A stretch of 64,000 nt of DNA from Trichlorobacter thiogenes (GTDB lineage Bacteria; Desulfobacterota; Desulfuromonadia; Geobacterales; Pseudopelobacteraceae): NCBI RefSeq assembly GCF_900167465.1, contig NZ_FUWR01000001.1, forward strand, positions 613,269 to 677,268, read 5' to 3'. Position numbers and translations under genes: made by a program. This document shows positions 1-64,000 of the stretch, piece after piece. The first letter of the stretch is position 1; each line of letters begins with the position of its first letter. Below the pieces are notes generated by a model that ran no database searches, was not told the origin of the DNA, and saw only the letters and a program-made list of their open reading frames with translations.

Positions 1-837
1 CCCGGCAACGTCACTTCACCGGTCTGTGCCTGTCCGGACAGCAAAGGGATACTGATCCTTGGCGTGTCAACTGCTTTCTGGGAGCATGCCCGTCTGATCG
101 AGACGGTCAAGGACCCGTTCTGCTTCCCGGTCATGGGCACCGGCATGACCAACCCGAAACCAGGCTTTTCATCCGGAGAGATCCGCAGCAAGGGGTACGG
201 CGATTCGGACTTTGCTTTCCAGCAGGCACATTACTTCTACTTCCCAGCCTGGTCGATCCTGAAGCTGTTCATGGATTTCCCCTGCGCGGAGAACCGGGCG
301 TTCGACCTGGCCTACATGACGGAAGTCGATCCCATGTGGAACGATGACAGCCTGTCCTTCATCATCAACCCGGAGGCGCTCCTGTTCGGTAATCCGGTTT
401 CGCAGTTGGCGTGCGTTGCCGACAGCGTGGCGGCAACTGTTACGTATCCGATTGATCCCCTGTTCTGGTGTATGGGGAGCTGGGGCTCTTTCTATCCCCT
501 GTCAGGGAGCATGATCGAAAACAATCCCCTCAACGTCAATGCCGGGCTGGCGGCCCGGATGCTGTTCAAGCTCGGTCGTGAAACACTTCTCTATGATACC
601 GGCATCAACCAGTGCGCAAGTGCCGGTGTCGTGACGCCGATTCTCGTCAAAAGCAATTACCGTCTCCAGATAGCTAGACCGGTACGTGGTAACGACTGCA
701 TCCCCATTGGAAGGCCCTCGCTGATCTGGGGAACGGCAAAGAACCCGCCTTTCGGTACTACCAACACGTCTCCTGACAATTTTCTCTGGTCACTGACACG
801 AAGGAGGGTCTGTTGCGTCGGCTATGCGCTCAATTGA
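1..837 (+). CDS. traU: TraU, F-type conjugative transfer protein (5' end cut by window)
   Basis: The reading frame is open from base 1, and the residues before the first in-window GTG (64) already read like TraU (a Cys-x-Cys-Pro stretch near base 25). The gene is therefore cut by the window edge and the GTG is not its true start. TraU is a periplasmic protein needed for F-type pilus assembly and mating-pair formation. Visible family traits are the phenylalanine/tryptophan-rich segments, conserved cysteines, and a C-terminal part rich in Pro and Gly. It overlaps the next gene, trbC, by 25 bases, so the two are probably translationally coupled. The assignment rests on recognised sequence and on the neighbours trbC-trbI-traG. 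Confidence 0.85.
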   Translation, partial: PGNVTSPVCACPDSKGILILGVSTAFWEHARLIETVKDPFCFPVMGTGMTNPKPGFSSGEIRSKGYGDSDFAFQQAHYFYFPAWSILKLFMDFPCAENRAFDLAYMTEVDPMWNDDSLSFIINPEALLFGNPVSQLACVADSVAATVTYPIDPLFWCMGSWGSFYPLSGSMIENNPLNVNAGLAARMLFKLGRETLLYDTGINQCASAGVVTPILVKSNYRLQIARPVRGNDCIPIGRPSLIWGTAKNPPFGTTNTSPDNFLWSLTRRRVCCVGYALN

Positions 838-1799
838 TGTCCTGTTTATTTATCGCTGCACCCTGGACGGTATCTGCTGCCGGTAATCCTGGATATATCA
901 CTACCCCCGATACCTGCTGCATCGTGGACAGGATCGTCGAGGACACGGTTTATCTCAATAAAGTGGGCACGTGTAGCGGCAAACCCGGCAGAGCCTTCAT
1001 CCAGACAAAACTTAAAAAGGTGAAGGTCGTTGTGAATGGAACCGTGTGGAAGGAGACTGACGTGGAAGAACTGAGTGTGCCGGATCTTGCCAATACCTTG
1101 GCCAAGGCCGACCAAATTGCAGAGCGATTGGCAATTCCCAAAAACCGCAATGAACGCGAAATGTCTGACTTGGCCGGAACGCTTGATTCCTACTACCACT
1201 CTGATGAATTTCAGTTGCGCGTATTGAGTGAGACAGAACGAATCAAGACAGAAGTCTTTGGGGATAAGGTCACCGGATACTACGCAGATAAGGCCAAAAA
1301 TGAAAGCAAAGGGAAACTCACCAACTCCGAGCGCATCTATGTTTTCGTTTCCTCGGCAATGCCGCTCCAGACGATCAGGAACTATGCCGCTTCTGTGTCC
1401 CGCCTTGGAGATCCGAACGTCACCCTGGTCATGCGCGGGTTCGTAGATGGGATGTCGAAGATCCAGCCGACCATCAGTTTCATCGCCTCAGTACTCCAGC
1501 GTGACCAGTCGTGCCGCCCACAGGAAGGAGAATGCGAGATGGTACCGGCAAGCCTGGAAGTAGATCCCCTGTTGTTCCGGCGGTACCAGATTGACCGGGT
1601 ACCCGCCGTGGTTTATGCCCGAGGGCTCAAAGCTGAGGATGCCGGCTTGAGTGAAGGTGATGCCAAGAATGCCACTATTGCGGATTTCCATACGGCGTAC
1701 GGCGATGCTCGCCTGGAATATCTGCTTGATCAGATCCAGAGGGAAACAGGATCGCAGTCCTTAGCCGCTCTGCTTGCCGTTCCGGCAAACAAAAACTGA
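813..1799 (+). CDS. trbC: TrbC, F-type pilus assembly protein with long N-terminal extension
   Basis: The TTG at 813 is chosen as start because it follows a strong AAGGAGGG site at 801. The first 23 residues look like a signal peptide ending in Ala-Ala. The C-terminal half (about 165-300) carries the TrbC_Ftype signature: a Val-Phe-Val-Ser-Ser-Ala-Met-Pro stretch, then Arg-Gly-Phe and a Pro-Ala-Val-Val segment with thioredoxin-like order. TrbC is a periplasmic protein required for pilus assembly. At 328 residues it is longer than F-plasmid TrbC (about 210). The N-terminal 150 residues hold several cysteines and could correspond to a fused TraW-like or element-specific domain. That part is not recognised. 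Confidence 0.8.
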   Translation: MRRLCAQLMSCLFIAAPWTVSAAGNPGYITTPDTCCIVDRIVEDTVYLNKVGTCSGKPGRAFIQTKLKKVKVVVNGTVWKETDVEELSVPDLANTLAKADQIAERLAIPKNRNEREMSDLAGTLDSYYHSDEFQLRVLSETERIKTEVFGDKVTGYYADKAKNESKGKLTNSERIYVFVSSAMPLQTIRNYAASVSRLGDPNVTLVMRGFVDGMSKIQPTISFIASVLQRDQSCRPQEGECEMVPASLEVDPLLFRRYQIDRVPAVVYARGLKAEDAGLSEGDAKNATIADFHTAYGDARLEYLLDQIQRETGSQSLAALLAVPANKN

Positions 1800-1822
1800 A
1801 TAAGGAAAGAGGGAACATACGC

Positions 1823-2215
1823 ATGAATGATGAAACCAGCATGGAGACAAACATCTCTCAGGAGACTGAAGACAACAAGGATGCCGTTTCGGTACCTAAA
1901 GAGTATCCCAAAAAGCATCCCAAACAGCATCCAAGTCTTGTTTCCACGATAGCGATCTGTGTGGTGGTCTCTATAGGAGCATCTTTGGCCACCATAGTTG
2001 GCTATGACCGATGGTTCGCGCAGAAGGTAGTTGCAGTCGATATCAAGGGGTACATCGCTCAGCAGCGGGACAACTATCTGGCCGGCAAACTGAATGATGA
2101 CGAATTGAAGAAGAGTTTCGACCGACTGGAAAACGTCATCACGGCAATTCCAAAGAACCGGGTGATCATCATGGGTGACGCGGTGGTACGCAATGCCGAA
2201 ACCGTTAAACCTTGA
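1823..2215 (+). CDS. trbI: TrbI, F-type conjugative transfer protein
   Basis: 130 residues, close to the usual length of F-type TrbI (about 128). A charged N-terminal cytoplasmic tail (1-38) is followed by one membrane helix (about 39-61), then a periplasmic helix-forming segment with the Asp-Ile-Lys-Gly and Gln-Gln-Arg pattern typical of the family. In F, TrbI affects pilus length and retraction. It starts 23 bases after trbC and overlaps the next gene (peptidase) by up to 41 bases, depending on which start that gene uses. Confidence 0.75.
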   Translation: MNDETSMETNISQETEDNKDAVSVPKEYPKKHPKQHPSLVSTIAICVVVSIGASLATIVGYDRWFAQKVVAVDIKGYIAQQRDNYLAGKLNDDELKKSFDRLENVITAIPKNRVIIMGDAVVRNAETVKP

Positions 2216-2687
2216 TTTCCATAACTGGCGGCTCTGGCTGGCTATCACTTGCCTGATAGTTGCGGGAACTCTGATCCCCTACAAGTTCAGTGTCACTCTC
2301 ACGCCTTCTCTCAAGCACCGGATCTACTGGCTCACGCGTAACCCGGACAAGGTGGTGAGGGGTGATTACGTACTGTTTCACCATAAGGAATTTGCGGCCA
2401 AGGTTGGTATGAAAAAGTCGGAGGAGATGCTGAAGGTCATCGGCTGCAACGAAGGGGATCAGCTCACCGTCGATGCGGAGAAGAAGTTCTACTGCAACGG
2501 CGAGTATTTGGTACGTGCCAAAGACATCTCACTGAAGGGGGAACCACTGCAGCACTTCGTCTTCAATGGTCAAATCCCCAAGGGAGTCATGTTCGTCATG
2601 GGACAGCACAAGGACAGCTACGACTCCCGCTATTTCGGTTTCGTGGACAAGAACCGCATCCTGGCGAAAGCCTACCCGATCTTTTGA
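2193..2687 (+). CDS. S26-family signal peptidase, conjugative TraF type
   Basis: Membrane-anchored serine peptidase of the LepB/RP4-TraF family, expected to process pilin or another transfer protein on the periplasmic side. A single N-terminal membrane helix (about 10-26) precedes the nucleophile region Thr-Pro-Ser-Leu-Lys. The general-base Lys lies in a Lys-Val-Ile-Gly-Cys segment. A box-E-like Asp-Ser-Tyr-Asp-Ser-Arg-Tyr-Phe-Gly follows near the C terminus. The ATG at 2193 is proposed; an in-frame GTG at 2175 would add six residues. It overlaps trbI either way. It should not be confused with the thioredoxin-like F-type TraF encoded at 49.8-50.6 kb. Confidence 0.8.
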   Translation: MPKPLNLDFHNWRLWLAITCLIVAGTLIPYKFSVTLTPSLKHRIYWLTRNPDKVVRGDYVLFHHKEFAAKVGMKKSEEMLKVIGCNEGDQLTVDAEKKFYCNGEYLVRAKDISLKGEPLQHFVFNGQIPKGVMFVMGQHKDSYDSRYFGFVDKNRILAKAYPIF

Positions 2688-2697
2688 GAGGAATTCC

Positions 2698-2949
2698 GTG
2701 CCCATTGAGAAACTCAACCCCCTGCATTATATGGGGCAGGCTGCGTATACCGGCTTCTGGCAGAAACTATTCGCGACGCTGCTCTACGGTTTCTGGGGGC
2801 GTTTCTTCTTCGTTGCCCTTGTGATCTCGGCCTTCTGGGTAGGAGTCCGACAGCGTAATCCTACCCTGGCTGCCATCTGCCTGCTGCTGGCGGCAATCGT
2901 CGCCTATGGCGGAGGGATCATGAACCTGATCAGATCGTTCACGGGATAG
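2698..2949 (+). CDS. small two-helix membrane protein in the transfer operon
   Basis: 83 residues from the GTG at 2698, preceded by GAGAGGAATT ten bases upstream. An in-frame start at 2566 exists, but its extra residues are a low-complexity shadow of the peptidase gene. There are two hydrophobic segments (about 22-46 and 54-76) and almost no soluble part. It sits 10 bases after the peptidase and 8 before the next membrane gene, so it belongs to the operon. No family is recognised. Its place suggests a role in the transfer channel or entry exclusion. Confidence 0.6.
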   Translation: MPIEKLNPLHYMGQAAYTGFWQKLFATLLYGFWGRFFFVALVISAFWVGVRQRNPTLAAICLLLAAIVAYGGGIMNLIRSFTG

Positions 2950-2957
2950 GAGAGGAC

Positions 2958-3698
2958 GTGTCGAAGGATAGTAACAGCACTCCGGATATCATGCCGGTAC
3001 CACCAAGCAATGAGATCCACCCGCGAGGGCTCCTGGAGGCAATTTCGTACATCGATCAGAACTTCGCCAACGAACTGGGAGGCTGCATGATCAAGTCCCG
3101 CTTCCTGACCACCAAGCAGCGACTTGAATTCATGGAAGTGGGATTCAGGAGTTCATTTGCCTCTGGGATTGTTTCGGCATTCCTGACTCCTGTTGCCATA
3201 GGGGTGATTGAACAGTACATCCCCATGTTCGGTGACCCGTCGCCGACCTTCTTTGACAAGTTCAGCGCCTTCCTGTTGGCGCTGGGGTTCTCCTTGGGCT
3301 ACGCCATCTTCATGGCCAAGGCCTCAACGTGTTTCATCGGCGAGTACACACGTGCCATGGTGCTAAACCTCCTGGGCGGAATGATCTTCGGGGCCATCGT
3401 CAAGGCGGTTGTGGCCTTCATTGCTTTCCATTTCCTCTATTTCAAAATTTTCACAGACAAGAACGTGGTGTGGGCAGTGACCAAGCTCTACTACACCAAG
3501 ACCTCTCAAAGCACCGTTTACTCAATATATAACTGGGTCCAGGGATTCAAGGGGATCTTCCTTATTTCAGCCTACTTTGTCCTGATTTCCACGGCGGTGT
3601 TCATCATCATTCCCATTATCGCCATGCTATTCGCATGGAGGCGCAACCTTAAACTGATTGATGCAGGAGTAGTACATGTCGATACGGACAGTATCTAG
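2958..3698 (+). CDS. polytopic membrane protein of the transfer operon
   Basis: 246 residues from a GTG after GGAGAGGAC. A soluble N-terminal 60 residues is followed by four or five hydrophobic segments (around 70-90, 103-122, 132-160 and 192-228). The last one ends in a Trp-Arg-Arg positive patch. The family is not recognised by eye. The gene overlaps traG by 23 bases, which implies translational coupling. A role as an inner-membrane partner of TraG or as an entry-exclusion protein is plausible from position only. Confidence 0.6.
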   Translation: MSKDSNSTPDIMPVPPSNEIHPRGLLEAISYIDQNFANELGGCMIKSRFLTTKQRLEFMEVGFRSSFASGIVSAFLTPVAIGVIEQYIPMFGDPSPTFFDKFSAFLLALGFSLGYAIFMAKASTCFIGEYTRAMVLNLLGGMIFGAIVKAVVAFIAFHFLYFKIFTDKNVVWAVTKLYYTKTSQSTVYSIYNWVQGFKGIFLISAYFVLISTAVFIIIPIIAMLFAWRRNLKLIDAGVVHVDTDSI

Positions 3699-6600
3699 GC
3701 TCGTTCTTACGGCACTCTTGGTGCTCATCCCAACCATGGCTTTGGCTCTGGACATGGAGTTCTACGTCTGGGGAGGCCACGATGCCGTCGTGAATGCCTT
3801 CGGTAAGCTGGCACTGATCTTCGGCGACAACGCTTACAAGTCACTCTATTTCGTTGTCATCACCGCCGGGCTCTTCTTTGGCGGGGTGACGGTCTTTGCC
3901 AAGTCGCTGGGAACAGCCAACGGCTCCGTCATGACCTGGATTGTGCCGACTTTGATCGGCGTCATGGTCTATCTCGCCTTGGTCGTCCCCAAAGGGACTA
4001 TCCATGTCTATGATCCGGTCTTCAATAAGAACCAGGCGGTGGGCGGAATACCTGACGGCGTTGTGGCAGTGGCCGGTATTTTGAACAAGATCGAGCGGGG
4101 TCTGGTGGATATCGTCACCACTGCCGGTGATCCGTTGAACTACCAGACGCAGGCCGGTGGGAAAGGATTCCTGGGGCTCGCTCAACTGACCAGTATTCCC
4201 CTGTCAGCAGTGGACAGCAATCTGGACGCTTCTATGCGGAGATACGTCAAGGATTGTGTTTCCTACGCACTGATGAACCCCAATGCCAACCTTACGGTGG
4301 ATGAATTGCGCAAGACTACCACCAACTTTGTTGGCTCCCTGGACAAAGCGATCAACCCGGCCATCTGGACGGTCTACTTCAATGCCGCCAACCCGCAGGG
4401 CCAGGCGCTTACCTGTACTGACTCCTGGACCAACATCAAGGCTGCGCTCACCCCGGCCAATCTGGGGAAGAATATTGAATCGGTTTGCGCCAATCTTGGT
4501 TACGACGTTACTGATGCCGCTGCCCTGACCCAATGCAAGACGGTGCTGAACAACGTGAACGCCGGGACCGGTCTCGGAGCGGCGAGCATTGATGACTTCC
4601 TGAAACAGGCATACGTCTCCCAGAGGCTGGAGGAGATTTTCCGCAGTGGCAACGCATCCGGCGCCACCAACTATCAGTTTCTGCTCAACGCCTCTGGGGC
4701 TATGAAATCAGCAAACGAATGGCTGCCGATCCTGAAGGCGGCGCTCACGGCCATTGCGGTTGGATTGTTGCCTTTCCTGGCACTCTTTATCCCAACGCCG
4801 CTGATCGGTAAGGCTGTGGGAATCATCGCTGGCTTTTTCATCTGGCTCACTGCCTGGGGTGTCACCGATGCCATAGTTCACCAATTTGCCGTGGACTATG
4901 CCAATCGGGCCTATGAGATGGTGCGGCAGAACAAGCTCGGCATGGATGCGCTCTACTTCTTCCCCGATCAAACGGTGAAGATCCTTGGGATGTTTGGCAC
5001 ACTCCGGATGAGTGGGATGATGCTGGCTACAGTTATTACCGGGATGTTGATTCGGTTCGGCGGGCACGCTATGTCAATGATGGCCGGGGGGATGGTCAAT
5101 CAGGTGCAGTCGGCAGGTACCCGGGCGGCACATGAGGTGGAAGATCCAGCCGGCAGAGCATCAGCCATGCAGCGCAACGTGACAGCCATGCCTACGCAGG
5201 CATGGAGTAACGAGCACAGCTTCCAGGCGAGACAGGCGCAATCGCTGGTCGGGATGTCGGCCAAGACAACTGCATCGAGTGATATGATCCGGGACTTCGG
5301 GATGGATTTTTCGAGCAGGATCTCTGCCGATAGCGAGATTGGCAGATCAATCGGTTTCGGTGGTAGTGGTAGGGCCATGAGGGAAGGCGGTCTTTCATCT
5401 GCCTACGAATTGAAATCATTTGATGGCCGGCTGGGACTCGACAAGTCTGCTGCGACCAAGGATGTTGTTTCAGGCAGCTATGGTGGCGACACTCTGGCAT
5501 TTGCCAAGATGGGAGTTGCCAATGACCGAGCCTTGGCAAATGTCTTTGGGTCCGGTGAAAACTACTCAGACTTCCTGACTGCCAACATGGACAAGAGTGT
5601 CGGACAATTGCAGGGGGAAATGGGTGCTTATGCTGCAGCCAGGTCATTGGGTTTCAGCGGAAATTGGCGAGATTTCCATGCCATGCGTTCTGAGGTTACG
5701 GCCCTTGGGGATTTTGCCAATGCCGATGCGGTGAACAGAATTGCCGATAACTACGGGATCTTTTCCGGGCAGCTCATGCAGATGAATGCCCAGTTCCAGC
5801 AGAGCAAGCATGCTTCAGAGGTAACCGGGCTCTCGAATCAAATGGGCGGTCCGGTTGCTGCCGGCACGGAAGCTGGTCATGTTTTGGCAACGGAAACCGG
5901 TGGCAAGATCCAGGGAATCTATGCAGGTGGTGGTTACGACAACTATCAGCAGCTGACCAGCAATGATGTTTCCGGGAGGATCGCCCGCAATCAACTGGTC
6001 CACGCAGCAGCGGATCAAATGGTAGGCAGGATTGCTCCTCAACTCAAGAACGATCCGGAGATGTACCAGAACGGCCACCTGACCGAACGGGGCTTTGCCG
6101 AGATGCAGAAGGCAATGGAGGGTCAAAACATCAACTTCACGACATCTGACGGCAAGAGTGCTGTCAATGTCGGCATGGATGGCGGGATTGTTAACTCGTC
6201 TGATTCCGGCACCGTTGCCAAAGGGGACAGGAATCAAGCACTCGAACTGCAGAAGCAACTTCGTGCTTCCGGCTTCCAGAGTGCTGCAGCCCATGTCGCC
6301 AAGCTGTCCGGCCAGGCATTTGACTACAAGGCTGATTACGACCGGAACGGTAACCTTGCCTCGTTTGCCGTTGATCAGGGTGGCCGGGTGCAGAAGTTTG
6401 ATCTCGGTCAGAGTAAAACCGGGACTGATATCGAGCGCCTGGATCGGAACGTGTCAACTACTGACAAGGGGCTTCGTAAGACAGTCGGGGACTTCATCAA
6501 AACCGGTTATGAGAACCAATCCCTGAATGTCTCGCGCAAATCAGGCAGTTATATGATCCAGGCTGGCGGCAAGCAGATGATGGTCAATGGCGACTGGTAT

Positions 6601-7284
6601 TACGCCAAGAATGACAAGACCGGCAAGATGGAGGTAGTTGGTGGGTCGTTCTCCAACGGGCTTGACGGAAATGTCCTCATGTATGCCAAGGACAAGGATG
6701 GTAACCTGCACTACTCCCAGGTGCAGGGGAAGATGGACAAGAGTGGGAACCTGGTTGCAGGGCAGCGTTCAGAGATTACTGAGGATCAGTTTGTTCAGTC
6801 GTCACAACAGGGGGCGGCGGTTGTCAGTACGAGATCGGGAGGTGGCATTACCGGGAGTGTTCGTGCTGATGGCGGAGTTAAGGCGGATTATTCGAGTTCG
6901 CAGGTGGTTGGGACGAGGGTTGAATCCAAACAAAATCTGGCAGGTAGCGCTGCATCACAGGAGTTCAGGGACGGCCGTTCAATTGATGCTGGTGCGGCTG
7001 CAACAACGATTGCCGTTGGTCAGGGGGCTTTGCATGAGACTGCGGGAATGGTTGGGGATGTTGCGAAGACAGTTGGCCCTTATAAAGCTGCAGTTACAAA
7101 GCGAGAGGAAGCAGCTAACGTCGCTGCGAGCGCTGCTGAGCGTGAGATAACGCATACCGCTGAGCAGCAAGCTCGAAATGTTCAACAGCAAGTACAAAGA
7201 ACCAGCAAAATTCTACAACACCAGAGCAAAACATCGCCACTCCCCAGAGGCGGTGGACCACAGCCACGAAGCACAAGGAGGTAA
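3676..7284 (+). CDS. traG: TraG-like mating-pair stabilisation protein
   Basis: 1202 residues from the ATG at 3676 (CAGGAG seven bases upstream). It has a signal-like N terminus (1-24). The TraG_N region (about 25-480) has hydrophobic segments near 48-65, 83-105, 355-400 and 440-460, with conserved Trp-Gly-Gly and Phe-Gly patterns. A long, mostly hydrophilic C-terminal region (500-1200) is rich in Gln, Ala and Gly and ends in a charged helical tail. F TraG anchors the base of the pilus and, through its C-terminal region, stabilises mating pairs and takes part in entry exclusion. The N-terminal half is the conserved part; the C-terminal part is expected to vary. It is the last large gene of the first transfer block. 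Confidence 0.85.
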   Translation: MSIRTVSRLVLTALLVLIPTMALALDMEFYVWGGHDAVVNAFGKLALIFGDNAYKSLYFVVITAGLFFGGVTVFAKSLGTANGSVMTWIVPTLIGVMVYLALVVPKGTIHVYDPVFNKNQAVGGIPDGVVAVAGILNKIERGLVDIVTTAGDPLNYQTQAGGKGFLGLAQLTSIPLSAVDSNLDASMRRYVKDCVSYALMNPNANLTVDELRKTTTNFVGSLDKAINPAIWTVYFNAANPQGQALTCTDSWTNIKAALTPANLGKNIESVCANLGYDVTDAAALTQCKTVLNNVNAGTGLGAASIDDFLKQAYVSQRLEEIFRSGNASGATNYQFLLNASGAMKSANEWLPILKAALTAIAVGLLPFLALFIPTPLIGKAVGIIAGFFIWLTAWGVTDAIVHQFAVDYANRAYEMVRQNKLGMDALYFFPDQTVKILGMFGTLRMSGMMLATVITGMLIRFGGHAMSMMAGGMVNQVQSAGTRAAHEVEDPAGRASAMQRNVTAMPTQAWSNEHSFQARQAQSLVGMSAKTTASSDMIRDFGMDFSSRISADSEIGRSIGFGGSGRAMREGGLSSAYELKSFDGRLGLDKSAATKDVVSGSYGGDTLAFAKMGVANDRALANVFGSGENYSDFLTANMDKSVGQLQGEMGAYAAARSLGFSGNWRDFHAMRSEVTALGDFANADAVNRIADNYGIFSGQLMQMNAQFQQSKHASEVTGLSNQMGGPVAAGTEAGHVLATETGGKIQGIYAGGGYDNYQQLTSNDVSGRIARNQLVHAAADQMVGRIAPQLKNDPEMYQNGHLTERGFAEMQKAMEGQNINFTTSDGKSAVNVGMDGGIVNSSDSGTVAKGDRNQALELQKQLRASGFQSAAAHVAKLSGQAFDYKADYDRNGNLASFAVDQGGRVQKFDLGQSKTGTDIERLDRNVSTTDKGLRKTVGDFIKTGYENQSLNVSRKSGSYMIQAGGKQMMVNGDWYYAKNDKTGKMEVVGGSFSNGLDGNVLMYAKDKDGNLHYSQVQGKMDKSGNLVAGQRSEITEDQFVQSSQQGAAVVSTRSGGGITGSVRADGGVKADYSSSQVVGTRVESKQNLAGSAASQEFRDGRSIDAGAAATTIAVGQGALHETAGMVGDVAKTVGPYKAAVTKREEAANVAASAAEREITHTAEQQARNVQQQVQRTSKILQHQSKTSPLPRGGGPQPRSTRR

Positions 7285-7287
7285 TGT

Positions 7288-7602
7288 GTGATTGAAAAGA
7301 TACTATTCGTATCTGACGGGATCATTGCAATTATGGGGAATGGGTACGTGCCGGCGGAACCAATGAACAACGTAGTTTTTGATCTAACAGAGTACGGTGT
7401 TGAACTTCGTGTTTCAGGTGTTCAAATACCTCTACCAGCTGAGGCTCTCGAACACCTTGAGCAAACTGAAGGCACAAACGTTCACTTTTATGAATCCGAC
7501 TCGTATGCTCTTGTTGCACCTTATCGTGGCTGTATTGAAATCAGCCGAGACGAAATCCTGAAATTGAAAGGGGCTTGGGAATATATTCGGCCTCACCAGT
7601 GA
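7288..7602 (+). CDS. hypothetical protein downstream of traG
   Basis: 104 residues from the GTG at 7288, with AAGGAGGTAAT directly upstream, only a few bases after the traG stop, so it is co-transcribed. Acidic soluble protein with no signal peptide or membrane segment; alternating hydrophobic pattern suggests a beta-rich fold. No recognised family. It converges on, and overlaps by 10 bases, a minus-strand membrane gene. Confidence 0.6.
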   Translation: MIEKILFVSDGIIAIMGNGYVPAEPMNNVVFDLTEYGVELRVSGVQIPLPAEALEHLEQTEGTNVHFYESDSYALVAPYRGCIEISRDEILKLKGAWEYIRPHQ

Positions 7603-7961
7603 TGAAAGGCGGAAGAGTCTTTTCTTCTCCGACGATCACGAAACAGTCGAAACGGAGTGCTATAGATTATCCAGTTCATATACCACTCATATTCCGCAGC
7701 GGACATTGTCGGTCTCAATTCTGGAGCCGCGTATCCATATTTCAGAAGTGACCAAATTGAAAAACCTTTCAACGCTCCAATATAAAGACGTAGGTGAACA
7801 CGATCAAGGATTATGTAACATAAAGCCAATACAGCAATACCAAGTGTCCAATACCAAAATGACGAAATGAAAAATACACCTACCAGTGCTCCCGCAAAAA
7901 GGCATGGGAGCAGAGTTCCTACTGCCGATACAACGATTGCTTGAAGTTTTCTCGCCATCAT
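7593..7961 (-). CDS. small membrane protein
   Basis: 122 residues. The start is set at the ATG at 7961 because GGAGGGAGGAT lies just upstream; a further in-frame start at 8000 would add 13 charged residues without a better site. Two hydrophobic helices (about 6-27 and 29-50) are followed by a soluble tail rich in Tyr, Trp and Arg. The family is unknown. It lies at the boundary between the transfer block and the restriction genes and is transcribed against both. Confidence 0.5.
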   Translation of the reverse strand: MMARKLQAIVVSAVGTLLPCLFAGALVGVFFISSFWYWTLGIAVLALCYIILDRVHLRLYIGALKGFSIWSLLKYGYAAPELRPTMSAAEYEWYMNWIIYSTPFRLFRDRRRRKDSSAFHHW

Positions 7962-8142
7962 ATCCTCCCTCCTTTCTCGACGGTCAATATTCATCAACAT
8001 TTCAGGTTAAGTTTGACCAGCCTGAAATGAATTGTCAATCCGAAATTGCATAGCAACGTAAATATATTAGCATGTTGCACTACTCTGTTCTGTTCGGACA
8101 GGGAGCTTCCTTGGCGTGTCTCTCGCCAATATTTGTATCAAA

Positions 8143-8171
8143 TTGACTTTCAAGGCGAAAAGAGGTATTAA
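8143..8171 (+). promoter_or_regulatory. sigma-70 type promoter of the type I restriction operon
   Basis: TTGACT (8143-8148) and TATTAA (8166-8171) are separated by 17 bases, which is the optimal spacing. It is the best match in the 376-base gap before hsdM and implies a leader of roughly 160 bases. The remainder of the gap (7962-8142 and 8172-8337) holds no gene I can support. Confidence 0.55.
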
Positions 8172-8337
8172 CATGGCGTAATTTCATGCATTTATGGAGG
8201 GTAAGGAGATGGGCTCAGCGCCCTTCAGGACATATTGCTCGAACTGAAGCCGCATTGTCTCCTAAGTGCTGACAGGCGGCTTCTTCGTTAAGTTATTCAG
8301 AAATTCTTTGAACTGCAATTTTCAGGAGGCACACCAG

Positions 8338-10677
8338 TTGGATCATTCTGCTCACAATAAAATTGTCTCCTTCATCTGGTCCATTGCCGACGACTGCCTG
8401 CGCGATGTTTATGTGCGCGGCAAGTACCGTGATGTTATTCTCCCCATGTTCGTGCTGCGGCGCCTCGACTGTCTACTGGAACCGAGCAAAGATGCCGTCA
8501 TGGAAGAGGTCAAGTTTCAGCGTGACGATGCAGGACTTGCCGATCACGATCCGGAGGGACTCAAAGAAGCTTCCGGCTACGTTTTTTATAACACTTCTCC
8601 TTGGACTCTGAAAAAGCTTGTTGAAACCGCAGCCAATAATCGCCAGATCCTTGCGGCCAATTTCAAGGCGTATCTCGACGGTTTCAGCGATAACGTCAAG
8701 GAAATCGTCGATAAGTTCAAGCTGCGCTCTCAAGTCAGTCACATGGCTGATAAGGATGTACTGCTTGAGGTGTTGGAAAAATTTACTTCGCCCAACATCA
8801 ACCTCACTCCCAACGAAGCGAGGGACCCGGATGGGCGCAAGCTGCCCGAATTGACCAACCTGGGCATGGGTTATGTTTTCGAGGAGTTGATTCGCAAGTT
8901 CAATGAAGAGAACAACGAAGAGGCCGGTGAACACTTCACTCCCCGTGAGGTAATCGACCTGATGACCCATATCCTCTTTGAGCCGGTGAAGGATAAACTG
9001 CCGCCGGTCATAACGGTGTACGATCCGGCATGTGGTTCAGGTGGGATGCTCACTGAGGCCCAGGATTTCATCATCCACCCTGAAGGACAGATCAGAGCAA
9101 AAGCGGAAGTATACCTCTACGGCAAGGAAATCAACGACGAGACTTACGCCATCTGCAAGTCGGACATGATGATCAAAGGTAACAACCCGGAGAATATCCG
9201 CTGCGGATCAACCCTTGCGGATGATGAGTTTGCCGGTTTGCGTTTCGACTTCATGCTATCAAATCCTCCCTATGGTAAATCATGGGCTGGTGATCAGAAA
9301 TATATTCTCGATGGAAAGCAGGTAATGGATCGCCGCTTTGAAGTGCCGTTGAAAGATTTTCGTGGCATTGAGGAATCCGTTGCCGCCACTCCCCGTTCCT
9401 CTGACGGCCAGCTTCTGTTTCTGATGGAGATGGTCAACAAGATGAAGGATCTGGATAAGGGGCCCGGCGGATCACGTATCGCCTCGGTACATAACGGCTC
9501 ATCGCTCTTTACCGGTGACGCCGGCGGTGGAGAGAGCAACATCCGCCGTCATATCATCGAGAACGACTACCTTGAAGCTATCATCCAATTGCCGAATAAC
9601 CTCTTCTACAACACCGGCATTTCAACCTACATCTGGGTGCTCTCAAACAAGAAGGTTGAAAAACGTTGCGGCAAGGTGCAGTTGATTGACGCCAGCCAGA
9701 TGTTCCGTAAGCTTCGCAAGAATCTGGGAGCCAAAAACTGCGAATTTGCACCGGAACATATTCGCGAAATTACCCAGTTCTATCTCGACATGCCGAATGA
9801 CGGTGTCTCCAAAATTTTTGACAATAGCGATTTTGGTTATTTCAAGGTCACCGTCGAACGTCCCAGCCGTAAAGCTGCCCAATTTTCGCCGGATAGGATT
9901 GCCACCCTCCGTTTTGTCCCTGCATTAGCTGATGTCATGGAGTGGGCCTACGAAAAATGGGATGATGAGATTTATTCGAAACTTTCTGACCATCGCAAGA
10001 CCATTGAGGCCCACCTGGAGAAGGAAGATATCAACCTGACAGCGAAGAACAGCAAGGTGCTGCTCAATCCGCATACCTGGGAGAGTCAACGAGCCCTGCT
10101 GGGAGTTGCACGGCAATTGATGGAATCCATCGGCCAGGAACTGTTCATGGATTTCAACATCTTCACGGAAAAGGTTGATGCCTGCCTTAAGGCCAATAAA
10201 ATACAGATCTCTGCCAGTGAGAAGAATCAGATCTACAACGCCGTGAGCTGGAGTGATGAAAATGCCGAACGGGTGATCAAGAAGTTTCACAAGATTAGCG
10301 GCAAGAAACTGGATGAGCTTTTGGTGGAACTTTCCTGCCGTCAGGAGCAATTGCATGATTTCGGCTACTGGCCGACAGACTCCAAAGTCGAGTATGTTGA
10401 GTACGAAAGCGATTCAGACCTGCGTGATACTGAGAATGTACCGCTGAAGGATAACATTCACGATTATTTCCGGCGTGAGGTACGCCCCCATGTTGATGAA
10501 GCCTGGATAAATCTGGATCAGACCAAGATTGGATACGAAATCAGCTTCAACAAGTATTTCTATCAACATAAGCCGCTACGGTCGTTATCAGATGTGTCTC
10601 GCGATATTCTGGCGCTGGAAGCCGAAACAGAGGGACTGTTGAAGCAGTTGGTGAGTTTTGGGGAGGCTCTGGAGTGA
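8338..10677 (+). CDS. hsdM: HsdM, type I DNA adenine methyltransferase subunit
   Basis: Modification subunit that transfers methyl groups from AdoMet to adenine N6 at the site chosen by HsdS. The TTG at 8338 is preferred because AGGAGG lies eight bases upstream and the protein then begins in the HsdM N-terminal domain; the frame extends to 8266. The AdoMet motif Asp-Pro-Ala-Cys-Gly-Ser-Gly-Gly is at about 229-236 and the catalytic Asn-Pro-Pro-Tyr at 309-312. At 779 residues it is longer than classical HsdM (about 530). The extra C-terminal 250 residues are charged and helical. Its stop overlaps the hsdS start. Confidence 0.92.
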   Translation: MDHSAHNKIVSFIWSIADDCLRDVYVRGKYRDVILPMFVLRRLDCLLEPSKDAVMEEVKFQRDDAGLADHDPEGLKEASGYVFYNTSPWTLKKLVETAANNRQILAANFKAYLDGFSDNVKEIVDKFKLRSQVSHMADKDVLLEVLEKFTSPNINLTPNEARDPDGRKLPELTNLGMGYVFEELIRKFNEENNEEAGEHFTPREVIDLMTHILFEPVKDKLPPVITVYDPACGSGGMLTEAQDFIIHPEGQIRAKAEVYLYGKEINDETYAICKSDMMIKGNNPENIRCGSTLADDEFAGLRFDFMLSNPPYGKSWAGDQKYILDGKQVMDRRFEVPLKDFRGIEESVAATPRSSDGQLLFLMEMVNKMKDLDKGPGGSRIASVHNGSSLFTGDAGGGESNIRRHIIENDYLEAIIQLPNNLFYNTGISTYIWVLSNKKVEKRCGKVQLIDASQMFRKLRKNLGAKNCEFAPEHIREITQFYLDMPNDGVSKIFDNSDFGYFKVTVERPSRKAAQFSPDRIATLRFVPALADVMEWAYEKWDDEIYSKLSDHRKTIEAHLEKEDINLTAKNSKVLLNPHTWESQRALLGVARQLMESIGQELFMDFNIFTEKVDACLKANKIQISASEKNQIYNAVSWSDENAERVIKKFHKISGKKLDELLVELSCRQEQLHDFGYWPTDSKVEYVEYESDSDLRDTENVPLKDNIHDYFRREVRPHVDEAWINLDQTKIGYEISFNKYFYQHKPLRSLSDVSRDILALEAETEGLLKQLVSFGEALE

Positions 10678-11987
10678 ATCAGGCGATGGAATTTCCGCGA
10701 TACGATTCCTATAAGCCAGCCAATAGCTCGTGGCTTCTGGAAGTCCCCGGCCATTGGAAGCTACTTCCGGGTCTTGCAGTATTGAAGGCAAATAAGGATA
10801 AAAATGTTGGCATGATCGAAGAGACCGTGCTGTCTCTTAGCTACGGCAAAGTTATCATCAAGCCACCTGAGAAACTCACCGGACTTGTTCCTGAGTCATT
10901 TGAAACGTATCAAATTATCAATCCGAACGATATTATCATCCGTCCTACAGACCTGCAGAATGACCATACCAGCCTTCGGACTGGGTTTGCAAAGGATCGT
11001 GGGATTATCACCTCAGCATATATCTGCTTGAGGCCTGAACCATCACACAACCCAGCTTTTATACACTATCTGCTTCACGCCTATGATCTTCTCAAGGTTT
11101 TTTATGGTATGGGTTCCGGGCTGCGCCAGAATCTGGACTACAGAGACTTCAAACGGCTTGAACTTTGTATCCCCCCTCGCGATGAACAAGACCGGATTGT
11201 TAGTTTTCTCGACCAGAAGACTGCTGAGATCGACGAAGCCGTCGCCAAAAAGCAGCGCTTGATTGATTTGTTCAAAGAGCAAAAAACCATCCTGGTCAAT
11301 CAGACCGTGACAAAGGGGCTGAATCCTAATGTCCCGATGCGTGATAGTGGTGTTGAGTGGATTGGGGCGGTGCCGGAACATTGGGAAGTTAAGCGGTTAC
11401 GATATCTTGGGACTACACAGAACGGAATTAGTGCAAGTGCCGAGTATTTCGGTTCAGGGTTCCCATTTGTCAGTTACGGTGACGTTTATAACAACCGAGA
11501 GTTGCCAAAGGCAGTCAATGGACTTGCAAAATCAACTGTTCATGACAGAGATCAATACTCTATTGTGAAGGGTGATGTTCTCTTCACTCGAACATCTGAA
11601 ACTGTCGAAGAAATTGGATTCAGCTCGACGTGCATGGAGACTATAGAAAACTCAACATTCGCAGGATTTTTAATCAGATTCCGACCTCGAAAGGGCAGAC
11701 TGTTTCCAGGCTACTCAAAATATTACTTTAGTGCTCAACTGCATCGTTCATATTTTGTTGGAGAAATGAATCTGGTTATAAGAGCCTCACTCAGCCAGGA
11801 ATTGCTAAAAAAGCTACCAGTTCTAATTCCGCCTTATGCTGAACAGGAATCTATTTTTGAATTTTTAGAAACAGAGTCCGCCAAAATTGACAACGTCATT
11901 GTCTTGCAACGACAGCTAATCGACAGCCTCAAGGAATACAAAATGATTTTGATATCCGAAGCTGTCACAGGAAAAATAAAATTATGA
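10674..11987 (+). CDS. hsdS: HsdS, type I specificity subunit
   Basis: 437 residues with two target-recognition domains (about 15-160 and 222-370). Each is followed by a conserved helical spacer holding Pro-Pro-x-x-Glu-Gln and a Leu-Ile-Asp-x-x-Lys-Glu repeat (about 170-210 and 385-430). Each TRD contacts one half of a bipartite target. The GTG overlaps the hsdM stop (GTGA); an ATG at 10686 is an alternative. The full two-TRD length indicates an intact subunit. The recognition sequence cannot be read from the protein by eye. Confidence 0.9.
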   Translation: MNQAMEFPRYDSYKPANSSWLLEVPGHWKLLPGLAVLKANKDKNVGMIEETVLSLSYGKVIIKPPEKLTGLVPESFETYQIINPNDIIIRPTDLQNDHTSLRTGFAKDRGIITSAYICLRPEPSHNPAFIHYLLHAYDLLKVFYGMGSGLRQNLDYRDFKRLELCIPPRDEQDRIVSFLDQKTAEIDEAVAKKQRLIDLFKEQKTILVNQTVTKGLNPNVPMRDSGVEWIGAVPEHWEVKRLRYLGTTQNGISASAEYFGSGFPFVSYGDVYNNRELPKAVNGLAKSTVHDRDQYSIVKGDVLFTRTSETVEEIGFSSTCMETIENSTFAGFLIRFRPRKGRLFPGYSKYYFSAQLHRSYFVGEMNLVIRASLSQELLKKLPVLIPPYAEQESIFEFLETESAKIDNVIVLQRQLIDSLKEYKMILISEAVTGKIKL

Positions 11988-12026
11988 TCATGCAGTCGAT
12001 TTCAGGATATGCCGTGAGGTATAGCA

Positions 12027-12752
12027 ATGGATAATTCATCAATACCGGATTCACAAAAATTCAAGATCTTCTGTGATGAAAGTTGCCATCTTGAGAAGGA
12101 TACCAGCAATGTGATGGTGCTTGGAGCCTTGAGCTGCCCAGAAATCTCAGTCCAGCTCCTGAACCGTAAAATCAAATATCTTCGTCACAAGCACAACTAC
12201 TTGACCGAACTTAAATGGACAAAACTGATCGGCAAACAATTTGAATTTTACAAAGATCTTTTAGATCTGTTTCTGGACTCTGAAGAACTGCATTTCAAGG
12301 CAACCGTTGTTATCAATAAAAATTATCTTGATCACGATGAGTTTAACCAGGGCTCGCACAACAATTTCTACTACAAGATGTTTTTCTATGCCCTGCGTGA
12401 TTTTATCAATCCCGGCGGCAGTTACAAGATTTACCTCGACTACATGGATACTCATGGCAGGGACAAGGCCGCCAAGCTCATGGATGTGCTGCATAACAGC
12501 AACTACGGCAATGTGAATACTACCGCCTACATCATTCGTTCCTATGAATCACAGTTGATACAGCTGTGTGATTTGTTGATTGGAGCGCTCTCCTATGCCA
12601 ACCGCGAGGATATTGAGCGTAAGAGTACTATTAAAAATGAAATTGTCGGTTACCTGGAAAAACGGCTCTGTAGGCAATTAACAGTTGGTACGCCGCCTTG
12701 GGAGGAGAAGTTTAATATTTTCCGCTTCTCTCCGAGGAGGAAAGTGTGCTGA
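12027..12752 (+). CDS. DUF3800 family protein
   Basis: 241 residues. It opens with the family-typical Phe-x-Asp-Glu-Ser block (about 12-16) and continues with a conserved middle Asp-Tyr-Met-Asp and a C-terminal Ala-Asp/Ser-Gln-x-x-Asp-Leu pattern (Gln-Leu-Cys-Asp-Leu-Leu-Ile-Gly-Ala). DUF3800 is thought to have an RNase H-like fold with acidic catalytic residues and is common in defence islands. Here it lies between hsdS and hsdR, starting 39 bases after hsdS and overlapping the following gene by seven bases. That position suggests it travels with the restriction system. Its substrate is unknown. Confidence 0.8.
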   Translation: MDNSSIPDSQKFKIFCDESCHLEKDTSNVMVLGALSCPEISVQLLNRKIKYLRHKHNYLTELKWTKLIGKQFEFYKDLLDLFLDSEELHFKATVVINKNYLDHDEFNQGSHNNFYYKMFFYALRDFINPGGSYKIYLDYMDTHGRDKAAKLMDVLHNSNYGNVNTTAYIIRSYESQLIQLCDLLIGALSYANREDIERKSTIKNEIVGYLEKRLCRQLTVGTPPWEEKFNIFRFSPRRKVC

Positions 12753-13288
12753 CTCCCACCCTGAACCTGGCCACTGTAGATGCAACCGGCGTTTACGATT
12801 ATCTGTATGGTTTTTTCCAAAGAGACTTTGTCCGCCAACGTACGATGCTGAATGGGACAATATATATCGACCCGCGAAGCAGGAATCTTGAAGATGGTAA
12901 GGAAAAGGATTTCTGGCATTTAACGACACGTACCAATAAATATTTTGTCAAACAGGGTAACCGTCATGTGCCCGTTGAAGAACGTTTGCTGGATTATGCC
13001 CGTGCAGAGCGGATCGAATGGGTCCGGCAAATAATCACCAACCATGTACACGCCAAAATAAAGATTTTCTATCATCAGGAGAGTAATCCAAGGCGTGATA
13101 TCAGGCTGTATCTGTGGGCGTTTGAGGATGATTTTGTTGTTATCTTGCAGAAATTGGGGCGTAGTACATCATTTCTCGTGACGAGTTTTTACATAGATCA
13201 GCCTGATAAACGAACTGATTATGATAAACGCTATAGAAATTACGTAACGGGAGCAAATTCAGTTGTAACAGGTTGTGAATGGTTTTAA
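12746..13288 (+). CDS. unknown protein inserted in the type I restriction operon
   Basis: 180 residues from a GTG that overlaps the DUF3800 gene (GAGGAGG site at 12733). No signal peptide or membrane segment; basic and rich in aromatic residues. A central Arg-Thr-Asn-Lys-Tyr, Glu-Arg-x-x-Asp-Tyr-Ala-Arg-x-Glu-Arg segment looks conserved, but I do not recognise a family. Coupling to the DUF3800 gene suggests a two-gene accessory unit. A nuclease, or an adaptor to the restriction complex, are guesses only. Confidence 0.55.
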   Translation: MLTPTLNLATVDATGVYDYLYGFFQRDFVRQRTMLNGTIYIDPRSRNLEDGKEKDFWHLTTRTNKYFVKQGNRHVPVEERLLDYARAERIEWVRQIITNHVHAKIKIFYHQESNPRRDIRLYLWAFEDDFVVILQKLGRSTSFLVTSFYIDQPDKRTDYDKRYRNYVTGANSVVTGCEWF

Positions 13289-13439
13289 CGGTTAGGAGGG
13301 GGGAAAGGTCGCCTATTCTCGACCGGGCGTATCGGCCACCTCTGTCTACACAATGGTAGATGAGCGATTCAAGTATACATTTTTTATTTCTGTGAGCAAG
13401 AAAAATCTACGGATACGCATATAGACAATTGGGGGTTCA

Positions 13440-16400
13440 ATGGTCACCAAAACCAACGAACAAGCACTGGAAGCCTGCATCGAAAAGGCCCTGACAGGGA
13501 CTTGCCGCGAGCAGTTAAAGCTTGAAGGTGTTGGTGTTGCCGAAGCCAATGAACAATATCGCAGTGGTCACCTCTACTGGCTGGGTGAGTCGTCGGATTT
13601 TGATCGCGAGCTTGCGATAGATCGGCGTCTATTCTGGAATTTCCTCGAATCAACCCAGGCGGAAGAACTGGCTAAGGTCAAAGACCGACCCAACTGGCAG
13701 CGGTTGATTCTGGAACGCCTGAACCGTAAAATTCAGAAAGATGGCATCCTCAAAGTACTAAAGGGCGGCCTCCGTATCGATGACGCCCACTTCACCCTTC
13801 TCTACAGCCAGCCCTACAACACAATCAACCCCGAAGTCGAAAAACTCTTTGAGCAGAACATCTTCTCGGTCACTCGGCAGGTATATTACTCCCAAGCAGA
13901 TCCTCTCAAATCCATCGATATGGTGATTTTCATCAACGGCATTGCCGTTGCTACCTTTGAGCTGAAAAATGCCTGGACCGGACAGAGCACCTATCACGCC
14001 ATGAAACAATATCGGAAGGATCGTGAACCAAATGAGACGCTGCTGCAGTTTGGCCGTTGCCTGGTTCATTTTGCAGTGGATACCGATGATGTCTATATGA
14101 CGACACGCCTTGATGGCGATAGGACCAACTTTCTGCCTTTCAACAAGGGACACAACTACGGCAAAGGGAACCCGCCGAATCCGACCGGACACAAGACCAG
14201 TTATCTCTGGCAGGATGTCCTCTCTCGACAGAGTCTCACCGCGATTATCGAACATTTTGCCAAGCTTGTTGGTGAGAAGGAAAACGACCCACTCAAGAAG
14301 AAGAACCTTATCTTCCCCCGCTATCATCAGTTGGAGGTCGTGCGCAACCTGCTTGCTGATGTCCGCTCGCGGGGCGTCGGCCAGACCTACCTGATCCAGC
14401 ATTCCGCAGGATCGGGCAAGTCAAACTCCATCACCTGGACCGCCTATCAGCTAATTGAAGTCTATGCCAAGGATGGCAGCCATCCAGTGTTCGATTCAGT
14501 TATCGTGGTTACCGACCGTCGGGTGCTGGACAAGCAGCTTCAAAACACCATCAAGCAGTTTTCCGAAGTCAAAAATATCATCGCCCATGCTACCAGTTCT
14601 CAGGAATTGAAGCAGTCGCTGGAAAGCGGCAAGAAAATTATCATTACCACCATCCAGAAGTTTCCCTACATCGTCGATGGCATCGCAGATATGTCTGACA
14701 AACGCTTTGCAGTCATCATCGACGAAGCACACAGCTCGCAAAGCGGGTCGGCTGCCGATAACCTCAACCGGACTCTGGGGGCCGATGAGGATGAGGTGCA
14801 GGATGCCATTCTGGAAATAATGAAGAAGCGCAAGATGCGGGACAACGCCTCGTACTTTGCTTTCACAGCCACCCCCAAGAACGCTACCCTGGAACGATTT
14901 GGGGAAAAAACATCGGAGGGGAAGTTTATCCCGTTCCACCTCTACTCTATGAAACAGGCCATTGAAGAGGGGTTTATCCTTGATGTCCTGGCCAATTACA
15001 CCACGTACAGAAGCTACTACCAGATTGAAAAATCCATTTTGGAGAATCCACTGTTCGACAGTGCCAAGGCACAGAAAAAGCTGCGGGCCTATGTGGAGGG
15101 GGATAAGGAAACCATTGCCGTCAAAGCCGATGTCATGGTTGGCCATTTCCTTGAGCAAGTAGTAGGACCGAAGAAGCTCAAGGGGCAGGCCAAAGCAATG
15201 GTGATTACACGCAATATCGAATCAGCGGTTCATTATTTCCATACCATCCGCGACGCGATAAAAGGGCAACCCTTCAAGGCAATGATCGCCTTCTCCGGCA
15301 AAAAGACTGTTGATGGCGTCGAGTACACCGAAGAGTCCATCAACGGTTTCCCGTCAAAAGATATCGAGGAAAAATTCGATTCTGGAGAATACCGCCTGCT
15401 GGTGGTGGCCAACAAGTATCTGACCGGCTTCGACCAGCCTAAGCTTTCCACCATGTATGTGGATAAGAAGCTGCAAGGTGTATTGGCGGTGCAGGCTCTC
15501 TCTCGCTTGAATCGGTGTTCCCACGCACTGAACAAGCGCAAGGAAGATACATTTGTCCTCGACTTCTTCAATTCCACCGATGATATCAAGGATGCATTTG
15601 ATCCTTTCTACACTTCAACCGCACTTTCCAAGGCAACTGACGTCAACGTACTCCATGACACCAAAGAGAAACTGGACGAGGTTGGCGTCTACGAGTGGAA
15701 GGATGTCGAGGCATTCTGCACCCTCTATTTCTCCGATGCCGAGGCAGAATATCTCAGTCCGATTATTGATCTCTGTGCTGACCGGTTCAACCGTGAACTG
15801 GAGCTGGATGACGACGACAAGATCGACTTCAAGATCAAGGCGAAGCAGTTTGTAAAAATATATGCTCAGCTGGCGTGCATCATGCCGTTCGATAATATCG
15901 AATGGGAGAAACTGCACTGGTTCCTCAAGTTTCTCATTCCAAAGTTGAAGATCAAGGATAAGGACAAGGACACTCTGGATGAACTGCTGGAAAGTGTTGA
16001 CCTTTCAACCTATGGCCTGGAGCGGGTCAAGCTGAAAGAGAGTATCGGCCTGGACGACAGCGATTCCGAGCTTGATCCGCAGAATCCGAATGTTCGTGGA
16101 GTTGGGCCGGATGGCCCGGTTGACCCGCTTGACGAAATTATCAAAGCCTTCAATCAGAGGTGGTTCGCCGGGTGGGAAGCAACTCCCGAGGAACAACGAA
16201 TCAAGTTCATTAATATTGCCCAGAATGTCTTCAATAACCCCAACTATCAGACGCAGGTTGTCGATAATCAGGATGAGCAGAATAGCCGAATTGCCCTGGA
16301 AAAGCTGATCAGCCTAGCAGTCAGCCAGGAGCGAAAGCGAGAGCTGGACCTGTACAAACGCTACGCTCAGGACCCGGAGTTTAAATTGGCCTTTGATTCG

Positions 16401-16466
16401 AGCATTATGAGGATGTTGGCGAACAAGGAAATATCTAAGGTTGTTTTTGAGACAATGGCGCAATAG
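13440..16466 (+). CDS. hsdR: HsdR, type I restriction endonuclease/translocase
   Basis: 1008 residues, normal for HsdR. The N-terminal PD-(D/E)xK nuclease is visible as Asp160 and Glu174-Leu-Lys176. The SF2 translocase follows, with Walker A Ala-Gly-Ser-Gly-Lys-Ser near 322-328, Asp428-Glu-Ala-His431, a Phe-Thr-Ala-Thr-Pro motif III, and the motif VI region with Gln-Ala-x-Ser-Arg-x-Asn-Arg. It cleaves unmodified DNA after ATP-driven translocation. The gene is separated from hsdS by 1.45 kb containing two accessory genes. The 151-base gap before it could hold its own promoter. Confidence 0.92.
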   Translation: MVTKTNEQALEACIEKALTGTCREQLKLEGVGVAEANEQYRSGHLYWLGESSDFDRELAIDRRLFWNFLESTQAEELAKVKDRPNWQRLILERLNRKIQKDGILKVLKGGLRIDDAHFTLLYSQPYNTINPEVEKLFEQNIFSVTRQVYYSQADPLKSIDMVIFINGIAVATFELKNAWTGQSTYHAMKQYRKDREPNETLLQFGRCLVHFAVDTDDVYMTTRLDGDRTNFLPFNKGHNYGKGNPPNPTGHKTSYLWQDVLSRQSLTAIIEHFAKLVGEKENDPLKKKNLIFPRYHQLEVVRNLLADVRSRGVGQTYLIQHSAGSGKSNSITWTAYQLIEVYAKDGSHPVFDSVIVVTDRRVLDKQLQNTIKQFSEVKNIIAHATSSQELKQSLESGKKIIITTIQKFPYIVDGIADMSDKRFAVIIDEAHSSQSGSAADNLNRTLGADEDEVQDAILEIMKKRKMRDNASYFAFTATPKNATLERFGEKTSEGKFIPFHLYSMKQAIEEGFILDVLANYTTYRSYYQIEKSILENPLFDSAKAQKKLRAYVEGDKETIAVKADVMVGHFLEQVVGPKKLKGQAKAMVITRNIESAVHYFHTIRDAIKGQPFKAMIAFSGKKTVDGVEYTEESINGFPSKDIEEKFDSGEYRLLVVANKYLTGFDQPKLSTMYVDKKLQGVLAVQALSRLNRCSHALNKRKEDTFVLDFFNSTDDIKDAFDPFYTSTALSKATDVNVLHDTKEKLDEVGVYEWKDVEAFCTLYFSDAEAEYLSPIIDLCADRFNRELELDDDDKIDFKIKAKQFVKIYAQLACIMPFDNIEWEKLHWFLKFLIPKLKIKDKDKDTLDELLESVDLSTYGLERVKLKESIGLDDSDSELDPQNPNVRGVGPDGPVDPLDEIIKAFNQRWFAGWEATPEEQRIKFINIAQNVFNNPNYQTQVVDNQDEQNSRIALEKLISLAVSQERKRELDLYKRYAQDPEFKLAFDSSIMRMLANKEISKVVFETMAQ

Positions 16467-16493
16467 AGCAAGATCCGGCCAAAGGAGAATTGT

Positions 16494-16685
16494 ATGGCAA
16501 ATCTACCTGGTCCTCAACCCGATATCAAATATTGTCCGATTTGCAAGGGAGAGGTCGAGAACGTACCTCGCAGTAAAATGAGATCAAAAGGTTATACAAG
16601 AAGAGATGGTACCGTTTCTGATCATACCCATACATACGATTGCAAATCATGCAGCACGAGGTTTGAGATAAATCAGGACAGGTAA
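16494..16685 (+). CDS. small zinc-ribbon protein
   Basis: 63 residues with two Cys-x-x-Cys pairs (about 14-17 and 50-53) separated by a basic segment and His residues; a classic zinc-ribbon layout. AAAGGAG precedes the ATG. It lies 27 bases after hsdR and 41 before mcrB, so it could belong to either system. A nucleic-acid-binding accessory role is inferred. Confidence 0.6.
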   Translation: MANLPGPQPDIKYCPICKGEVENVPRSKMRSKGYTRRDGTVSDHTHTYDCKSCSTRFEINQDR

Positions 16686-16726
16686 TGACGTAATAACAAT
16701 TGCTATAACTAGCGGAGGCATAAAGT

Positions 16727-18949
16727 ATGGCTGACAAAATGTATTCGGAACTTATTGAGAGCTTTATTTCAAATTATGCTCCGCCGGAACGTATTGCCGC
16801 ACGAAAAGACGCAGAGAAAGAAGCACGGGACCTTATTGCAGAAAATCTCGGTCATTTATCAAAGGACCAACTTTCTCAGTTTTTCAAAGTTGCGGACCGT
16901 GACTATGAAAATGGTAGTTTGAAAGAGGGTCGTTATGGCATCACATTTTTGGGTAATAATAGGAAGCTCATTGCTGAACAACCTGAAACTGTAAATAAAT
17001 GGATCAAGGAATTATGGGAAGTTTCAGAAGCAAAGGCTTACAGTCTTGTTGATCAGTTTTTGAAAGAAAAGCCCATCAAGGGAGCTGGAGGTGGGTTTCC
17101 TTCATTTATTCTTTATTTGCGCGACCCCGATTTATTCAATATTTGGATTAAAGTCATGATTGGCGGGATAAATGTTGTAACAGACGAAGTTCTCGCACAT
17201 GATTACAAATCCTACAATTCTGCCGTAAACAGTTTCAGGGAAACTTACCACCTTGAACCTCAAACATTGGACATTGTCTTAACTCTCATTGGTCGAGAAA
17301 ACACGCCCGTTCCTGAGACTAAATCAGAAGATACAATTTCGGCCGATTATTTATTTTCAACTGCGAGTTTTGAATTGCTGGATAAATTACATGCAGCGCC
17401 TGTAGCAGTCACTTATCATGCGAACAAAGAAAATTTCAAAAAATTAGTCGAGTTCCCTCTCCAGTCCCTTCTAAAGGAAGTTGTCACACATCTCCCATGC
17501 AAAATGATTTCCAAAATGGAAACAGAGAAGAAGATTTTTGCACGGATATTGAAAAACGATTATGGAAAGGGAGGAGCTTGGGATTTTTATTGGGGAGCGC
17601 TCTTTCCAAAAGGTGGCGAAAGAACCACCGATGCACAATTGTTTGTCTGGATGGATCATGAAAGCCTCGAAGCAGGCTTTTACATGGGAGAACATGGAAA
17701 GGAACAAAAAGAACGTTTCTTAAAGAATGCGGGGCTTTTCGGGAAAGATATTGGAAAATTATTGGATGCTCAAACCAGGGACAAGTCTCTGTCGTTAGGT
17801 GGTGAGGATAGATTGTTTAGTGGCAATGACCTCACATTTGAGCAATGGCTAAAAGAAGTTTCAACCACGAGTATGAGAGCTGGTGTATCAATTAAAAGGG
17901 CTGAAGTGTTGACAAGCAGCAGGAATGAGCTCGTTAACAGAATATCAATTCTATTTAAGCAACTTTTCCCATTAGTTCTAATGGCAACCACAGAAAATCC
18001 CATGAGTGAAGTTGATGATTACGTTGACGACAAAGTATCCAAACCACCAATACTACCGGTTTTAGATAGCCCTAGTTACAATATAGACGATGCAATGGCG
18101 GAGGTTTTTATAGAGGAGTCTGGGTTTCAGGAAATCCTGGACCTTATTCAATACAAGAAAAACATCATTCTCCAAGGACCGCCGGGTGTAGGAAAAACCT
18201 TCATTGCCAAAAGATTGGCCTATGCAATGATGGGCGTAAAGGATGCGAGTCGGGTCGAGATGATTCAATTCCATCAATCTTACTCCTACGAAGATTTTAT
18301 CCAGGGATATCGCCCCAATGGTGATGGAGGGTTTGAGCTTAAAAATGGCATCTTTTATGATTTCTGCCGTCGTGCCCAAGAGGACGATCTACGTGATTAC
18401 TTCTTCATTATTGATGAAATCAATCGCGGCAACCTGAGCAAGATTTTTGGTGAATTGCTCATGCTGATTGAGTCTGACAAACGAGATAAGTCATTTGCAA
18501 TGCCACTTACATACTCGCGCACCGCTGCCGACCGGTTTTACATCCCAAAGAATCTTCATTTTATCGGCACTATGAACACTGCTGATCGTTCCTTGGCGAT
18601 TGTTGATTATGCTCTCCGACGTCGGTTCAGCTTTGTCGATCTCAAGCCTAATTTTGGCGATAAATTCTCCGAACACCTTGAATCGAAAGATGTTCCAAAA
18701 GATCTGATAAAGCGGATTATTGACAAGATAAACCAACTCAATAGCGATATTTCCAGCGACCAGAAGAATTTGGGGGCAGGATTCTGCATCGGGCACAGCT
18801 TTTTCTGTCCAAATGGAGGAATTGCCAAATATGATCAGGTATGGTTTGAAATGATCATAAAACGGGAAATTGCTCCTCTTGTTCGCGAATACTGGTTTGA
18901 CGATGAAAATAAGGCTCAGCAAAAAATAGCGGGATTGCTGTCCGTCTGA
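16727..18949 (+). CDS. mcrB: McrB-like AAA+ GTPase of a modification-dependent restriction system
   Basis: 740 residues. The N-terminal 1-200 is helical and unlike E. coli McrB, so it is probably the target-recognition part. A DUF2461-like region follows (about 225-350). The C-terminal McrB AAA+ module has Gly-Pro-Pro-Gly-Val-Gly-Lys-Thr at 484-491, Asp-Glu-Ile-Asn-Arg-Gly as Walker B/MNxxD neighbour, and the diagnostic Gly-Thr-Met-Asn-Thr-Ala-Asp-Arg-Ser. McrB hydrolyses GTP, moves on DNA and activates the McrC nuclease. mcrC follows after two bases. The different N terminus suggests recognition of a base modification other than that of E. coli McrBC. Confidence 0.88.
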   Translation: MADKMYSELIESFISNYAPPERIAARKDAEKEARDLIAENLGHLSKDQLSQFFKVADRDYENGSLKEGRYGITFLGNNRKLIAEQPETVNKWIKELWEVSEAKAYSLVDQFLKEKPIKGAGGGFPSFILYLRDPDLFNIWIKVMIGGINVVTDEVLAHDYKSYNSAVNSFRETYHLEPQTLDIVLTLIGRENTPVPETKSEDTISADYLFSTASFELLDKLHAAPVAVTYHANKENFKKLVEFPLQSLLKEVVTHLPCKMISKMETEKKIFARILKNDYGKGGAWDFYWGALFPKGGERTTDAQLFVWMDHESLEAGFYMGEHGKEQKERFLKNAGLFGKDIGKLLDAQTRDKSLSLGGEDRLFSGNDLTFEQWLKEVSTTSMRAGVSIKRAEVLTSSRNELVNRISILFKQLFPLVLMATTENPMSEVDDYVDDKVSKPPILPVLDSPSYNIDDAMAEVFIEESGFQEILDLIQYKKNIILQGPPGVGKTFIAKRLAYAMMGVKDASRVEMIQFHQSYSYEDFIQGYRPNGDGGFELKNGIFYDFCRRAQEDDLRDYFFIIDEINRGNLSKIFGELLMLIESDKRDKSFAMPLTYSRTAADRFYIPKNLHFIGTMNTADRSLAIVDYALRRRFSFVDLKPNFGDKFSEHLESKDVPKDLIKRIIDKINQLNSDISSDQKNLGAGFCIGHSFFCPNGGIAKYDQVWFEMIIKREIAPLVREYWFDDENKAQQKIAGLLSV

Positions 18950-18951
18950 TC

Positions 18952-19977
18952 ATGCATATTCCGATTCAAAATATTTATTACCTCCTCTGCTACGCCTGGA
19001 ACAAGCTAGAAGAACGAGACATTGTTGATGTTCCGGTAGAAGACTGCGCTAACATTGTCGATCTATTGGCAAAGGTATTGATCGGAGCGACAACGCATCT
19101 GTTGAAGCGGGGCCTGGATCGGGGTTATATCGAACATCATGAGGATCGCCCATCCCTGAGAGGGAAGGTGCTCTTTAACCCCTCTCTCAGGCGCACCCTT
19201 TTTCATCAGGGCAAGGCTCATTGCCACTTCGATGATCTGCACTACAACGTTCTTCATAACCAGATACTGAAAACCATCATTCACCGCCTCATCTTGGAGA
19301 AAAGCCTTGATTCTGACTTAAAAGAACAGCTGGTAGGTATTTACCGCAGATTTCATGGTATTGATGAAATAGAGCTCGGTGGTAAAACCTTTAGATCTGT
19401 TCACCTCCACAGAAACAACTACTTTTATGACTTCCCAATGAAGGTTTGTGAACTGGTATACGAAAATCTTCTTGTCGGAGATAGGGCTGGAGACGCACGT
19501 TTCCGGGATTTTTTACGAGACAAGAAGATGTGGCAATTGTTCCAGGAGTTTGTCCGTAATTTCTACCGGCGCGAGCTGCCAGGATTTAAAGTTACTGCCG
19601 GCGGGATTCCATGGAGAGGGCATGGGTTGTCGGATCGCGCTACAGCATCGCTTCCCAGGATGAATACCGACATTACATTAGTGTCTGGAGATAGAAAGAT
19701 CATAATTGACACGAAGTTCTACAAACAGGCATTAGTGACCCACCACAGCAAAGAGATGGTGAGGCCAGATCATTTATACCAATTGTTTGCCTACATCAAG
19801 AATGCGGCTGGTAATGATGCGCCTCACCTTTATGAAGGAATGCTGTTGTATCCGTCGGTTGTCGAGGATCTTGAACTCCAGTATGAGATTCACGGCCATA
19901 GGATGAGTGTACGGTCGATCAATCTGAATCAGGGCTGGAAGGATATCCATAATAGTTTATTATCGTTCGTAATTTAA
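18952..19977 (+). CDS. mcrC: McrC, nuclease subunit of the McrBC-type system
   Basis: 341 residues, typical for McrC. The family-typical N terminus (Ile-x-Asn-Ile-Tyr-Tyr-Leu-Leu-x-Tyr-Ala-Trp) is present. The PD-(D/E)xK centre is Asp240 followed by Asp253-Thr-Lys255; the use of Asp in place of Glu in the second position is also seen in family members. McrC cuts DNA when stimulated by McrB. It begins two bases after mcrB, so expression is coupled. Confidence 0.88.
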   Translation: MHIPIQNIYYLLCYAWNKLEERDIVDVPVEDCANIVDLLAKVLIGATTHLLKRGLDRGYIEHHEDRPSLRGKVLFNPSLRRTLFHQGKAHCHFDDLHYNVLHNQILKTIIHRLILEKSLDSDLKEQLVGIYRRFHGIDEIELGGKTFRSVHLHRNNYFYDFPMKVCELVYENLLVGDRAGDARFRDFLRDKKMWQLFQEFVRNFYRRELPGFKVTAGGIPWRGHGLSDRATASLPRMNTDITLVSGDRKIIIDTKFYKQALVTHHSKEMVRPDHLYQLFAYIKNAAGNDAPHLYEGMLLYPSVVEDLELQYEIHGHRMSVRSINLNQGWKDIHNSLLSFVI

Positions 19978-19997
19978 CACCGGTTGATGGAGATGTT

Positions 19998-20831
19998 ATG
20001 GCACGAAAGAGGACCAGTCCATTTGAAGATATGATTCTGATCGTCAGCAAATTGCCGTGGTGGGCTGGTCTTGCCTTATCATTGGTGTCATACATGGTTC
20101 TGCATGCAATTGCCTCGCGTCCAGTCATGCCATCTGCCGCTACGCCTGGTCAGATGGGTGATGCAGTTGCAAAGAGCCTTTTTACAACCATGGCTATGTT
20201 TGGCCAGTTTGTACTTCCAATTGCTTTTGGCTTCGGGGCTCTTCTTTCAGGAATTTCGGCACTACGCCAGAAGAAGCTCTACGATAACGTGGCGACTCGA
20301 CCTGGTGTTGCTGCTTTGAACGAGATGAGCTGGGCTGATTTTGAACGCCTGGTGAGTGAATATTACCGGCGCAATGGATTTCAGGTGACACGTGAGGGTG
20401 GCAACGGTCCTGATGGAGGCATTGACCTGGTTCTCCGGCAGAAAAGTGAAACGTATCTTGTCCAATGCAAACAGTGGAAGGCCTACAAGGTTGGGGTGCA
20501 ACCGGTGCGGGAGTTTTATGGTGTGATGACAGCGCGTGGTGTTGCTGGTGGATACTTCGTGACGTCCGGAGAGTACACCGGCGAGGCGAAAACATTTGCC
20601 TATGGACTCAATATCACTCTCATCGACGGTCGCAAGTTACGCGAGATGATAGATGTTGCCAGCAAAACGGTTGCAGTATCAGCACCATCACAACCAGCAG
20701 TGACACCGCCTGTTTGTCCAAAGTGTAGTGCAAAAATGAAAAAGCGCGTGGCACGCCAAGGTACTAATGCCGGCAAGGAATTCTGGGGTTGTGTCGCTTA
20801 TCCTAAGTGTAACGGGACAGCTCCTCTATGA
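19998..20831 (+). CDS. membrane-anchored Mrr-like restriction endonuclease with zinc ribbon
   Basis: 277 residues. Two membrane helices (about 20-40 and 55-80) are followed by an Mrr-type nuclease domain (about 110-220) with Gly-x-Asp-Gly-Gly-Ile-Asp143 and Gln156-Cys-Lys158. A C-terminal topoisomerase-type zinc ribbon follows (about 235-277) with Cys-x-x-Cys and Cys-x-x-Tyr-Pro-x-Cys. The nuclease is of the kind that cuts methylated or foreign DNA. Anchoring to the membrane would place it where incoming DNA emerges. It starts 20 bases after mcrC and may be part of the same operon. Confidence 0.82.
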   Translation: MARKRTSPFEDMILIVSKLPWWAGLALSLVSYMVLHAIASRPVMPSAATPGQMGDAVAKSLFTTMAMFGQFVLPIAFGFGALLSGISALRQKKLYDNVATRPGVAALNEMSWADFERLVSEYYRRNGFQVTREGGNGPDGGIDLVLRQKSETYLVQCKQWKAYKVGVQPVREFYGVMTARGVAGGYFVTSGEYTGEAKTFAYGLNITLIDGRKLREMIDVASKTVAVSAPSQPAVTPPVCPKCSAKMKKRVARQGTNAGKEFWGCVAYPKCNGTAPL

Positions 20832-20883
20832 TGCTTAAATATATTTACTAAATCTGCTTGGCAAGGTTATTTGCCCCGGAGAA

Positions 20884-21069
20884 TTACGTAATAAGTCCTG
20901 TAGATAGGAAGCAATTATGATAGGTTATTTTCACAAGTCGTACGAAGGTGGGGATATTCATCCCATATTCTTGGTATTCTTTCAATTGATCAACTAAGCT
21001 TAGCATTTGGTATCCAAGTCTCACCATTTTCGTAGCCACCACATTCCCAAATTTTATTTCACTTGCCAC
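20884..21069 (-). CDS. possible small protein divergent from the HTH regulator
   Basis: 61 residues from a GTG at 21069. The amino-acid composition is protein-like (balanced hydrophobic, charged and aromatic residues, no repeats) and it is not antisense to any gene. No clear Shine-Dalgarno site is visible. It faces away from the HTH gene across the two palindromes at 21093-21149, as expected for a divergently regulated partner. No family recognised; it may be spurious. Apart from this ORF and the palindromes, the 20832-21154 stretch shows nothing else. Confidence 0.3.
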   Translation of the reverse strand: MASEIKFGNVVATKMVRLGYQMLSLVDQLKEYQEYGMNIPTFVRLVKITYHNCFLSTGLIT

Positions 21070-21092
21070 AATTGATACGTGTAATACATTAT

Positions 21093-21149
21093 AAATGTAC
21101 TTTGTACATTTTTAGTGGTTCTAGTAAATTATTGATGTATTTTGTACAT
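21093..21149. promoter_or_regulatory. two palindromic operators upstream of the HTH gene
   Basis: A perfect 8-base inverted repeat AAATGTAC-TTT-GTACATTT (21093-21111) and a near copy ATGTAT-TTT-GTACAT (21135-21149) share the 3-base TTT spacer. Their centres are 40 bases apart, about four helical turns, so both face the same side of the DNA. They end six bases before the first ATG of the HTH gene. This is the expected arrangement for cooperative autorepression by that protein. A minus-strand TATAAT (21088-21093) abuts the first site. Confidence 0.6.
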
Positions 21150-21172
21150 ATTTAATGTATAACCTGATTATG

Positions 21173-21460
21173 GATTATGAAACCTTTAAGGGATACGTGC
21201 GTAAATCGGGCTTGGAACTCAAAGAGTTTGCCGGGCTTATTGGCATGAATCATAAGTCTGTTTCTAACTATTCAAAACTTGGTGAGGTTCCGAAACACGT
21301 CGCGATTATTGTTTTTATGATGGTTGAGCTGGGGCGGCTTGATGTAGACATAATGGTTCTATTTGCCAAGTTGGAGAAGACGGAGCAACAGGTTCGTAAA
21401 CAGCGAAAAAATGCATCTCGTATGAAACCGCTGTGCGGACAAAAAATAATAAATGTATGA
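21173..21460 (+). CDS. small HTH (XRE-like) DNA-binding protein
   Basis: 95 residues from the ATG at 21173; an ATG at 21155 would add six residues. The N-terminal half is a helix-turn-helix: Leu-Lys-Glu-Phe-Ala-x-Leu-Ile-Gly-Met then His-Lys-Ser-Val-Ser-Asn-Tyr. A hydrophobic dimerisation-like helix follows and the tail is basic (100-residue class repressors). It is preceded by twin palindromes that it probably binds. It may control the downstream NADAR operon, which starts 131 bases later. Confidence 0.65.
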   Translation, partial: DYETFKGYVRKSGLELKEFAGLIGMNHKSVSNYSKLGEVPKHVAIIVFMMVELGRLDVDIMVLFAKLEKTEQQVRKQRKNASRMKPLCGQKIINV

Positions 21461-21512
21461 TAACGAAGCTTAGGAACCTACCTAGTCATTTCATCGGAGA
21501 CGAGACCGGTTA

Positions 21513-21536
21513 AATTGAGGCGACCCATTCTCAATT
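21513..21536. promoter_or_regulatory. inverted repeat upstream of the NADAR operon
   Basis: AATTGAG (21513-21519) and CTCAATT (21530-21536) form a perfect 7-base inverted repeat with a 10-base spacer, 56 bases before the NADAR start. It could be an operator or a weak hairpin. TTGAGG within it could act as a -35 element, but no good -10 lies at 17 bases. Confidence 0.3.
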
Positions 21537-21591
21537 ATTGTAATACCTCTGAAATCAATAAATATTCCGGAACAAATGAGGAGGCTCTGCC

Positions 21592-22227
21592 ATGAATAAA
21601 AAGAACTGTACTGAAATGAACACCTGTTTAAATGATACTTCTGACGCCAAGTCTCTTGTTGTTGAACCAGAAATTAGTTTTTACCGCTCAAATGAAAAAC
21701 CTTATGGAGTATTCAGCAACCTTTATAAGAGAACTATTATTTTTGAGGGTCGAGAATATCTTACATCAGAACATGCATACCAAGCTGGTAAGGCCAGGAA
21801 AGAGGAAGTAAAGGAGTGGATTTTAAGCGCGCCGTCTCCTGCATTAGTTGCTATGGCGGCCCATGGACTATACTCTTGGGACATCGTATCTGACTGGTCT
21901 GCCATCAAATTTGATAGAATGCGCCAGGTACTTCGTGTTAAATTTACCCAGCATGAAGACTTGCGCGAGCTACTTCTTTCAACTGGTGAATCTCGTTTAG
22001 TTGAAGCTGGCAAGACAGACAACCCAGTTAACCGACTTTGGGGCGAAGTAAATGGGAAGGGTAAAAACATGCTTGGTGTGCTTTTAATGGAACTGCGCGA
22101 GGAATTACGTAGAGAAGGTCAATCAAAAAAACTTATACCATTTAAGCGGGCTAAGTCCGTACAAAAACGCACACCAGAATTCGTTGAATATAAATCTGAA
22201 TCCGTCTTTAATGTGAGTGCCCGTTGA
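21592..22227 (+). CDS. NADAR-family protein, first gene of a five-gene conflict-type operon
   Basis: 211 residues; the core (about 30-180) matches NADAR/YbiA (DUF1768). Visible are the Phe-Ser-Asn-Leu-Tyr start, Ser-Glu-His-Ala-Tyr-Gln-Ala-Gly-Lys, and the C-terminal Asn-Arg-Leu-Trp-Gly and Gly-Lys-Asn-Met-Leu-Gly blocks. Known family members act on N-glycosidic bonds of riboflavin intermediates or ADP-ribose derivatives, including removal of ADP-ribose from modified nucleic acid. An N-terminal 30-residue and a basic C-terminal extension lie outside the domain. GGAGG precedes the ATG. Its stop overlaps the next gene by four bases (TTGA), so the two are coupled. Confidence 0.82.
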   Translation: MNKKNCTEMNTCLNDTSDAKSLVVEPEISFYRSNEKPYGVFSNLYKRTIIFEGREYLTSEHAYQAGKARKEEVKEWILSAPSPALVAMAAHGLYSWDIVSDWSAIKFDRMRQVLRVKFTQHEDLRELLLSTGESRLVEAGKTDNPVNRLWGEVNGKGKNMLGVLLMELREELRREGQSKKLIPFKRAKSVQKRTPEFVEYKSESVFNVSAR

Positions 22228-24185
22228 ATTATTATGAGACAGAGCTTGAGAGGCTCAACACAACATATTTAGAAGCATTAACTGCTGATGTTGGTGAACT
22301 CAAAAAAGCGATTGCTGGAGCCAGCAACTTGAGCATAATTGGTGTCGGCTCGGGTGGGTCGTTCACAGTTGCATCATTATTATGTAACCTACATGAGGCG
22401 TACACAGGAAGAGTTTCGCGACCATCGACGCCACTTGAGATCATCTGTAATCCTACTCTTTCATCAGCAAGCCCTGTTTTCTTAATATCTGCCGAGGGCA
22501 AAAACCCTGACATCATAGAAGCTTTACTTCGTGCAAGAAGTCACAGTGCCAGAAGTGTACACGTTCTTACTAACCGCCAAGACAGTCCTTTAACCCAGTC
22601 AATCGCAAAACTGACCGATATAAACACGCACGTATTTAACCTTACACAAAAAGATGGGTATCTAGCAACTAATAGCCTTCTTATGGATGCAGTACTTGTA
22701 GCGCGAGCCTATGGCGAATTGGACGGCCAGAAGGACCAATTTCCTTTAAACGTTTGTGACCTCACATTAAATGGGCAACCCATTCAGGATTGGCTTGATA
22801 CTACGGATGAGTTTGTAAAGGAAGTCGTGAGCCGTGGAAATGTAATAGTCACTTACTCTCCTTTACTGACTTCTATTGCTGCTGATCTAGAATCTAAGCT
22901 TGCTGAGGCAGCCCTACTGCATTGCCAGCTAGCTGACATAAGATCATTTGCACACGGACGGCATCTGTGGCTGGCTGAACGCTCATCGGACTGTGCCATT
23001 CTTGCTCTCGTGGAACCGTCTCTAGAAGGGTTATGGTCGCACATGCGAACAATGTTACCTTCTACAATCCCCACTCTGACAATGTCGACGGGAAGCGGGG
23101 CACCATGGGATTTGATTGCGGGGTTGGTAGCGCAAATGTATCTTGTATCTCGCATTGCAAGAGAAATTGGAAAAGATCCAGGACGGCCTACTGTGCCACA
23201 GTTCGGGCGAGACTTATATTACGCCGATTTACATAAGTTTATACCAAAGCCAATAGAATCAGATGATCGTGGTGAACGTTCTAAGTATGAAGTTCTTGGT
23301 GCTCGGTGGCCGTCCAAATTTCGTTACGGCTCTATGAGGCGAAATCTCAACGCATATAAAATTGAACTTGAGCGCCAGAAATTTAAAGCCATTGTGTTTG
23401 ACTATGATGGTACACTTTGCACTTCGCAACGTAAAGATGCGCCTCCACCCGAATCTATATTGAATCAATTGACGCGTCTAGCAGACGCAGGAATTATAGT
23501 TGGCATAGCATCGGGCCGAGGAGGGTCAATTCAGGAACACCTGAGAAATGTATTACCAAAAAACGTGTGGCCTCAATTCAAATTAGGACTATACAATGGG
23601 GGATGGATTACAAGTATTGATGGACCAGAACCTTCGGGCAAAGACACAAGCGAATTTTTGAGCCATGTAACTCGAATAGTCAGAGGGCTCAAAAATTTTG
23701 GTGTACCAATAGAAACAATAAGAACGACTCAACCTTATCAAGTTAGCATACGTTTTCTAGAAGGAATCGCCACAGATCAAATGTGGTTTGTGATTGCCGA
23801 TGCTCTGCGACATGCCGGGCTCGATCTCTCAAGAATGGTACGAAGCAAACATTCAGTAGATGTTTTAGCTGGTGGCGTAGGGAAGTCACGCTTGATCGCC
23901 CAAATCATTCAGGAAAGTAAAATAGACCCTTATCATATTTTAACTATGGGTGACCAAGGTGCTTGGCCGGGCAATGATTCAGCACTACTCGAACACAAAT
24001 TCTCGTTAAGCGTAGACCTGCCGTCACGTAGAATTGACCGGGGGTGGAAGCTTTCTCCACCACATAAGAGAGATGTAGATGCAACCATATGGTATTTAGA
24101 GCGTATTCAGTTATTACCTGAAAGTACTTTTTCTATTTGTATTACCGACAATATTATTTCTGAAACCGATCGTGAACCGGTATGA
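22224..24185 (+). CDS. SIS-domain / HAD-phosphatase fusion protein
   Basis: 653 residues. The first half (1-330) resembles tandem SIS sugar-phosphate-binding domains: Gly-Val-Gly-Ser-Gly-Gly-Ser-Phe at 40-47, a Ser-Ala-Glu-Gly-Lys-Asn-Pro loop, and the later Phe-Ala-His-Gly segment typical of isomerase-type SIS proteins. The C-terminal half is a HAD hydrolase with Asp393-Tyr-Asp395-Gly-Thr-Leu and the acidic motif Gly-Asp577-x-x-x-x-x-Gly-Asn-Asp, preceded by a Cof-type Gly-Lys-Ser-Arg. The likely chemistry is binding or isomerisation of a phospho-sugar, and phosphate removal, in one chain. The substrate is unknown. TTG start inside the NADAR stop; its own stop overlaps the next ATG. Confidence 0.75.
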   Translation: MNYYETELERLNTTYLEALTADVGELKKAIAGASNLSIIGVGSGGSFTVASLLCNLHEAYTGRVSRPSTPLEIICNPTLSSASPVFLISAEGKNPDIIEALLRARSHSARSVHVLTNRQDSPLTQSIAKLTDINTHVFNLTQKDGYLATNSLLMDAVLVARAYGELDGQKDQFPLNVCDLTLNGQPIQDWLDTTDEFVKEVVSRGNVIVTYSPLLTSIAADLESKLAEAALLHCQLADIRSFAHGRHLWLAERSSDCAILALVEPSLEGLWSHMRTMLPSTIPTLTMSTGSGAPWDLIAGLVAQMYLVSRIAREIGKDPGRPTVPQFGRDLYYADLHKFIPKPIESDDRGERSKYEVLGARWPSKFRYGSMRRNLNAYKIELERQKFKAIVFDYDGTLCTSQRKDAPPPESILNQLTRLADAGIIVGIASGRGGSIQEHLRNVLPKNVWPQFKLGLYNGGWITSIDGPEPSGKDTSEFLSHVTRIVRGLKNFGVPIETIRTTQPYQVSIRFLEGIATDQMWFVIADALRHAGLDLSRMVRSKHSVDVLAGGVGKSRLIAQIIQESKIDPYHILTMGDQGAWPGNDSALLEHKFSLSVDLPSRRIDRGWKLSPPHKRDVDATIWYLERIQLLPESTFSICITDNIISETDREPV

Positions 24186-25288
24186 ATGATCAAAATGCAC
24201 AACAGTTATTAGCAAAAGTAATGGGTTGGGATGATCCAAGTGTAGTCCAAGAGCACGTCCCTAACTTGCAATTGTTAGCAGATTATAAGTATGACCATTA
24301 CCAACGGTTTGGTCCGGGGAGAAGATTTGTTGAGAGTTTAGCGCATTGGCTTAAACAATTTGACACGCATGATCGTTCAACGGCCCTAAAACTTGTTATG
24401 GAGAGGCTAATTTATATATCAGAAGGTGAACTTTCTCATCTTGTACAAACTGCTTATCCAGATTGGATTATTCAAGAACGCATTCGACTTGTTGCAGAAG
24501 AGAAAGACATTCCTGTTCATTGTATTGGCAAAATTGTAAATGATAGACGTTTTATTGAGTTGGGGATTAAATCTCTATATTTGGGTCTCAGCGACGGAGC
24601 CAGAACCAACGAAATCAGGCGCGCAAGTGATGGCGACATTAGTAATGAACAAATTTGGCAGGCATACGAACTTGGTGAGGGAAAAGCCAAAGAAATGGTC
24701 GAAGAATTAACCAGCTCCTTATCTAAGGCTGAGTTCAAATCAGCCAACCCAAGGTTCAATATGATCTGGTTGCTCGATGATTTTTCCGGAAGTGGGAACA
24801 CCTACATCCGTTTCGACAATGTAAGCCAAAAGTTCAAAGGGAAAATAAAGAAAATTTATGAAAGATTGCACAAAGGGGACCTCATTGATACATCCCACTA
24901 TGAGGTATATTTATTGTTGTATGTTGCAACACGTCAAGCAGTAGACCATATTGAATACTGGGCAGAACAATTCACATCAGAGAATGGTTATAACCCGCTC
25001 CAAGTACGAGTTTTGTGCGTAATTGAACCAGAAGTTTCGTTTATGAGTAATACAGATACAGAATTGCAGGATTTGATTAGTAATGAGGCTTACTGTGACA
25101 GCAGGGCGTCTGACAAACACTTTAGAGTAGGAGGAACTACCGACCTACGTTGGGGATTTGCTGGCTGTGCACTCCCGATTGTCCTGTCTCATAACACTCC
25201 AAATAACTCCATATATATTTTGTGGGGACCTGAAACATTTAATTTTCATGGTCTCTTCCCACGGGTAAGCCGTCACCGAGAATTCTAA
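24182..25288 (+). CDS. phosphoribosyltransferase-like protein (PRTase-CE type)
   Basis: 368 residues. Asp199-Asp200 in a Trp-Leu-Leu-Asp-Asp-Phe-Ser-Gly-Ser-Gly-Asn-Thr segment has the form of the PRPP-binding loop (two acidic residues followed by Ser/Thr-Gly-x-Thr). A helical N-terminal region (1-190) and a C-terminal Trp-Gly-Pro-Glu and Leu-Phe-Pro-Arg block look like those of PRTase proteins found in conflict systems. This recollection could not be checked here. The predicted role is transfer of, or binding to, a phosphoribosyl group. Overlaps both neighbours (ATGA before, TAATG after). Confidence 0.6.
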   Translation: MNDQNAQQLLAKVMGWDDPSVVQEHVPNLQLLADYKYDHYQRFGPGRRFVESLAHWLKQFDTHDRSTALKLVMERLIYISEGELSHLVQTAYPDWIIQERIRLVAEEKDIPVHCIGKIVNDRRFIELGIKSLYLGLSDGARTNEIRRASDGDISNEQIWQAYELGEGKAKEMVEELTSSLSKAEFKSANPRFNMIWLLDDFSGSGNTYIRFDNVSQKFKGKIKKIYERLHKGDLIDTSHYEVYLLLYVATRQAVDHIEYWAEQFTSENGYNPLQVRVLCVIEPEVSFMSNTDTELQDLISNEAYCDSRASDKHFRVGGTTDLRWGFAGCALPIVLSHNTPNNSIYILWGPETFNFHGLFPRVSRHREF

Positions 25289-27210
25289 TGACATATAGAG
25301 CAAATCCATTTCTTGAGCGCATGTCTGAGCGCACTACTTCCGACCAAGACTTCGTACGGTTATTTTCGCCTAAAATTCTTGAGCGATTGCCTGAAGATGC
25401 ATTTGTAGGAGCCGTTCACATTTTCAGAAGTCCACCAGGCGGTGGTAAGACAACATTGTTGCGTGCCTTTACCCCAACAGCATTACGTGCATTTTGGAAT
25501 TCACGAAAACTGTCTGAAATGAATGAAGCCTTCCAGCGTCTAATTTCACGGAAGGTATTGGATGAAAGTGAAGGCCCACAACTGCTCGGGGTTTACCTTT
25601 CATGTGCTTCTGGTTATGCAGACTTACCACCAGGGGCGGCTTTTGCACAAGAGGGCTTATTGCGTGCGTTACTTGATTGCAGAATTGTTCTTCGTACTTT
25701 GCGGAATCTGCAATCTTTTCTGGGATTTGCTTCAATTGAACAATTGGACACTATAAAGATCGAATATGATGAACCTGCCTTAGATATTAAGTCGATCCCC
25801 TTGGCTGGTACTGCAAAAGAGCTTGTTCTATGGGCAGAGCAACATGAGCGCTACGTATATGCCCAGCTAGATGCGCTCGAATCCCCCCCTAGCGGCGAGA
25901 CACCTGCCCACGTACGTTTTGAAGGTATACTGTGGCTTCAGGGAATACGGTTTATTCGAGACGGGAAAAATATAGCGCCGCAACGATTGTTGATGATTGA
26001 TGATCTTCATAAACTTCGTCGTAAGCAGCGAGAACTTCTCATTGAAGAACTAACTGAATTAAGGCCAAGAATACCAATCTGGCTTTCTGAACGTAATATC
26101 GCACTTGGTTCGGAATTGTTATCTCAAGGCGCACGTGAAGGTCGCGATTTACGTCATTATGACCTTGAGGAATTGTGGAATTCAGGACGAGGATACCAAT
26201 TTGCAGCTTATGCACAAAATATTCTCGAAAGACGATTATCCGCTCAAGACGTTATCCCTAAAGGTAATTTTGCGCAATATTTACGTTCAGAATTTCACCC
26301 TGATGAAATGCATGCGGAGATTGTTCAGGGGGCTGAAAAATTTAAGGCACAAACGCTGCGACACCGCAACAACACCCAATATACGGATTGGTTAAAAAGA
26401 GCCGATGAATGTATTTCAGAGGCGAGCATCGACTCTCTTCGAGAGCTTTATACAACTCTTATCCTTATTGTTCGCAACGAAGGAAAACGTCAGTTATCGC
26501 TTGAATTGATGCCACTTTCTTCAGAAGAGCTTGAGGGTCGTGACAGTTCACAAGTTCAAGGTGCTGCAGAGATATTCATACATGATGATCTGAAAATTCC
26601 TTATTACTTTGGGATAGACCGCTTATATGCTATGGCAACAAATAATGTAGAAGAATTGCTAGGGCTTGCGGCGGCACTTTATGAAGGCCTACAAGCTAAA
26701 CAAGTGTTAAGAAGGCCTGAACTCTTACTGTCACCACACGAGCAAGAAAAGCTTCTCAAGGAAGTTTCGAAAAGGAAGCGTGATTTTATACCGAAGTCAC
26801 ATACTGAAGGAAATAGAGCGCAAAGACTTCTTGACTCAATTGGTGTATTTTGTCGTGAAAAAACGTTTCAGCTTAATGCCCCATATGCCCCTGGTGTAAC
26901 GGGGATAAGACTTTCAATAGCTGAGCTAGAAAAATTCCATAGGCCTCACGGTCTTTTGTTGGAACAAATTGCAGTGTTAAGAAACGTACTATCTGAAAGT
27001 GTTGCGGAGAATTTATTAGTTGCTCGCTCTAGTACAGCCAGTACATCCCGTGATGCTGGAACTGTTTTCTATTTAAATAGAACTTTGTGTGCTCACTATG
27101 GCCTACCGTTACAATTTGGCGGTTGGCAGGACGTCAAAATCGAAGAAATGATTGATTGGATGCAATATGGTCGGATGCCTGCCCGAAAAAAACTTTTGGA
27201 GACAACTTAA
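25288..27210 (+). CDS. P-loop ATPase of the five-gene operon
   Basis: 640 residues. Walker A is Pro49-Pro-Gly-Gly-Gly-Lys54-Thr-Thr, and Walker B is Leu-Leu-Met-Ile-Asp238-Asp239, followed by a Leu-Ser-Glu-Arg-Asn segment at the place of a sensor Arg/Asn. The large helical C-terminal half (about 280-640) has no catalytic motif I recognise. The layout fits an AAA+/STAND-like switch ATPase that senses a trigger and controls a partner. It shares one base with the preceding stop codon and ends two bases before the next gene. Confidence 0.7.
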   Translation: MTYRANPFLERMSERTTSDQDFVRLFSPKILERLPEDAFVGAVHIFRSPPGGGKTTLLRAFTPTALRAFWNSRKLSEMNEAFQRLISRKVLDESEGPQLLGVYLSCASGYADLPPGAAFAQEGLLRALLDCRIVLRTLRNLQSFLGFASIEQLDTIKIEYDEPALDIKSIPLAGTAKELVLWAEQHERYVYAQLDALESPPSGETPAHVRFEGILWLQGIRFIRDGKNIAPQRLLMIDDLHKLRRKQRELLIEELTELRPRIPIWLSERNIALGSELLSQGAREGRDLRHYDLEELWNSGRGYQFAAYAQNILERRLSAQDVIPKGNFAQYLRSEFHPDEMHAEIVQGAEKFKAQTLRHRNNTQYTDWLKRADECISEASIDSLRELYTTLILIVRNEGKRQLSLELMPLSSEELEGRDSSQVQGAAEIFIHDDLKIPYYFGIDRLYAMATNNVEELLGLAAALYEGLQAKQVLRRPELLLSPHEQEKLLKEVSKRKRDFIPKSHTEGNRAQRLLDSIGVFCREKTFQLNAPYAPGVTGIRLSIAELEKFHRPHGLLLEQIAVLRNVLSESVAENLLVARSSTASTSRDAGTVFYLNRTLCAHYGLPLQFGGWQDVKIEEMIDWMQYGRMPARKKLLETT

Positions 27211-27212
27211 TC

Positions 27213-28376
27213 ATGCTCTGGAAACACTATGTATTTCGGCGAGGAGATGGGGTTCACGATCTGTGGGATCAATTATTCCAAGATCGTCCAGTTAGGTTGT
27301 TATATATTGCAGGTAGTGGGTTCGATGTTCGGGGGAAATCAGTTCTTTCTGAATTTTTACAAAACATCAGTTCTACAGGACGCACTGTTGAAAAAGCAGA
27401 GCTACTATTAGTAGGGTTAGAGGGTTACGAGCTAAATGACGAATTGAAAAAGCAAACTGAAAACAATAACCATGAAATGCTTGAACTATTCAAAGAAATT
27501 GGGGAAGTAAAGAGTGTCAACATTGGGTCGCAATCATCAGATGAGGATGATCTTAGTGCCAACAATGCACTGAGATACGGCACTGTTGCGGTGCTCTCTC
27601 ATATAACGGACCAAACAGATATTATACTAGATGTTAGTTCATTGCCCCGCGTTGTTTACTTGTCATTAATGACTAACATTCTTAGAAAGCTGATCGTTGA
27701 CAAAAACGCCCCTAATGCGCTTTGGGCAAATGGTATAAACTTTCAAATACTGGTGGGAGAAGATGCAACTCTTGACAGTAAGATACTGTCAGAAGACCCA
27801 AGTAACGATTTGGTGTTGATCCCCGGTTTCTCTAGCGCTCTACACGCTGAGAGTGTACAAGATTGGCCCCTCGTTTGGTTTCCTATACTTGGTGAAAATC
27901 GTGTTAGCCATTTTGATAAAGTCATGAGGTCATTAATTCCAGATTCTGCCGAGATATGCCCAGTTGTACCCCATCCCTCTAGCGATCCTCGAAGAGGAGA
28001 CAGGTTGCTAGTGGAATACAGACGCCCATTGTTTGCAGCAAGACAGACACCTACAAATAATATCCTCTATGCGCACGAAAGCCATCCTTTTGAAGCCTAC
28101 CGTCAACTTCTTCTGGCAATGCAACGATATCGTGAAAGCCTAACACTGCTTGGTGGTTGTTGTCTTGTTGTGACACCACTGGCTAGTAAACTTATTACAA
28201 TCGGATCAGGGTTGGCATGTTTTGAAATGAGACCAACTGAAATGACAGCAGATTATGGAGTTGCCATTCCATGCGCAGAGCCTAAAAGATATATAGCTTC
28301 TATCGAAGATCTTCACACATCGAAACCAGAGATCACAGTGTTGTTACTTACTGGAGAAGCCTATCTGTCGACTTGA
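27213..28376 (+). CDS. unknown alpha/beta protein, last gene of the five-gene operon
   Basis: 387 residues from the ATG at 27213 (GGAG 12 bases upstream). An in-frame start at 27156 exists but lies inside the ATPase gene. The N-terminal Leu-Leu-Tyr-Ile-Ala-Gly-Ser-Gly-Phe-Asp has the strand-Gly-rich-loop form of a Rossmann-like nucleotide-binding fold. A second strand, Ile-Ile-Leu-Asp-Val-Ser-Ser-Leu-Pro-Arg, and a C-terminal Leu-Leu-Leu-Thr-Gly-Glu-Ala segment look conserved. No signal peptide or membrane helix. It could be a sensor, nucleotide-modifying enzyme or effector; I cannot name the family. The 185 bases after it are AT-rich and empty. Confidence 0.6.
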   Translation: MLWKHYVFRRGDGVHDLWDQLFQDRPVRLLYIAGSGFDVRGKSVLSEFLQNISSTGRTVEKAELLLVGLEGYELNDELKKQTENNNHEMLELFKEIGEVKSVNIGSQSSDEDDLSANNALRYGTVAVLSHITDQTDIILDVSSLPRVVYLSLMTNILRKLIVDKNAPNALWANGINFQILVGEDATLDSKILSEDPSNDLVLIPGFSSALHAESVQDWPLVWFPILGENRVSHFDKVMRSLIPDSAEICPVVPHPSSDPRRGDRLLVEYRRPLFAARQTPTNNILYAHESHPFEAYRQLLLAMQRYRESLTLLGGCCLVVTPLASKLITIGSGLACFEMRPTEMTADYGVAIPCAEPKRYIASIEDLHTSKPEITVLLLTGEAYLST

Positions 28377-28561
28377 AATAACATTTGGAACCACAATAAA
28401 TACTATTTACTTATTTTTATTCTGATTGCTTAATTGAGTTCATCCCCTTCATCACATTCCGGATATTAAAAAATATATTGTTAATTTTAAATATCTTTCC
28501 GTTCCACCTTCCCCCCCGATAGATATACATAATAGAAGCATAAATTCCTACTGACTCAGGG

Positions 28562-28831
28562 ATGCTAATGCAGATCATAACGAGATTCACCGGATTTTCT
28601 CGGTGTCAACTCGTCCTGATCAACCCTTCAATGAATCGACGACGGATCTACTTTCTGGAGATCTGCCAGGGACTCTTTCATGTCGTGCTGTTCAGGGCAT
28701 GGGGAAGGATTGGGTATCGGGTGCGCTGTAAAGAGGAATGGTACCCCAAGATTGAGGATGCCGTTAAGGAGGCTAATCGTCTTTATCGCGAGAAGACACG
28801 GAAGGGGTACCAGGAGACGAATCACTACTGA
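28562..28831 (+). CDS. small stand-alone WGR-domain protein
   Basis: 89 residues. Nearly all of it is a WGR domain: strands ending in Phe-His-Val-Val-Leu-Phe-Arg-Ala-Trp-Gly-Arg-Ile-Gly, then a charged helix Glu-Asp-Ala-x-Lys-Glu-Ala. WGR domains bind DNA or nucleic-acid ends, as in PARPs and ligase-associated proteins. ATG at 28562 or 28568. A second WGR protein is encoded at 42233-42565. It stands alone between the conflict operon and the recombinase operon. Confidence 0.7.
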   Translation: MLMQIITRFTGFSRCQLVLINPSMNRRRIYFLEICQGLFHVVLFRAWGRIGYRVRCKEEWYPKIEDAVKEANRLYREKTRKGYQETNHY

Positions 28832-28998
28832 GGAGTCTACATTTTGTGCATTTTGTTGAAGCCAGTGGAACCTCGGCAAGTTGCTCAAACCTCTCCACAG
28901 AATCATGGCCGGTTCTTAACGAGACCTATGAAAAACCTTTGCTCGATTATTGTCCTCCTTCGACAAACATCGGAGAGCAGGAGAGCAGCAGAAGATAA

Positions 28999-29024
28999 CT
29001 ATACATTTCCCCAATTATGTATAG
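28999..29024. promoter_or_regulatory. 8-base inverted repeat upstream of the recombinase operon
   Basis: CTATACAT (28999-29006) and ATGTATAG (29017-29024) are perfect inverted copies 10 bases apart, 80 bases before the first gene of the recombinase operon. It is a candidate operator or recombinase binding site. The rest of the 28832-29103 gap shows no gene. Confidence 0.35.
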
Positions 29025-29103
29025 GTATTCCGCCTAGAAAAGCAGCCAACTGACTGGCCGGTTTTACGTCACACTTCGACAGAAAATTACAAGGGGGGTC
29101 AGG

Positions 29104-29376
29104 TTGTCAAAGATCACGGAACGCGCTCTCAGCAAAGCATGTATTTCAGCAAACAACAATCAGCTCAAATTCTGGGACTCGGGTCTGAAGGTCGAGCGAA
29201 CCGGGACCGGGTTCACCGTTAACCGTCTTTATCGACGCCCACGGCCAGACCGGGTGCCAAGTTTATCGCTCTACCATGGTCCCCCTCGGGAAGTCATGGC
29301 ATTCATCAACGGGTTTATCAGCGCCGTAGCGCAAACTTCCATGATCAGCAACGAATCGGAGAATTCGCATGAATAA
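29104..29376 (+). CDS. small hypothetical protein leading the recombinase operon
   Basis: 90 residues from a TTG preceded by AAGGGGGGTCAGG. Basic and soluble, with an Arg-Arg-Pro-Arg-Pro patch in the middle. No family recognised. The stop overlaps the recombinase ATG by eight bases, so translation is coupled. A directionality factor or accessory DNA-binding protein is possible from size and position only. Confidence 0.55.
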   Translation: MSKITERALSKACISANNNQLKFWDSGLKVERTGTGFTVNRLYRRPRPDRVPSLSLYHGPPREVMAFINGFISAVAQTSMISNESENSHE

Positions 29377-30457
29377 TGATATCATCCCGACCGGTGGCCC
29401 CCATTCGGCACTGATCTCCAGCCAGATTCCGGACAACCTGCCAGCGGATCTTGAAGCCGCAGTACGAAACTGGCTGGAACGTGAAGTTGCCCTGGGTGAT
29501 CCACGCGAAGACACGATAAAAACCTACACGTCCCACCTCAACCATTGGCTCCGCTGGTGTAACGCCCGTGGCGTCACTCCGGCTGCCATGACCCAGGCCG
29601 ATGTGGAGAGCTTTCGCCACGAACTCATCCAGGCCGGCATGAAAGCATCGTCAATCGCGGTAAAGCTGACCGTCATCAGACGATTTTACCAGGTCGCCAT
29701 GAACCGGGGTTTGATCACCATCAATCCGGCGGCCAATGTTCGCCCCCCTGTCGCACGGGAAGCTAAATCTGAGCAAAAGCATCTCACCGCCGGCCAGGCG
29801 GAACTGTTAATCATGCACCTTCCCGAACTTGGCAGCATCAAAGGGTTGCGCGACCGGGCCATCATTGCCCTTATGCTGCTCGAAGGGCTCCGGCGTGTCG
29901 AAATCAAACGGGCCAACGTCGAAGACATTGAAGAAGTCGAGGGCGGTGTGCGCATTCTGGTCCACGGCAAACGCAAAGACGGTTATATCTACCCCCGGGA
30001 AGATACAGTGGCCGCCATCCGGGCCTACCTTGCTGCCAGGGGTGAGGTTGCCGTCGAGGAAACTACCATTCATCACCGGCAAGCGTTCGTTACGCCAATG
30101 TTTCTCAGCGTGCGCAAGAATGGCCGAGGCAGGGGTCGGATATCGCGTATCGGCCTCAATAGTGTCATTGACGGCTACCTGAGCAAAGCGGGTCTGAAAC
30201 GGAAACGGGTTTCCTGCCATGCCCTGCGGCACACCTGCGGCACAATGCTATACGATGTCACCAAGGATATCCGGGCCGTCCAGGATACGTTACGCCATGA
30301 GGACATCAGCACCAGCGCCATCTATGCCGCCAGTGGCCGGGAGCATAAACGCTTCACCAGAAAAATTCCTCTGGCAATAACTACGGCGCCGACACCGCCG
30401 GTTGATGATTCATGCATACCATCCGCTCCTGACCAGGAGACAGAGGAGTCGCCATGA
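29369..30457 (+). CDS. tyrosine recombinase / integrase
   Basis: 362 residues. A SAM-like core-binding domain (about 25-115) precedes the catalytic domain. The catalytic residues read as Arg in Leu-Glu-Gly-Leu-Arg-Arg-Val-Glu, Lys in Gly-Lys-Arg-Lys-Asp-Gly, His-Ala-Leu-Arg-His-Thr (His-x-x-Arg), His in Leu-Arg-His-Glu-Asp, and the nucleophile Tyr in Ser-Ala-Ile-Tyr-Ala. All five are present, so it should be active. Arg-His-Glu-Asp replaces the usual Gly-His. It catalyses site-specific DNA strand exchange, for integration of this element or of a nested island. It is flanked by coupled small genes and no tRNA is close, so the target site is not evident. Confidence 0.9.
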   Translation: MNNDIIPTGGPHSALISSQIPDNLPADLEAAVRNWLEREVALGDPREDTIKTYTSHLNHWLRWCNARGVTPAAMTQADVESFRHELIQAGMKASSIAVKLTVIRRFYQVAMNRGLITINPAANVRPPVAREAKSEQKHLTAGQAELLIMHLPELGSIKGLRDRAIIALMLLEGLRRVEIKRANVEDIEEVEGGVRILVHGKRKDGYIYPREDTVAAIRAYLAARGEVAVEETTIHHRQAFVTPMFLSVRKNGRGRGRISRIGLNSVIDGYLSKAGLKRKRVSCHALRHTCGTMLYDVTKDIRAVQDTLRHEDISTSAIYAASGREHKRFTRKIPLAITTAPTPPVDDSCIPSAPDQETEESP

Positions 30458-30939
30458 TTCTCTGGGACCATGAAGGCAAGCCCGTTGTCTGTGATCACAA
30501 GGATCTCACCCCTGGAGTGCTAACCATGATTTCCGGGATAAGCGACCGCTTCGATCGCGGAGTCTGCCCTTTTTGTAACAGAAGCTATTCACAGGAATTG
30601 TCATGCCATCACCTGCGCAACATATTGGTTGTCGAAGGAGACGCCTATTGGCACCGCACCTTCATCAACATATCGGGCACTCGGTTCCTGTCAGTCAGCA
30701 ATGATGACGGACTCAATGGCCCGGCGGTTCAACATTGTGAAACCTGCACCTCGCCCCAGCAGAAGGTCGGCATGATTCATGTGAGGTTCACCGAGGAAGA
30801 CGATCCGCGCATTCGGGTTGTATCCTATTGTTCCGATGTCTGCGCCTCCGTGCATTGGCAACTCGACTTGAAAAGAACCCGAGAGAAACAATTCGTTCAG
30901 CAATGGCTCCAGGACAGCAGCGTTCAAACTCATATCTGA
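30454..30939 (+). CDS. Cys-rich zinc-finger-like protein coupled to the recombinase
   Basis: 161 residues from an ATG overlapping the recombinase stop (ATGA). Potential metal ligands are Cys-Pro-Phe-Cys (about 38-41) with Cys-His-His nearby, His-Cys-Glu-Thr-Cys in the middle, and Cys-x-x-x-Cys towards the C terminus. That is compatible with two zinc sites. No family recognised. The three-gene overlap suggests a recombination accessory factor. It converges on a minus-strand ORF and overlaps it by 10 bases. Confidence 0.6.
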   Translation: MILWDHEGKPVVCDHKDLTPGVLTMISGISDRFDRGVCPFCNRSYSQELSCHHLRNILVVEGDAYWHRTFINISGTRFLSVSNDDGLNGPAVQHCETCTSPQQKVGMIHVRFTEEDDPRIRVVSYCSDVCASVHWQLDLKRTREKQFVQQWLQDSSVQTHI

Positions 30940-31214
30940 CGACGCCGTTGGTCGACCCGCTTCTGCAAGATGAATCCTGCCCAGTTCTCAACCGGCATGG
31001 TTTCCATGGCGTCCTGATTTATCCCCAACTCGGCTGTGTTCAACTGCACAATCCGGACTGTCATCTCCCATCCAGCCATACCAGACCCAAAAGGTTTATC
31101 CGCCGCAGACACCAGCGGCAGGATCTCGGTAATGCCAGACTTCACCGCTTGGTCAGCCATGCGAATCCTGGTTGAGTCCCGAAGTTCGTTCCAGTTGTTC
31201 GCGTTGGTGTGCAA
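30930..31214 (-). CDS. hypothetical protein, possibly 5'-truncated
   Basis: 94 residues from a TTG at 31214; the open frame continues upstream for about nine protein-like codons to a stop with no ATG. The first ATG (31160) would leave 76 residues. The composition is protein-like (Glu-Met-Thr-Val-Arg, Glu-Thr-Met-Pro-Val-Glu-Asn-Trp) and it is not antisense to a gene except at its last bases. The missing good start suggests loss of the 5' end or an atypical start. Function unknown. The remaining bases up to 31324 show nothing. Confidence 0.45.
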   Translation of the reverse strand: MHTNANNWNELRDSTRIRMADQAVKSGITEILPLVSAADKPFGSGMAGWEMTVRIVQLNTAELGINQDAMETMPVENWAGFILQKRVDQRRRQI

Positions 31215-31324
31215 CTGTTCAGTTCCAGCTTTTTGAAGATTTGCAGATCAACAGCAAAAGCACTGCGCAGTTCGCTACCCCACCGCGAACCAAAATGTTG
31301 TGGCAGATGGCATACTCAACACAA

Positions 31325-33001
31325 TCAAATCTCCTTACGCTGGCTCAAAAACGGCGTGGCATAACTTAAGAATTCCAGGTGAGGCGTTCTCTGCTCTTGC
31401 CATCGGTACGGATTGGATGGTGGCATTTCCCGATAATCGCTCGACGTCAGTACAAGCCGTCGCTTGGCACGTGATACTCCAACAAAGAAGGCGCACCGCT
31501 CAGCATCTGCGTCACCCCAGAATGTCTGATTTTCAACGCCTAGGATAATCACAGAATCGAACTCTAATCCCTTGCTCTTATGAACGGTCAGTATTCGTAC
31601 GGTTTGGTCATCGGAAAAACGCTCCAGGGCTTTGGGCAAGTTGGGATCATTTTTAAGAATTTCTTCAATTTTAGTCTTGGTTTCTTGGGTGATTTCCACG
31701 AGCCGAGTATGAGATTCGTAGTCTGGCGAAAGCGCAACCAGTGCTTCAATGCCAATTTTATCCAGAAAGCTACATACATAACCCCACCAATCTGAGGACT
31801 TTTCATCAATCAACTCAGCGGTTGAAACACTTTTTCGCTGCGCCTTGATAAAGCGCTGGAAATCCTGAAAAACGTCAGAGCGTACCTCATCACTGGCGAA
31901 CGGAGTCAACTGATTCATCAGTCGAATCCATGCCTTGGGCTCTCGCCGACCATAAAGACAGGATAGATAATCGACAATGAGCCTTGCTGCCGGTTCCGTG
32001 GAGATGTCCTGCATTTGCTGCTCATTGCGGAAGGGAATGTTCCGACTCTCAAGTGCCGCCATCAGATGATTGGCATACAAGTCTAGCTGTTTGGAAACCA
32101 GAACGGCAATTTCGGAAAGCGGGATCTGCTTGGTTCTTGCCCATTCGGCAATCAAATCGGCCAAGTTTTCTGCCTCCTGCCGGCTGTTCTCGAAGTGCCA
32201 AGCGTATACTTCGCCTCCCACGCCTACAATTTGCTCATTTGGCATGACGGACGCAGGATCAAGTATGCGAATTATCTCGTTCTGAACGCGTAATAGACGT
32301 GGTTTGGAACGAAAGTTGCGGTACATGTTGAGTGGTATCGCCGTAAAGTCCGCAGTGAAAGTATCGAAGATGCCATCAAGGGCACCTGCCCAGCCCATGA
32401 TTTTCTGTTTGGTGTCACCGACAGCTGTTAAGCGAATAGCCGTGCCTTGAAATGTAAGCTTCACTAGCTCGTATTGTAGGTCCGTGCAGTCTTGGAACTC
32501 GTCCAGGAAAATGTCGCTATATGTCTGACGAATTGAATTTCTGGCGAAAGGGGATATTTTGAGTATCTGAATTGCCAAGGGAACCAAGTCACCGAACTCG
32601 ATCTGCTTTCGAGTCACTCTTCGGTCGCCTATTTTGTAGTCCACATCCAGAGCGTCAAGGCCAGTCAGTAACGGCCTAAAGCGATCAATAATTCGCTTGG
32701 CAAAGGCATGGAAGGTGTAGCTATCGAATCGGGATGCTAACTCTAGCCCGCAACGGCGCCGGACTCGCTCTTTCAGATTCTTACTGGCATCCACTTTGAA
32801 GGAAATTGCAAGAATCCGTTTTGGATAACGGCATCCTCCCGTGCGCAAGAGAAAGTCTGCGCGCTGCGCGAGCATTTCCGTCTTGCCCGCGCCTGGACCC
32901 GCCGTCAGCGCAAGGCAGCATTCAAGCTCTTTCACTGCACGTAGCGCGTTGGGTTCAAGCGTTAGCCCATCGGCAGGATGCCAAGCCTCACCCGCGATCA
33001 C
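31325..33001 (-). CDS. gajB: UvrD/Rep-family helicase, GajB-like
   Basis: 558 residues. SF1 helicase motifs are Gly35-Pro-Gly-Ala-Gly-Lys-Thr41, Asp167-Glu-Phe-Gln-Asp171, Gly-Asp-x-x-Gln-x-Ile-x-x-Trp-Ala-Gly (motif III), Tyr-Arg-x-x (motif IV), and the C-terminal Thr-Val-His-Lys-Ser-Lys-Gly-Leu-Glu-Phe and Val-Ser-Arg-Ala-Lys. In Gabija systems GajB is thought to sense DNA termini or act with the GajA nuclease to cleave phage DNA. It starts inside the stop region of the OLD-family gene (4-base overlap), the standard gajA-gajB order. GajB of Bacillus is shorter (about 494), so call it Gabija-like. Confidence 0.78.
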   Translation of the reverse strand: MIAGEAWHPADGLTLEPNALRAVKELECCLALTAGPGAGKTEMLAQRADFLLRTGGCRYPKRILAISFKVDASKNLKERVRRRCGLELASRFDSYTFHAFAKRIIDRFRPLLTGLDALDVDYKIGDRRVTRKQIEFGDLVPLAIQILKISPFARNSIRQTYSDIFLDEFQDCTDLQYELVKLTFQGTAIRLTAVGDTKQKIMGWAGALDGIFDTFTADFTAIPLNMYRNFRSKPRLLRVQNEIIRILDPASVMPNEQIVGVGGEVYAWHFENSRQEAENLADLIAEWARTKQIPLSEIAVLVSKQLDLYANHLMAALESRNIPFRNEQQMQDISTEPAARLIVDYLSCLYGRREPKAWIRLMNQLTPFASDEVRSDVFQDFQRFIKAQRKSVSTAELIDEKSSDWWGYVCSFLDKIGIEALVALSPDYESHTRLVEITQETKTKIEEILKNDPNLPKALERFSDDQTVRILTVHKSKGLEFDSVIILGVENQTFWGDADAERCAFFVGVSRAKRRLVLTSSDYREMPPSNPYRWQEQRTPHLEFLSYATPFLSQRKEI

Positions 33002-34908
33002 TCAGGTAACTCCGAGAGTTTTGCGATTACGGCGTCAGCCAGTCTGTCAAGGGACTCTGGCATGCTGTCGAGCAACCTCTTGTCGCTCAGTTGTGCCAGC
33101 GCTTCAATGTGAGCGGCAGGCTTACTGCCAAGCTTGAAGCGCTTGTGATATGTGCTGAAAAGCTCGAGCTCACCGTCACTATATTGGGCTGAGTCGTGAT
33201 GACTGTCCCCCAATACCGCCTTCACTGTAGAGTCACTATTCGAATCCCTTTCGACGCAGTATTCGTTTGGGTAGGCCATAAGCATCGCGAAGTCGAGATC
33301 CATCGGATAGGAAAAGTAGACACCTCTCTCCTCAAGGACGTCAATATAGTTTTGATAGTTACGTACCAGGTACTCGTTAGATTTCCAATTTGGAATAGCA
33401 AAATCATTCGGAAGTGTGTTTTCAGGGCAATGTTCTGCCAATTGATCATTAACGTACTTGATCCGCCCCCAACCTCCTTGATATCTGGCCACGTCCAGAT
33501 CAAGCAAAGTGATATAAGGAATCTTAAGTTTGGAAAGTAGGCGCCAAAAATGGTTAACGTGCCGGCCGCCCAGAGGCGCAATTGTCACCGCAAGCTCATC
33601 TACTGGCGCGCCTTTTGCGCGTAGAATCCTCGGTAACACGATTTCCTCGCTATCGCCCTCGCCCAATATTACGAGTCTGGAGAAGTAAATCTCTGGGAAC
33701 GCCTGCACGGCTTCACGGACAAACTTATGGGCTTGGTCAGTCTTCTTGGGCAGGCAAATGCGCGTGATGCGGGTCGTTCGGTTTTTGCCGAGCCGCAGAT
33801 ATCGAATATGCTTGGGGTCAACACGATGGAGCATTGAAGGGGCATGCGTCGCAATCAGGGCTTGAGCGTCCTGATTGCTTGTCATGGAGACGAGCGTGGT
33901 GACTATTCGGCCCAGATAGTGTGGCGAAAGGCTGTTCTCTGGCTCTTCGATGGCTACCAGAGTGAATACCGGTGGGCGCAACCTTTCTGGGTTAAATGAG
34001 CCGTCTTCACCGCTTAGGGCGGCGCGTCCAATCGCTTGGGACGACAGTACAAGCGACAGGTAGAGCATTGATTTCTGGCCGTCGCTCAGCCTGGAATAGT
34101 CGACTAGATCCTCATTATGCCCAGGTGAGAAGGAGATGGATAGATGCCGTAGCAAGGCCTCAATTTCGGAGGCCACAAAGGTGATCTTGGGGTCAGTAAA
34201 GAAGCTACCTTTATGAAGGGTTCCCCATATCTCCTTTAAGCAATTACTAACGGTTGCAACAGACTTATTGGCCGCAAGAGTCTCGCTGATCTGGTCCGTG
34301 AGTCTCACAACATCCGCCCGCTCAGTATCCCAATTCACCGCACGTAGCAAACGGCCAAGCAACGCGCTGGCACCATATGCGATGTGGTCGGCAGGATCCC
34401 GCCGCGCTGGCAAATAGTGGACTTGCACATGGTTACGCTCCGCTCTGGTTACTTGCGCCACTGTCAATGGAGAACCATCAGCGTTGACATCCAGCACGTA
34501 CACCAAAGTCTCTTCAATGTCACCATCCATACCCATACTGGCGTTGAGGCGATATCGAACTCGAGGAAGGGCTTTGGGATCGTCAAGGCGCATATGGCTG
34601 AAATGGGGGGCGACCGTTGAGTTGCTGTCTTCATCTTCTAGCTCGGGGAAATCGAAATCAGCCTCTATCCACAGGTGCCGCTCATCGGGCGATTCTTCTT
34701 CATTTTCATTGTATGGAACGTGGAAATCCGAACGCCGAATCCGCCGCAATGATGGATCAAATGCGAATAGACGACAAAGTGCCTGGAGAGCCGCCGTCTT
34801 ACCAGAGCCGTTAGGGCCAATCAAATAAGTAATGTCATCAAGTGACAATTCTGTGGGGCCTGGTCCAAATGACTGAAAGTTAGACAGACGGATGATTTTT
34901 AGTTTCAT
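32998..34908 (-). CDS. gajA: OLD-family ATPase/TOPRIM nuclease, GajA-like
   Basis: 636 residues. An ABC/SMC-type ATPase has Gly31-Pro-Asn-Gly-Ser-Gly-Lys-Thr38, the signature Ser-Asp-Gly-Gln-Lys-Ser, and Walker B Ile-Glu-Glu-Pro-Glu. The C-terminal TOPRIM nuclease has Leu-Gly-Glu-Gly-Asp-Ser-Glu-Glu and a Leu-Asp-Leu-Asp motif. GajA nicks DNA when nucleotide levels fall during phage infection. Adjacent UvrD-type helicase marks the class 2 OLD arrangement. ATG at 34908; the region between 34909 and 35146 shows no gene and must hold its promoter. Confidence 0.8.
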   Translation of the reverse strand: MKLKIIRLSNFQSFGPGPTELSLDDITYLIGPNGSGKTAALQALCRLFAFDPSLRRIRRSDFHVPYNENEEESPDERHLWIEADFDFPELEDEDSNSTVAPHFSHMRLDDPKALPRVRYRLNASMGMDGDIEETLVYVLDVNADGSPLTVAQVTRAERNHVQVHYLPARRDPADHIAYGASALLGRLLRAVNWDTERADVVRLTDQISETLAANKSVATVSNCLKEIWGTLHKGSFFTDPKITFVASEIEALLRHLSISFSPGHNEDLVDYSRLSDGQKSMLYLSLVLSSQAIGRAALSGEDGSFNPERLRPPVFTLVAIEEPENSLSPHYLGRIVTTLVSMTSNQDAQALIATHAPSMLHRVDPKHIRYLRLGKNRTTRITRICLPKKTDQAHKFVREAVQAFPEIYFSRLVILGEGDSEEIVLPRILRAKGAPVDELAVTIAPLGGRHVNHFWRLLSKLKIPYITLLDLDVARYQGGWGRIKYVNDQLAEHCPENTLPNDFAIPNWKSNEYLVRNYQNYIDVLEERGVYFSYPMDLDFAMLMAYPNEYCVERDSNSDSTVKAVLGDSHHDSAQYSDGELELFSTYHKRFKLGSKPAAHIEALAQLSDKRLLDSMPESLDRLADAVIAKLSELPE

Positions 34909-35122
34909 GTGTGATGATCCTTACTGCTCTTGATTTTTTTAGGTCCCTGACACTTTCCGTGGCCACTGGAGTTGAACTTGACCCTATTCCTATCCCGTCA
35001 TGGCCGGTGACTGAAATCTCCGGCGATATATCTTCTCAAAGGTATTTGGGGACGCTCCATTGTAGGCCTCCAGTCAAGATTGCAACAACGAACAAGGGTT
35101 TTATTATAACGCCGCAAAATGA

Positions 35123-35150
35123 CTAAAGCCACCCTTTCGGGTGGCTTTAG
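35123..35150. terminator. 12-base-pair hairpin, possible bidirectional terminator
   Basis: CTAAAGCCACCC (35123-35134) and GGGTGGCTTTAG (35139-35150) pair perfectly around a 4-base loop. Neither side has a long T tract. It sits right at the stop of the remnant reading frame that follows and may once have ended that gene. Confidence 0.55.
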
Positions 35151-35290
35151 CACTCAGGAACTGTGCCGTCTTTAGCCAGGCGTCCCTTGGGGCAATAACC
35201 ACCGACCGGGATGCCGGCTTTTATCGCGGCGTCAAGTCCAGCTCGATCTGCACCAGCCTGTCTCCCCGATACAATTTTCCAGTCATACCG
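35147..35290 (-). pseudogene. remnant of a SLOG-type putative molybdenum carrier gene
   Basis: A 47-codon minus-strand frame reads [16 protein letters not shown] and then [10 protein letters not shown]. This matches the N-terminal part of the putative molybdenum carrier (SLOG superfamily, about 150 residues, usually Ser-Gly-Gly-Gln-Thr-Gly-Ala-Asp-Arg). A stop codon lies directly upstream with no start codon in frame, and the frame ends after Pro-Glu-Cys where intact proteins continue. It is too short for the usual minimum gene size. I call it a decayed fragment. The rest of 34909-35374 shows no other gene. Confidence 0.6.
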
Positions 35291-35374
35291 TCACAAGACA
35301 TTACCCCATATACGAACGTCATTATCAGTTTCTATATTCGAAAGTTGCTCATGAATTATTTTATTCATGTCTAC

Positions 35375-35992
35375 CTATTTTTTCGGGGGAGGCGGCGATG
35401 TGGAGGGACCTTGCCCGGTTGAAGGTGTTGGAAGTTTGGGTGGAGTATAACCAGCATCCGGCTTTGGGTTGGATGGGATTTGAGCCGGAGCATATCCTCG
35501 ATTACCACCTGGAGTTGCGATTTTATTGTTCATATCCATGTACCTTTTGACGTTGAATGACGTGAAAACAATCGTTAATACCAATCCGGTGACAAACAAA
35601 ACTCCGGAAACCATGTTGAGATATTTTGTTCTTTCGGCATGCTGGTTTGGCAAACCGGCATTTTCGTAGTCCATAGCAATATGCGATTCAAGGCGTTGTT
35701 GCTGCACATCAATGGCTCTTCTGCTTTCGAACTGCGAAATAAGAACGCATGCGATAGAACTTCCAAATGAACACCAGGCAATTATGATGATTGGCAAGTC
35801 AATGACATCCTTCAGGGGAACAATATCTTTGATGAATGTCATGGACAAGGCTAGTGCTCCTGCAGAGAGCGTCAATATGGCTTTGTCAGTGTTCTCACTC
35901 GCCGACTTGCCCGCTTCCCACAGATGTTTACGATACTCCAGAAAGAGAGCATCATCATTATTTTTTCTCTCTACTCTGCGTCGGTGCCGCAT
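35375..35992 (-). CDS. membrane protein with proline-rich tail
   Basis: 205 residues. A basic N terminus (Arg-His-Arg-Arg-Arg) is followed by three hydrophobic helices (about 42-60, 67-90 and 125-147) with a charged helical stretch between the second and third. A 50-residue Pro/Gly/Ser-rich tail follows, ending in four prolines and two lysines. GAGG seven bases upstream supports the ATG. It is three bases after the DUF2188 gene. Function unknown; the layout loosely resembles small defence-associated membrane proteins, but I see no diagnostic motif. Confidence 0.55.
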   Translation of the reverse strand: MRHRRRVERKNNDDALFLEYRKHLWEAGKSASENTDKAILTLSAGALALSMTFIKDIVPLKDVIDLPIIIIAWCSFGSSIACVLISQFESRRAIDVQQQRLESHIAMDYENAGLPNQHAERTKYLNMVSGVLFVTGLVLTIVFTSFNVKRYMDMNNKIATPGGNRGYAPAQIPSNPKPDAGYTPPKLPTPSTGQGPSTSPPPPKK

Positions 35993-35995
35993 CTA

Positions 35996-36223
35996 CTAGC
36001 CTCTGGGAGGGAAAGGATCGTTGCCGTGGCTGTCAGAACCGGATATTTTCCCATCCCTGTTGTGGATAACGAATTCTGTTTTCTGGTTCTGACTGATTAT
36101 TCTCCCCTGATCAATAGCCTCCCTCTTTGTTTCGGCATGAACTGACGCTCGCTGCGCACCAGCCTTAACAACATCCCACCCCCCGCTGGAATTCGGTACT
36201 ACGTGATGTTCTTTTCGAGACAT
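35996..36223 (-). CDS. DUF2188 family protein
   Basis: 75 residues matching DUF2188 over the full length: His-His-Val-Val-Pro, Gly-Gly-Trp-Asp-Val, the Gly-Ala-x-Arg-Ala-Ser segment, Thr-Lys-Arg-Glu-Ala-Ile, and the final His-Asn-Arg-Asp-Gly, Asp-Ser-x-Gly-Asn-Asp-Pro-Phe-Pro-Pro. Small beta-rich protein of unknown function. AAAGGAG precedes the ATG. Divergent from the Xre-ImmA/IrrE gene, whose operator-like palindrome lies between them, so both may be co-regulated. Confidence 0.8.
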   Translation of the reverse strand: MSRKEHHVVPNSSGGWDVVKAGAQRASVHAETKREAIDQGRIISQNQKTEFVIHNRDGKISGSDSHGNDPFPPRG

Positions 36224-36317
36224 GGCAAATCTCCTTTAAATGTTTCGACACCATATGTGGTGCCCATGTTATGTATTCACCCAATATATTGTTTCATACG
36301 GTTTTTGTCAACCAACT

Positions 36318-36336
36318 ATATAATAATTTATTATAT
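36318..36336. promoter_or_regulatory. palindromic operator of the toxin-antitoxin operon
   Basis: ATATAATAA (36318-36326), one T, TTATTATAT (36328-36336): a perfect 9-base inverted repeat. It ends three bases upstream of the -35 element of the following promoter and lies between the divergent DUF2188 gene and the Xre gene. It is a likely binding site for the Xre antitoxin. Confidence 0.55.
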
Positions 36337-36338
36337 GA

Positions 36339-36367
36339 TTGACGTGCAAGCATAAATTATTTATATT
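36339..36367 (+). promoter_or_regulatory. sigma-70 promoter of the Xre-ImmA/IrrE and PIN operon
   Basis: TTGACG (36339-36344), 17 bases, TATATT (36362-36367), 28 bases before the ATG at 36395. Spacing is optimal and both hexamers are close to consensus. It directly adjoins the palindrome, which would allow repression by occlusion. Confidence 0.65.
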
Positions 36368-36394
36368 TGCTGATAGCAGAAAGGGGGGATTTTG

Positions 36395-37531
36395 ATGTCG
36401 AGAATGGAGTTAGCGGAGCGCCTGCGAAAGGCTCGGGAGGTCGTCGGATTGTCAATCGGCGAAGCTGCAACACGACTAGGCTTCAGCAATTACCAAACGT
36501 TAAGTAATATCGAAAAAGGGGAGCGAGAGGTTAAGGCTAGCGAGTTAGCGCTTTTTGCCAAGACCTACTTCTGCAACCTTAACAATCTGCTAATGGGAGA
36601 AGAGGTTCCGCAACCTGCCGTACATTTTCTATGGCGACGGGCACCATCTGAGAGAAAAGCAGAAATTGAGGCCTCAATTAAACACAGATTCGAGGAGTAC
36701 CATCTTCTGGAAAAACTGCTTGGATTGACTGATGAAGGAACTGGTCTCGCAATAGCGGTTTCACCGGCAGACATTCGAAATTACTACCAGGTCGACGCCC
36801 TAGCAGCTAAAGTGAGCAATCTTCTCAATATGGGAAGCAGGCCGGCATTGTCACTCCAGAAGATAATGGAGCAGGTACTGCGTACGAAGATTCTCTTTGT
36901 AGAGTTGTCAGAATTTGGCTCGGCGGCCTCAACGGTTCACCCGGAATTTGGCGCAGCTATCGTTGTTAATAGTGAAGAAGCACCTTGGCGAATCAATTTC
37001 ACGCTTGCCCACGAATTATTCCATATTATTACCTGGAATACGTTCAATCCTGCTGATCTTGAACAGGATGACGTCTTGTTCAAGGACATAGAGAAAAAGG
37101 CCGAGCGATTTGCCTCAACTCTTCTCCTGCCGGAAAGCGCTGTTCGAGAAGAACTGAATGCACGGATAAAAGAACAGAAACTTTCTTTTTCGGATATCGT
37201 TGATGTAGCCCGGGAATTCGGAGTTTCAACGCAGGCGTTGCTGTATCGTATGGCCAACATGCGCTTGATCGAATGGGAGAAGGCGAACGATCTAGCGAAG
37301 AACGATGAGCTTCTTATGATTGACCGGCGTATAAGAAGTGATGCAACTAACGAAGCCCCCTCCTCGGAAAGATTCTCACTCCTGGCAGTAAAATGTCTTC
37401 GTAAAGGACTGATTTCTCGCGGTAAATTTTCTGAGCTACTTGAAATCGATCGCGCAGACATCGATGAGTTCCTAGAATATCGAGGATTAAGCGAGGCGGA
37501 GGGCGAGTCGATTGAAATTATGGCTTCTTGA
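36395..37531 (+). CDS. Xre HTH + ImmA/IrrE metallopeptidase antitoxin-type regulator
   Basis: 378 residues from the ATG at 36395 (AAGGGGGGAT upstream). An N-terminal Xre helix-turn-helix (about 4-60) is followed by an ImmA/IrrE (DUF955, COG2856) domain with the zinc-peptidase motif His206-Glu-Leu-Phe-His210 and the downstream Glu-Lys-Lys-Ala-Glu-Arg-Phe-Ala-Ser. Proteins of this type pair with PIN or other toxins as repressor-antitoxins, or cleave repressors as in ICEBs1 ImmA. Overlaps the next gene by 20 bases. The intact zinc motif leaves proteolytic regulation open. Confidence 0.82.
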   Translation: MSRMELAERLRKAREVVGLSIGEAATRLGFSNYQTLSNIEKGEREVKASELALFAKTYFCNLNNLLMGEEVPQPAVHFLWRRAPSERKAEIEASIKHRFEEYHLLEKLLGLTDEGTGLAIAVSPADIRNYYQVDALAAKVSNLLNMGSRPALSLQKIMEQVLRTKILFVELSEFGSAASTVHPEFGAAIVVNSEEAPWRINFTLAHELFHIITWNTFNPADLEQDDVLFKDIEKKAERFASTLLLPESAVREELNARIKEQKLSFSDIVDVAREFGVSTQALLYRMANMRLIEWEKANDLAKNDELLMIDRRIRSDATNEAPSSERFSLLAVKCLRKGLISRGKFSELLEIDRADIDEFLEYRGLSEAEGESIEIMAS

Positions 37532-38033
37532 TGCTGATGTAATCATCAAACTTCTCGAAATTGATGTATTCGACAAATTGGTCGACATGCATGATCTACA
37601 TGTCGCGTCTACTGTTGTCTTTGAGGTTAAACATTACAAGAGAGACGGAAGAAAAATCTTAGTAGATTTTCGTGCGCAATACATTGACTCAGGACGTGTG
37701 ACAGAAACCTTCGCAACTGCTGATGAGATGCAGGAAGTACTAAAACGTTTGCCACCGCTTAGGCGACAGAGCATCCATGCGGGAGAAACTGAATCGCTAG
37801 CAGTTCTAGTTCGCCAGGAAGAACTTACCATATGCACATTCGATTCGGCGGCAATAAAGACACTTCCTTTTCTGGATGTTACCGAACGCGCCGTTTCTGC
37901 GGAACGCCTCTTAAGAACTTCTGGCTTGACCCTGTCACCGGGATACAAGCTTGATCCCAGGTTGAGCGAAGAGTACTTCAAGTCTAATATCGAACAGGGC
38001 TTGCGGGAATTTGTTTATTCCCACTCAGGCTGA
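37512..38033 (+). CDS. PIN-like nuclease toxin
   Basis: 173 residues from a TTG (GGAGGG upstream). PIN features are the N-terminal Leu-Leu-Asp-Ala-Asp (Asp7, Asp9), a middle Gly-Glu-Thr-Glu-Ser-Leu-Ala block, and the later Cys-Thr-Phe-Asp-Ser-Ala. Together these give the acidic cluster for Mg2+-dependent RNA cleavage. Overlap with the Xre-ImmA/IrrE gene fits a toxin-antitoxin operon of the known COG2856/PIN kind. The target RNA is unknown. It converges on the terminator of the long minus-strand operon. Confidence 0.72.
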   Translation: MKLWLLDADVIIKLLEIDVFDKLVDMHDLHVASTVVFEVKHYKRDGRKILVDFRAQYIDSGRVTETFATADEMQEVLKRLPPLRRQSIHAGETESLAVLVRQEELTICTFDSAAIKTLPFLDVTERAVSAERLLRTSGLTLSPGYKLDPRLSEEYFKSNIEQGLREFVYSHSG

Positions 38034-38047
38034 GCAAATAGGCTTCG

Positions 38048-38085
38048 GCTAGATTATTGTGTATTGCCACAGCTAGATTATTGTG
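38048..38085. repeat. 14-base direct repeat
   Basis: GCTAGATTATTGTG occurs at 38048-38061 and again at 38072-38085, 24 bases apart, just after the PIN gene and before the operon terminator. Possibly a protein-binding iteron pair or a small duplication. Confidence 0.5.
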
Positions 38086-38090
38086 CTGAA

Positions 38091-38120
38091 AATAAAAAAA
38101 GGCGACCACTTGGGCCGCCT
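38091..38120 (-). terminator. Rho-independent terminator of the 38-47 kb operon
   Basis: In the minus-strand RNA an 8-base-pair stem (38100-38107 with 38113-38120, one G-U pair, 5-base loop) is followed by seven U's (38094-38100) and more A/T. A second perfect 9-base-pair hairpin lies just upstream (38126-38134 with 38141-38149). This is the clear end of the long minus-strand operon and lies 57 bases beyond the oppositely oriented PIN gene. Confidence 0.8.
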
Positions 38121-38155
38121 CTATCCAGGCCGGACGGGCATCCGGCCTGAAGATG

Positions 38156-38293
38156 TCAGCAGGGTCTCCCGCCGGCATATATGGCAAGAACCTCGAATTC
38201 GCCACCGACTATGTTGTTCCGGTGCAGCGCCTTCTCAAATTCCTCCCAGCTCAGCGTGAATTCCCTACCATTGATACGTGCTCGAACTGACAT
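38156..38293 (-). CDS. 45-residue hypothetical protein at the end of the operon
   Basis: Frame from ATG 38293 to TGA 38156, preceded by GGGGGATAGAGTC. It reads as a compact acidic protein: Val-Arg-Ala-Arg-Ile-Asn-Gly-Arg, then Leu-Ser-Trp-Glu-Glu-Phe-Glu-Lys-Ala, ending Tyr-Ala-Gly-Gly-Arg-Pro-Cys. Not antisense to anything. It follows RadC after a 137-base structured gap and precedes the terminator. Family unknown. Confidence 0.55.
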   Translation of the reverse strand: MSVRARINGREFTLSWEEFEKALHRNNIVGGEFEVLAIYAGGRPC

Positions 38294-38322
38294 GACTCTA
38301 TCCCCCTTATCGTTGTGATGGT

Positions 38323-38384
38323 GGCCCAAAAGGGCTCCCTACAACCACCGCTGGAACAGTGGCTCTAAGGAACCCTTTTGGGCT
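38323..38384 (-). promoter_or_regulatory. long hairpin leader before the 45-residue gene
   Basis: GCCCAAAAGGG (38324-38334) and CCCTTTTGGGC (38373-38383) pair perfectly over 11 bases, enclosing a smaller hairpin (CCAC 38345-38348 with GTGG 38359-38362). It ends 30 bases before the start codon. It resembles in position the other nested leaders of this operon, but it is longer. Confidence 0.5.
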
Positions 38385-38396
38385 GGGGGAAGAGCC

Positions 38397-38425
38397 GAGG
38401 GAGGGCGCTTGAGCGCCGCTCCCTC
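38397..38425. terminator. GC-rich hairpin directly after radC
   Basis: GAGGGAGGGCGCT (38397-38409) pairs with AGCGCCGCTCCCTC (38412-38425) with one bulge, starting six bases after the radC stop. There is no U tract, so it may act as an attenuator or RNA stabiliser and not as a full stop. Confidence 0.45.
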
Positions 38426-38430
38426 ATTAT

Positions 38431-38922
38431 TTACAAGAGTCCCCGTTCGACAAAACTCAGGAACTCGTCATCACCGACTATGATGTGATCCAGCACCTTG
38501 ATGCCGAGGATCTCGCCACTTTCCTTGAGACGTCTAGTGATGGCGATATCTTCCTGACTGGGTGTCGGGTCACCTGTAGGATGGTTGTGCACGAGGAGCA
38601 CGGCCGCCGCATTCGAGATGCATGCCGTTTTGAAGACCTCGCGACTATGGACGATGGCCTGATTAAGCGAGCCAATCGATACACGATCAAAGCAGACGAT
38701 CCGGTTTTTGCCGTCCAGATGCAGGACGATAAAGTGCTCCTTCGTCTCCAAACGGAGATCCCGGAACATCTCGAATACCTGCTGGGGTTGTGTAAACCGC
38801 ATCGATACCCATTTTGGGGCGTCATCTCTGACAACCACGTTGCGGTAACGTGCTTCGATTGATTTTATGAAAATTCTTTTTGTTGTCGGTGCTGCTGGTT
38901 CTCCGAAGAGATCGAGATTCAT
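38431..38922 (-). CDS. radC: RadC-like JAB/MPN domain protein
   Basis: 163 residues, lacking the N-terminal HhH domain of chromosomal RadC, as is common in mobile elements. The JAMM metal-site motif is complete: Glu62, His112-Asn-His114-Pro, Ser122, Asp125. Mobile-element RadC proteins accompany anti-restriction and ssDNA functions; the reaction is not established. ATG preceded by AGGAGGCGGAC. Upstream lies one of the nested hairpins (38944-38983). Confidence 0.88.
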   Translation of the reverse strand: MNLDLFGEPAAPTTKRIFIKSIEARYRNVVVRDDAPKWVSMRFTQPQQVFEMFRDLRLETKEHFIVLHLDGKNRIVCFDRVSIGSLNQAIVHSREVFKTACISNAAAVLLVHNHPTGDPTPSQEDIAITRRLKESGEILGIKVLDHIIVGDDEFLSFVERGLL

Positions 38923-38943
38923 GTCCGCCTCCTAAAATGTTGA

Positions 38944-38983
38944 GGGCGGATTCCCCCAAGGGGCAGTGTCCGCCCCCATAGGG
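38944..38983 (-). promoter_or_regulatory. nested hairpin leader upstream of radC
   Basis: Outer stem GGGCGGA (38944-38950) with TCCGCCC (38969-38975); inner stem CCCC (38954-38957) with GGGG (38960-38963). The 5' arm (in RNA sense) can instead pair with an upstream GGG/CCCC partner (CCCC 38974-38977, GGG 38981-38983). Two mutually exclusive folds are thus possible just before the radC ribosome-binding site. Confidence 0.55.
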
Positions 38984-39003
38984 TTGATTGTTATTGATTC
39001 AGA

Positions 39004-39516
39004 TTACTGGAGCGCCAGTACAGCTTCCCGGAAGTTCACACCATCCAGTTCCATCGTGGCGCTGATCGAATCCCATGACCGGTTGCAGACAAAGCAATGG
39101 ACATGGTTATCGTAGAGCGCCATGGACGGATTGCGGTCCTTGTGAAACGGACAGCATCGATGTCTCCCGTTAGGAAAGTCGATGATACTGGTAATGGGAT
39201 ACTGCCGGGCCTGCTCGATCATCTCAGTGGTGATCTTGCCGGCTACCGGTACCGCTTCCTTGCCGTTGACGTGGTTAAGCAGAGCTGTTGCCTCAAGCTT
39301 CAGAGGCCGCAACTCCTTCTCCTGGTCTTTGATAAATGATGCGGTCAGGGCCTTGACCAGCGGATCGGAACTTCGCTCGATCCGCCGTTGAGCTCCCCAG
39401 ATTTCACGCTCCAGATGTTTGATTTGCGGTTGCAGAAAGGCCAGTCGGCGCATGATCGCATAGCGTTCCGGTACGCCGAATTCCTTCGCCGCAGAGATGA
39501 CGGTTTTCACAGTCAT
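39004..39516 (-). CDS. CHC2 zinc-finger (primase-type) protein
   Basis: 170 residues from ATG 39516 (AGGAGGTG ten bases upstream; a GTG at 39525 would overlap that site). The N-terminal 90 residues are charged and helical. The C-terminal part has the CHC2 fold seen in DnaG: His-Arg-Cys-Cys-Pro-Phe-His, then Cys-Phe-Val-Cys and a short tail. There is no TOPRIM catalytic domain, so it is not a full primase; DNA binding during transfer or replication is inferred. It lies between the VWA gene and radC. Confidence 0.75.
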   Translation of the reverse strand: MTVKTVISAAKEFGVPERYAIMRRLAFLQPQIKHLEREIWGAQRRIERSSDPLVKALTASFIKDQEKELRPLKLEATALLNHVNGKEAVPVAGKITTEMIEQARQYPITSIIDFPNGRHRCCPFHKDRNPSMALYDNHVHCFVCNRSWDSISATMELDGVNFREAVLALQ

Positions 39517-39542
39517 TCTTCTCACACCTCCTATAAACGACT

Positions 39543-41261
39543 TTATCGTGTCAGTTTGTCCTGCAGCATACCGAAAAGCGCAGGTGGCAATTCTTCGACG
39601 CTATAGACGACGCCGTTGGTCGGGAAGAGCGTACGTACCGACTCTTCGCAGATACCAAGCCCCATGGGCTCGATGCCTTGTTCCAACAACCACTTGATTG
39701 CCCTCTTAGAGGTACGCCGGTCATCTGGTTCGCCGTCAGTGACGGTGAGCAGGATTTTCCGTGGTTCCTCTCTTTTGAGCAATTCCACCCCAGACCAGTA
39801 CAGTGCTTGGGCCAAAGGTGTGCCGCCGCCTGCCGACATCCCGAATTTGGACGAGCAGGGACGCTCTCCAAACCGCACCAAAGGTGCTACCCCATCGCTG
39901 TTGCCGACTGGAAACGCGGCAACGGCAGCAAAACATCCAGGTATTGAATCAAGGGCCTCTGCCACAACATATGCAGTTTTAGAGGCAACCTCGATTTTCT
40001 GGTGTTGCATGCTCCCGCTCCTGTCCACGAGGATCATGATGGCGGTATTGACCTCCGTTTTCTCCTCTTGGTGCAGAAACAGCCTGGTGTCGTTTAATGC
40101 AAGACGATGCACCACCCGGTTATCTATCTTGCTACCGGTGCGGCGTGCATGACGTCTCCTCAGTCGGCTTGCCTGGATTAATCCGCTAAGCCGGGCTCTG
40201 AGCAGCGCTGTATGTCTTCTGGTTTCATGGATATCGATGGGAAAGGTGCGCAGAGAGGCCTCCGGTGGAAGCAGAACGCCACCCCGATTGCCGACGGTTT
40301 CACCCTCCGTTATCAGTTCATGTTTGAGAATTTCACCGACATCGCCAAACCCGCCAGGATCACAATCGAGCATTTCCTGAAGGGCCTCGGGATTACCATC
40401 CAATTGCCCACCGGAACCACTCTCTGGAACAGAAGGCGATGGATTGGCTGTAGCTTGGGACTGAGAGTCTTTGCATGCTGCAGTACCGGTGCTATCACCA
40501 TCGGGTGATGAATCATCGGTATCCTGTTTCGGTTTTCCTGACTGTTGGTCAGTGCCGGATGTCTGATTGTCTTCTTCCTGATCATTGGAACTGCCATCAG
40601 GTTTTGACCCATCAGAGCTGCAGGTGGCTTTCGTCTTCTGGTCTTGCTGACGTTTCCGTTCCTGCTCCTGTTGCTGTTTTTCATCACGGATCAACCGCAG
40701 TATCTCTTCCGCCATGGATTGTGAGTCCCTGGTGGAGACGAGATTCGGAATTCTCTCGGTCAGGTCCAGCAACTTTTTGTATCCGGTGCCGAGAAACGCG
40801 TTGACCGTACTGCTGGTCATGGCAAGGATGTCACTGAAGTCCTGATTCAAGGTTAGCCGCCCCCTGGCGCATAGCCATGCCAGTAGGGTCTGTGGTGGGT
40901 CTTGAAGTGACGGTGTGAAACTCCCCTGTTGCTTCAGGTGCTCGGCCAGATCTTTCAAATTCGACCGGCACCCGGGATACTTCGCTCCCATCATCTTCTC
41001 GATACGGATGTCTTCAAGAATGTTTGTCAGGCACTTGAGCATGGAGGTACTACTTTTAACGCTGAAATCCGTGAACCGGATGTGGGCGCTCTCGTGGTCG
41101 ATATAGCCACGTGCAAGCAGTGCCGCCTCTTTGCTGTCCGGCAGGGACGGAAGATTGATAATCCGTCCGTTGGTGTACGCCTGGTCGCCAGAGATCTGTA
41201 CCTGAATGTCGTATTTTTCCCCGAGTGCCTTGGCAACCAGGGGTAGTGTGGTGTGTTTCAT
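39543..41261 (-). CDS. VWA-domain protein, CobT-like
   Basis: 572 residues. An N-terminal metallopeptidase-like His56-Glu-Ser-Ala-His60 lies in a CobT-like region. A low-complexity acidic and Gln/Ser/Asp-rich linker follows (about 190-300). The C-terminal von Willebrand A domain has the MIDAS Asp-Arg-Ser-Gly-Ser near residue 412, plus Thr-Asp-Gly-Glu-Pro. It works with the MoxR ATPase encoded at 42.6-43.5 kb, as CobT does with CobS, presumably as a metal-dependent remodelling machine. Here, in a mobile element, the client is unknown. Confidence 0.82.
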   Translation of the reverse strand: MKHTTLPLVAKALGEKYDIQVQISGDQAYTNGRIINLPSLPDSKEAALLARGYIDHESAHIRFTDFSVKSSTSMLKCLTNILEDIRIEKMMGAKYPGCRSNLKDLAEHLKQQGSFTPSLQDPPQTLLAWLCARGRLTLNQDFSDILAMTSSTVNAFLGTGYKKLLDLTERIPNLVSTRDSQSMAEEILRLIRDEKQQQEQERKRQQDQKTKATCSSDGSKPDGSSNDQEEDNQTSGTDQQSGKPKQDTDDSSPDGDSTGTAACKDSQSQATANPSPSVPESGSGGQLDGNPEALQEMLDCDPGGFGDVGEILKHELITEGETVGNRGGVLLPPEASLRTFPIDIHETRRHTALLRARLSGLIQASRLRRRHARRTGSKIDNRVVHRLALNDTRLFLHQEEKTEVNTAIMILVDRSGSMQHQKIEVASKTAYVVAEALDSIPGCFAAVAAFPVGNSDGVAPLVRFGERPCSSKFGMSAGGGTPLAQALYWSGVELLKREEPRKILLTVTDGEPDDRRTSKRAIKWLLEQGIEPMGLGICEESVRTLFPTNGVVYSVEELPPALFGMLQDKLTR

Positions 41262-41270
41262 GGCGGCCTC

Positions 41271-42155
41271 CTAAAAGAACCATTCGCTGGGCAGGCTTAC
41301 CGGCTCAGCGGATTTGGTTTCGAGAAGGATGGTTTCGGCAACCTCGTCTTCTTCCTCTGCCGGGACTTCATCCAGCGGCAAATCGCCGAGGACATGCAAT
41401 ATCCCGATAAGTGAGGTGAGATTCCGTCCTTCAATGGGACCACTCTTTGGTAATGAGGCCAGTACTTCTTCAATCTGAACAGCCAGAGTAAGCAGGTAGG
41501 GAGAGAGGAACTCAAGACCACGCAATTTGTCGAGCATGGACTTGATCGGGCGTAGCGCTTTCCGGGTTACGGAAGGGCGTCCCTTGTACGACTCCTCCCA
41601 TGCTTGTCTGGCTTGTTGATTGATTTCAAAGATTAGCCGTTCTGACAGGGTACTGGCATGTTCGTTCAGCCCCTTATCCAGTCCGTCGATGTTCTTGACC
41701 TTGAACGCCTGGACTGCGAAGCCCAGACGGCGTGCCGCTGTTGATGCTGGTTCTACTCCCTTTTCGATGATGGCTGCCCATTCGGGGTTCGCATCAATCC
41801 ATTCCCTCAGACTGCGGTCGTACTCCGACAGAAATTCCTGTTTCTCCTTCTCGAACTCATCCCGGACACCGTCGAGGATCTTCATCACCTCGTCGGCCTT
41901 ATCCTCCGGTATGGCATAGCCACCGAGGAATCTGACTCCTACCGCTTCACACTGCCGTTCGGCACGACGCTTCAGGGCGCTGAATACGGCAAGTTTCTCC
42001 GGGTCGCAGATCTTCTTGCTACCGAGAGTGGCCAGTTTTTCGGGAGGGAGTTTGGAAAAGTCGAGTCCAAGGTCTTCCGGCGAGAGTTTCTTCCGGCCAG
42101 TCCAGAGTGAAATGGACAGGGACACAACTACCAGCTTTGAAAGTATTTCGTTCAT
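41271..42155 (-). CDS. DUF3150 family protein
   Basis: 294 residues from the second ATG (42155), which is seven bases from AAAGGAG; the first ATG (42161) is too close to that site. Charged, mostly helical protein with a conserved Leu-x-x-Gly-Gly-Tyr-Ala-Ile-Pro early segment. DUF3150 proteins regularly sit between MoxR-type ATPase and VWA genes, as here, so it is probably the third partner of that module. Confidence 0.72.
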   Translation of the reverse strand: MNEILSKLVVVSLSISLWTGRKKLSPEDLGLDFSKLPPEKLATLGSKKICDPEKLAVFSALKRRAERQCEAVGVRFLGGYAIPEDKADEVMKILDGVRDEFEKEKQEFLSEYDRSLREWIDANPEWAAIIEKGVEPASTAARRLGFAVQAFKVKNIDGLDKGLNEHASTLSERLIFEINQQARQAWEESYKGRPSVTRKALRPIKSMLDKLRGLEFLSPYLLTLAVQIEEVLASLPKSGPIEGRNLTSLIGILHVLGDLPLDEVPAEEEDEVAETILLETKSAEPVSLPSEWFF

Positions 42156-42192
42156 GTTCATTCTCCTTTGATCAGTATGATGGTGTGATCAA

Positions 42193-42230
42193 GGGAGGCC
42201 CCCATCAGGGAGAAGGCCTCCCCTGAAGGG
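42193..42230 (-). promoter_or_regulatory. nested hairpin leader upstream of the DUF3150 gene
   Basis: Outer stem GGGAGGCC (42193-42200) with GGCCTCCC (42215-42222); inner CCC (42201-42203) with GGG (42208-42210); alternative CCC (42221-42223) with GGG (42228-42230). Same two-state architecture as before radC. Confidence 0.6.
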
Positions 42231-42232
42231 CG

Positions 42233-42565
42233 TTAGAAGAACCAGTCCTTGGTGTTTGCACCGGACATAAGATCCTTCATGATTGTTTTGTCGGTCTGTT
42301 TACGTGGTGTTGGCTGGACAGGTTCACGAGGCGGCGATGAGGCAACTTCGTAGTACCCTTTGGCCAGCTTTTCCTTCTTCTTCTTGGAAACGAACGTGAA
42401 TGCCTCGGACATTGAGTTGACGTCATAAGACTTTGTCTGCCCCTGGCTGCGCGTAGGCCCCCAATTGACCGTAACCCGCGGCGGATCGTCATGAATCTGG
42501 GCGATCCAGAACTTGCCGCCAGCCGTAGTGTTGCATTGGAGATGGAGATGCTGTCGTAATGCCAT
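42233..42565 (-). CDS. WGR-domain protein of the MoxR/VWA module
   Basis: 110 residues from ATG 42565 (GGGGGTG upstream); the open frame to 42715 overlaps the MoxR gene and its extra residues are a shadow. WGR features are Lys-Phe-Trp-Ile-Ala-Gln-Ile, then Val-Thr-Val-Asn-Trp-Gly-Pro, then a charged helix with Ala-Phe-x-Phe-Val. The C-terminal tail is unstructured and ends Trp-Phe-Phe, like the DUF3150 protein which also ends Trp-Phe-Phe. That shared ending may be a docking tag. Directly follows the MoxR gene. Confidence 0.7.
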   Translation of the reverse strand: MALRQHLHLQCNTTAGGKFWIAQIHDDPPRVTVNWGPTRSQGQTKSYDVNSMSEAFTFVSKKKKEKLAKGYYEVASSPPREPVQPTPRKQTDKTIMKDLMSGANTKDWFF

Positions 42566-42575
42566 GTAGCACCCC

Positions 42576-43499
42576 CTATCCGCCGAAGACGCGTTGCGCC
42601 AGTTCGTGCAACGCCTCGCGGCTTTCCGGCTCTGCTCGGTACCCGAGAGCACGATCAAGAGCATGGATGATCGGGTTTTTCCCTTCAGCAGATGCCGGGC
42701 GGAAGAGATACACAAGCTTCGCCCATCTGACGAGGGTTCTGGTGGAGAAAGTGACTTCTATTTCCCCTTTGATGAAGAGTTTGCGGATTTCGTTGGCGTA
42801 GGATACCAGTGCTTCCCTGACCGTATCAGCCAGGCTGGGCATGGCTTTGGCCAGAATCTGTCTTTCCTGGACTTCGTCAGGATAGTCGACTTCAACCATC
42901 CAGAAACGATCCAGAAATGCGCCGTTCTGCCGTAAAGTCCCTTGATAGAGACCTGAGCGATCACCGCTGCCGGCGGTGTTGGCTGTCGCAATGAAGCGAA
43001 AGCCCGGTGCCGGCTTGATGACTTCACCACCCTTTTCCGGAATGGTGAGGGGTCTTCCTTCTACGATGCCGTTCAAACCTGCTGCAGTGGCGGGATCGAG
43101 CAAGTCGATCTCGTCCAGCAGGAACCAGTGACCTTCTTTCATGGCCATGGCGAGCGGTCCGTAGACGTACTCCATCGAGTTGTTGACGATTACGTGATGC
43201 CCCACAAGTTCCGGGGTTTCGAGTCTGCTGTGCCCTGTGACGACCATGACCGGAATATTGAGCCGGGCAGCGGTCTGCAAGACAATCGAAGACTTGCCGC
43301 TGCCGGTCGGACCGGTCAGGTACAGGCCGTCGTTGGCGCCCATCATGTACCAGGAAAGTACATCCGACAGGATTTCCTTCCTGAACACATAGTCGCTGTC
43401 AACTTCAGGGATAAATGGGTTGTCGGACTGAGGCCGACCTTCCACGCAGAGACTCTCTTTCACAGGAATATTGAATATGTCCTTGATGCTATATTTCAT
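42576..43499 (-). CDS. MoxR/CobS-type AAA+ ATPase
   Basis: 307 residues with Walker A Gly63-Pro-Thr-Gly-Ser-Gly-Lys-Ser70, Walker B Leu-Leu-Asp129-Glu-Ile-Asp, a sensor-1 Ala-Thr-Ala-Asn-Thr and an Arg-finger region Leu-Asp-Arg-Phe. Closest by pattern to CobS-like MoxR ATPases. It would power the VWA and DUF3150 partners downstream. ATG 43499 overlaps the TSCPD gene by 11 bases. Confidence 0.85.
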   Translation of the reverse strand: MKYSIKDIFNIPVKESLCVEGRPQSDNPFIPEVDSDYVFRKEILSDVLSWYMMGANDGLYLTGPTGSGKSSIVLQTAARLNIPVMVVTGHSRLETPELVGHHVIVNNSMEYVYGPLAMAMKEGHWFLLDEIDLLDPATAAGLNGIVEGRPLTIPEKGGEVIKPAPGFRFIATANTAGSGDRSGLYQGTLRQNGAFLDRFWMVEVDYPDEVQERQILAKAMPSLADTVREALVSYANEIRKLFIKGEIEVTFSTRTLVRWAKLVYLFRPASAEGKNPIIHALDRALGYRAEPESREALHELAQRVFGG

Positions 43500-43902
43500 G
43501 GTGATCAGCTCCTTGTCCGATTTGGTTAAGTGCTGCGAAGTCAGCTTCCTCGATGAGGTCGTTGAGATCGCGCCCTGTTTTCATATGCTCCAAAACGATG
43601 CCTATGGATTCGGCAACGCAATTGAGGCAGGTATTGGCCCCGAGATGACAACCTATTCCGGTGAGAGCCTTGAACGCATCGGTTGGCTCCAGTCCCGAAC
43701 GGAGACCGTAGGAGACCAGGCGAGCGATACCATCGGCCATGGCAGAACCACAACCTCCGGCCTTGCCGAAGCGGATGAAGACTTCCATTGGTGCAGCTGT
43801 TGTCGGGGACATGGTGACGGTAGTGTAAATTTTCCCGCAGGCAGACCGGCGTTCGATGGTGAAGCCGGGAACAGCCTTGGGTCGTGGAATTTTAGGACTC
43901 AT
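43489..43902 (-). CDS. stand-alone TSCPD domain protein
   Basis: 137 residues that are almost entirely a TSCPD domain: Ser-Ala-Cys-Gly-Lys-Ile-Tyr-Thr-Thr-Val, Glu-Val-Phe-Ile-Arg, Gly-Lys-Ala-Gly-Gly-Cys-Gly-Ser, and a C-terminal Cys-x-x-Cys. In larger proteins this domain follows class II ribonucleotide reductase. Alone its role is unknown; metal or nucleic-acid binding is possible. ATG with GGAGGCATCC upstream. Confidence 0.78.
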   Translation of the reverse strand: MSPKIPRPKAVPGFTIERRSACGKIYTTVTMSPTTAAPMEVFIRFGKAGGCGSAMADGIARLVSYGLRSGLEPTDAFKALTGIGCHLGANTCLNCVAESIGIVLEHMKTGRDLNDLIEEADFAALNQIGQGADHHEI

Positions 43903-43922
43903 GGATGCCTCCTTGTATTGAC

Positions 43923-43969
43923 GGCGGGATACCTCTCCTTTGCGGAGATGACATGCATTCCGCCAAGGG
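43923..43969 (-). promoter_or_regulatory. nested hairpin leader upstream of the TSCPD gene
   Basis: Outer stem GGCGGGAT (43923-43930) with ATTCCGCC (43957-43964, one mismatch); inner TCTCC (43934-43938) with GGAGA (43944-43948). The alternative pairing partner (GGG at 43967-43969) is present but its loop would be tight. Confidence 0.5.
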
Positions 43970-44001
43970 TGATGGTTAATTTCGCTGTCCTACTAAGACA
44001 T

Positions 44002-44271
44002 CTACGAGGGGGGAAGTAGGCGCCAGGCGGTGATGATTCTTGGTGAACCATTTACCAAGCGGGCCACGACGAAAACCCCCTTGTACCTGAATTTGAGTGG
44101 TTTCGTGTTGAGGAGAGGCAGAAGATGACGAACACCTTCGAGAGCTTCCAAAGGGATGTCACGTTCCAGAACCCGGTTGGCTCCGTGTAACGAGAGATTA
44201 ACCTCATTCACAACGGCATCAGTCGAGCCCGTATCCTCTTCTGTATAGATGGCAATGGTTGGCTCCGTCAT
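44002..44271 (-). CDS. small hypothetical protein
   Basis: 89 residues from ATG 44271, with GGAGGAGGT seven bases upstream; longer in-frame starts lie within the previous gene. Pattern Ala-Asn-Arg-Val-Leu-Glu-Arg-Asp-Ile-Pro-Leu-Glu-Ala, then Lys-Phe-Arg-Tyr-Lys-Gly-Val-Phe-Val-Val and Ile-Ile-Thr-Ala-Trp-Arg is reminiscent of DUF4258-like small proteins, but this is weak. Overlaps the upstream membrane peptide gene by four bases. Confidence 0.55.
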   Translation of the reverse strand: MTEPTIAIYTEEDTGSTDAVVNEVNLSLHGANRVLERDIPLEALEGVRHLLPLLNTKPLKFRYKGVFVVARLVNGSPRIITAWRLLPPS

Positions 44272-44468
44272 CCGCGCACCTCCTCCCACCCCACAGGATG
44301 AACCTGCGGTTCAGGCGCTGCTGCGGCAATCATGAACATGAAAAGCATCGCCGCGATGAGCAACAGTGAGGCAATGGCATGCAGGACCTCTTTCAGGTCT
44401 TCATGCCTATTCTCACAGGAGAAGGATTTAAGGTCGGGGGGCAGCGTGCCGGTACGATAGATTTTCAT
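44268..44468 (-). CDS. single-helix small membrane protein
   Basis: 66 residues from ATG 44468 (GAAAGGAGATT upstream). One hydrophobic helix (about 30-52) separates a charged N-terminal part from a short tail. Translationally coupled to the next gene (GTGA/ATG overlap). Function unknown. Confidence 0.55.
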   Translation of the reverse strand: MKIYRTGTLPPDLKSFSCENRHEDLKEVLHAIASLLLIAAMLFMFMIAAAAPEPQVHPVGWEEVRG

Positions 44469-44486
44469 CGAGAATCTCCTTTCAAT

Positions 44487-44547
44487 GGGGGCGCACGCCT
44501 CCAAGAATGGAGATTTCCCATGGGGAGCGTAACGCCCCCTTGTGGGG
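44487..44547 (-). promoter_or_regulatory. nested hairpin leader upstream of the small membrane protein gene
   Basis: Outer stem GGGGGCG (44487-44493) with CGCCCCC (44533-44539); inner CTCC (44499-44502) with GGAG (44508-44511); alternative CCCC (44536-44539) with GGGG (44544-44547). Same architecture as the other leaders. Confidence 0.55.
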
Positions 44548-44552
44548 TTGGA

Positions 44553-45527
44553 TCAGGCCGCCTGTGCTGCGAGCGGCATGAATGGTTTGATTTCAAGCTT
44601 TAGAAAGCCAGACTTCGGTTTCGTGACTTGATCATAGATATCCGGATACGAGTTCTTCAGCTTCTTGCTGTCGACGATTACCGAGTCTGACACTGATGTG
44701 ACATTAACAAGGATACCGTCCGAAGCCCCTTTATACGCACCATTCACAAAAGTGAGGATGTCGTTTTTCAGAACTTCCAGACGAGTGTCGAGAGCTTTTT
44801 TCTGCTCGTTCAATTCCAGGTATGCTTTGCTGGCTTGATGGATTTCCGGAGGAAGTTCCATATCAACCACATGCGAAGGGCAATCCTGGCGAAACGTGCA
44901 ATAACCGCAGAGAATGCCTGGTTCCGTTCTAGGTGCACACTCGCCTCGCGTTGCCGATAGGATGTGCTGAGCTTTTTCCATAAGCTGATTAAACACCAGC
45001 CTGTTGGGTGCATAGTTATTGAATTCCCGGTATGTTCCAGCATTTAAGTCAACCACTAGAATTGATCCGCCGATTTGCACTTCCGGATCGAGGGTGAGTT
45101 GCAGCAGGCCCATCTGGACGTGCAGCTGATCCACCCAGGATGCGTAAGGTTCATCGGGGATGCCATCGGTCGACTTCATCTCCACGATGTGCAGCCTTTT
45201 GGTCTGCCGGTTCGCATAGAACAGAAAGTCAATGTGACACCTGATTTCAGGGATGTCCGGGTGACGTACTTCGACTTCTTCCTCGAAGAGGGCGCCGCCA
45301 GTCTTGAAGAACTCGGCATACATGGCTTGCGCAGCATGGCCACGGGAAAAGCGCAGGAGTGTCGAGATGTCGTGACTGGACGGGCATTGTTTGCCGAGAG
45401 CCGCTTTACGCGGGCAGCCAGCAATGTCGGAGGCTCCGACGTACACAGTTCGGTCACCAAGATGTGATGATTGTTTCTGCTGATGGGTCGGAATAGCACG
45501 TCCCAGAAATGCAGCGAGTTTGCTCAT
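44553..45527 (-). CDS. Cas4/RecB-like PD-(D/E)xK exonuclease
   Basis: 324 residues. The nuclease core shows an early Arg-Gly-His, Asp in Cys-His-Ile-Asp-Phe-Leu, Glu-Met-Lys-Ser as the E-x-K pair, and a Gln-x-x-x-Gly-Leu-Leu-Gln motif. Four cysteines (one near residue 18, then Cys-Gly-Tyr-Cys and Asp-Cys-Pro-Ser-His) may bind an Fe-S cluster as in Cas4 and AddB. Probably processes DNA ends together with the ssDNA-handling protein and SSB encoded upstream. ATG with GGAGACAG upstream. Confidence 0.78.
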   Translation of the reverse strand: MSKLAAFLGRAIPTHQQKQSSHLGDRTVYVGASDIAGCPRKAALGKQCPSSHDISTLLRFSRGHAAQAMYAEFFKTGGALFEEEVEVRHPDIPEIRCHIDFLFYANRQTKRLHIVEMKSTDGIPDEPYASWVDQLHVQMGLLQLTLDPEVQIGGSILVVDLNAGTYREFNNYAPNRLVFNQLMEKAQHILSATRGECAPRTEPGILCGYCTFRQDCPSHVVDMELPPEIHQASKAYLELNEQKKALDTRLEVLKNDILTFVNGAYKGASDGILVNVTSVSDSVIVDSKKLKNSYPDIYDQVTKPKSGFLKLEIKPFMPLAAQAA

Positions 45528-45539
45528 GGCTGTCTCCTT

Positions 45540-45704
45540 TCAAATCAGAAACGGCAGGGTCCCGACTGCGGTGAGCAGGGAACCGAAAATAACGCCGGCA
45601 ATGATTCTGGTGACATCGATGCTGATCTGTCGCTCCTTAACGGGCGTATAGACCGGTATCTGACAGCCTTTGATTGTTACGTGTTTGATGATGTGGGTAG
45701 TCAT
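45540..45704 (-). CDS. 54-residue membrane peptide
   Basis: ATG 45704 with AAGGAGACAAGATC upstream. A charged N terminus (Glu-Arg-Gln-Ile) precedes one C-terminal hydrophobic helix. Ends 12 bases before the nuclease gene. Unknown function. Confidence 0.5.
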   Translation of the reverse strand: MTTHIIKHVTIKGCQIPVYTPVKERQISIDVTRIIAGVIFGSLLTAVGTLPFLI

Positions 45705-45736
45705 GATCTTGTCTCCTTGTCTGTGGGTTGTACCCG

Positions 45737-45791
45737 GCAGAGGAGACAAGACACCCCCGGTAGGGAGAAAGTCGTTGTCTCCCTGCTGAGG
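45737..45791 (-). promoter_or_regulatory. nested hairpin leader upstream of the 54-residue gene
   Basis: GCAG plus GGAGACAA (45737-45749, one bulged A) pair with TTGTCTCC plus CTGC (45775-45786), 12 base pairs; inner CCC (45755-45757) with GGG (45763-45765). A downstream stretch AACCCACAGACAAGGAGACA-like sequence up to the start is shared with the next leader. Confidence 0.6.
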
Positions 45792-45828
45792 TAGGTTGTG
45801 AGTGAGGTTCAGTCTGGAACGTCAGGCG

Positions 45829-46785
45829 TTACCGGTACTGCCAGCATTTGCCTTTGCCGTCCCATTTGAAACCGTGGTCTTTCAGCCATTGGCGGGCTGA
45901 GGTGTCGTTGAAGTCCGGGAAGGCGGAGATCTCCGATTCATCTGCGGAGAGTTCCATCCTGATTCCCTTAGCCGTCAGATACCCGATGATCTTGGAAGTC
46001 GAAACTGGTTCGGCTCCGTGTGATGATGGGGTGTTGTCCGGTCTGGCAGACTGCGAATTACCGGAAGTAGTGCTGGTGTTGCCGGCACTGTTTCCTCCGT
46101 TGTGTTCCGTCTGTCCGTAAAGGTCAGGATCTTCCTCGATGTCCTGGGTGAAGATGTCCGAGGCAGCGGTTGAGGTGAGTACTGCATCCACCAAGCCGCG
46201 TTTCTTAGCCATTTTCAGACAGGTGTTGTAGAAATCGGCAGGATTGTCGTGTTCGACTTTTTCTCCCTGCCTGGCGATTTTCCAGTTGCCGCTGTCATCC
46301 TTTTTTGCGCTGAAGCCGCGTCCACCAATGATCTCCTGTGCCAATGCCGGGTTCTCCTTGCGAAGATCCCAGTACTCCCTCGGTACCGGCTTGTTGGTCA
46401 GTTCAACCGGTCCGACGCGGAAACGATACTTGCTTTCCATGGTCGAACAGGAACCGACACCCGTACCGAGACGCTGGCCTGCCGGTGAGTAGAGCGTCAC
46501 CTTGATGCGATACTCACGATGGCCGAGATGCAGGTCGATGGTTTCCACATCCACGTCGTTTGCCAGTCTGAAGGTGAGCATGAGCTTTTCGGCGCCCGGT
46601 TTGAGAAGAACTGCTTTGTCTCCGCAGCCGGGAATGGTGCCGTAGTGCTCGCCTGATTTCATGACGTCACGCATGACGTATTGAATCAGGTTTACCTGGG
46701 CCTTCAGTTCACTGATGTTGACAGCGTGGTGAGTGAGGGATGATGCTGCGGGGTTGATGGGAATGATTTGAGCTGGTGCGTTCAT
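45829..46785 (-). CDS. conserved mobile-element protein, probable ssDNA-handling function
   Basis: 318 residues. The N-terminal 200 residues carry a conserved Gly-Glu-His-Tyr-Gly-Thr-Ile-Pro-Gly and Leu-Leu-Lys-Pro-Gly-Ala-Glu-Lys-Leu block, familiar from phage and ICE proteins next to recombination genes. A Ser/Thr/Asn-rich linker (about 230-260) follows, and a C-terminal 50-residue helical domain with Asp-His-Gly-Phe-Lys-Trp-Asp. Placed between SSB and the Cas4-like nuclease, it may be an annealing protein or recombination mediator. That role is inferred. ATG with AAGGAGACAGAC upstream. Confidence 0.6.
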   Translation of the reverse strand: MNAPAQIIPINPAASSLTHHAVNISELKAQVNLIQYVMRDVMKSGEHYGTIPGCGDKAVLLKPGAEKLMLTFRLANDVDVETIDLHLGHREYRIKVTLYSPAGQRLGTGVGSCSTMESKYRFRVGPVELTNKPVPREYWDLRKENPALAQEIIGGRGFSAKKDDSGNWKIARQGEKVEHDNPADFYNTCLKMAKKRGLVDAVLTSTAASDIFTQDIEEDPDLYGQTEHNGGNSAGNTSTTSGNSQSARPDNTPSSHGAEPVSTSKIIGYLTAKGIRMELSADESEISAFPDFNDTSARQWLKDHGFKWDGKGKCWQYR

Positions 46786-46824
46786 CTGTCTGTCTCCTTT
46801 TCTGTGGGTTGTGTCCGACAGAGA

Positions 46825-46870
46825 AGACAGACCAATCCCTTTGGGGACTTGGTAATGTCTCCCCGTAGGA
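46825..46870 (-). promoter_or_regulatory. nested hairpin leader upstream of the ssDNA-handling gene
   Basis: AGACA (46825-46829) with TGTCT (46856-46860); inner ACCAATCCC (46831-46839) with GGGA and TTGGT (46844-46853), a 9-base-pair helix with one bulge; alternative CCCC (46861-46864) with GG (46867-46868). Confidence 0.55.
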
Positions 46871-46894
46871 CTGTTGAGTTGTGGTTACTGGTTG

Positions 46895-47314
46895 TTAGAA
46901 CGGATCGGTGTCATCGTGCGGAATGTCCTCATGTGCCTGGCTATTTGATGGCTGATCGTCACTCCCGTCAGGAATGCTGCCATTTTTACTACCCAGCATA
47001 AGAAGCTTGTCGCCGATGATTTCGGTTGTGTAGCGATCTTTACCGTCCCGATCTTGCCATTTGCGGGTCTTGAGTTTGCCGTCGAGATAAACACTTTTTC
47101 CTTTCGACAGATACTCGCCAGCTACTTCTGCGAGACGTGCGTATAGGACGATGTTGTGCCACTCGGTCCGGATCTCCCATTCGCCACTTTTGGTTTTTAC
47201 CTTTTCACTGGTCGCGAGTGAAAAACTTGCGACAGCGGTGCCTCCTGGTGTGTACCTGATTTCAGGATCACGACCCAGGTTGCCGATGAGTTCTACGCGG
47301 TTCAAACTTGCCAT
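46895..47314 (-). CDS. ssb: single-stranded DNA-binding protein
   Basis: 139 residues from ATG 47314 (AAGGAGGCAGT upstream); a longer frame to 47377 runs through the leader. OB-fold of bacterial SSB: [10 protein letters not shown], Glu-Trp-His-Asn-Ile-Val, [10 protein letters not shown]. The C terminus ends Asp-Asp-Thr-Asp-Pro-Phe, the acidic tip that recruits partner proteins. Protects single-stranded DNA during transfer. First gene of the long minus-strand operon. Confidence 0.95.
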
Positions 47315-47344
47315 ACTGCCTCCTTGTGGTTTTCCCGAAGCAAA

Positions 47345-47394
47345 GAGACAGATGTCTGTCCCGTAGGGAGAGAACAAAATGTCTCCCGGTCGGG
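47345..47394 (-). promoter_or_regulatory. nested hairpin leader upstream of ssb
   Basis: GAGACA (47345-47350) with TGTCTC (47380-47385); inner TCCC (47359-47362) with GGGA (47366-47369); alternative CCC (47385-47387) with GGG (47392-47394). As ssb heads the operon, this copy probably lies in the primary 5' leader. Confidence 0.6.
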
Positions 47395-47832
47395 ATGTGG
47401 TGAAAGTATCCGCCGCTTACAAAGCTTGTCGCGGATTTTGAACAACAAAAAACCCACTCCGGCCATTGCCAGAATAGGTCACTGTTCTTCGTGATTATTG
47501 GTTATCAGAGGCACGCGCTACATTGATGGGCGCACCTTCAGATTGGATTCAAGTCGCATTACCCATACGACTGATCGAGGAAGGCATAAGCCGTTCCTGG
47601 TGTCATCCGGAAAGGGGCAACTGCGGCCTTGTCTTTCCAGGTAGTTCATCCCTGCCGGGGGCATTTCTTCTTCGGGCTATCCGAAAAAGTCTATCCGGGG
47701 CTCAAAGGCCGCACGGAGTCTCTTGAAAGAGTCTATAATACTGAAACGCTATCGATATTCCTCTTACAAGTCAAGAGGATTCACCCGGGACGACCCATTT
47801 GGCATCGTCCCGGTTCGACTGAAACAGAGTAA
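47395..47832. other. non-coding structured intergenic region
   Basis: No reading frame here looks like a protein. Two paired segments stand out: TGCGGCCTT (47622-47630) with AAGGCCGCA (47705-47713) enclosing 74 bases that contain several GC-rich sub-hairpins, and CCGGGACGA (47785-47793) with TCGTCCCGG (47805-47813). TATAAT at 47734-47739 could serve as a -10 but has no good -35. It must hold the promoter of the ssb operon; a structured RNA or the transfer origin are open options. Confidence 0.4.
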
Positions 47833-48234
47833 TCATTTCTTGCCGGTTTCTACCCCAGGGACTGCCTGCTTATCCTGCTTTTTGAGAGGGTTATCGAATC
47901 CCCGTGGCGGCTTGTACGTGTAGTCGAGCAACTGGCACATTTCGGCATTCATGAGATTTAGTTCTTCCTTAATTCGCCGGCTCCGGTCGATGTAGCTCTT
48001 CACTACCTCAAATGTCAGGGACTCCCTCCTCCCCATGTTCATCCGCATCTGGTAGACGAGATTATCGTTTGAGTTGAGAATGTTGATGAAGTCGCCGGTA
48101 TCACGAGCGCGACAGAAAACAACACTTGTATCGTCCCGTTTCGCATTCTCCAGCTTTCTAGCCTGCCAGTCGACTTTCTTGGAAGCAGGAGAGGTGCTGT
48201 TACCCTTATCCGCCTTGTTAGTCTTGTCTGCCAT
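47833..48234 (-). CDS. hypothetical protein downstream of traH
   Basis: 133 residues, charged, soluble; the N-terminal 35 residues are Lys/Asn/Ser-rich and probably disordered, the rest helical (Arg-Arg-Ile-Lys-Glu-Glu-Leu-Asn-Leu-Met-Asn). AGGGAGGAATT precedes the ATG. Last gene of the second transfer block, 21 bases after traH. No family recognised. Confidence 0.55.
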   Translation of the reverse strand: MADKTNKADKGNSTSPASKKVDWQARKLENAKRDDTSVVFCRARDTGDFINILNSNDNLVYQMRMNMGRRESLTFEVVKSYIDRSRRIKEELNLMNAEMCQLLDYTYKPPRGFDNPLKKQDKQAVPGVETGKK

Positions 48235-48255
48235 AATTCCTCCCTTTCATTGTTG

Positions 48256-49740
48256 TTAGATTCTGCCGGTAGCCCTCATGGCGATTCCTTTGCCGAACCG
48301 GTCTGATAATTCCGAAAACACTGTGTCGTCGAATTTCTTCATATTCTGGACGATCATTTCCACCGCATTGATCTCAGAAGCTGCATTGGCGTAACTCTGC
48401 TGGGCAACGCTCAGAAGTTGCAGCGTCTTTTCCTCAAGCGTCTGGATATGCTGCATACCTTCGCCGAGGAGCGCCAACTGGCAGGTCTCCGGCGAAGCCC
48501 CGGCTTTATTACCCTTCTGGGTAGACATGATGTTGCGGGCCATCTCCTGCAACTGGACTGCACGCCCAAACAGGTCGAGCAGCATGTAGTAGCCGTAGGC
48601 CCGGGCGGTCAGTTCTGCCAGTTTGCCGATGACCTCACCCTCGGTATTGGTGGCAGTGGCATTCTTGAGGATCAGCCCGACCGACAGCGGCGTACTCTTG
48701 AGGAACGCCTCCTCGTCGACGGTAAGGGCGGTCTTCGATTTGATCTTAGTGGCGATGGACTGCATCTTGCCGGCCACATAGACCATCAGGTTCTTGTTGG
48801 CATCGGTAATATCGGCACAGGCCCCGGCGGTATCCCGTCCTTGCGCGGAACCGCTTATGAAGGAGTCAAAGCTGTTGTTCTTGTCGCACGGAGGAATGTA
48901 TTGGGCCTGGTAGGTGGTACCGGTCGTCGCCGGGTTCTGGATGATTACATCGCCGATGAAACCACGTACCAGTTTGACGTACTCGCTGCTCATCCCTTTC
49001 TTGCCGGCCAGGTTCTCCAGGACCGACCCATCCCCGAAGACCTGCAGGACTTCGGTCGGGCAACCGGCAGTGGCGCTGGTGGCTGAGGTCTGGGTTGTGC
49101 CCGGAACGCCAGGCTTGTTACCGGCATTGGTCTTCTGTTCGCTCTCGAACAGCTTGCTGACATCCTGGTAAAGATCCTTGGCGCCGCTCGACACCATGAA
49201 GTCGGTTTGAGCTGTTTTCATCTCAGCTTTCAGACTGTCCGACATGACTGACGAAAACGGACTGGCAGCGGTGGCCACCAGTGCCTTGGCCGCCTTGCAG
49301 TCGTTCAGTTGCAGCGAGTTCAGCCGGTCGGTGATGGCTTCGAGGGTCTTGATGGTATCGGCCACTTGGGGTGCCAGGGTCTTCAGGGCAATGTCGAAGG
49401 CTGCTGCCGGAGCTGCCGACAGGATGTTCTGGAGCTTCTGGACCAGATAATCCACGTTCAGGAACGAAAAACCGCCGAGGAACATATCGATCCCGCCGCA
49501 ACCGGATTTCAGCTTTGGCAGCGAGGCCGTGAACAGATGGTCATCGGTGTTTGCCCACCTGGCAGAGAAACTGCCGCCAGTGTAGTAGCCACGCTTTGAC
49601 CCTTCATAATAGCTGGGCGAAGTGGAGCTTTTCTGCTGTACCCAGTCATCGACCCAGCCAGACCAGGAAAGTACCGGGTTCATGGCAATGGTTGCCGCCA
49701 GGCAGGCAGCGGTGGTTCTGGTAAGTACGGTTCGTTTCAC
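48256..49740 (-). CDS. traH: TraH, F-type pilus assembly protein
   Basis: 494 residues, close to F TraH (458). A signal peptide (1-26, ending Ser-Trp-Ser) is followed by family features: a Tyr-Tyr-x-Gly-Gly-x-Phe-Ser-Ala-Arg segment, a Ser-Gly-Cys-Gly-Gly-Ile-Asp motif, a central cysteine-containing region, and a C-terminal helical part. Periplasmic protein required for pilus assembly; works with TraF and TraU. Located downstream of traF in the same orientation. Confidence 0.88.
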   Translation of the reverse strand: MKRTVLTRTTAACLAATIAMNPVLSWSGWVDDWVQQKSSTSPSYYEGSKRGYYTGGSFSARWANTDDHLFTASLPKLKSGCGGIDMFLGGFSFLNVDYLVQKLQNILSAAPAAAFDIALKTLAPQVADTIKTLEAITDRLNSLQLNDCKAAKALVATAASPFSSVMSDSLKAEMKTAQTDFMVSSGAKDLYQDVSKLFESEQKTNAGNKPGVPGTTQTSATSATAGCPTEVLQVFGDGSVLENLAGKKGMSSEYVKLVRGFIGDVIIQNPATTGTTYQAQYIPPCDKNNSFDSFISGSAQGRDTAGACADITDANKNLMVYVAGKMQSIATKIKSKTALTVDEEAFLKSTPLSVGLILKNATATNTEGEVIGKLAELTARAYGYYMLLDLFGRAVQLQEMARNIMSTQKGNKAGASPETCQLALLGEGMQHIQTLEEKTLQLLSVAQQSYANAASEINAVEMIVQNMKKFDDTVFSELSDRFGKGIAMRATGRI

Positions 49741-49780
49741 TCTGACACCTCTTCTCTCTGTTGCTGTAGGACCAGCAGAC

Positions 49781-50620
49781 TCATGGCCGCTCCTTTTCCT
49801 GAAGACGGCGTTTCTTCACGTCGAAGCTGCCTCCCTTCTGGAATTCGTAGAGTGAATACTCCTCAGGGGAGATATCCCCCTTGAGGAGGCGGACGGCCCG
49901 GTATGCCTTGTCCTCGATCTCATCGGCTGAGATGACTCCGGCTGACACCGGTAGATAATCCTGATTCCCTTTCTGGATCAGAATCAGGGTCGGCGTGATC
50001 TCAACGCTGAACTTGGCTGCCAGTCCCGGGTTCTCACTGATGTTGACCCTCTTTATGGTCCAGCCGGTCTCGTTGGTGAACCAGTCAAGGATACGGGATT
50101 GCTCATCGCAGTAGCTGCAGTCAGGTCTCTGGAAATAGATCAGGGCAAAGTCATCCCGGTTGTCCCGCAATATGCGCTGCCGTTCCTCGTTGATTTGGGA
50201 GATTCGGGCCAGGTTGCCAGGAGTGGTGATCGGATAGTCCTTCTTGGTGGTCAGCTCCGGATACTTCTGCCAGACGAACTGGGCCACGTTGGAAAAAGCC
50301 AGCGCCTTCTTGCGGGCGATTTCCTGGACCTCGAAATACTCCTTCACATTTTCTTCGCTCGGCTTCTGGACAGCCTTCTTCTTCAATGCCTCGGCGAACT
50401 CCTGGAACTGGTCAGGATGCATCTCCCAAACCTGCTCATAAGAATAATCCTTGAGCGATGGCGTGCTCTTGGGCGGTTTCTTCTTCTTTTCCTGCTTTTC
50501 GGCCTGCTTCTCAGGTTCTTTCTGATACCACCACCAGCCCTTGGCCGAGTCGGCATAGTAGCCGGCAGAAGCGGTGGTCACGGAGAGTTGGAGAATAGAA
50601 GCCAGTATCAGTCTCCTCAT
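49781..50620 (-). CDS. traF: TraF, F-type thioredoxin-like pilus assembly protein
   Basis: 279 residues. Signal peptide (1-19), a Gly-Trp-Trp-Trp-Tyr motif typical of TraF, a Lys-rich linker, then a thioredoxin-like domain with Cys-Ser-Tyr-Cys and Thr-Pro-Thr (cis-Pro loop). F TraF lacks the active CxxC, so a retained Cys-x-x-Cys suggests a disulphide-exchange activity for folding other transfer proteins. Overlaps the HD-protein gene by four bases (ATGA). Confidence 0.88.
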   Translation of the reverse strand: MRRLILASILQLSVTTASAGYYADSAKGWWWYQKEPEKQAEKQEKKKKPPKSTPSLKDYSYEQVWEMHPDQFQEFAEALKKKAVQKPSEENVKEYFEVQEIARKKALAFSNVAQFVWQKYPELTTKKDYPITTPGNLARISQINEERQRILRDNRDDFALIYFQRPDCSYCDEQSRILDWFTNETGWTIKRVNISENPGLAAKFSVEITPTLILIQKGNQDYLPVSAGVISADEIEDKAYRAVRLLKGDISPEEYSLYEFQKGGSFDVKKRRLQEKERP

Positions 50621-52083
50621 TCTTTGTCCTCCGCATGCTTTGGTCTGATGTCCTTGACGATTTTTCTCAAGACAGGGGGTTTGGTGCTTTCCAGTTCAGA
50701 GGTGAGCACACCAAAGGCATCGACCCTGAACGGGATCAGGAGTTTGTTGAATGACTTATCGTTATTCGACACGATGGATGTATTCGTTGTGTAGTACGCA
50801 CTGGTCATGAGTTCCGTGGCAATGGCATCTCTGGAGGCACTCAGTTCCCATACGACGGTATAGAGAAGATTACGTTTGGTTTCTTCATCAGCATCAGCCA
50901 CCAAGATCATGGGATCGCCATCGCTAACTTGATGGATCACCTGCCAAAGTGCTTCTGGCTTCACATAGACCAACCCATTCGGCAGTGAAACGGCCAGCCA
51001 CTTGACTCCGGACGAAGTTTTCTCCACCTGGTTGATCAATCCGTGGATGCCACCAAGGATCGCATCGGCATTGAACCATGCAGGAAGCTTTATCTTCTGG
51101 GAAACGTACTTTCCCGATTCTGGAGATCCGAGCGGGTGATCCCATTCCTGCGAATTTTTTTCTTTAGCGACAGGAACATCAGGTTGTGGAAGTGACTCAT
51201 CTATTGGCAGCGAACTTTCTTCGGAAGCCCTCACCTGCGCCATCTGCCCAAGAAAAGCCCCCATTTCATCATTACGAGACTCCTGGTCACACCGCTTCAA
51301 GCAGGCCGTGAGCGGGTTGTTCGGAGTTATCTGGTGATGATTGCGGATGATGCTGTCGAGCTCAGCCCTGTTCGACAGCGCAACGTATTCCGGAATGCTC
51401 GCGAGTATGAGGAGCGCTATTTGCGGATGATCTGCAGTCGAATAATACTGGCTGTGGAAAGAGGGAATTTTCCCGATGTCATGCGCCAATGACACGATGA
51501 GGACTGTAGGGAGCATGATTCTTTCAGAGTTCTTTTCTACGAACTTGCGGGCAACCCCGAGAGAATGCCGATAGAGTGGTACGGTAGCCAATTGGGCAAG
51601 AGCTGCTGCCCCGTACGCCGAATCCGGATCTGATATCTGCTTGCCGACAGCTGCGTATTTCTTGATCCCGACAACCGATGGGCAGGTACCTTCCGCGTCA
51701 AGGATCTTAAGCAGATAGACGATCACAACCTTGCGGTTCCCATTGATAAGCGGTTCCGGTTCCACAATGTCCCTGTAGAACTCTTCAATCTCCGAATGCC
51801 GGAATGTCGGCCTTGGAAATGCGGCTTCCTCCTCCTGTTTTGGTGTGGGTTCACGCCAGAGTCGAGACAGATCAGTGAAGTGAACAACACGGCCTGTCCA
51901 TACTGAAGATACCGTGGCGAGATCGGTGCATGGCAGGTCATCATCCGGTTCCAGCTCCGAAATTGACAGTGGAACCCACGGTTCTTGCTCTACTTCAGCC
52001 GGACGCCTGGTTAAAATTCGCCACAGGTTGTAAGTGACCATCAGGAAACCGATAACGCCACAGCAGTAGAGCAGGATTATCAT
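50617..52083 (-). CDS. membrane HD-domain transfer protein, candidate MobH-like relaxase
   Basis: 488 residues. One N-terminal membrane helix (about 2-22), then a helical region and an HD domain: Tyr-Arg-His-Ser-Leu-Gly-Val-Ala, Ala-His-Asp-Ile-Gly-Lys-Ile-Pro, Asp-His-Pro-Gln-Ile-Ala and a later Asn-His-His-Gln. A C-terminal domain (about 330-400) carries Leu-Pro-Asn-Gly-Leu-Val-Tyr and Glu-Ala-Leu-Trp. MobH relaxases (TraI of SXT) also have an HD core and pair with TraD. Here the gene overlaps the coupling-protein gene, supporting that idea, but the length and membrane anchor differ. A metal-dependent phosphohydrolase without relaxase activity is possible. Confidence 0.6.
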   Translation of the reverse strand: MIILLYCCGVIGFLMVTYNLWRILTRRPAEVEQEPWVPLSISELEPDDDLPCTDLATVSSVWTGRVVHFTDLSRLWREPTPKQEEEAAFPRPTFRHSEIEEFYRDIVEPEPLINGNRKVVIVYLLKILDAEGTCPSVVGIKKYAAVGKQISDPDSAYGAAALAQLATVPLYRHSLGVARKFVEKNSERIMLPTVLIVSLAHDIGKIPSFHSQYYSTADHPQIALLILASIPEYVALSNRAELDSIIRNHHQITPNNPLTACLKRCDQESRNDEMGAFLGQMAQVRASEESSLPIDESLPQPDVPVAKEKNSQEWDHPLGSPESGKYVSQKIKLPAWFNADAILGGIHGLINQVEKTSSGVKWLAVSLPNGLVYVKPEALWQVIHQVSDGDPMILVADADEETKRNLLYTVVWELSASRDAIATELMTSAYYTTNTSIVSNNDKSFNKLLIPFRVDAFGVLTSELESTKPPVLRKIVKDIRPKHAEDKE

Positions 52084-53453
52084 GCGGCCCCTCTGCTCAT
52101 GGTTATGGAAGATGGCGCCGACGGGAAGACTATCTTCAACTGCGGGTCTCTGGCATCACGAGTCACACCCTTGTACCTACCGGAATAGGTCAGCATGTAG
52201 AATTCCCTTGGTTGCAGCCCCAGAATATCCTGCACTTTCAAAATGTCCTGTTCCACCTCACGGGTAGTGACCTGGTTGGACCCGAAAATACCCGTAAGCA
52301 CATTGCGTACGCCAAAGTGCCGCACGACATACTCTGATGTTTCTGCATCTGAACAGCGCATAAAGATTTTGGTGTTGGTGTTGTCGAGGATCGATTTACC
52401 GTATTCCTCGCCAATAGCGGCATATATTTGATTCACAGACTGGGCGAAGGCATGCACCATCACGTCTGCTGACCCAGCCTTCGCGAAAAGGTCCTCAATG
52501 CCTTGGTAGAACAGGCTCTGGGCCTCATCTATGTAGATGGACAGCGGTGGGAATACTTTCTGCTTGTCAGAGAGATAGACTCTGCCGATGAAGGACTGGA
52601 TCATCGACAAGAGGACTTTGCCAAGTGTTGTGGCTGCCTCCCTGGTAATCATGGTACCGGTGTGCACGACCATGATTACCCCTTTCTTTCGTTCGAGTCG
52701 GCTGATGAAGCGGTTGCTGTCGGCCTGACCGATAATCTTGCCGATGTTGCCGGAGGAAAGCTCCATCAAGCAGGTGCGTAATGTTGAAGACACCTTTGAA
52801 TAATACTCTTGGGGAGATTCAAGGATGTCCTGGATCATGCCGGCGTTTAGCAGCGCCTCGGGTGTCTTGATTTCCTGCAGTAGCCCCATTGTGCTACTCA
52901 ATGATGAGCGGCGAATGCTTTGTCTGATAGCATCCATATTTTGCTTGGGAAGACGTTTTTCCCAATCGGCGATAATGATGTTGGCTGAGATGATGGCAGT
53001 AGTGATTTCCTTTGCAATGTTGCGGTAGAATGGCTCACGTCCACCTTGGATGCCTGAAACGATATGTCCGACGAGTTCGTCCGGCATGAAGTAATAGGCC
53101 ATAGGATCTATGACCGCTGAGTATTCCGGGAAAATCGGCGTTACCAGCATCAAATCCTTGAGTCTCTCCGCCTTACGGGCAACTTCGAAGATCTTGGTGA
53201 AGATCTGCTGGTCACCTTTGGGGTCGAAGTAGACCACGCTGTTGCCTTTCATGATGTCCTGCTCAATTAGGTTCTCGCAGAGTCGCGTTTTGCCGACCCC
53301 GGTAGTGCCAAATACAAACATGTGCCTTTTTCGGTATTCATCAGGTATCGAAATCGGAACGATCCGGGTTGGTCGTTCCATCTGGACTCCGGTGCCGATG
53401 GAGGTCATGAATTCCAGGTTGGTGGTGCTACGGCGCGATGAGGACTTGAACAT
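52080..53453 (-). CDS. traD: TraD-like type IV coupling protein without membrane anchor
   Basis: 457 residues. Walker A Gly-Thr-Thr-Gly-Val-Gly-Lys-Thr (49-56), Walker B Ile-Tyr-Ile-Asp-Glu-Ala-Gln, and a Gln-Ser-Val-Asn-Gln segment typical of VirD4/TraG/TraD ATPases. It pumps the relaxase-DNA complex to the channel. The usual N-terminal membrane domain is missing: the protein begins only 40 residues before the P-loop strand. The overlapping downstream gene encodes a membrane-anchored HD protein that could supply the anchor. Overlaps the NusA-like gene by 26 bases. Confidence 0.8.
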   Translation of the reverse strand: MFKSSSRRSTTNLEFMTSIGTGVQMERPTRIVPISIPDEYRKRHMFVFGTTGVGKTRLCENLIEQDIMKGNSVVYFDPKGDQQIFTKIFEVARKAERLKDLMLVTPIFPEYSAVIDPMAYYFMPDELVGHIVSGIQGGREPFYRNIAKEITTAIISANIIIADWEKRLPKQNMDAIRQSIRRSSLSSTMGLLQEIKTPEALLNAGMIQDILESPQEYYSKVSSTLRTCLMELSSGNIGKIIGQADSNRFISRLERKKGVIMVVHTGTMITREAATTLGKVLLSMIQSFIGRVYLSDKQKVFPPLSIYIDEAQSLFYQGIEDLFAKAGSADVMVHAFAQSVNQIYAAIGEEYGKSILDNTNTKIFMRCSDAETSEYVVRHFGVRNVLTGIFGSNQVTTREVEQDILKVQDILGLQPREFYMLTYSGRYKGVTRDARDPQLKIVFPSAPSSITMSRGAA

Positions 53454-54138
53454 GTTCCCTCAACTCCTTTCCGACTGTATTAATCGATTTTTTGGGTATC
53501 CGAACCGGCGTAACAACTTCACTGAACCCTCCTGCAATACGCCGTCGACATTTGATCCCGGCAATACCGGTCAGGTCTTGAAGCAGCAGAGCCGGCAAGG
53601 CACGGGATGTCCGGTTCAGAATGAGTCTAACCTTTGCAATGTCGCCTCCCACCATGACGGGGCGCACACTCGTCACCAGAAAGCTGCGCTGCTCACCTAT
53701 GCGATAACGTGAACGTTCATGTGGCGGCTGATAGCGTAAAGGGCATTCCCCGAACAGGATCAGTGGCTTAAGGATGTCATCAATTTCCAGTGTAACGTGT
53801 AATGTCCCTCGGGAGCCGATACGCCCCACGGCCCCACAAAAAACCCTCCCCTGAAGTTCCTGCAGTCTTTTTGCTTCCAGCTGGTTCTGACGTTTTTGCA
53901 GTTCCACTTCGACACTGTGAATGATATGCCGGCGAAGCTTCTTGGGAATGTCCTTCAACTGCATTTCGACCGGGTGTCCCAGCTTGGGATAGGCAATAAT
54001 TTCCAGCTCCCCCTCTGCCCGGACAGTAACCGTCCTCTGAAAAGCTGCCATCAGTGTCTTCGCCACAGCGCATTCAACAGCATCGACTATCTCGTCCTCC
54101 GGCAATCCGTATTTGTGGAGTAGATCAGCGGAGAGCAT
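53428..54138 (-). CDS. NusA-like protein encoded in the transfer operon
   Basis: 236 residues from ATG 54138 (GAGGTG upstream); a longer frame to 54315 is a shadow of the transglycosylase gene. Aligned by eye with NusA: [11 protein letters not shown] (N-terminal domain), an S1-like Gly-x-Val segment, Arg-Tyr-Arg-Ile-Gly-Glu-Gln-Arg and Ser-Val-Arg-Pro, Leu-Asn-Arg-Thr-Ser, then Ile-Lys-Cys-Arg-Arg-Arg entering KH1. The protein stops inside KH1; KH2 and the acidic repeats are absent. NusA binds RNA polymerase and RNA to control pausing and termination. An element-specific elongation factor is inferred. Confidence 0.6.
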
Positions 54139-54631
54139 TGCCGAACACCTCATCCCATGGTGATTCGATCCTGGGCGTGCTGATGGCTGCGATGAGCGTC
54201 GCCGCCTGTGGCTTCGTATGCTCAGCGAGGATGCGATACACTTTTCCGGCGTAACGGTCCCCTTTCGACGGGGTGCGCGAGTTGTAACAACCGACAGCCC
54301 GCCAGGTGTAGCCATAATCCTGGATACATTGGGCCAGTACCCAGGCCCCCACTTTCACATTCGTGCATGGTTCTCCCAGTTCATTCCATGTTTTGCCAAG
54401 CCTTTTTGCCCAACTGGAATTGATCTGCATCAGTCCATAGTCGTAGCTTCCGTTACTGTTGCGATTGATTGCACGGGGGTTGAAGTTGCTCTCCGTCTTG
54501 GCGATGCTCCAGAGCAGTTGTGGCGATATGCCGTATTGACTCCCGGCCTCCTCGAAGCAGAAAGATTTGGCCTGGATTGGCACGCAGACAAGGCTGATCA
54601 CGAGCAGGCAGATGCCTGGTAATCGACACAT
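54125..54631 (-). CDS. lytic transglycosylase (SLT family)
   Basis: 168 residues from ATG 54631 (AGGAGGAACGA upstream). Signal peptide (1-21), then the SLT domain with catalytic Glu47 in Lys-Thr-Glu-Ser, Tyr-Gly-Leu-Met-Gln-Ile-Asn, and a late Ala-Val-Gly-Cys-Tyr-Asn. Opens peptidoglycan locally for the transfer apparatus, like VirB1 or F orf169. Four cysteines may form disulphides. First gene of the second transfer block; overlaps the NusA-like gene by 14 bases. Confidence 0.9.
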
Positions 54632-55087
54632 TCGTTCCTCCTGACTGATAATCTTGTAGGGGGGAAGGTGGCACCGTCTTGACAAGAAGATTTGATCTGT
54701 TCCGTAACCAATAAAAATTCCGGATGGTTTTTTTATGCTTCTGGCTGGCTGGATTTGTTTTAGAGAAATGTTGGATGGTTCCGAATTTTACGGAGTTGAT
54801 ATTAGAGGAATATGTATAGAAAAACTTTTTTTGAGTTCACGGAGTATGTGATATTTTTGCCTGGATATGAATTCTAAGTTTGTGAGTCGTTAATGCTCTG
54901 TACGGTATATTTTCCTCCTACGATTCTTGCACGATCCCTATTATCTAAAGCAGGAAGTTTTCCTTTTCCAGGGAAATAATTTTAAATTTCTGCTTTCATT
55001 TAAGGATGACCCGCTGCTTAAATTGAAATGGATCACCTCGTCGCAATTAAATATTCACTTCGTATTACTAATTCACAATAAAAATAG
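54632..55087. other. AT-rich non-coding region at the edge of the transfer block
   Basis: No convincing gene in 456 bases. GGATGGTT occurs twice (near 54723 and 54772). The stretch separates the transfer genes from chromosome-like genes, so an attachment site or element end may lie here, but no tRNA or matching att repeat is visible inside the window. Confidence 0.4.
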
Positions 55088-56665
55088 TCATTTAGTTATA
55101 TTGAGTGCTTTAATTCGTGAAGCAAGGGTAGAGGGTTTCATTCCGAGAATTACGGCGGCTCCGTCATTTCCGAATATTTTACCATTGGTCTGCAGCAGGG
55201 CAGCTATTATGTTCGCACGTTCTGTGTCTTTAATTTGATCGCGAGTAAGGATGGTCTCGCCGTCTTTTGGGGATATTTTTACAGGGACAGATAGATAATT
55301 CGATGTGGAGGATGATTCAATTCCAAGTATTCCGCCTTTAGAGAGAATCATTGCTCTCTCTAAAGAGTTTTGTAGCTCTCTAACATTGCCAGGCCAATCG
55401 TAAGAAGTCAGTTGATTTATGCTTGCCTGCGTTATTTTAGGGACGGGACGATTCATTCGGCGGGCAAAATATTTAATGAAATGAATAATCAAAGGGGGTA
55501 TATCTTCACGCCGTTCTCTTAACGGAGGGATATCAAGTGGAAAGACACTTAATCTATAATATAGATCCTGACGAAATCGTCCGGCATCAACCTCCTTCCT
55601 CAAATCACGATTAGTTGCCGCAACAATACGGACATTTATTTTCCGTGTTCTTGTGTCACCGACACGCTCTATTTCCTTTTCCTGCAATACTCGTAACAAC
55701 TTGGCTTGCATGGGAAGCGGTACTTCGCCAATTTCATCCAGGAACAGAGTACCACCATCGGCCAATTCAAAACGTCCTGGCCTGTCCTTGAGGGCACCAG
55801 TAAAAGAACCTCTCACATGCCCAAAAAATTCACTCTCAAATAAAGTATCCGGCACTGCTCCACAATTCACCTTGATGAGAACTCGATCATGCCGAGGACT
55901 TTTCGCATGAATTGCATTTGCAACCAATTCTTTCCCCGTACCACTCTCTCCTGTTATCAATACAGCTGCATCCGTAGGTGCCACTAGCTGTATTTGTTGC
56001 ATCATTTTCTGCAGGCACGAACTATTGCCAATGATCCCACCGCCAAATCCATCAGTGATTTCTTCACGCAGGTAGTTGTTTTCCTCTTCCAGTCTTGCCT
56101 TCAAGTACTCGATCTCTTCAAAAGCCCTGGCGTTGGCAATGCTTACCGCTGCATGGGCAGAAAAAACTTGTAACCATTCAAAGTCGAGCTGACTTAGTAC
56201 TCCAGAATCAAATAGTCCAAGAACTCCCAGGATATCTCCTCGATAAACGAGAGGCTGGGCCGCAAAAGTCTTAATTTCTTCATTCCTAAACCAATCGCGA
56301 TCCACAATCCAATCTTCGCTGCCTTGCAAATTGGTCATTAATATTGGTTCGCCGGTTTTACCAACGAGGCCGACTTTCCTCACGCCGAGGGGAAAGCGTT
56401 GAAACGCACCGTTCAAACGCTGATGATCAGTACAATGCTTGGAATTTCCTGCGCTGGCAACGAGGTGCAGACAGTTTGTCCTGTCAGGGCATTCTGAGAG
56501 GAAAAGGCATTTTTCACAAATATCGCCAGGCTTTTTCAGCCAAATCCTTGTGAGCACAACATTTGTACATGTCGCAAGCCCTCCAGTGATTGATTGTAGA
56601 ACTTCTGACAGGGAAAGATTTTGCGCTACGGAAACCATCACTTGTGGAAATGTAGAAGATAGCAT
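55088..56665 (-). CDS. GAF-domain sigma-54-dependent transcriptional activator
   Basis: 525 residues. An N-terminal GAF sensor (about 10-190) with a cysteine cluster (Cys-x-x-Cys-x-x-x-x-x-x-Cys near 50-65) may bind a metal or sense redox. AAA+ domain follows: Gly-Glu-Ser-Gly-Thr-Gly-Lys-Glu, Gly-Ser-Phe-Thr-Gly-Ala (sigma-54 contact loop, Ser in place of the common Ala), Asp-Glu-Ile-Gly, Arg-finger region. A C-terminal Fis-type HTH ends Ser-Thr-Leu-Ala-Ser-Arg-Ile-Lys-Ala. Activates sigma-54 RNA polymerase, most likely at the divergent promoter at 56796. Confidence 0.9.
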   Translation of the reverse strand: MLSSTFPQVMVSVAQNLSLSEVLQSITGGLATCTNVVLTRIWLKKPGDICEKCLFLSECPDRTNCLHLVASAGNSKHCTDHQRLNGAFQRFPLGVRKVGLVGKTGEPILMTNLQGSEDWIVDRDWFRNEEIKTFAAQPLVYRGDILGVLGLFDSGVLSQLDFEWLQVFSAHAAVSIANARAFEEIEYLKARLEEENNYLREEITDGFGGGIIGNSSCLQKMMQQIQLVAPTDAAVLITGESGTGKELVANAIHAKSPRHDRVLIKVNCGAVPDTLFESEFFGHVRGSFTGALKDRPGRFELADGGTLFLDEIGEVPLPMQAKLLRVLQEKEIERVGDTRTRKINVRIVAATNRDLRKEVDAGRFRQDLYYRLSVFPLDIPPLRERREDIPPLIIHFIKYFARRMNRPVPKITQASINQLTSYDWPGNVRELQNSLERAMILSKGGILGIESSSTSNYLSVPVKISPKDGETILTRDQIKDTERANIIAALLQTNGKIFGNDGAAVILGMKPSTLASRIKALNITK

Positions 56666-56707
56666 ATGGAAACACTACGAAATATCAGAGCAACTTACAA
56701 CTAATTT

Positions 56708-56720
56708 TCGTAATTTACGA
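56708..56720. promoter_or_regulatory. possible upstream activator site
   Basis: TCGTAA-T-TTACGA is a perfect 6-base inverted repeat; a half-like TTCGTAA follows at 56724. It lies about 80 bases upstream of the sigma-54 -24 element, a usual distance for an enhancer-binding protein site. Confidence 0.45.
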
Positions 56721-56795
56721 TTATTCGTAACAGTCAGCAAATAGTTAATCTACAAATTGCGGTGTAATTTTAGGCTGTTGCGGAATACGACTCAT

Positions 56796-56811
56796 TGGCA
56801 CAATACCTGCT
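56796..56811 (+). promoter_or_regulatory. sigma-54 promoter of the hydrolase/AhpD cluster
   Basis: TGGCAC (56796-56801), five bases, CTGCT (56807-56811): matches the -24/-12 consensus TGGCAC-N5-TTGCW with one change. It is 45 bases before the first gene and divergent from the sigma-54 activator gene. Confidence 0.72.
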
Positions 56812-56856
56812 CCTGTTAGATCGAAAGAAAAATTAAAAGAACAGAAGGAGTACACA

Positions 56857-57450
56857 ATGAACCGCATTTCTCAAATAGACCCGACTTTAGTAACAGGCAA
56901 GGCCAGTCACTTGTTAGAAGGTGTCCGCTCAAAACTTGGAATGGTACCAAATCTTTTCAGGGTTTTAGCGAACTCTCCTGATGCCCTTGATGGTTACCTC
57001 AAGCTTAGCGGAGCACTTTCTACAGGGATTCTTGACAACAAAGTTCGCGAACAGATTGCTCTGGCCGTCGCTGAAATCAACAAATGTGATTATTGTCTAA
57101 GTGCCCACACAGCTCTCGGTGGTCTTGTTGGTCTGTCTGACGATGACATCTTGAAAGCCAGGCGTTCATCATCAAGTGATTTACGGACCGATGCAATTTT
57201 AAAATTGGCTCGAGCTATTGTCATTCAACGAGGTGAAATAAGTAACACTGATTTTGAATCTGCACGGGCAGCAAGTCTGTCAGATGCAGAAATAGTCGAA
57301 ATAGTTCTCAACGTAACAGTGAATATTCTGACAAATTATATCAATCATGTGGCGCAGACTGTAATTGATTTCCCTGAGGTCAGTGCAGGTGTAGACGGTA
57401 ATAATTCTTCGCCCTGCGATTCAGTAACTTGCGGTTGCGGAGGAGCATAA
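56857..57450 (+). CDS. AhpD/carboxymuconolactone-decarboxylase-family protein
   Basis: 197 residues. Peroxidase-type AhpD core: Glu in Val-Ala-Glu-Ile-Asn, Cys-Asp-Tyr-Cys-Leu-Ser-Ala-His (active-site Cys-x-x-Cys-x-x-x-His), then helices. A C-terminal extension ends [11 protein letters not shown], a possible metal-binding tail not usual in the family. Probably alkylhydroperoxide or thiol redox chemistry in the cytoplasm. First gene after the sigma-54 promoter. AGAAGGAG precedes the ATG. Confidence 0.82.
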
Positions 57451-57500
57451 TGTTTTGCTTGCTTACTCCAACAGGAAAATTACAAAAAGGAGATATTCAG

Positions 57501-58487
57501 ATGAAACTCACCATGACACGAAGTATTGTTTTTTTCATTGTTGCGACGTTGGTCCTTACTCTTGTTTCTAATAACCTCGCATCCGCGGAAGAGCTGTCGC
57601 CAGCCGCCAAAGCGGCGACCATGAAAGTCGAATATAAAACCGTTAAGGTTGGTGACCTCGAGATCTTTTACCGCGAAGCCGGTCCTAAGGATGCCCCGAC
57701 CCTACTGCTGCTCCATGGCTTTCCGACGAGTTCTCAGATGTTCCGCAATCTGATTCCGGCTCTTGCAGACAAATTTCATGTGGTTGCCCCGGACTACCCT
57801 GGATTTGGACACAGCTCAATGCCTTCACACGAAAAATTCGCCTACACGTTCGACAATATTGCCCGGGTGATGGAGGAATTCACCGAATTGATCGGCCTTC
57901 AGCGATATGCCCTCTATGTCCAGGATTATGGTGCTCCGGTCGGATACAGAATAGCTGTTAAAAATCCGAAGCGCATAACAGCAATTGTAGTGCAAAACGG
58001 TAATGCCTACGATCAGGGGTTGGACAACGATTTCTGGAAGCCGCTCAAAGCCTACTGGAAAGAGCCTGGTGACAAGGGGAAGCGGGATGCATTACGGGGC
58101 TTTCTCACCTACGATGCAACCAAGTGGCAGTATACCCATGGGGTAAAGAACATTGAACTCGTCAGCCCGGACGGGCCGGCTCACGACCAGTTCATGCTTG
58201 ACCGTAAGGGTAACGACGAAATCCAGCTCGACTTGTTCCTGAGTTACGGCAGCAATCCACCTCTCTACCCGAAGTGGCAGGAGTATTTCCGCAAATACCA
58301 GCCGCCGGTTCTCATCGTCTGGGGAAAGAACGACCTGTTATTCCCGGCTGCCGGTGCTGAACCATACAAGAGGGATTTGAAAAATATTGAATACCATCTG
58401 CTTGATGCCGGCCACTTTGCTTTGGAGACGGATGGGGATTATATTGCGATGAAAATGAGGGCATTTCTCGAAAAAAACTTGAAGTAG
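57501..58487 (+). CDS. exported alpha/beta hydrolase
   Basis: 328 residues from ATG 57501 (AAAAGGAGAT upstream); an upstream in-frame start overlaps the AhpD gene. A signal peptide (1-30, Ala-Ser-Ala) leads into an epoxide-hydrolase/haloalkane-dehalogenase-like fold: His-Gly-Phe-Pro-Thr oxyanion motif, Asp nucleophile in Val-Gln-Asp-Tyr-Gly-Ala-Pro, acid Asp in Gly-Lys-Asn-Asp-Leu, and base His in Ala-Gly-His-Phe-Ala. An Asp nucleophile with a following Tyr/Gly fits dehalogenase or epoxide-type activity. Periplasmic; substrate unknown. Confidence 0.82.
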
Positions 58488-58615
58488 AAACCAGCAATTC
58501 AGGGACAGGTCGGTGGTAACTTTTTAGCCGGCCTGATCTCCCAGCTTCAGTCATTGAATTTAAGGTCTTCAGCAGCCACCTTCGATAACTAAACATAAAG
58601 TAAGGGCTCTGACAC

Positions 58616-59083
58616 ATGACACCAACAATAATAAAGCCACCTTTCACTGAAGAAACTGCTCGTGCAAAGGTCCGGACTGCCGAAAATGCTTGGAACAGCC
58701 GGGATCCTCAGCGGGTATCAATGGCTTACTCGGAAAACTCTGAATGGCGAAATCGCGGCCTGATTTTTTGCGGACGAGACAGTATTCGCGAGTTTTTAGG
58801 CTACAAGTGGTTAACTGAACTTGATTATCGCCTCGCCAAGTCACTCTGGTCTTTTACGGAAAATCGGGTTGCAGTCCGATTCCAATACGAGTATCACAAC
58901 ACTGACGGTCAGTGGTTCAGAGCCTATGGAAATGAGTTATGGGAATTTGATGAGGAGGGTTTGATGCGACGTCGTGAGGCAAGTATCAATGATGTGTCTA
59001 TAGAAGAACACGAGCGTAAATTTTTCTGGTCAGCACCAGGTCCCCGTCCAGAAGATGATAGTGGCATTCCTGAAATAAGATGA
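58616..59083 (+). CDS. DUF1348 / NTF2-like protein
   Basis: 155 residues that match DUF1348 along their length: Lys-Pro-Pro-Phe-Thr start, Trp-Asn-Ser-Arg-Asp, Asp-Ser-Glu-type acidic, Trp-Arg-Asn-Arg, a Leu-Trp-x-Phe-x-x-x-Arg-Val-Ala strand, Phe-Arg-Ala-Tyr-Gly-Asn-Glu and a final His-Glu-Arg. NTF2-like cone fold, ligand unknown. Third gene of the cluster; overlaps the longest frame of the next gene. Confidence 0.85.
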
Positions 59084-59109
59084 TTTCAAGCACCACAGGA
59101 AGGAGAATC

Positions 59110-59733
59110 ATGATGCAATCTTATCCCAGCGACATAGCTTTCACCCCCTCAGTAAAGGCGATTCAGACACGAAATGGCTCCCGTGCAGCATATTCAAAAG
59201 TAGAAAGTGGTCGTGGCTGGCAAACGAAGATCACACCTGAGCTTGTATCATTTCTTTCGCGGCTGGACATGTTCTATCTTGGCACGGCCAACGCCGATGG
59301 CCAACCCTACATTCAATATCGGGGAGGCCCTCCGGGGTTTTTGAAAGTCATCGATGGCCAGACTCTCGGTTTTGCCGATTTTTCAGGCAATCGTCAGTAT
59401 ATAACAGTCGGCAACCTGTCTGAGAACCCCAAAGCATTCATCTTTCTCATGGATTATGCCCGTCAAAGCCGAGTTAAAATCTGGGGAACGGCAGGTTTTG
59501 TTGAAGATGACGCAGAACTGCTCGAAAAGCTGACAGACCCGGCTTACCAGGCAAGAGTAGAAAGAGCAATCGTTTTCACCATCGAGGCGTGGGATGGAAA
59601 TTGTTCCGACCACATTCATCAGCGATTTGCACAGCATGATGTGGCTGATGCTATTGAGCGGTTGCAACGTAAAATAAGTGAGCAGGAGCTAGAACTGAGT
59701 AATAAACAGCGCAGCGAGCCATCGACATCCTGA
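59110..59733 (+). CDS. pyridoxamine 5'-phosphate oxidase family flavoprotein
   Basis: 207 residues from ATG 59110 (GGAAGGAGAATC upstream). Split-barrel FMN-binding fold: Phe-Tyr-Leu-Gly-Thr-Ala-Asn-Ala-Asp-Gly-x-Pro-Tyr, Arg-Gly-Gly-Pro-Pro-Gly-Phe, Gly-Asn-Arg-Gln-Tyr, and Val-Lys-Ile-Trp-Gly. A coiled C-terminal helix rich in Glu and Gln (about 180-207). Likely an oxidoreductase using FMN; the substrate is unknown. Fourth gene of the cluster. Confidence 0.82.
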   Translation: MMQSYPSDIAFTPSVKAIQTRNGSRAAYSKVESGRGWQTKITPELVSFLSRLDMFYLGTANADGQPYIQYRGGPPGFLKVIDGQTLGFADFSGNRQYITVGNLSENPKAFIFLMDYARQSRVKIWGTAGFVEDDAELLEKLTDPAYQARVERAIVFTIEAWDGNCSDHIHQRFAQHDVADAIERLQRKISEQELELSNKQRSEPSTS

Positions 59734-59805
59734 AGGCCCGGCTGAACGTGCTCGAACAGAAGACTCTTTCCAATACTGGTGAATAAATCAGAAAATGGAG
59801 GCAGC

Positions 59806-61033
59806 GTGGCAACAAGAAAGACGATCGAATTAAAACGTGTAGTTGTCACTGGCCTTGGAGCAATTACAACCATTGGGCAACACGGTACCTGACCTGTGGG
59901 AAGCCGTAATTAGCGGCAAAAGCGGAGAGGGGCCGATAACCCGTTTTGATGCATCGGGGTTTAAGACCAGATTCGCCTGCGAGGACAAAGGCTTTGATCC
60001 ACGAGATCACTTTGATTCCAAGGAATCCAAAAAATATGATCCCTATTGCCAGTACAGCCTTGTGGCAGCCGATGATGCAATCCGTGATGCTTTGTTGAAT
60101 CAGGCTGAATACAACAGCGAAAGAGATCGAATACGCTCTGAGACGTGGTAAGCCCAGGTTTTCTCCGTTCTTCATCCGAAAATATTCTCCAACATGGCTT
60201 CCAGTATGATATCGATTACTCATGGCCTGTGCGTGATCAATTTTTCCACGGTGTCTGCATGCGCATCCTCTGCAAATGCTGTATCTGACGCATTCAACCA
60301 TATTCGCTTTGGTAAGGCAAATTTCATCATCACCGGCGGCGCAGAAGCAGTGATTACGGAATCAGCAATAGGCGGATTTAATGCGATGAAAGCGCTATCA
60401 GAACGAAATGATCACCCGCAGGGCGCCTCACGTCCCTACGATATCGCCAGAGATGGTTTTGTCATGGGAGAAGGGGCCGGCGCAATCGTACTGGAAGAAC
60501 TTGAACATGCAGTGAGACGCGGGGCACGAATATACGCTGAAGTCCTGGGAGTCGGCTTTGGTTCTGATGCGCATCATATGTCCGCCACTCATCCTGAAGG
60601 TAGAGGCGCATTTCTCTCAATGCGTGATGCATTGCAAGATGCCGGTATTGATGCGTCAAAGGTTGATTACATAAATGCTCACGCCACTTCAACGCCGCTG
60701 GGAGACTTGAGTGAGATTACTGCTTTTGCAAAACTGTTTGGTGAACGTTTGGACACGTTGTCAATCAGCACCACGAAATCAATGACCGGCCATCTGCTTG
60801 GCGCATCCGGTGCTATAGAGGCCATTATCTGTATAAAAAGCATAGCTGATAATATTGTTCCACCCACGATCAATACTGAAGTTTTGGACACTTCAATTCC
60901 AGAAGGAATGGACATGACCTTGTCTTCAACTCGTAATAAAAAAATATCTATCGCAATGAATAATGCGTTCGGGTTTGGTGGACATTGTTCAACCAATATT
61001 TTTAGTAATTATGATGAAGAGGATGGGATGTAA
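59806..61033 (+). pseudogene. fabF: frameshifted and partly deleted fabF (3-oxoacyl-ACP synthase II)
   Basis: A KAS II coding region broken in several places. GTG 59806 starts a normal N terminus (Val-Val-Val-Thr-Gly-Leu-Gly-Ala-Ile-Thr) that hits a stop at about 59890. An extra base near 59870 shifts the frame; the +2 frame continues (Gly-Asn-Thr-Val-Pro-Asp-Leu-Trp-Glu) to a stop at 60151. Around 60140-60190 homology passes through another frame and roughly 24 residues usual in FabF (the Gly-Ser-Gly-Ile-Gly-Gly region) are missing. The remainder (60194-61033) keeps the catalytic Ser-Ala-Cys-Ala-Ser-Ser and both His regions (His-Ala-Thr-Ser-Thr, Gly-His). Not expected to be functional. Confidence 0.82.
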
Positions 61034-61101
61034 CGCAACATGTTGTCTCAAACCATAATTAGCGATCATATTGCCAATATAATTAACTGGTTAAGCTGAA
61101 C

Positions 61102-61923
61102 TCACTGGTTCGCACGGTACCAATCTCTGGGCGAAGAACCGGTTTTATTGGAAAATACTCTGGTAAATGAGGCGCAACCGGAATAGCCCACGGTCTGTGC
61201 AACTATATTAATTGGCATCCCTTTCTTTAACAAAGTCATTGCGATACTGATTCGCCAGTCGGTTAGATAGTTTATAGGAGTAGTGCCAACAACCCTGTGA
61301 AAATTGCTGGCAAAACGAGCACGAGACATTCCAGCGATCTTGGCAAGGTCTTCCAGTGAAAAAGATTGTTCAGGATGTTCATGTATTGCTGTTATTGCTC
61401 TGCTTAGCCTCTCATCGGCCAATCCAGCCAGAACACCGCAGTTCAGAGATTTCTCTTCGATAACAAAACGCAACAGTAGAATAATTACATATTCGAAAAG
61501 TCTATTCATCGCCGCCTGCCTTCCCGAGCGATCGTTGAATGCCTCATCAAAAAGAATCATGACCGCCTTTTCAATTTCCCGGGACGATGACAGAGGAATC
61601 AAAATAAAATCCGGCAAAGCACTAATGAGCGGGTTGTTCAACCCACTTGCAAATTCAACCAGAGCGCACGTTATCTCCGCAACCGGACCAAATCCACTAT
61701 GAAATTCGTGTTTGAGCGGACGTGGTAAAAACAGCAAGTTTGGCTGATAGATATCAATTTTATCATGGTGCTGAATTGAAGCAGTTAGGCAACCACTCCG
61801 GATTACATGTAAACACCCTAAACCAACTGTGTCATCGAAAACCGCATCACCACAAACAGGTCCTGTGTAAACCTCCCTTGCGGTGAGAGATACATTGCTG
61901 AATAGTGCCTCTAACTTATCCAT
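61102..61923 (-). CDS. AraC-family transcriptional regulator
   Basis: 273 residues from ATG 61923 (AGGAGT upstream); a longer frame to 62040 adds hydrophobic residues without a better site. N-terminal cupin-type sensor (about 5-165), C-terminal pair of helix-turn-helices (about 180-270): Phe-Ser-Leu-Glu-Asp-Leu-Ala, Met-Ser-Arg-Ala-Arg-Phe, Thr-Pro-Ile-Asn-Tyr-Leu-Thr-Asp-Trp-Arg, Val-Gly-Tyr-Ser-Gly. Divergent from a small exported-protein gene and converging on the fabF remnant. Confidence 0.88.
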   Translation of the reverse strand: MDKLEALFSNVSLTAREVYTGPVCGDAVFDDTVGLGCLHVIRSGCLTASIQHHDKIDIYQPNLLFLPRPLKHEFHSGFGPVAEITCALVEFASGLNNPLISALPDFILIPLSSSREIEKAVMILFDEAFNDRSGRQAAMNRLFEYVIILLLRFVIEEKSLNCGVLAGLADERLSRAITAIHEHPEQSFSLEDLAKIAGMSRARFASNFHRVVGTTPINYLTDWRISIAMTLLKKGMPINIVAQTVGYSGCASFTRVFSNKTGSSPRDWYRANQ

Positions 61924-62030
61924 ATTGATACTCCTGGCAAAGAAATTGAGACTATGTGCAAACACAGTAACGGTAAATCCTGTTATAAAAACACTCAGGT
62001 AGTCAATTAAATAAATTAGGAGGTTTGAAA

Positions 62031-62291
62031 ATGAAAACAAGAATGATCATTGGATTACTGGCAGTTTGTTTGTCAGGTGCAATGCCTGTTCTGGCAGCAG
62101 AAATGACTCAAGAGCAGGAGATGGCAAGAATGTGTGCCCTTGAAGCTGAGACGATTCAGATGAAAATACACCGATTGGAAAGGGAAGTTGCCAACGGTAA
62201 ATCAAAATTGAAAATGGAAGACATCAAAAAACTCGAGTCGAAATTGGAGGAGGCAAAGAAAATACTGGATGATCTTAACTCAGGCGGTTAA
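62031..62291 (+). CDS. small exported coiled-coil protein
   Basis: 86 residues from ATG 62031 (TTAGGAGG upstream). Signal peptide (about 1-22, Val-Leu-Ala-Ala), then a helical Lys/Glu heptad region (about 40-84). Periplasmic; no recognised family. Divergent from the AraC gene, which may control it. The 140 bases after it hold nothing obvious. Confidence 0.6.
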   Translation: MKTRMIIGLLAVCLSGAMPVLAAEMTQEQEMARMCALEAETIQMKIHRLEREVANGKSKLKMEDIKKLESKLEEAKKILDDLNSGG

Positions 62292-62431
62292 CACTAAGTT
62301 GTTTCTGGTATCGCGTTACAGGTGACTGTAATAATTATTCAAGCTTTTGAATCCAAGCAATTAATTTCTCGGAAACATTTAGAAGATTGAATCAATGCCC
62401 GTACAAATAAACTAATCATACTGGAGAAAAA

Positions 62432-62695
62432 ATGAAAAGAATATTGCCCTTTCTTGTTGCAGCTGTCGTAACCGTTGCATTTGCCGGTATTGCCATTTCT
62501 GCTGACCCAATGATGAAAGACGAAATGAAGTCTGCCGAAAAAGGTGAAATGAAGTCAGCTGCAAAAGAGGAAATGAAGCCTGCCGCTAAAAAGAAGGTAA
62601 TGAAACCTAGAAAAGCCAAGAAGGTTATAAAAAAAACTGAAGAGATGAAAGAAATGGCGCCTGCAGCACCGATGACAGCCCCTGCAGCGAAGTAA
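62432..62695 (+). CDS. small exported Lys/Met/Ala-rich repeat protein
   Basis: 87 residues; signal peptide (1-23) then a low-complexity region with three imperfect repeats of the type Glu-Met-Lys-Ser-Ala-x-Lys and a very basic middle (Lys-Lys-Lys-Val-Met-Lys-Pro-Arg-Lys). Possibly a metal-, polyphosphate- or nucleic-acid-binding periplasmic protein; function unknown. GGAG precedes the ATG. Confidence 0.6.
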   Translation: MKRILPFLVAAVVTVAFAGIAISADPMMKDEMKSAEKGEMKSAAKEEMKPAAKKKVMKPRKAKKVIKKTEEMKEMAPAAPMTAPAAK

Positions 62696-62714
62696 TTTAT
62701 ACTTAGTTTTTAGT

Positions 62715-62748
62715 GAAAGAGGCCATGTCTTCAGATATGGCCTCTTTC
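62715..62748. terminator. 12-base-pair hairpin between the repeat-protein gene and msrA
   Basis: GAAAGAGGCCAT (62715-62726) pairs perfectly with ATGGCCTCTTTC (62737-62748), loop 10 bases. There is no long T tract but the stem is strong. Likely ends transcription of the upstream gene. Confidence 0.65.
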
Positions 62749-62775
62749 CAGTTGAACCGTGAAGGAGATCGTCGA

Positions 62776-63408
62776 GTGAAAACATTGATAAGCAGTTATT
62801 GCATGGCGTTAGCTGTGCTCTTCGTAATTATCGTGGCAAGTAATGCTTCTTCAGCGACAACACAAACAGCGGGTACTTTGGAAAAAGCCGCGTTTGCCGG
62901 AGGCTGCTTCTGGTGCATGGAGGCGCCTTTTGACAAGCTCCCAGGCGTTGTGTCCGTTCTCCCCGGTTATATCGGCGGTAAAAAGAAGAATCCGACTTAC
63001 AAAGAGGTTTCAGCAGGCGGGACCGGGCACGCAGAAGCGGTAGAGATCGCCTATGATCCGGCAAAGATCAGCTATAAAAATCTTCTGGCGGTATACTGGC
63101 ATAATATCGACCCGACGGTAATTAATCGCCAGTTTTGCGATACGGGAGACCAGTACCGGAGCGCCATATTCTACGATACGGAAGAACAACGCCGTGTTGC
63201 CTTGCAATCAAGAGCAGCCCTTGAAAAAAATAAGCCCTTCAAGGAATCTATTGTAACCGAAATAACTGCCGCCGGAGAATTTTATCCAGCCGAGGAATAC
63301 CACCAACACTACTACAAGAAAAATCCGCTCAGATATAAATATTACCGAAATGGATGTGGTCGTGATAAGCGTCTCAAGGAATTGTGGGGCAGCGCAGCAG
63401 GACATTAG
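62776..63408 (+). CDS. msrA: exported peptide-methionine (S)-S-oxide reductase MsrA
   Basis: 210 residues from GTG 62776 (GAAGGAGATCGTC upstream); a longer frame runs through the hairpin. N-terminal signal peptide (about 1-27) then MsrA: Phe-Ala-Gly-Gly-Cys-Phe-Trp-Cys-Met-Glu (catalytic Cys), Gly-Tyr-Ile-Gly-Gly, Gly-Gly-Thr-Gly-His-Ala-Glu, Gln-Tyr-Arg-Ser-Ala-Ile. Reduces methionine-S-sulphoxide; export places it in the periplasm. Next to exported msrB. Confidence 0.92.
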   Translation: MKTLISSYCMALAVLFVIIVASNASSATTQTAGTLEKAAFAGGCFWCMEAPFDKLPGVVSVLPGYIGGKKKNPTYKEVSAGGTGHAEAVEIAYDPAKISYKNLLAVYWHNIDPTVINRQFCDTGDQYRSAIFYDTEEQRRVALQSRAALEKNKPFKESIVTEITAAGEFYPAEEYHQHYYKKNPLRYKYYRNGCGRDKRLKELWGSAAGH

Positions 63409-63478
63409 TTTCTCAGAAATTAACGCACTTATACTATTAAGGGCTGATACTTCTAGAAGCAAATAATCGGAGAACTCC

Positions 63479-64000
63479 ATGAAAATTATTGCACGTCTGC
63501 TACTCCTGTTTCTGATCTCAACTGTGATAGCCTGCACCGGCAGCAAAAACAGCGAATCAGGAGTCGGCTCATCCTCTCCTACAAATAGCGGCAAGATAAA
63601 GCTTTATTCCGCCGCCACGAAAGGATTCATCGTGAGCGATAAGGTCGTCAAAAGCCTTGAAGAATGGCGTAAACAGCTGACTCCTGAGCAGTACCACGTC
63701 ACTCGCGAGCAGGGAACTGAAAAGGCTTTCACCGGCGCCACCTGGAATAATCACGAAAATGGAACATATCAATGTGCCAACTGCGGCAATGACCTGTACC
63801 GATCGGAACATAAGTATGAATCCGGCACCGGATGGCCGAGTTTCTGGCAGCCGATCTCTCCGGAAAACATCTCGACCCGTGCAGATAATAGCCTGTTCTC
63901 AAAACGGACGGAAGTTATCTGCTACCGCTGCGACGCCCACCTGGGCCATGTATTTGAAGACGGACCGAAGCCAACCGGTCTGCGCTACTGTATGAATTCT
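63479..64000 (+). CDS. msrB: lipoprotein MsrB, peptide-methionine (R)-S-oxide reductase (3' end cut by window)
   Basis: 174 codons up to the window edge. Signal peptide with a lipobox-like Val-Ile-Ala-Cys (about 16-19) predicts a lipid-anchored protein. MsrB domain: Thr-Glu-Lys-Ala-Phe-Thr-Gly, Cys-x-x-Cys pairs for zinc (Cys-Ala-Asn-Cys and Cys-Tyr-Arg-Cys), Gly-Thr-Gly-Trp-Pro-Ser-Phe, Gly-His-Val-Phe-x-Asp-Gly, and Arg-Tyr-Cys-Met-Asn-Ser with the catalytic Cys just before the edge. Complements MsrA for the R-form of the oxide. Confidence 0.92.
   Translation, partial: MKIIARLLLLFLISTVIACTGSKNSESGVGSSSPTNSGKIKLYSAATKGFIVSDKVVKSLEEWRKQLTPEQYHVTREQGTEKAFTGATWNNHENGTYQCANCGNDLYRSEHKYESGTGWPSFWQPISPENISTRADNSLFSKRTEVICYRCDAHLGHVFEDGPKPTGLRYCMNS

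What the first reader, a model, noticed from the sequence alone, without database searches (positions are those of the whole stretch)
53428..54138. Element-encoded truncated NusA-like protein
Seen: NusA N-terminal, S1 and start of KH1 features in a 236-residue protein inside the transfer operon. A conjugative element carrying its own partial transcription elongation factor is unusual. Inference: it could act as an antiterminator or pause factor on the element's own long operons, perhaps together with the repeated hairpin leaders at 38.9-47.4 kb.
Basis: partly seen in the sequence, partly recalled or inferred. Interest (0 to 1): 0.7.

Follow-up and report, generated by a model that had tools for sequence, protein, structure and literature searches.

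The report
Trimmed NusA carried by conjugative elements
A family of DNA elements that spread between bacteria carries its own cut-down relative of NusA, a protein that normally steers RNA polymerase, next to the gene for the DNA-export motor, and probably uses it to control its own genes or the export of its DNA.

Summary
The gene is on the minus strand (ATG 54138, stop 53428, 236 aa). It is a real NusA relative: profile comparison is colinear over NTD-S1-KH1 (E 8e-8) and Foldseek against the PDB gives NusA at ranks 1-13. It is not broken: a family of such proteins is under purifying selection (dN/dS 0.07-0.10). Members lack KH2, and KH1 lacks its GXXG helix-turn. The gene lies directly upstream of a coupling-protein gene and an HD-domain gene in 22 of 25 loci; two of the rest end at a contig end, one is decayed. 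No Pfam or NCBIfam model names it; I found no paper on an element-borne NusA paralogue. Most likely it is an RNA-polymerase-binding NusA derivative serving the element's transcripts (0.42); the main rival is a nucleic-acid-binding accessory of the coupling complex (0.35). Neither was tested directly.

The parts
53428..54138 (-). NusA-like protein, 236 aa (P0001)
   Evidence: dN/dS 0.066-0.099 in 7 comparisons
53854..54138 (-). NusA-NTD-like part, residues 1-95: helix, helix, strands, long linker helix; too short to hold the globular head of NusA-NTD
   Evidence: VIA-align Z 8.5, 94 residues, 3.1 A on 6j9e_F, unrelated proteins up to Z 6.0 here; ungapped register with E. coli NusA residues 13-48; hhalign of this part alone E 0.009
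53605..53853 (-). S1 domain, residues 96-178
   Evidence: hhalign of residues 90-180 against NusA E 1.7e-6; own NusA scores best of six S1-bearing proteins of the genome; low model confidence here
53428..53604 (-). KH1-like domain, residues 179-236, GXXG helix-turn missing; no KH2 follows
   Evidence: 58 residues at 1.6 A, Z 7.0 on 2asb_A, unrelated proteins up to Z 6.6 here; 12-residue gap in relaxed hhalign; alone by sequence not significant (E 0.2)
54125..54685 (-). lytic transglycosylase (SLT), first gene of the operon in this window; likely ATG at 54631
   Evidence: Pfam SLT 5.3e-24; immediately upstream in 19 of 25 loci; ATG read
52080..53453 (-). VirD4/TraD-type coupling protein (T4CP) without N-terminal membrane segment
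   Evidence: Pfam TrwB_AAD_bind, TraG-D_C; Walker A at residue 49 with no hydrophobic stretch before it, the same in 22 of 22 homologues
50617..52083 (-). HD-domain protein with N-terminal hydrophobic segment; follows the T4CP in the 22 of 25 loci that hold one
   Evidence: Pfam HD 1.6e-4
48256..50620 (-). TraF (49781-50620) and TraH (48256-49740) of an F-type transfer system
   Evidence: Pfam TraF 1.4e-70, TraH 5.7e-102
46779..46871 (-). leader switch before the 318-aa gene at 45829-46785 (co-occurring feature; no functional link shown)
   Evidence: R1 80.2 bits, a training sequence of the model
45697..45791 (-). second leader switch, before a 54-aa ORF and the PD-(D/E)XK gene 44553-45527
   Evidence: R1 73.8 bits, a training sequence of the model

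Best explanation
A NusA paralogue captured and trimmed by an F-type conjugative element. Shown: shared ancestry and domain order with NusA (NTD-S1-KH1), purifying selection, a conserved place in the transfer operon beside the coupling-protein gene, and co-occurrence with the leader regulon. Inferred: the NTD still docks on RNA polymerase near the beta-flap tip; S1 and the basic KH1-like domain (net charge +12 together) hold nascent RNA near the exit channel; with KH2, the GXXG loop and acidic repeats gone it cannot do all that NusA does, and so replaces or antagonises host NusA on element transcripts, changing pausing or termination. It would be a specialised elongation factor working like ActX/RfaH or LoaP, but built from NusA rather than NusG. 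My shares: NusA ancestry 0.95; still binds RNA polymerase 0.5; main role in transcription 0.42; acts through the leaders 0.15.
For: Colinear NusA match, E 8.4e-8, the A1 version far above 40 shuffles. NusA fills Foldseek ranks 1-13. The NTD, which with AR2 is the RNA-polymerase-binding part of E. coli NusA (PMC4642336, passages), is kept while KH2 is dropped. E. coli Leu27, Leu31, Ile43 and Val45, reported to be affected by RNA polymerase binding (same paper), fall on P0001 residues 21, 25, 37 and 39, which are V/I/L/F in 20, 18, 17 and 18 of 20 members; E. coli Glu28 falls on a Glu invariant in 20 of 20. The genome has one NusA_N match and one NusG match, both on other contigs, so this is an extra gene. 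Co-occurrence with a multi-gene leader regulon in two samples (22, 103; 111). Precedent: R6K carries the RfaH homologue ActX beside sltX1 at the head of its transfer operon (PMC13250579, passages); LoaP acts by antagonising NusA (PMC12691694, abstract).
Against: No direct evidence of RNA polymerase binding. The basic run K36-K37-K38 (K/R in 27, 31 and 28 of 31 NusA) is K/R in only 0, 7 and 0 of 20 members; E. coli position 46, Glu in 29 of 31 NusA, is Arg in 10 of 20; the NTD of P0001 has net charge -1. The hydrophobic positions may simply be core, and position 43 is R or K in 17 of 31 NusA. By sequence alone most signal comes from S1; NTD alone E 0.009, KH alone 0.2. Terminator-like sites in 38.0-55.2 kb are at chance level (18 found, 17.0 expected). 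The tightest link is to the coupling-protein gene, not to the leaders.
Confidence: 0.42

Rival explanations
1. The NusA fold was repurposed as a nucleic-acid-binding accessory of the coupling complex: it binds the soluble coupling protein and/or the HD protein and presents the transfer DNA (or RNA), without any part in transcription.
For: NusA-like, T4CP and HD genes are consecutive in 22 of 25 loci, the other three being two contig ends and one decayed copy; this holds also in the five loci with 23-29% identity or so (L064-L068), where SLT, TraF and TraH are not detected. All 11 near-full-length T4CPs of this family found in 57 relatives have the NusA-like gene immediately upstream; two further genomes (G036, G042) hold only T4CP fragments and no NusA-like match. 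These T4CPs lack the usual N-terminal membrane segment in 22 of 22 homologues, so a partner could be needed. S1 and KH1-like parts are basic. The NusA-type basic run of the NTD and the GXXG loop are lost.
Against: Conserved gene order can reflect operon structure alone. No fusion with the T4CP appeared in the loci examined (not searched for further). It does not explain why the polymerase-binding type of NTD is kept.
Confidence: 0.35
2. It is an RNA-binding regulator that acts directly on the bistable leaders (holding box A or C so that the Shine-Dalgarno box is free or hidden), independent of RNA polymerase.
For: Leaders and gene co-occur. The leaders share a 5' core while their SD-covering helices differ from gene to gene, which suggests one trans-acting reader.
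Against: Both sit on one element. G394 has the gene and no detected leader; G053 has leaders and no detected gene. The GXXG loop, the usual RNA-gripping part of KH (recalled), is missing.
Confidence: 0.13
3. It is a generic S1-plus-KH protein whose resemblance to NusA is convergent, or a decaying relic.
For: No curated NusA model hits it; most sequence signal lies in S1; model confidence and TM-scores are low.
Against: Own NusA beats five other S1 proteins of the same genome; NTD and KH1 parts match NusA in structure; dN/dS 0.066-0.099.
Confidence: 0.04

Closest known systems
NusA (bacterial transcription elongation factor)
   Same: Domain order NTD-S1-KH1, colinear profile match and best structural matches; NTD without globular head, as PMC4642336 (passages) states for M. 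tuberculosis and P. limnophilus NusA.
   Different: No KH2, no acidic repeats; KH1 without GXXG; basic run of the NTD lost; 236 aa against about 382 in the host NusA and 495 in E. coli; carried by a conjugative element beside a separate host NusA.
ActX and other NusG/RfaH paralogues of conjugative plasmids
   Same: Extra, element-borne relative of a universal elongation factor, coded in the transfer operon beside a transglycosylase gene (PMC13250579, passages).
   Different: Built on NusA, not NusG. I did not search for an ops-like recruitment site. Function untested.
LoaP (antiterminator that antagonises NusA)
   Same: Precedent for an operon-specific elongation factor that works with a small leader hairpin and through NusA (PMC12691694, abstract).
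   Different: LoaP is a NusG paralogue acting at an intrinsic terminator; the leaders here can hide a Shine-Dalgarno box.
F-type conjugative transfer systems (plasmids pSD and pPRO1 carry the gene)
   Same: TraF and TraH, relatives of TraU and TrbC (both under the NCBIfam cut-off) and a coupling protein are present; PLSDB types pSD and pPRO1 as MPF_F.
   Different: Coupling protein without membrane segment, HD partner, NusA-like gene; PLSDB lists no relaxase type for pSD or pPRO1 and calls both 'non-mobilizable'.

Membership tests
NusA | Colinear NTD-S1-KH1 with significant similarity to NusA | tested here: met
NusA | KH2 domain | tested here: not met
   Protein ends after the KH1-like domain; the open frames of the other members end at nearly the same place
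NusA | KH1 with GXXG loop | tested here: not met
   Helix-turn missing in relaxed alignment; no GXXG in that stretch in the 20 rows of A3
NusA | Reaches the curated NusA models (Pfam, NCBIfam) | tested here: not met
   Window protein; none of 20 members hits a NusA Pfam model at E <= 1; NCBIfam was run on the window protein only
NusA | NTD binding to the RNA polymerase beta-flap tip | not testable with these tools
   Only position-by-position comparison, with a mixed outcome
NusA | Housekeeping copy of the genome | tested here: not met
   The NusA_N match of the genome is on another contig (C39); this is an additional, element-borne gene
Specialised elongation-factor paralogue of a conjugative element (ActX-like role) | Element-borne relative of an elongation factor in the transfer operon | tested here: met
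Specialised elongation-factor paralogue of a conjugative element (ActX-like role) | Measured effect on element transcription | not testable with these tools
   Needs an experiment
NusG/RfaH/ActX family | NusG (NGN) domain | tested here: not met
   The protein has no Pfam match, and the only NusG-family match of the genome is on contig C7

The most novel reading that the evidence does not exclude
A mobile-element regulon with its own NusA: the trimmed NusA rides on RNA polymerase and sets, during transcription, which of two exclusive folds each of the element's several leader switches adopts (A:B plus C:D, SD hidden; or B:E inside A:C, SD free), so that a whole cassette (SSB, nuclease, MoxR-type ATPase, RadC and others) is switched together with transfer.
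Probability: 0.13. Interest if true: 0.9.

Novelty: new variant of a known kind. Interest (0 to 1): 0.6.

Why it matters
Element-borne paralogues of NusG are known regulators of acquired operons; an element-borne paralogue of NusA would be a second route. It is also a natural minimal NusA (NTD, S1, KH1 without its GXXG loop), which could show which NusA parts are needed for which function. If instead it works with the coupling protein, a transcription-factor fold has been turned into a DNA-export part. Either answer can be tested with one gene deletion and one pull-down.

Tried and rejected
Single-sequence searches (Pfam, NCBIfam, PDB phmmer) and PHROGs on the 17 members of A1 do not name the family; I did not read this as evidence against NusA, because the profile comparisons do name it. 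No sign that it is viral in the collections searched: no match in 50,697 phage records, none confirmed in four viral-contig scans, which rely on short peptide patterns. A first regex scan seemed to show that leaders are absent from pSD and pPRO1; this was wrong, because the leader cassette lay outside the stretches I then held. Fetching most of both plasmids (the first 1,745 bases of pSD and 2,710 bases of pPRO1 were not fetched) reversed it. A strict exact-match scan for the A-C-D design was too insensitive: it finds 8 places in the 17 element sources given, missing most leaders seen otherwise, and 1 in 98.5 kb of control loci. The longer start at 54315 (295 aa) is rejected: several relatives have a stop shortly before the position of the ATG at 54138. 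A MOBH relaxase (TraI_2, PF07514) elsewhere in the genome: only one sub-threshold match over 24 positions. The second structure job (S1 and KH1 alone, mean pLDDT 42) was too poor and was not used. The RNAalifold consensus for the leaders found 4 pairs only, as the sequence alignment does not line up the boxes; the pairing claim rests. Leader cut-off: I searched 57 relatives at E <= 0.1 and counted at E <= 1e-3, chosen after seeing the table; at 0.1 five more genomes without the gene have one or two weak matches (17 of 57 in all). Unlisted folds in the VIA-align table mean nothing either way.

Full report
What is there. The interval 53428-54138 codes, on the minus strand, for a 236-residue protein. 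Its start overlaps the end of a lytic transglycosylase ORF by 14 bases and its stop lies 26 bases inside a coupling-protein ORF. The operon continues with an HD-domain gene, TraF and TraH; relatives of TraU and TrbC of an F-type system lie at the start of the window on the plus strand (both under the model cut-off). The genome has one NusA_N match and one NusG match, on other contigs, so this gene is an addition.

Is it NusA? Single-sequence searches say nothing. I collected relatives: 12 of 57 related genomes including the window's own (14 places), 5 loci in the genome collection, 2 plasmids, 8 of 395 genomes spread over the phylum (10 places). The 20-row alignment A3 goes down to 23% identity to the window protein. 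Profile comparison with 31 NusA sequences including E. coli gave E 8.4e-8, probability 94.4, score 61.7, colinear from the first helix to the KH1 strands. With the smaller alignment A1 the score was 46.8; the best of 40 column shuffles scored 23.9 and the reversed alignment 16.1. By domain, S1 carries most of the sequence signal (E 1.7e-6); the NTD alone gives E 0.009 and the KH part alone 0.2. Among six S1-bearing proteins of the same genome (four of them cut by the locus ends), NusA scores best, 30.2 against 22.9 for the next. The AlphaFold2 model is weak (mean pLDDT 59, most of S1 under 50), yet Foldseek against the PDB gives entries with NusA at ranks 1-13, E 5.4e-8 to 8.1e-3, the next being unrelated at 0.026; TM-scores are low (0.24-0.36 by query). 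VIA-align puts the NTD on 6j9e_F, an elongation complex with NusA (Z 8.5, 94 residues, 3.1 A), and the C-terminus on NusA KH1 (Z 7.0, 58 residues, 1.6 A); unrelated proteins reach Z 6.6 for the KH part and 6.0 for the NTD. hmmsearch of A3 against PDB sequences lists 10, of which 9 are NusA, all weak (best 0.02), with the NTD in ungapped register. None of these alone is decisive; together I take common descent with NusA as shown.

What was lost and kept. The protein ends after a KH1-like domain. Against NusA, 12 residues are missing where KH1 has its GXXG helix-turn (relaxed alignment); none of the 20 rows has GXXG there. KH2 and acidic repeats are absent, and the NTD is too short for the globular head, which PMC4642336 (passages) says is missing also from two true NusA. 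E. coli residues reported to feel RNA polymerase (Leu27, Leu31, Ile43, Val45; same paper, passages and section 7) fall on V21, V25, V37 and V39, which are V/I/L/F in 20, 18, 17 and 18 of 20 members, and E28 falls on a Glu invariant in 20 of 20. Against this, the basic run 36-38 that NusA conserves (27, 31, 28 of 31) is K/R in 0, 7 and 0 of 20, and the NTD of P0001 has net charge -1, while its S1 and KH1-like parts are each +6. Binding to RNA polymerase is thus possible, not shown.

It is a working gene. dN/dS against seven relatives is 0.066-0.099, and 0.071-0.099 for codons 6-226, outside the overlaps. One shortened copy was seen, in G046, where the coupling-protein gene is missing too.

Neighbourhood. 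I examined all 25 distinct places found besides the window (three places found twice were counted once). The next gene downstream is the coupling protein and then the HD gene in 22; two loci (L070, L071) stop at the contig end and one (L069, G046) is decayed. The transglycosylase is upstream in 19 of 25. From the other side, all 11 near-full-length coupling proteins of this family in 57 relatives have the NusA-like gene immediately upstream; G036 and G042 hold only coupling-protein fragments and no NusA-like match. In 22 of 22 homologues the coupling protein has no hydrophobic segment before its Walker A motif, while the HD protein of the window begins with one. This triad is why I keep the coupling-complex rival almost level with the transcription reading.

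The leaders. They are real and shared: 23 distinct examples from the window, L073, pSD, pPRO1 and G406 show boxes A (GGGGAGACA), B (CTCCCC), E (GGGG), C (TGTCTCCCC) and D (AAGGAGACAG, the Shine-Dalgarno box before the start codon), or variants of them. C can pair with A or with D. Pairing of D with its own upstream part is stronger than with that of other leaders: mean -14.92 against -12.13 kcal/mol, and none of 20,000 permutations reached the observed mean; the own partner ranks 1-3 of 23 in 15 leaders, but 18 or worse in three. Box letters and the two-state reading are mine; the alternative fold B:E inside A:C was read by eye and not tested. T-runs of 5-6 follow box C in the G406 and G331 leaders. 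With a covariance model that is almost pure sequence (4 pairs), leaders at E <= 1e-3 occur in 12 of 57 relatives, the NusA-like gene also in 12, both in 11 (Fisher p 7.6e-10). In the phylum sample both occur in 6, the gene alone in 2 (G331, G394), leaders alone in 1 (G084, one marginal hit), neither in 386 of 395 (p 3.8e-11); I take the two draws as the same 395 genomes, as the handles shown agree. G000, G016, G027 and G406 gave sequences to the model. In G331 a leader of the same design with other letters stands before the PD-(D/E)XK gene. The p-values ignore kinship and linkage: gene and leaders ride on one element, so they show association, not interaction.

How it probably works. Three readings fit: an RNA-polymerase-bound NusA variant for element transcripts; a nucleic-acid-binding accessory of the coupling complex; a direct regulator of the leaders. 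Ancestry and the kept NTD favour the first, the gene triad the second, and the co-occurrence supports the first and third alike. I commit to the first at 0.42, against 0.35 and 0.13. The nearest functional precedents are ActX, an RfaH homologue next to sltX1 at the head of the R6K transfer operon (PMC13250579, passages), and LoaP, which acts by antagonising NusA (PMC12691694, abstract).

Novelty. Four searches of the open full-text library gave nothing on a NusA of a conjugative element: 'NusA-like' with 'conjugative' 0 papers; 'NusA paralog' 0; at least two of NusA/conjugative/truncated NusA 88 papers, of which I saw the 15 listed (titles and abstract starts), none about it; NusA-like protein/NusA homolog/NusA paralogue 1 paper, on archaeal virus infection. 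Most subscription papers are not in that library. Because KH2 and GXXG are missing I do not file it as a NusA; it is a NusA-derived family, a new variant of a known kind.

Limits. No other phylum was sampled (one search gave an error); one relative is in a 5-kb contig binned as Chlorobiaceae, which may be misbinned. The window copy of the operon differs from its sisters upstream: see the list of things noticed.

Noticed in passing
window 46779-46871 and 45697-45791 (minus); L094, L095 (pSD), L101, L102 (pPRO1), L068, L064 about 2418-2500: A regulon of leaders that look like bistable translational switches able to cover the Shine-Dalgarno box, several per element; in pPRO1 before genes annotated as SSB, PD-(D/E)XK nuclease, MoxR ATPase, RadC and hypothetical proteins. 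23 distinct ones compared; no Rfam match at E <= 1 in window 36-57 kb. Deserves its own study.
   Followed up: partly
window 47447-47740 (minus): About 290 nt between the 133-aa ORF after TraH and ssb, strongly conserved in seven sister loci and in the more distant L073, folding better than all 200 shuffles (z -3.6 for 47440-47720) and ending in a hairpin with a T-run. Could be a structured RNA with terminator or an oriT; no Rfam match.
   Followed up: partly
window about 54690-54710: Upstream of the transglycosylase gene seven sister loci share a conserved stretch with a palindrome-like TATAGTG...CACTATA site (coding content not examined; varied further up); in the window the similarity stops there and unrelated sequence follows. 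The only match of that stretch in the genome is 70% over 257 bases on another contig. This may be the element's edge, or the operon's usual promoter region is missing here.
   Followed up: partly
window 52080-53453 and 50617-52083 (minus): Coupling proteins without a membrane segment (22 of 22 homologues) followed by an HD-domain protein that in the window starts with a hydrophobic segment. PLSDB lists no relaxase type for pSD or pPRO1, so the HD protein might be a very divergent MOBH-type relaxase (recalled idea; no TraI_2 match for it at E <= 1).
   Followed up: partly
G046 (L069) and G053: G046 keeps a shortened NusA-like gene without coupling protein and without detected leaders; G053 of the same genus has leaders but no detected NusA-like gene or coupling protein. 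Decayed or incompletely assembled elements.
   Followed up: no
P0001 C132 and C197 (alignment A3): Cys132 is present in 20 of 20 and Cys197 in 19 of 20 members, in the stretches GxCPLRxQPxHER and CxRRIxG; E. coli NusA has other residues at the aligned places. Possible metal or redox site.
   Followed up: no
window 8266-30457 (plus): Between the plus-strand transfer genes and the minus-strand operon: type I restriction-modification genes (HsdM, specificity subunit, HsdR-like), AAA, HAD- and PRTase-like genes and a tyrosine recombinase.
   Followed up: no
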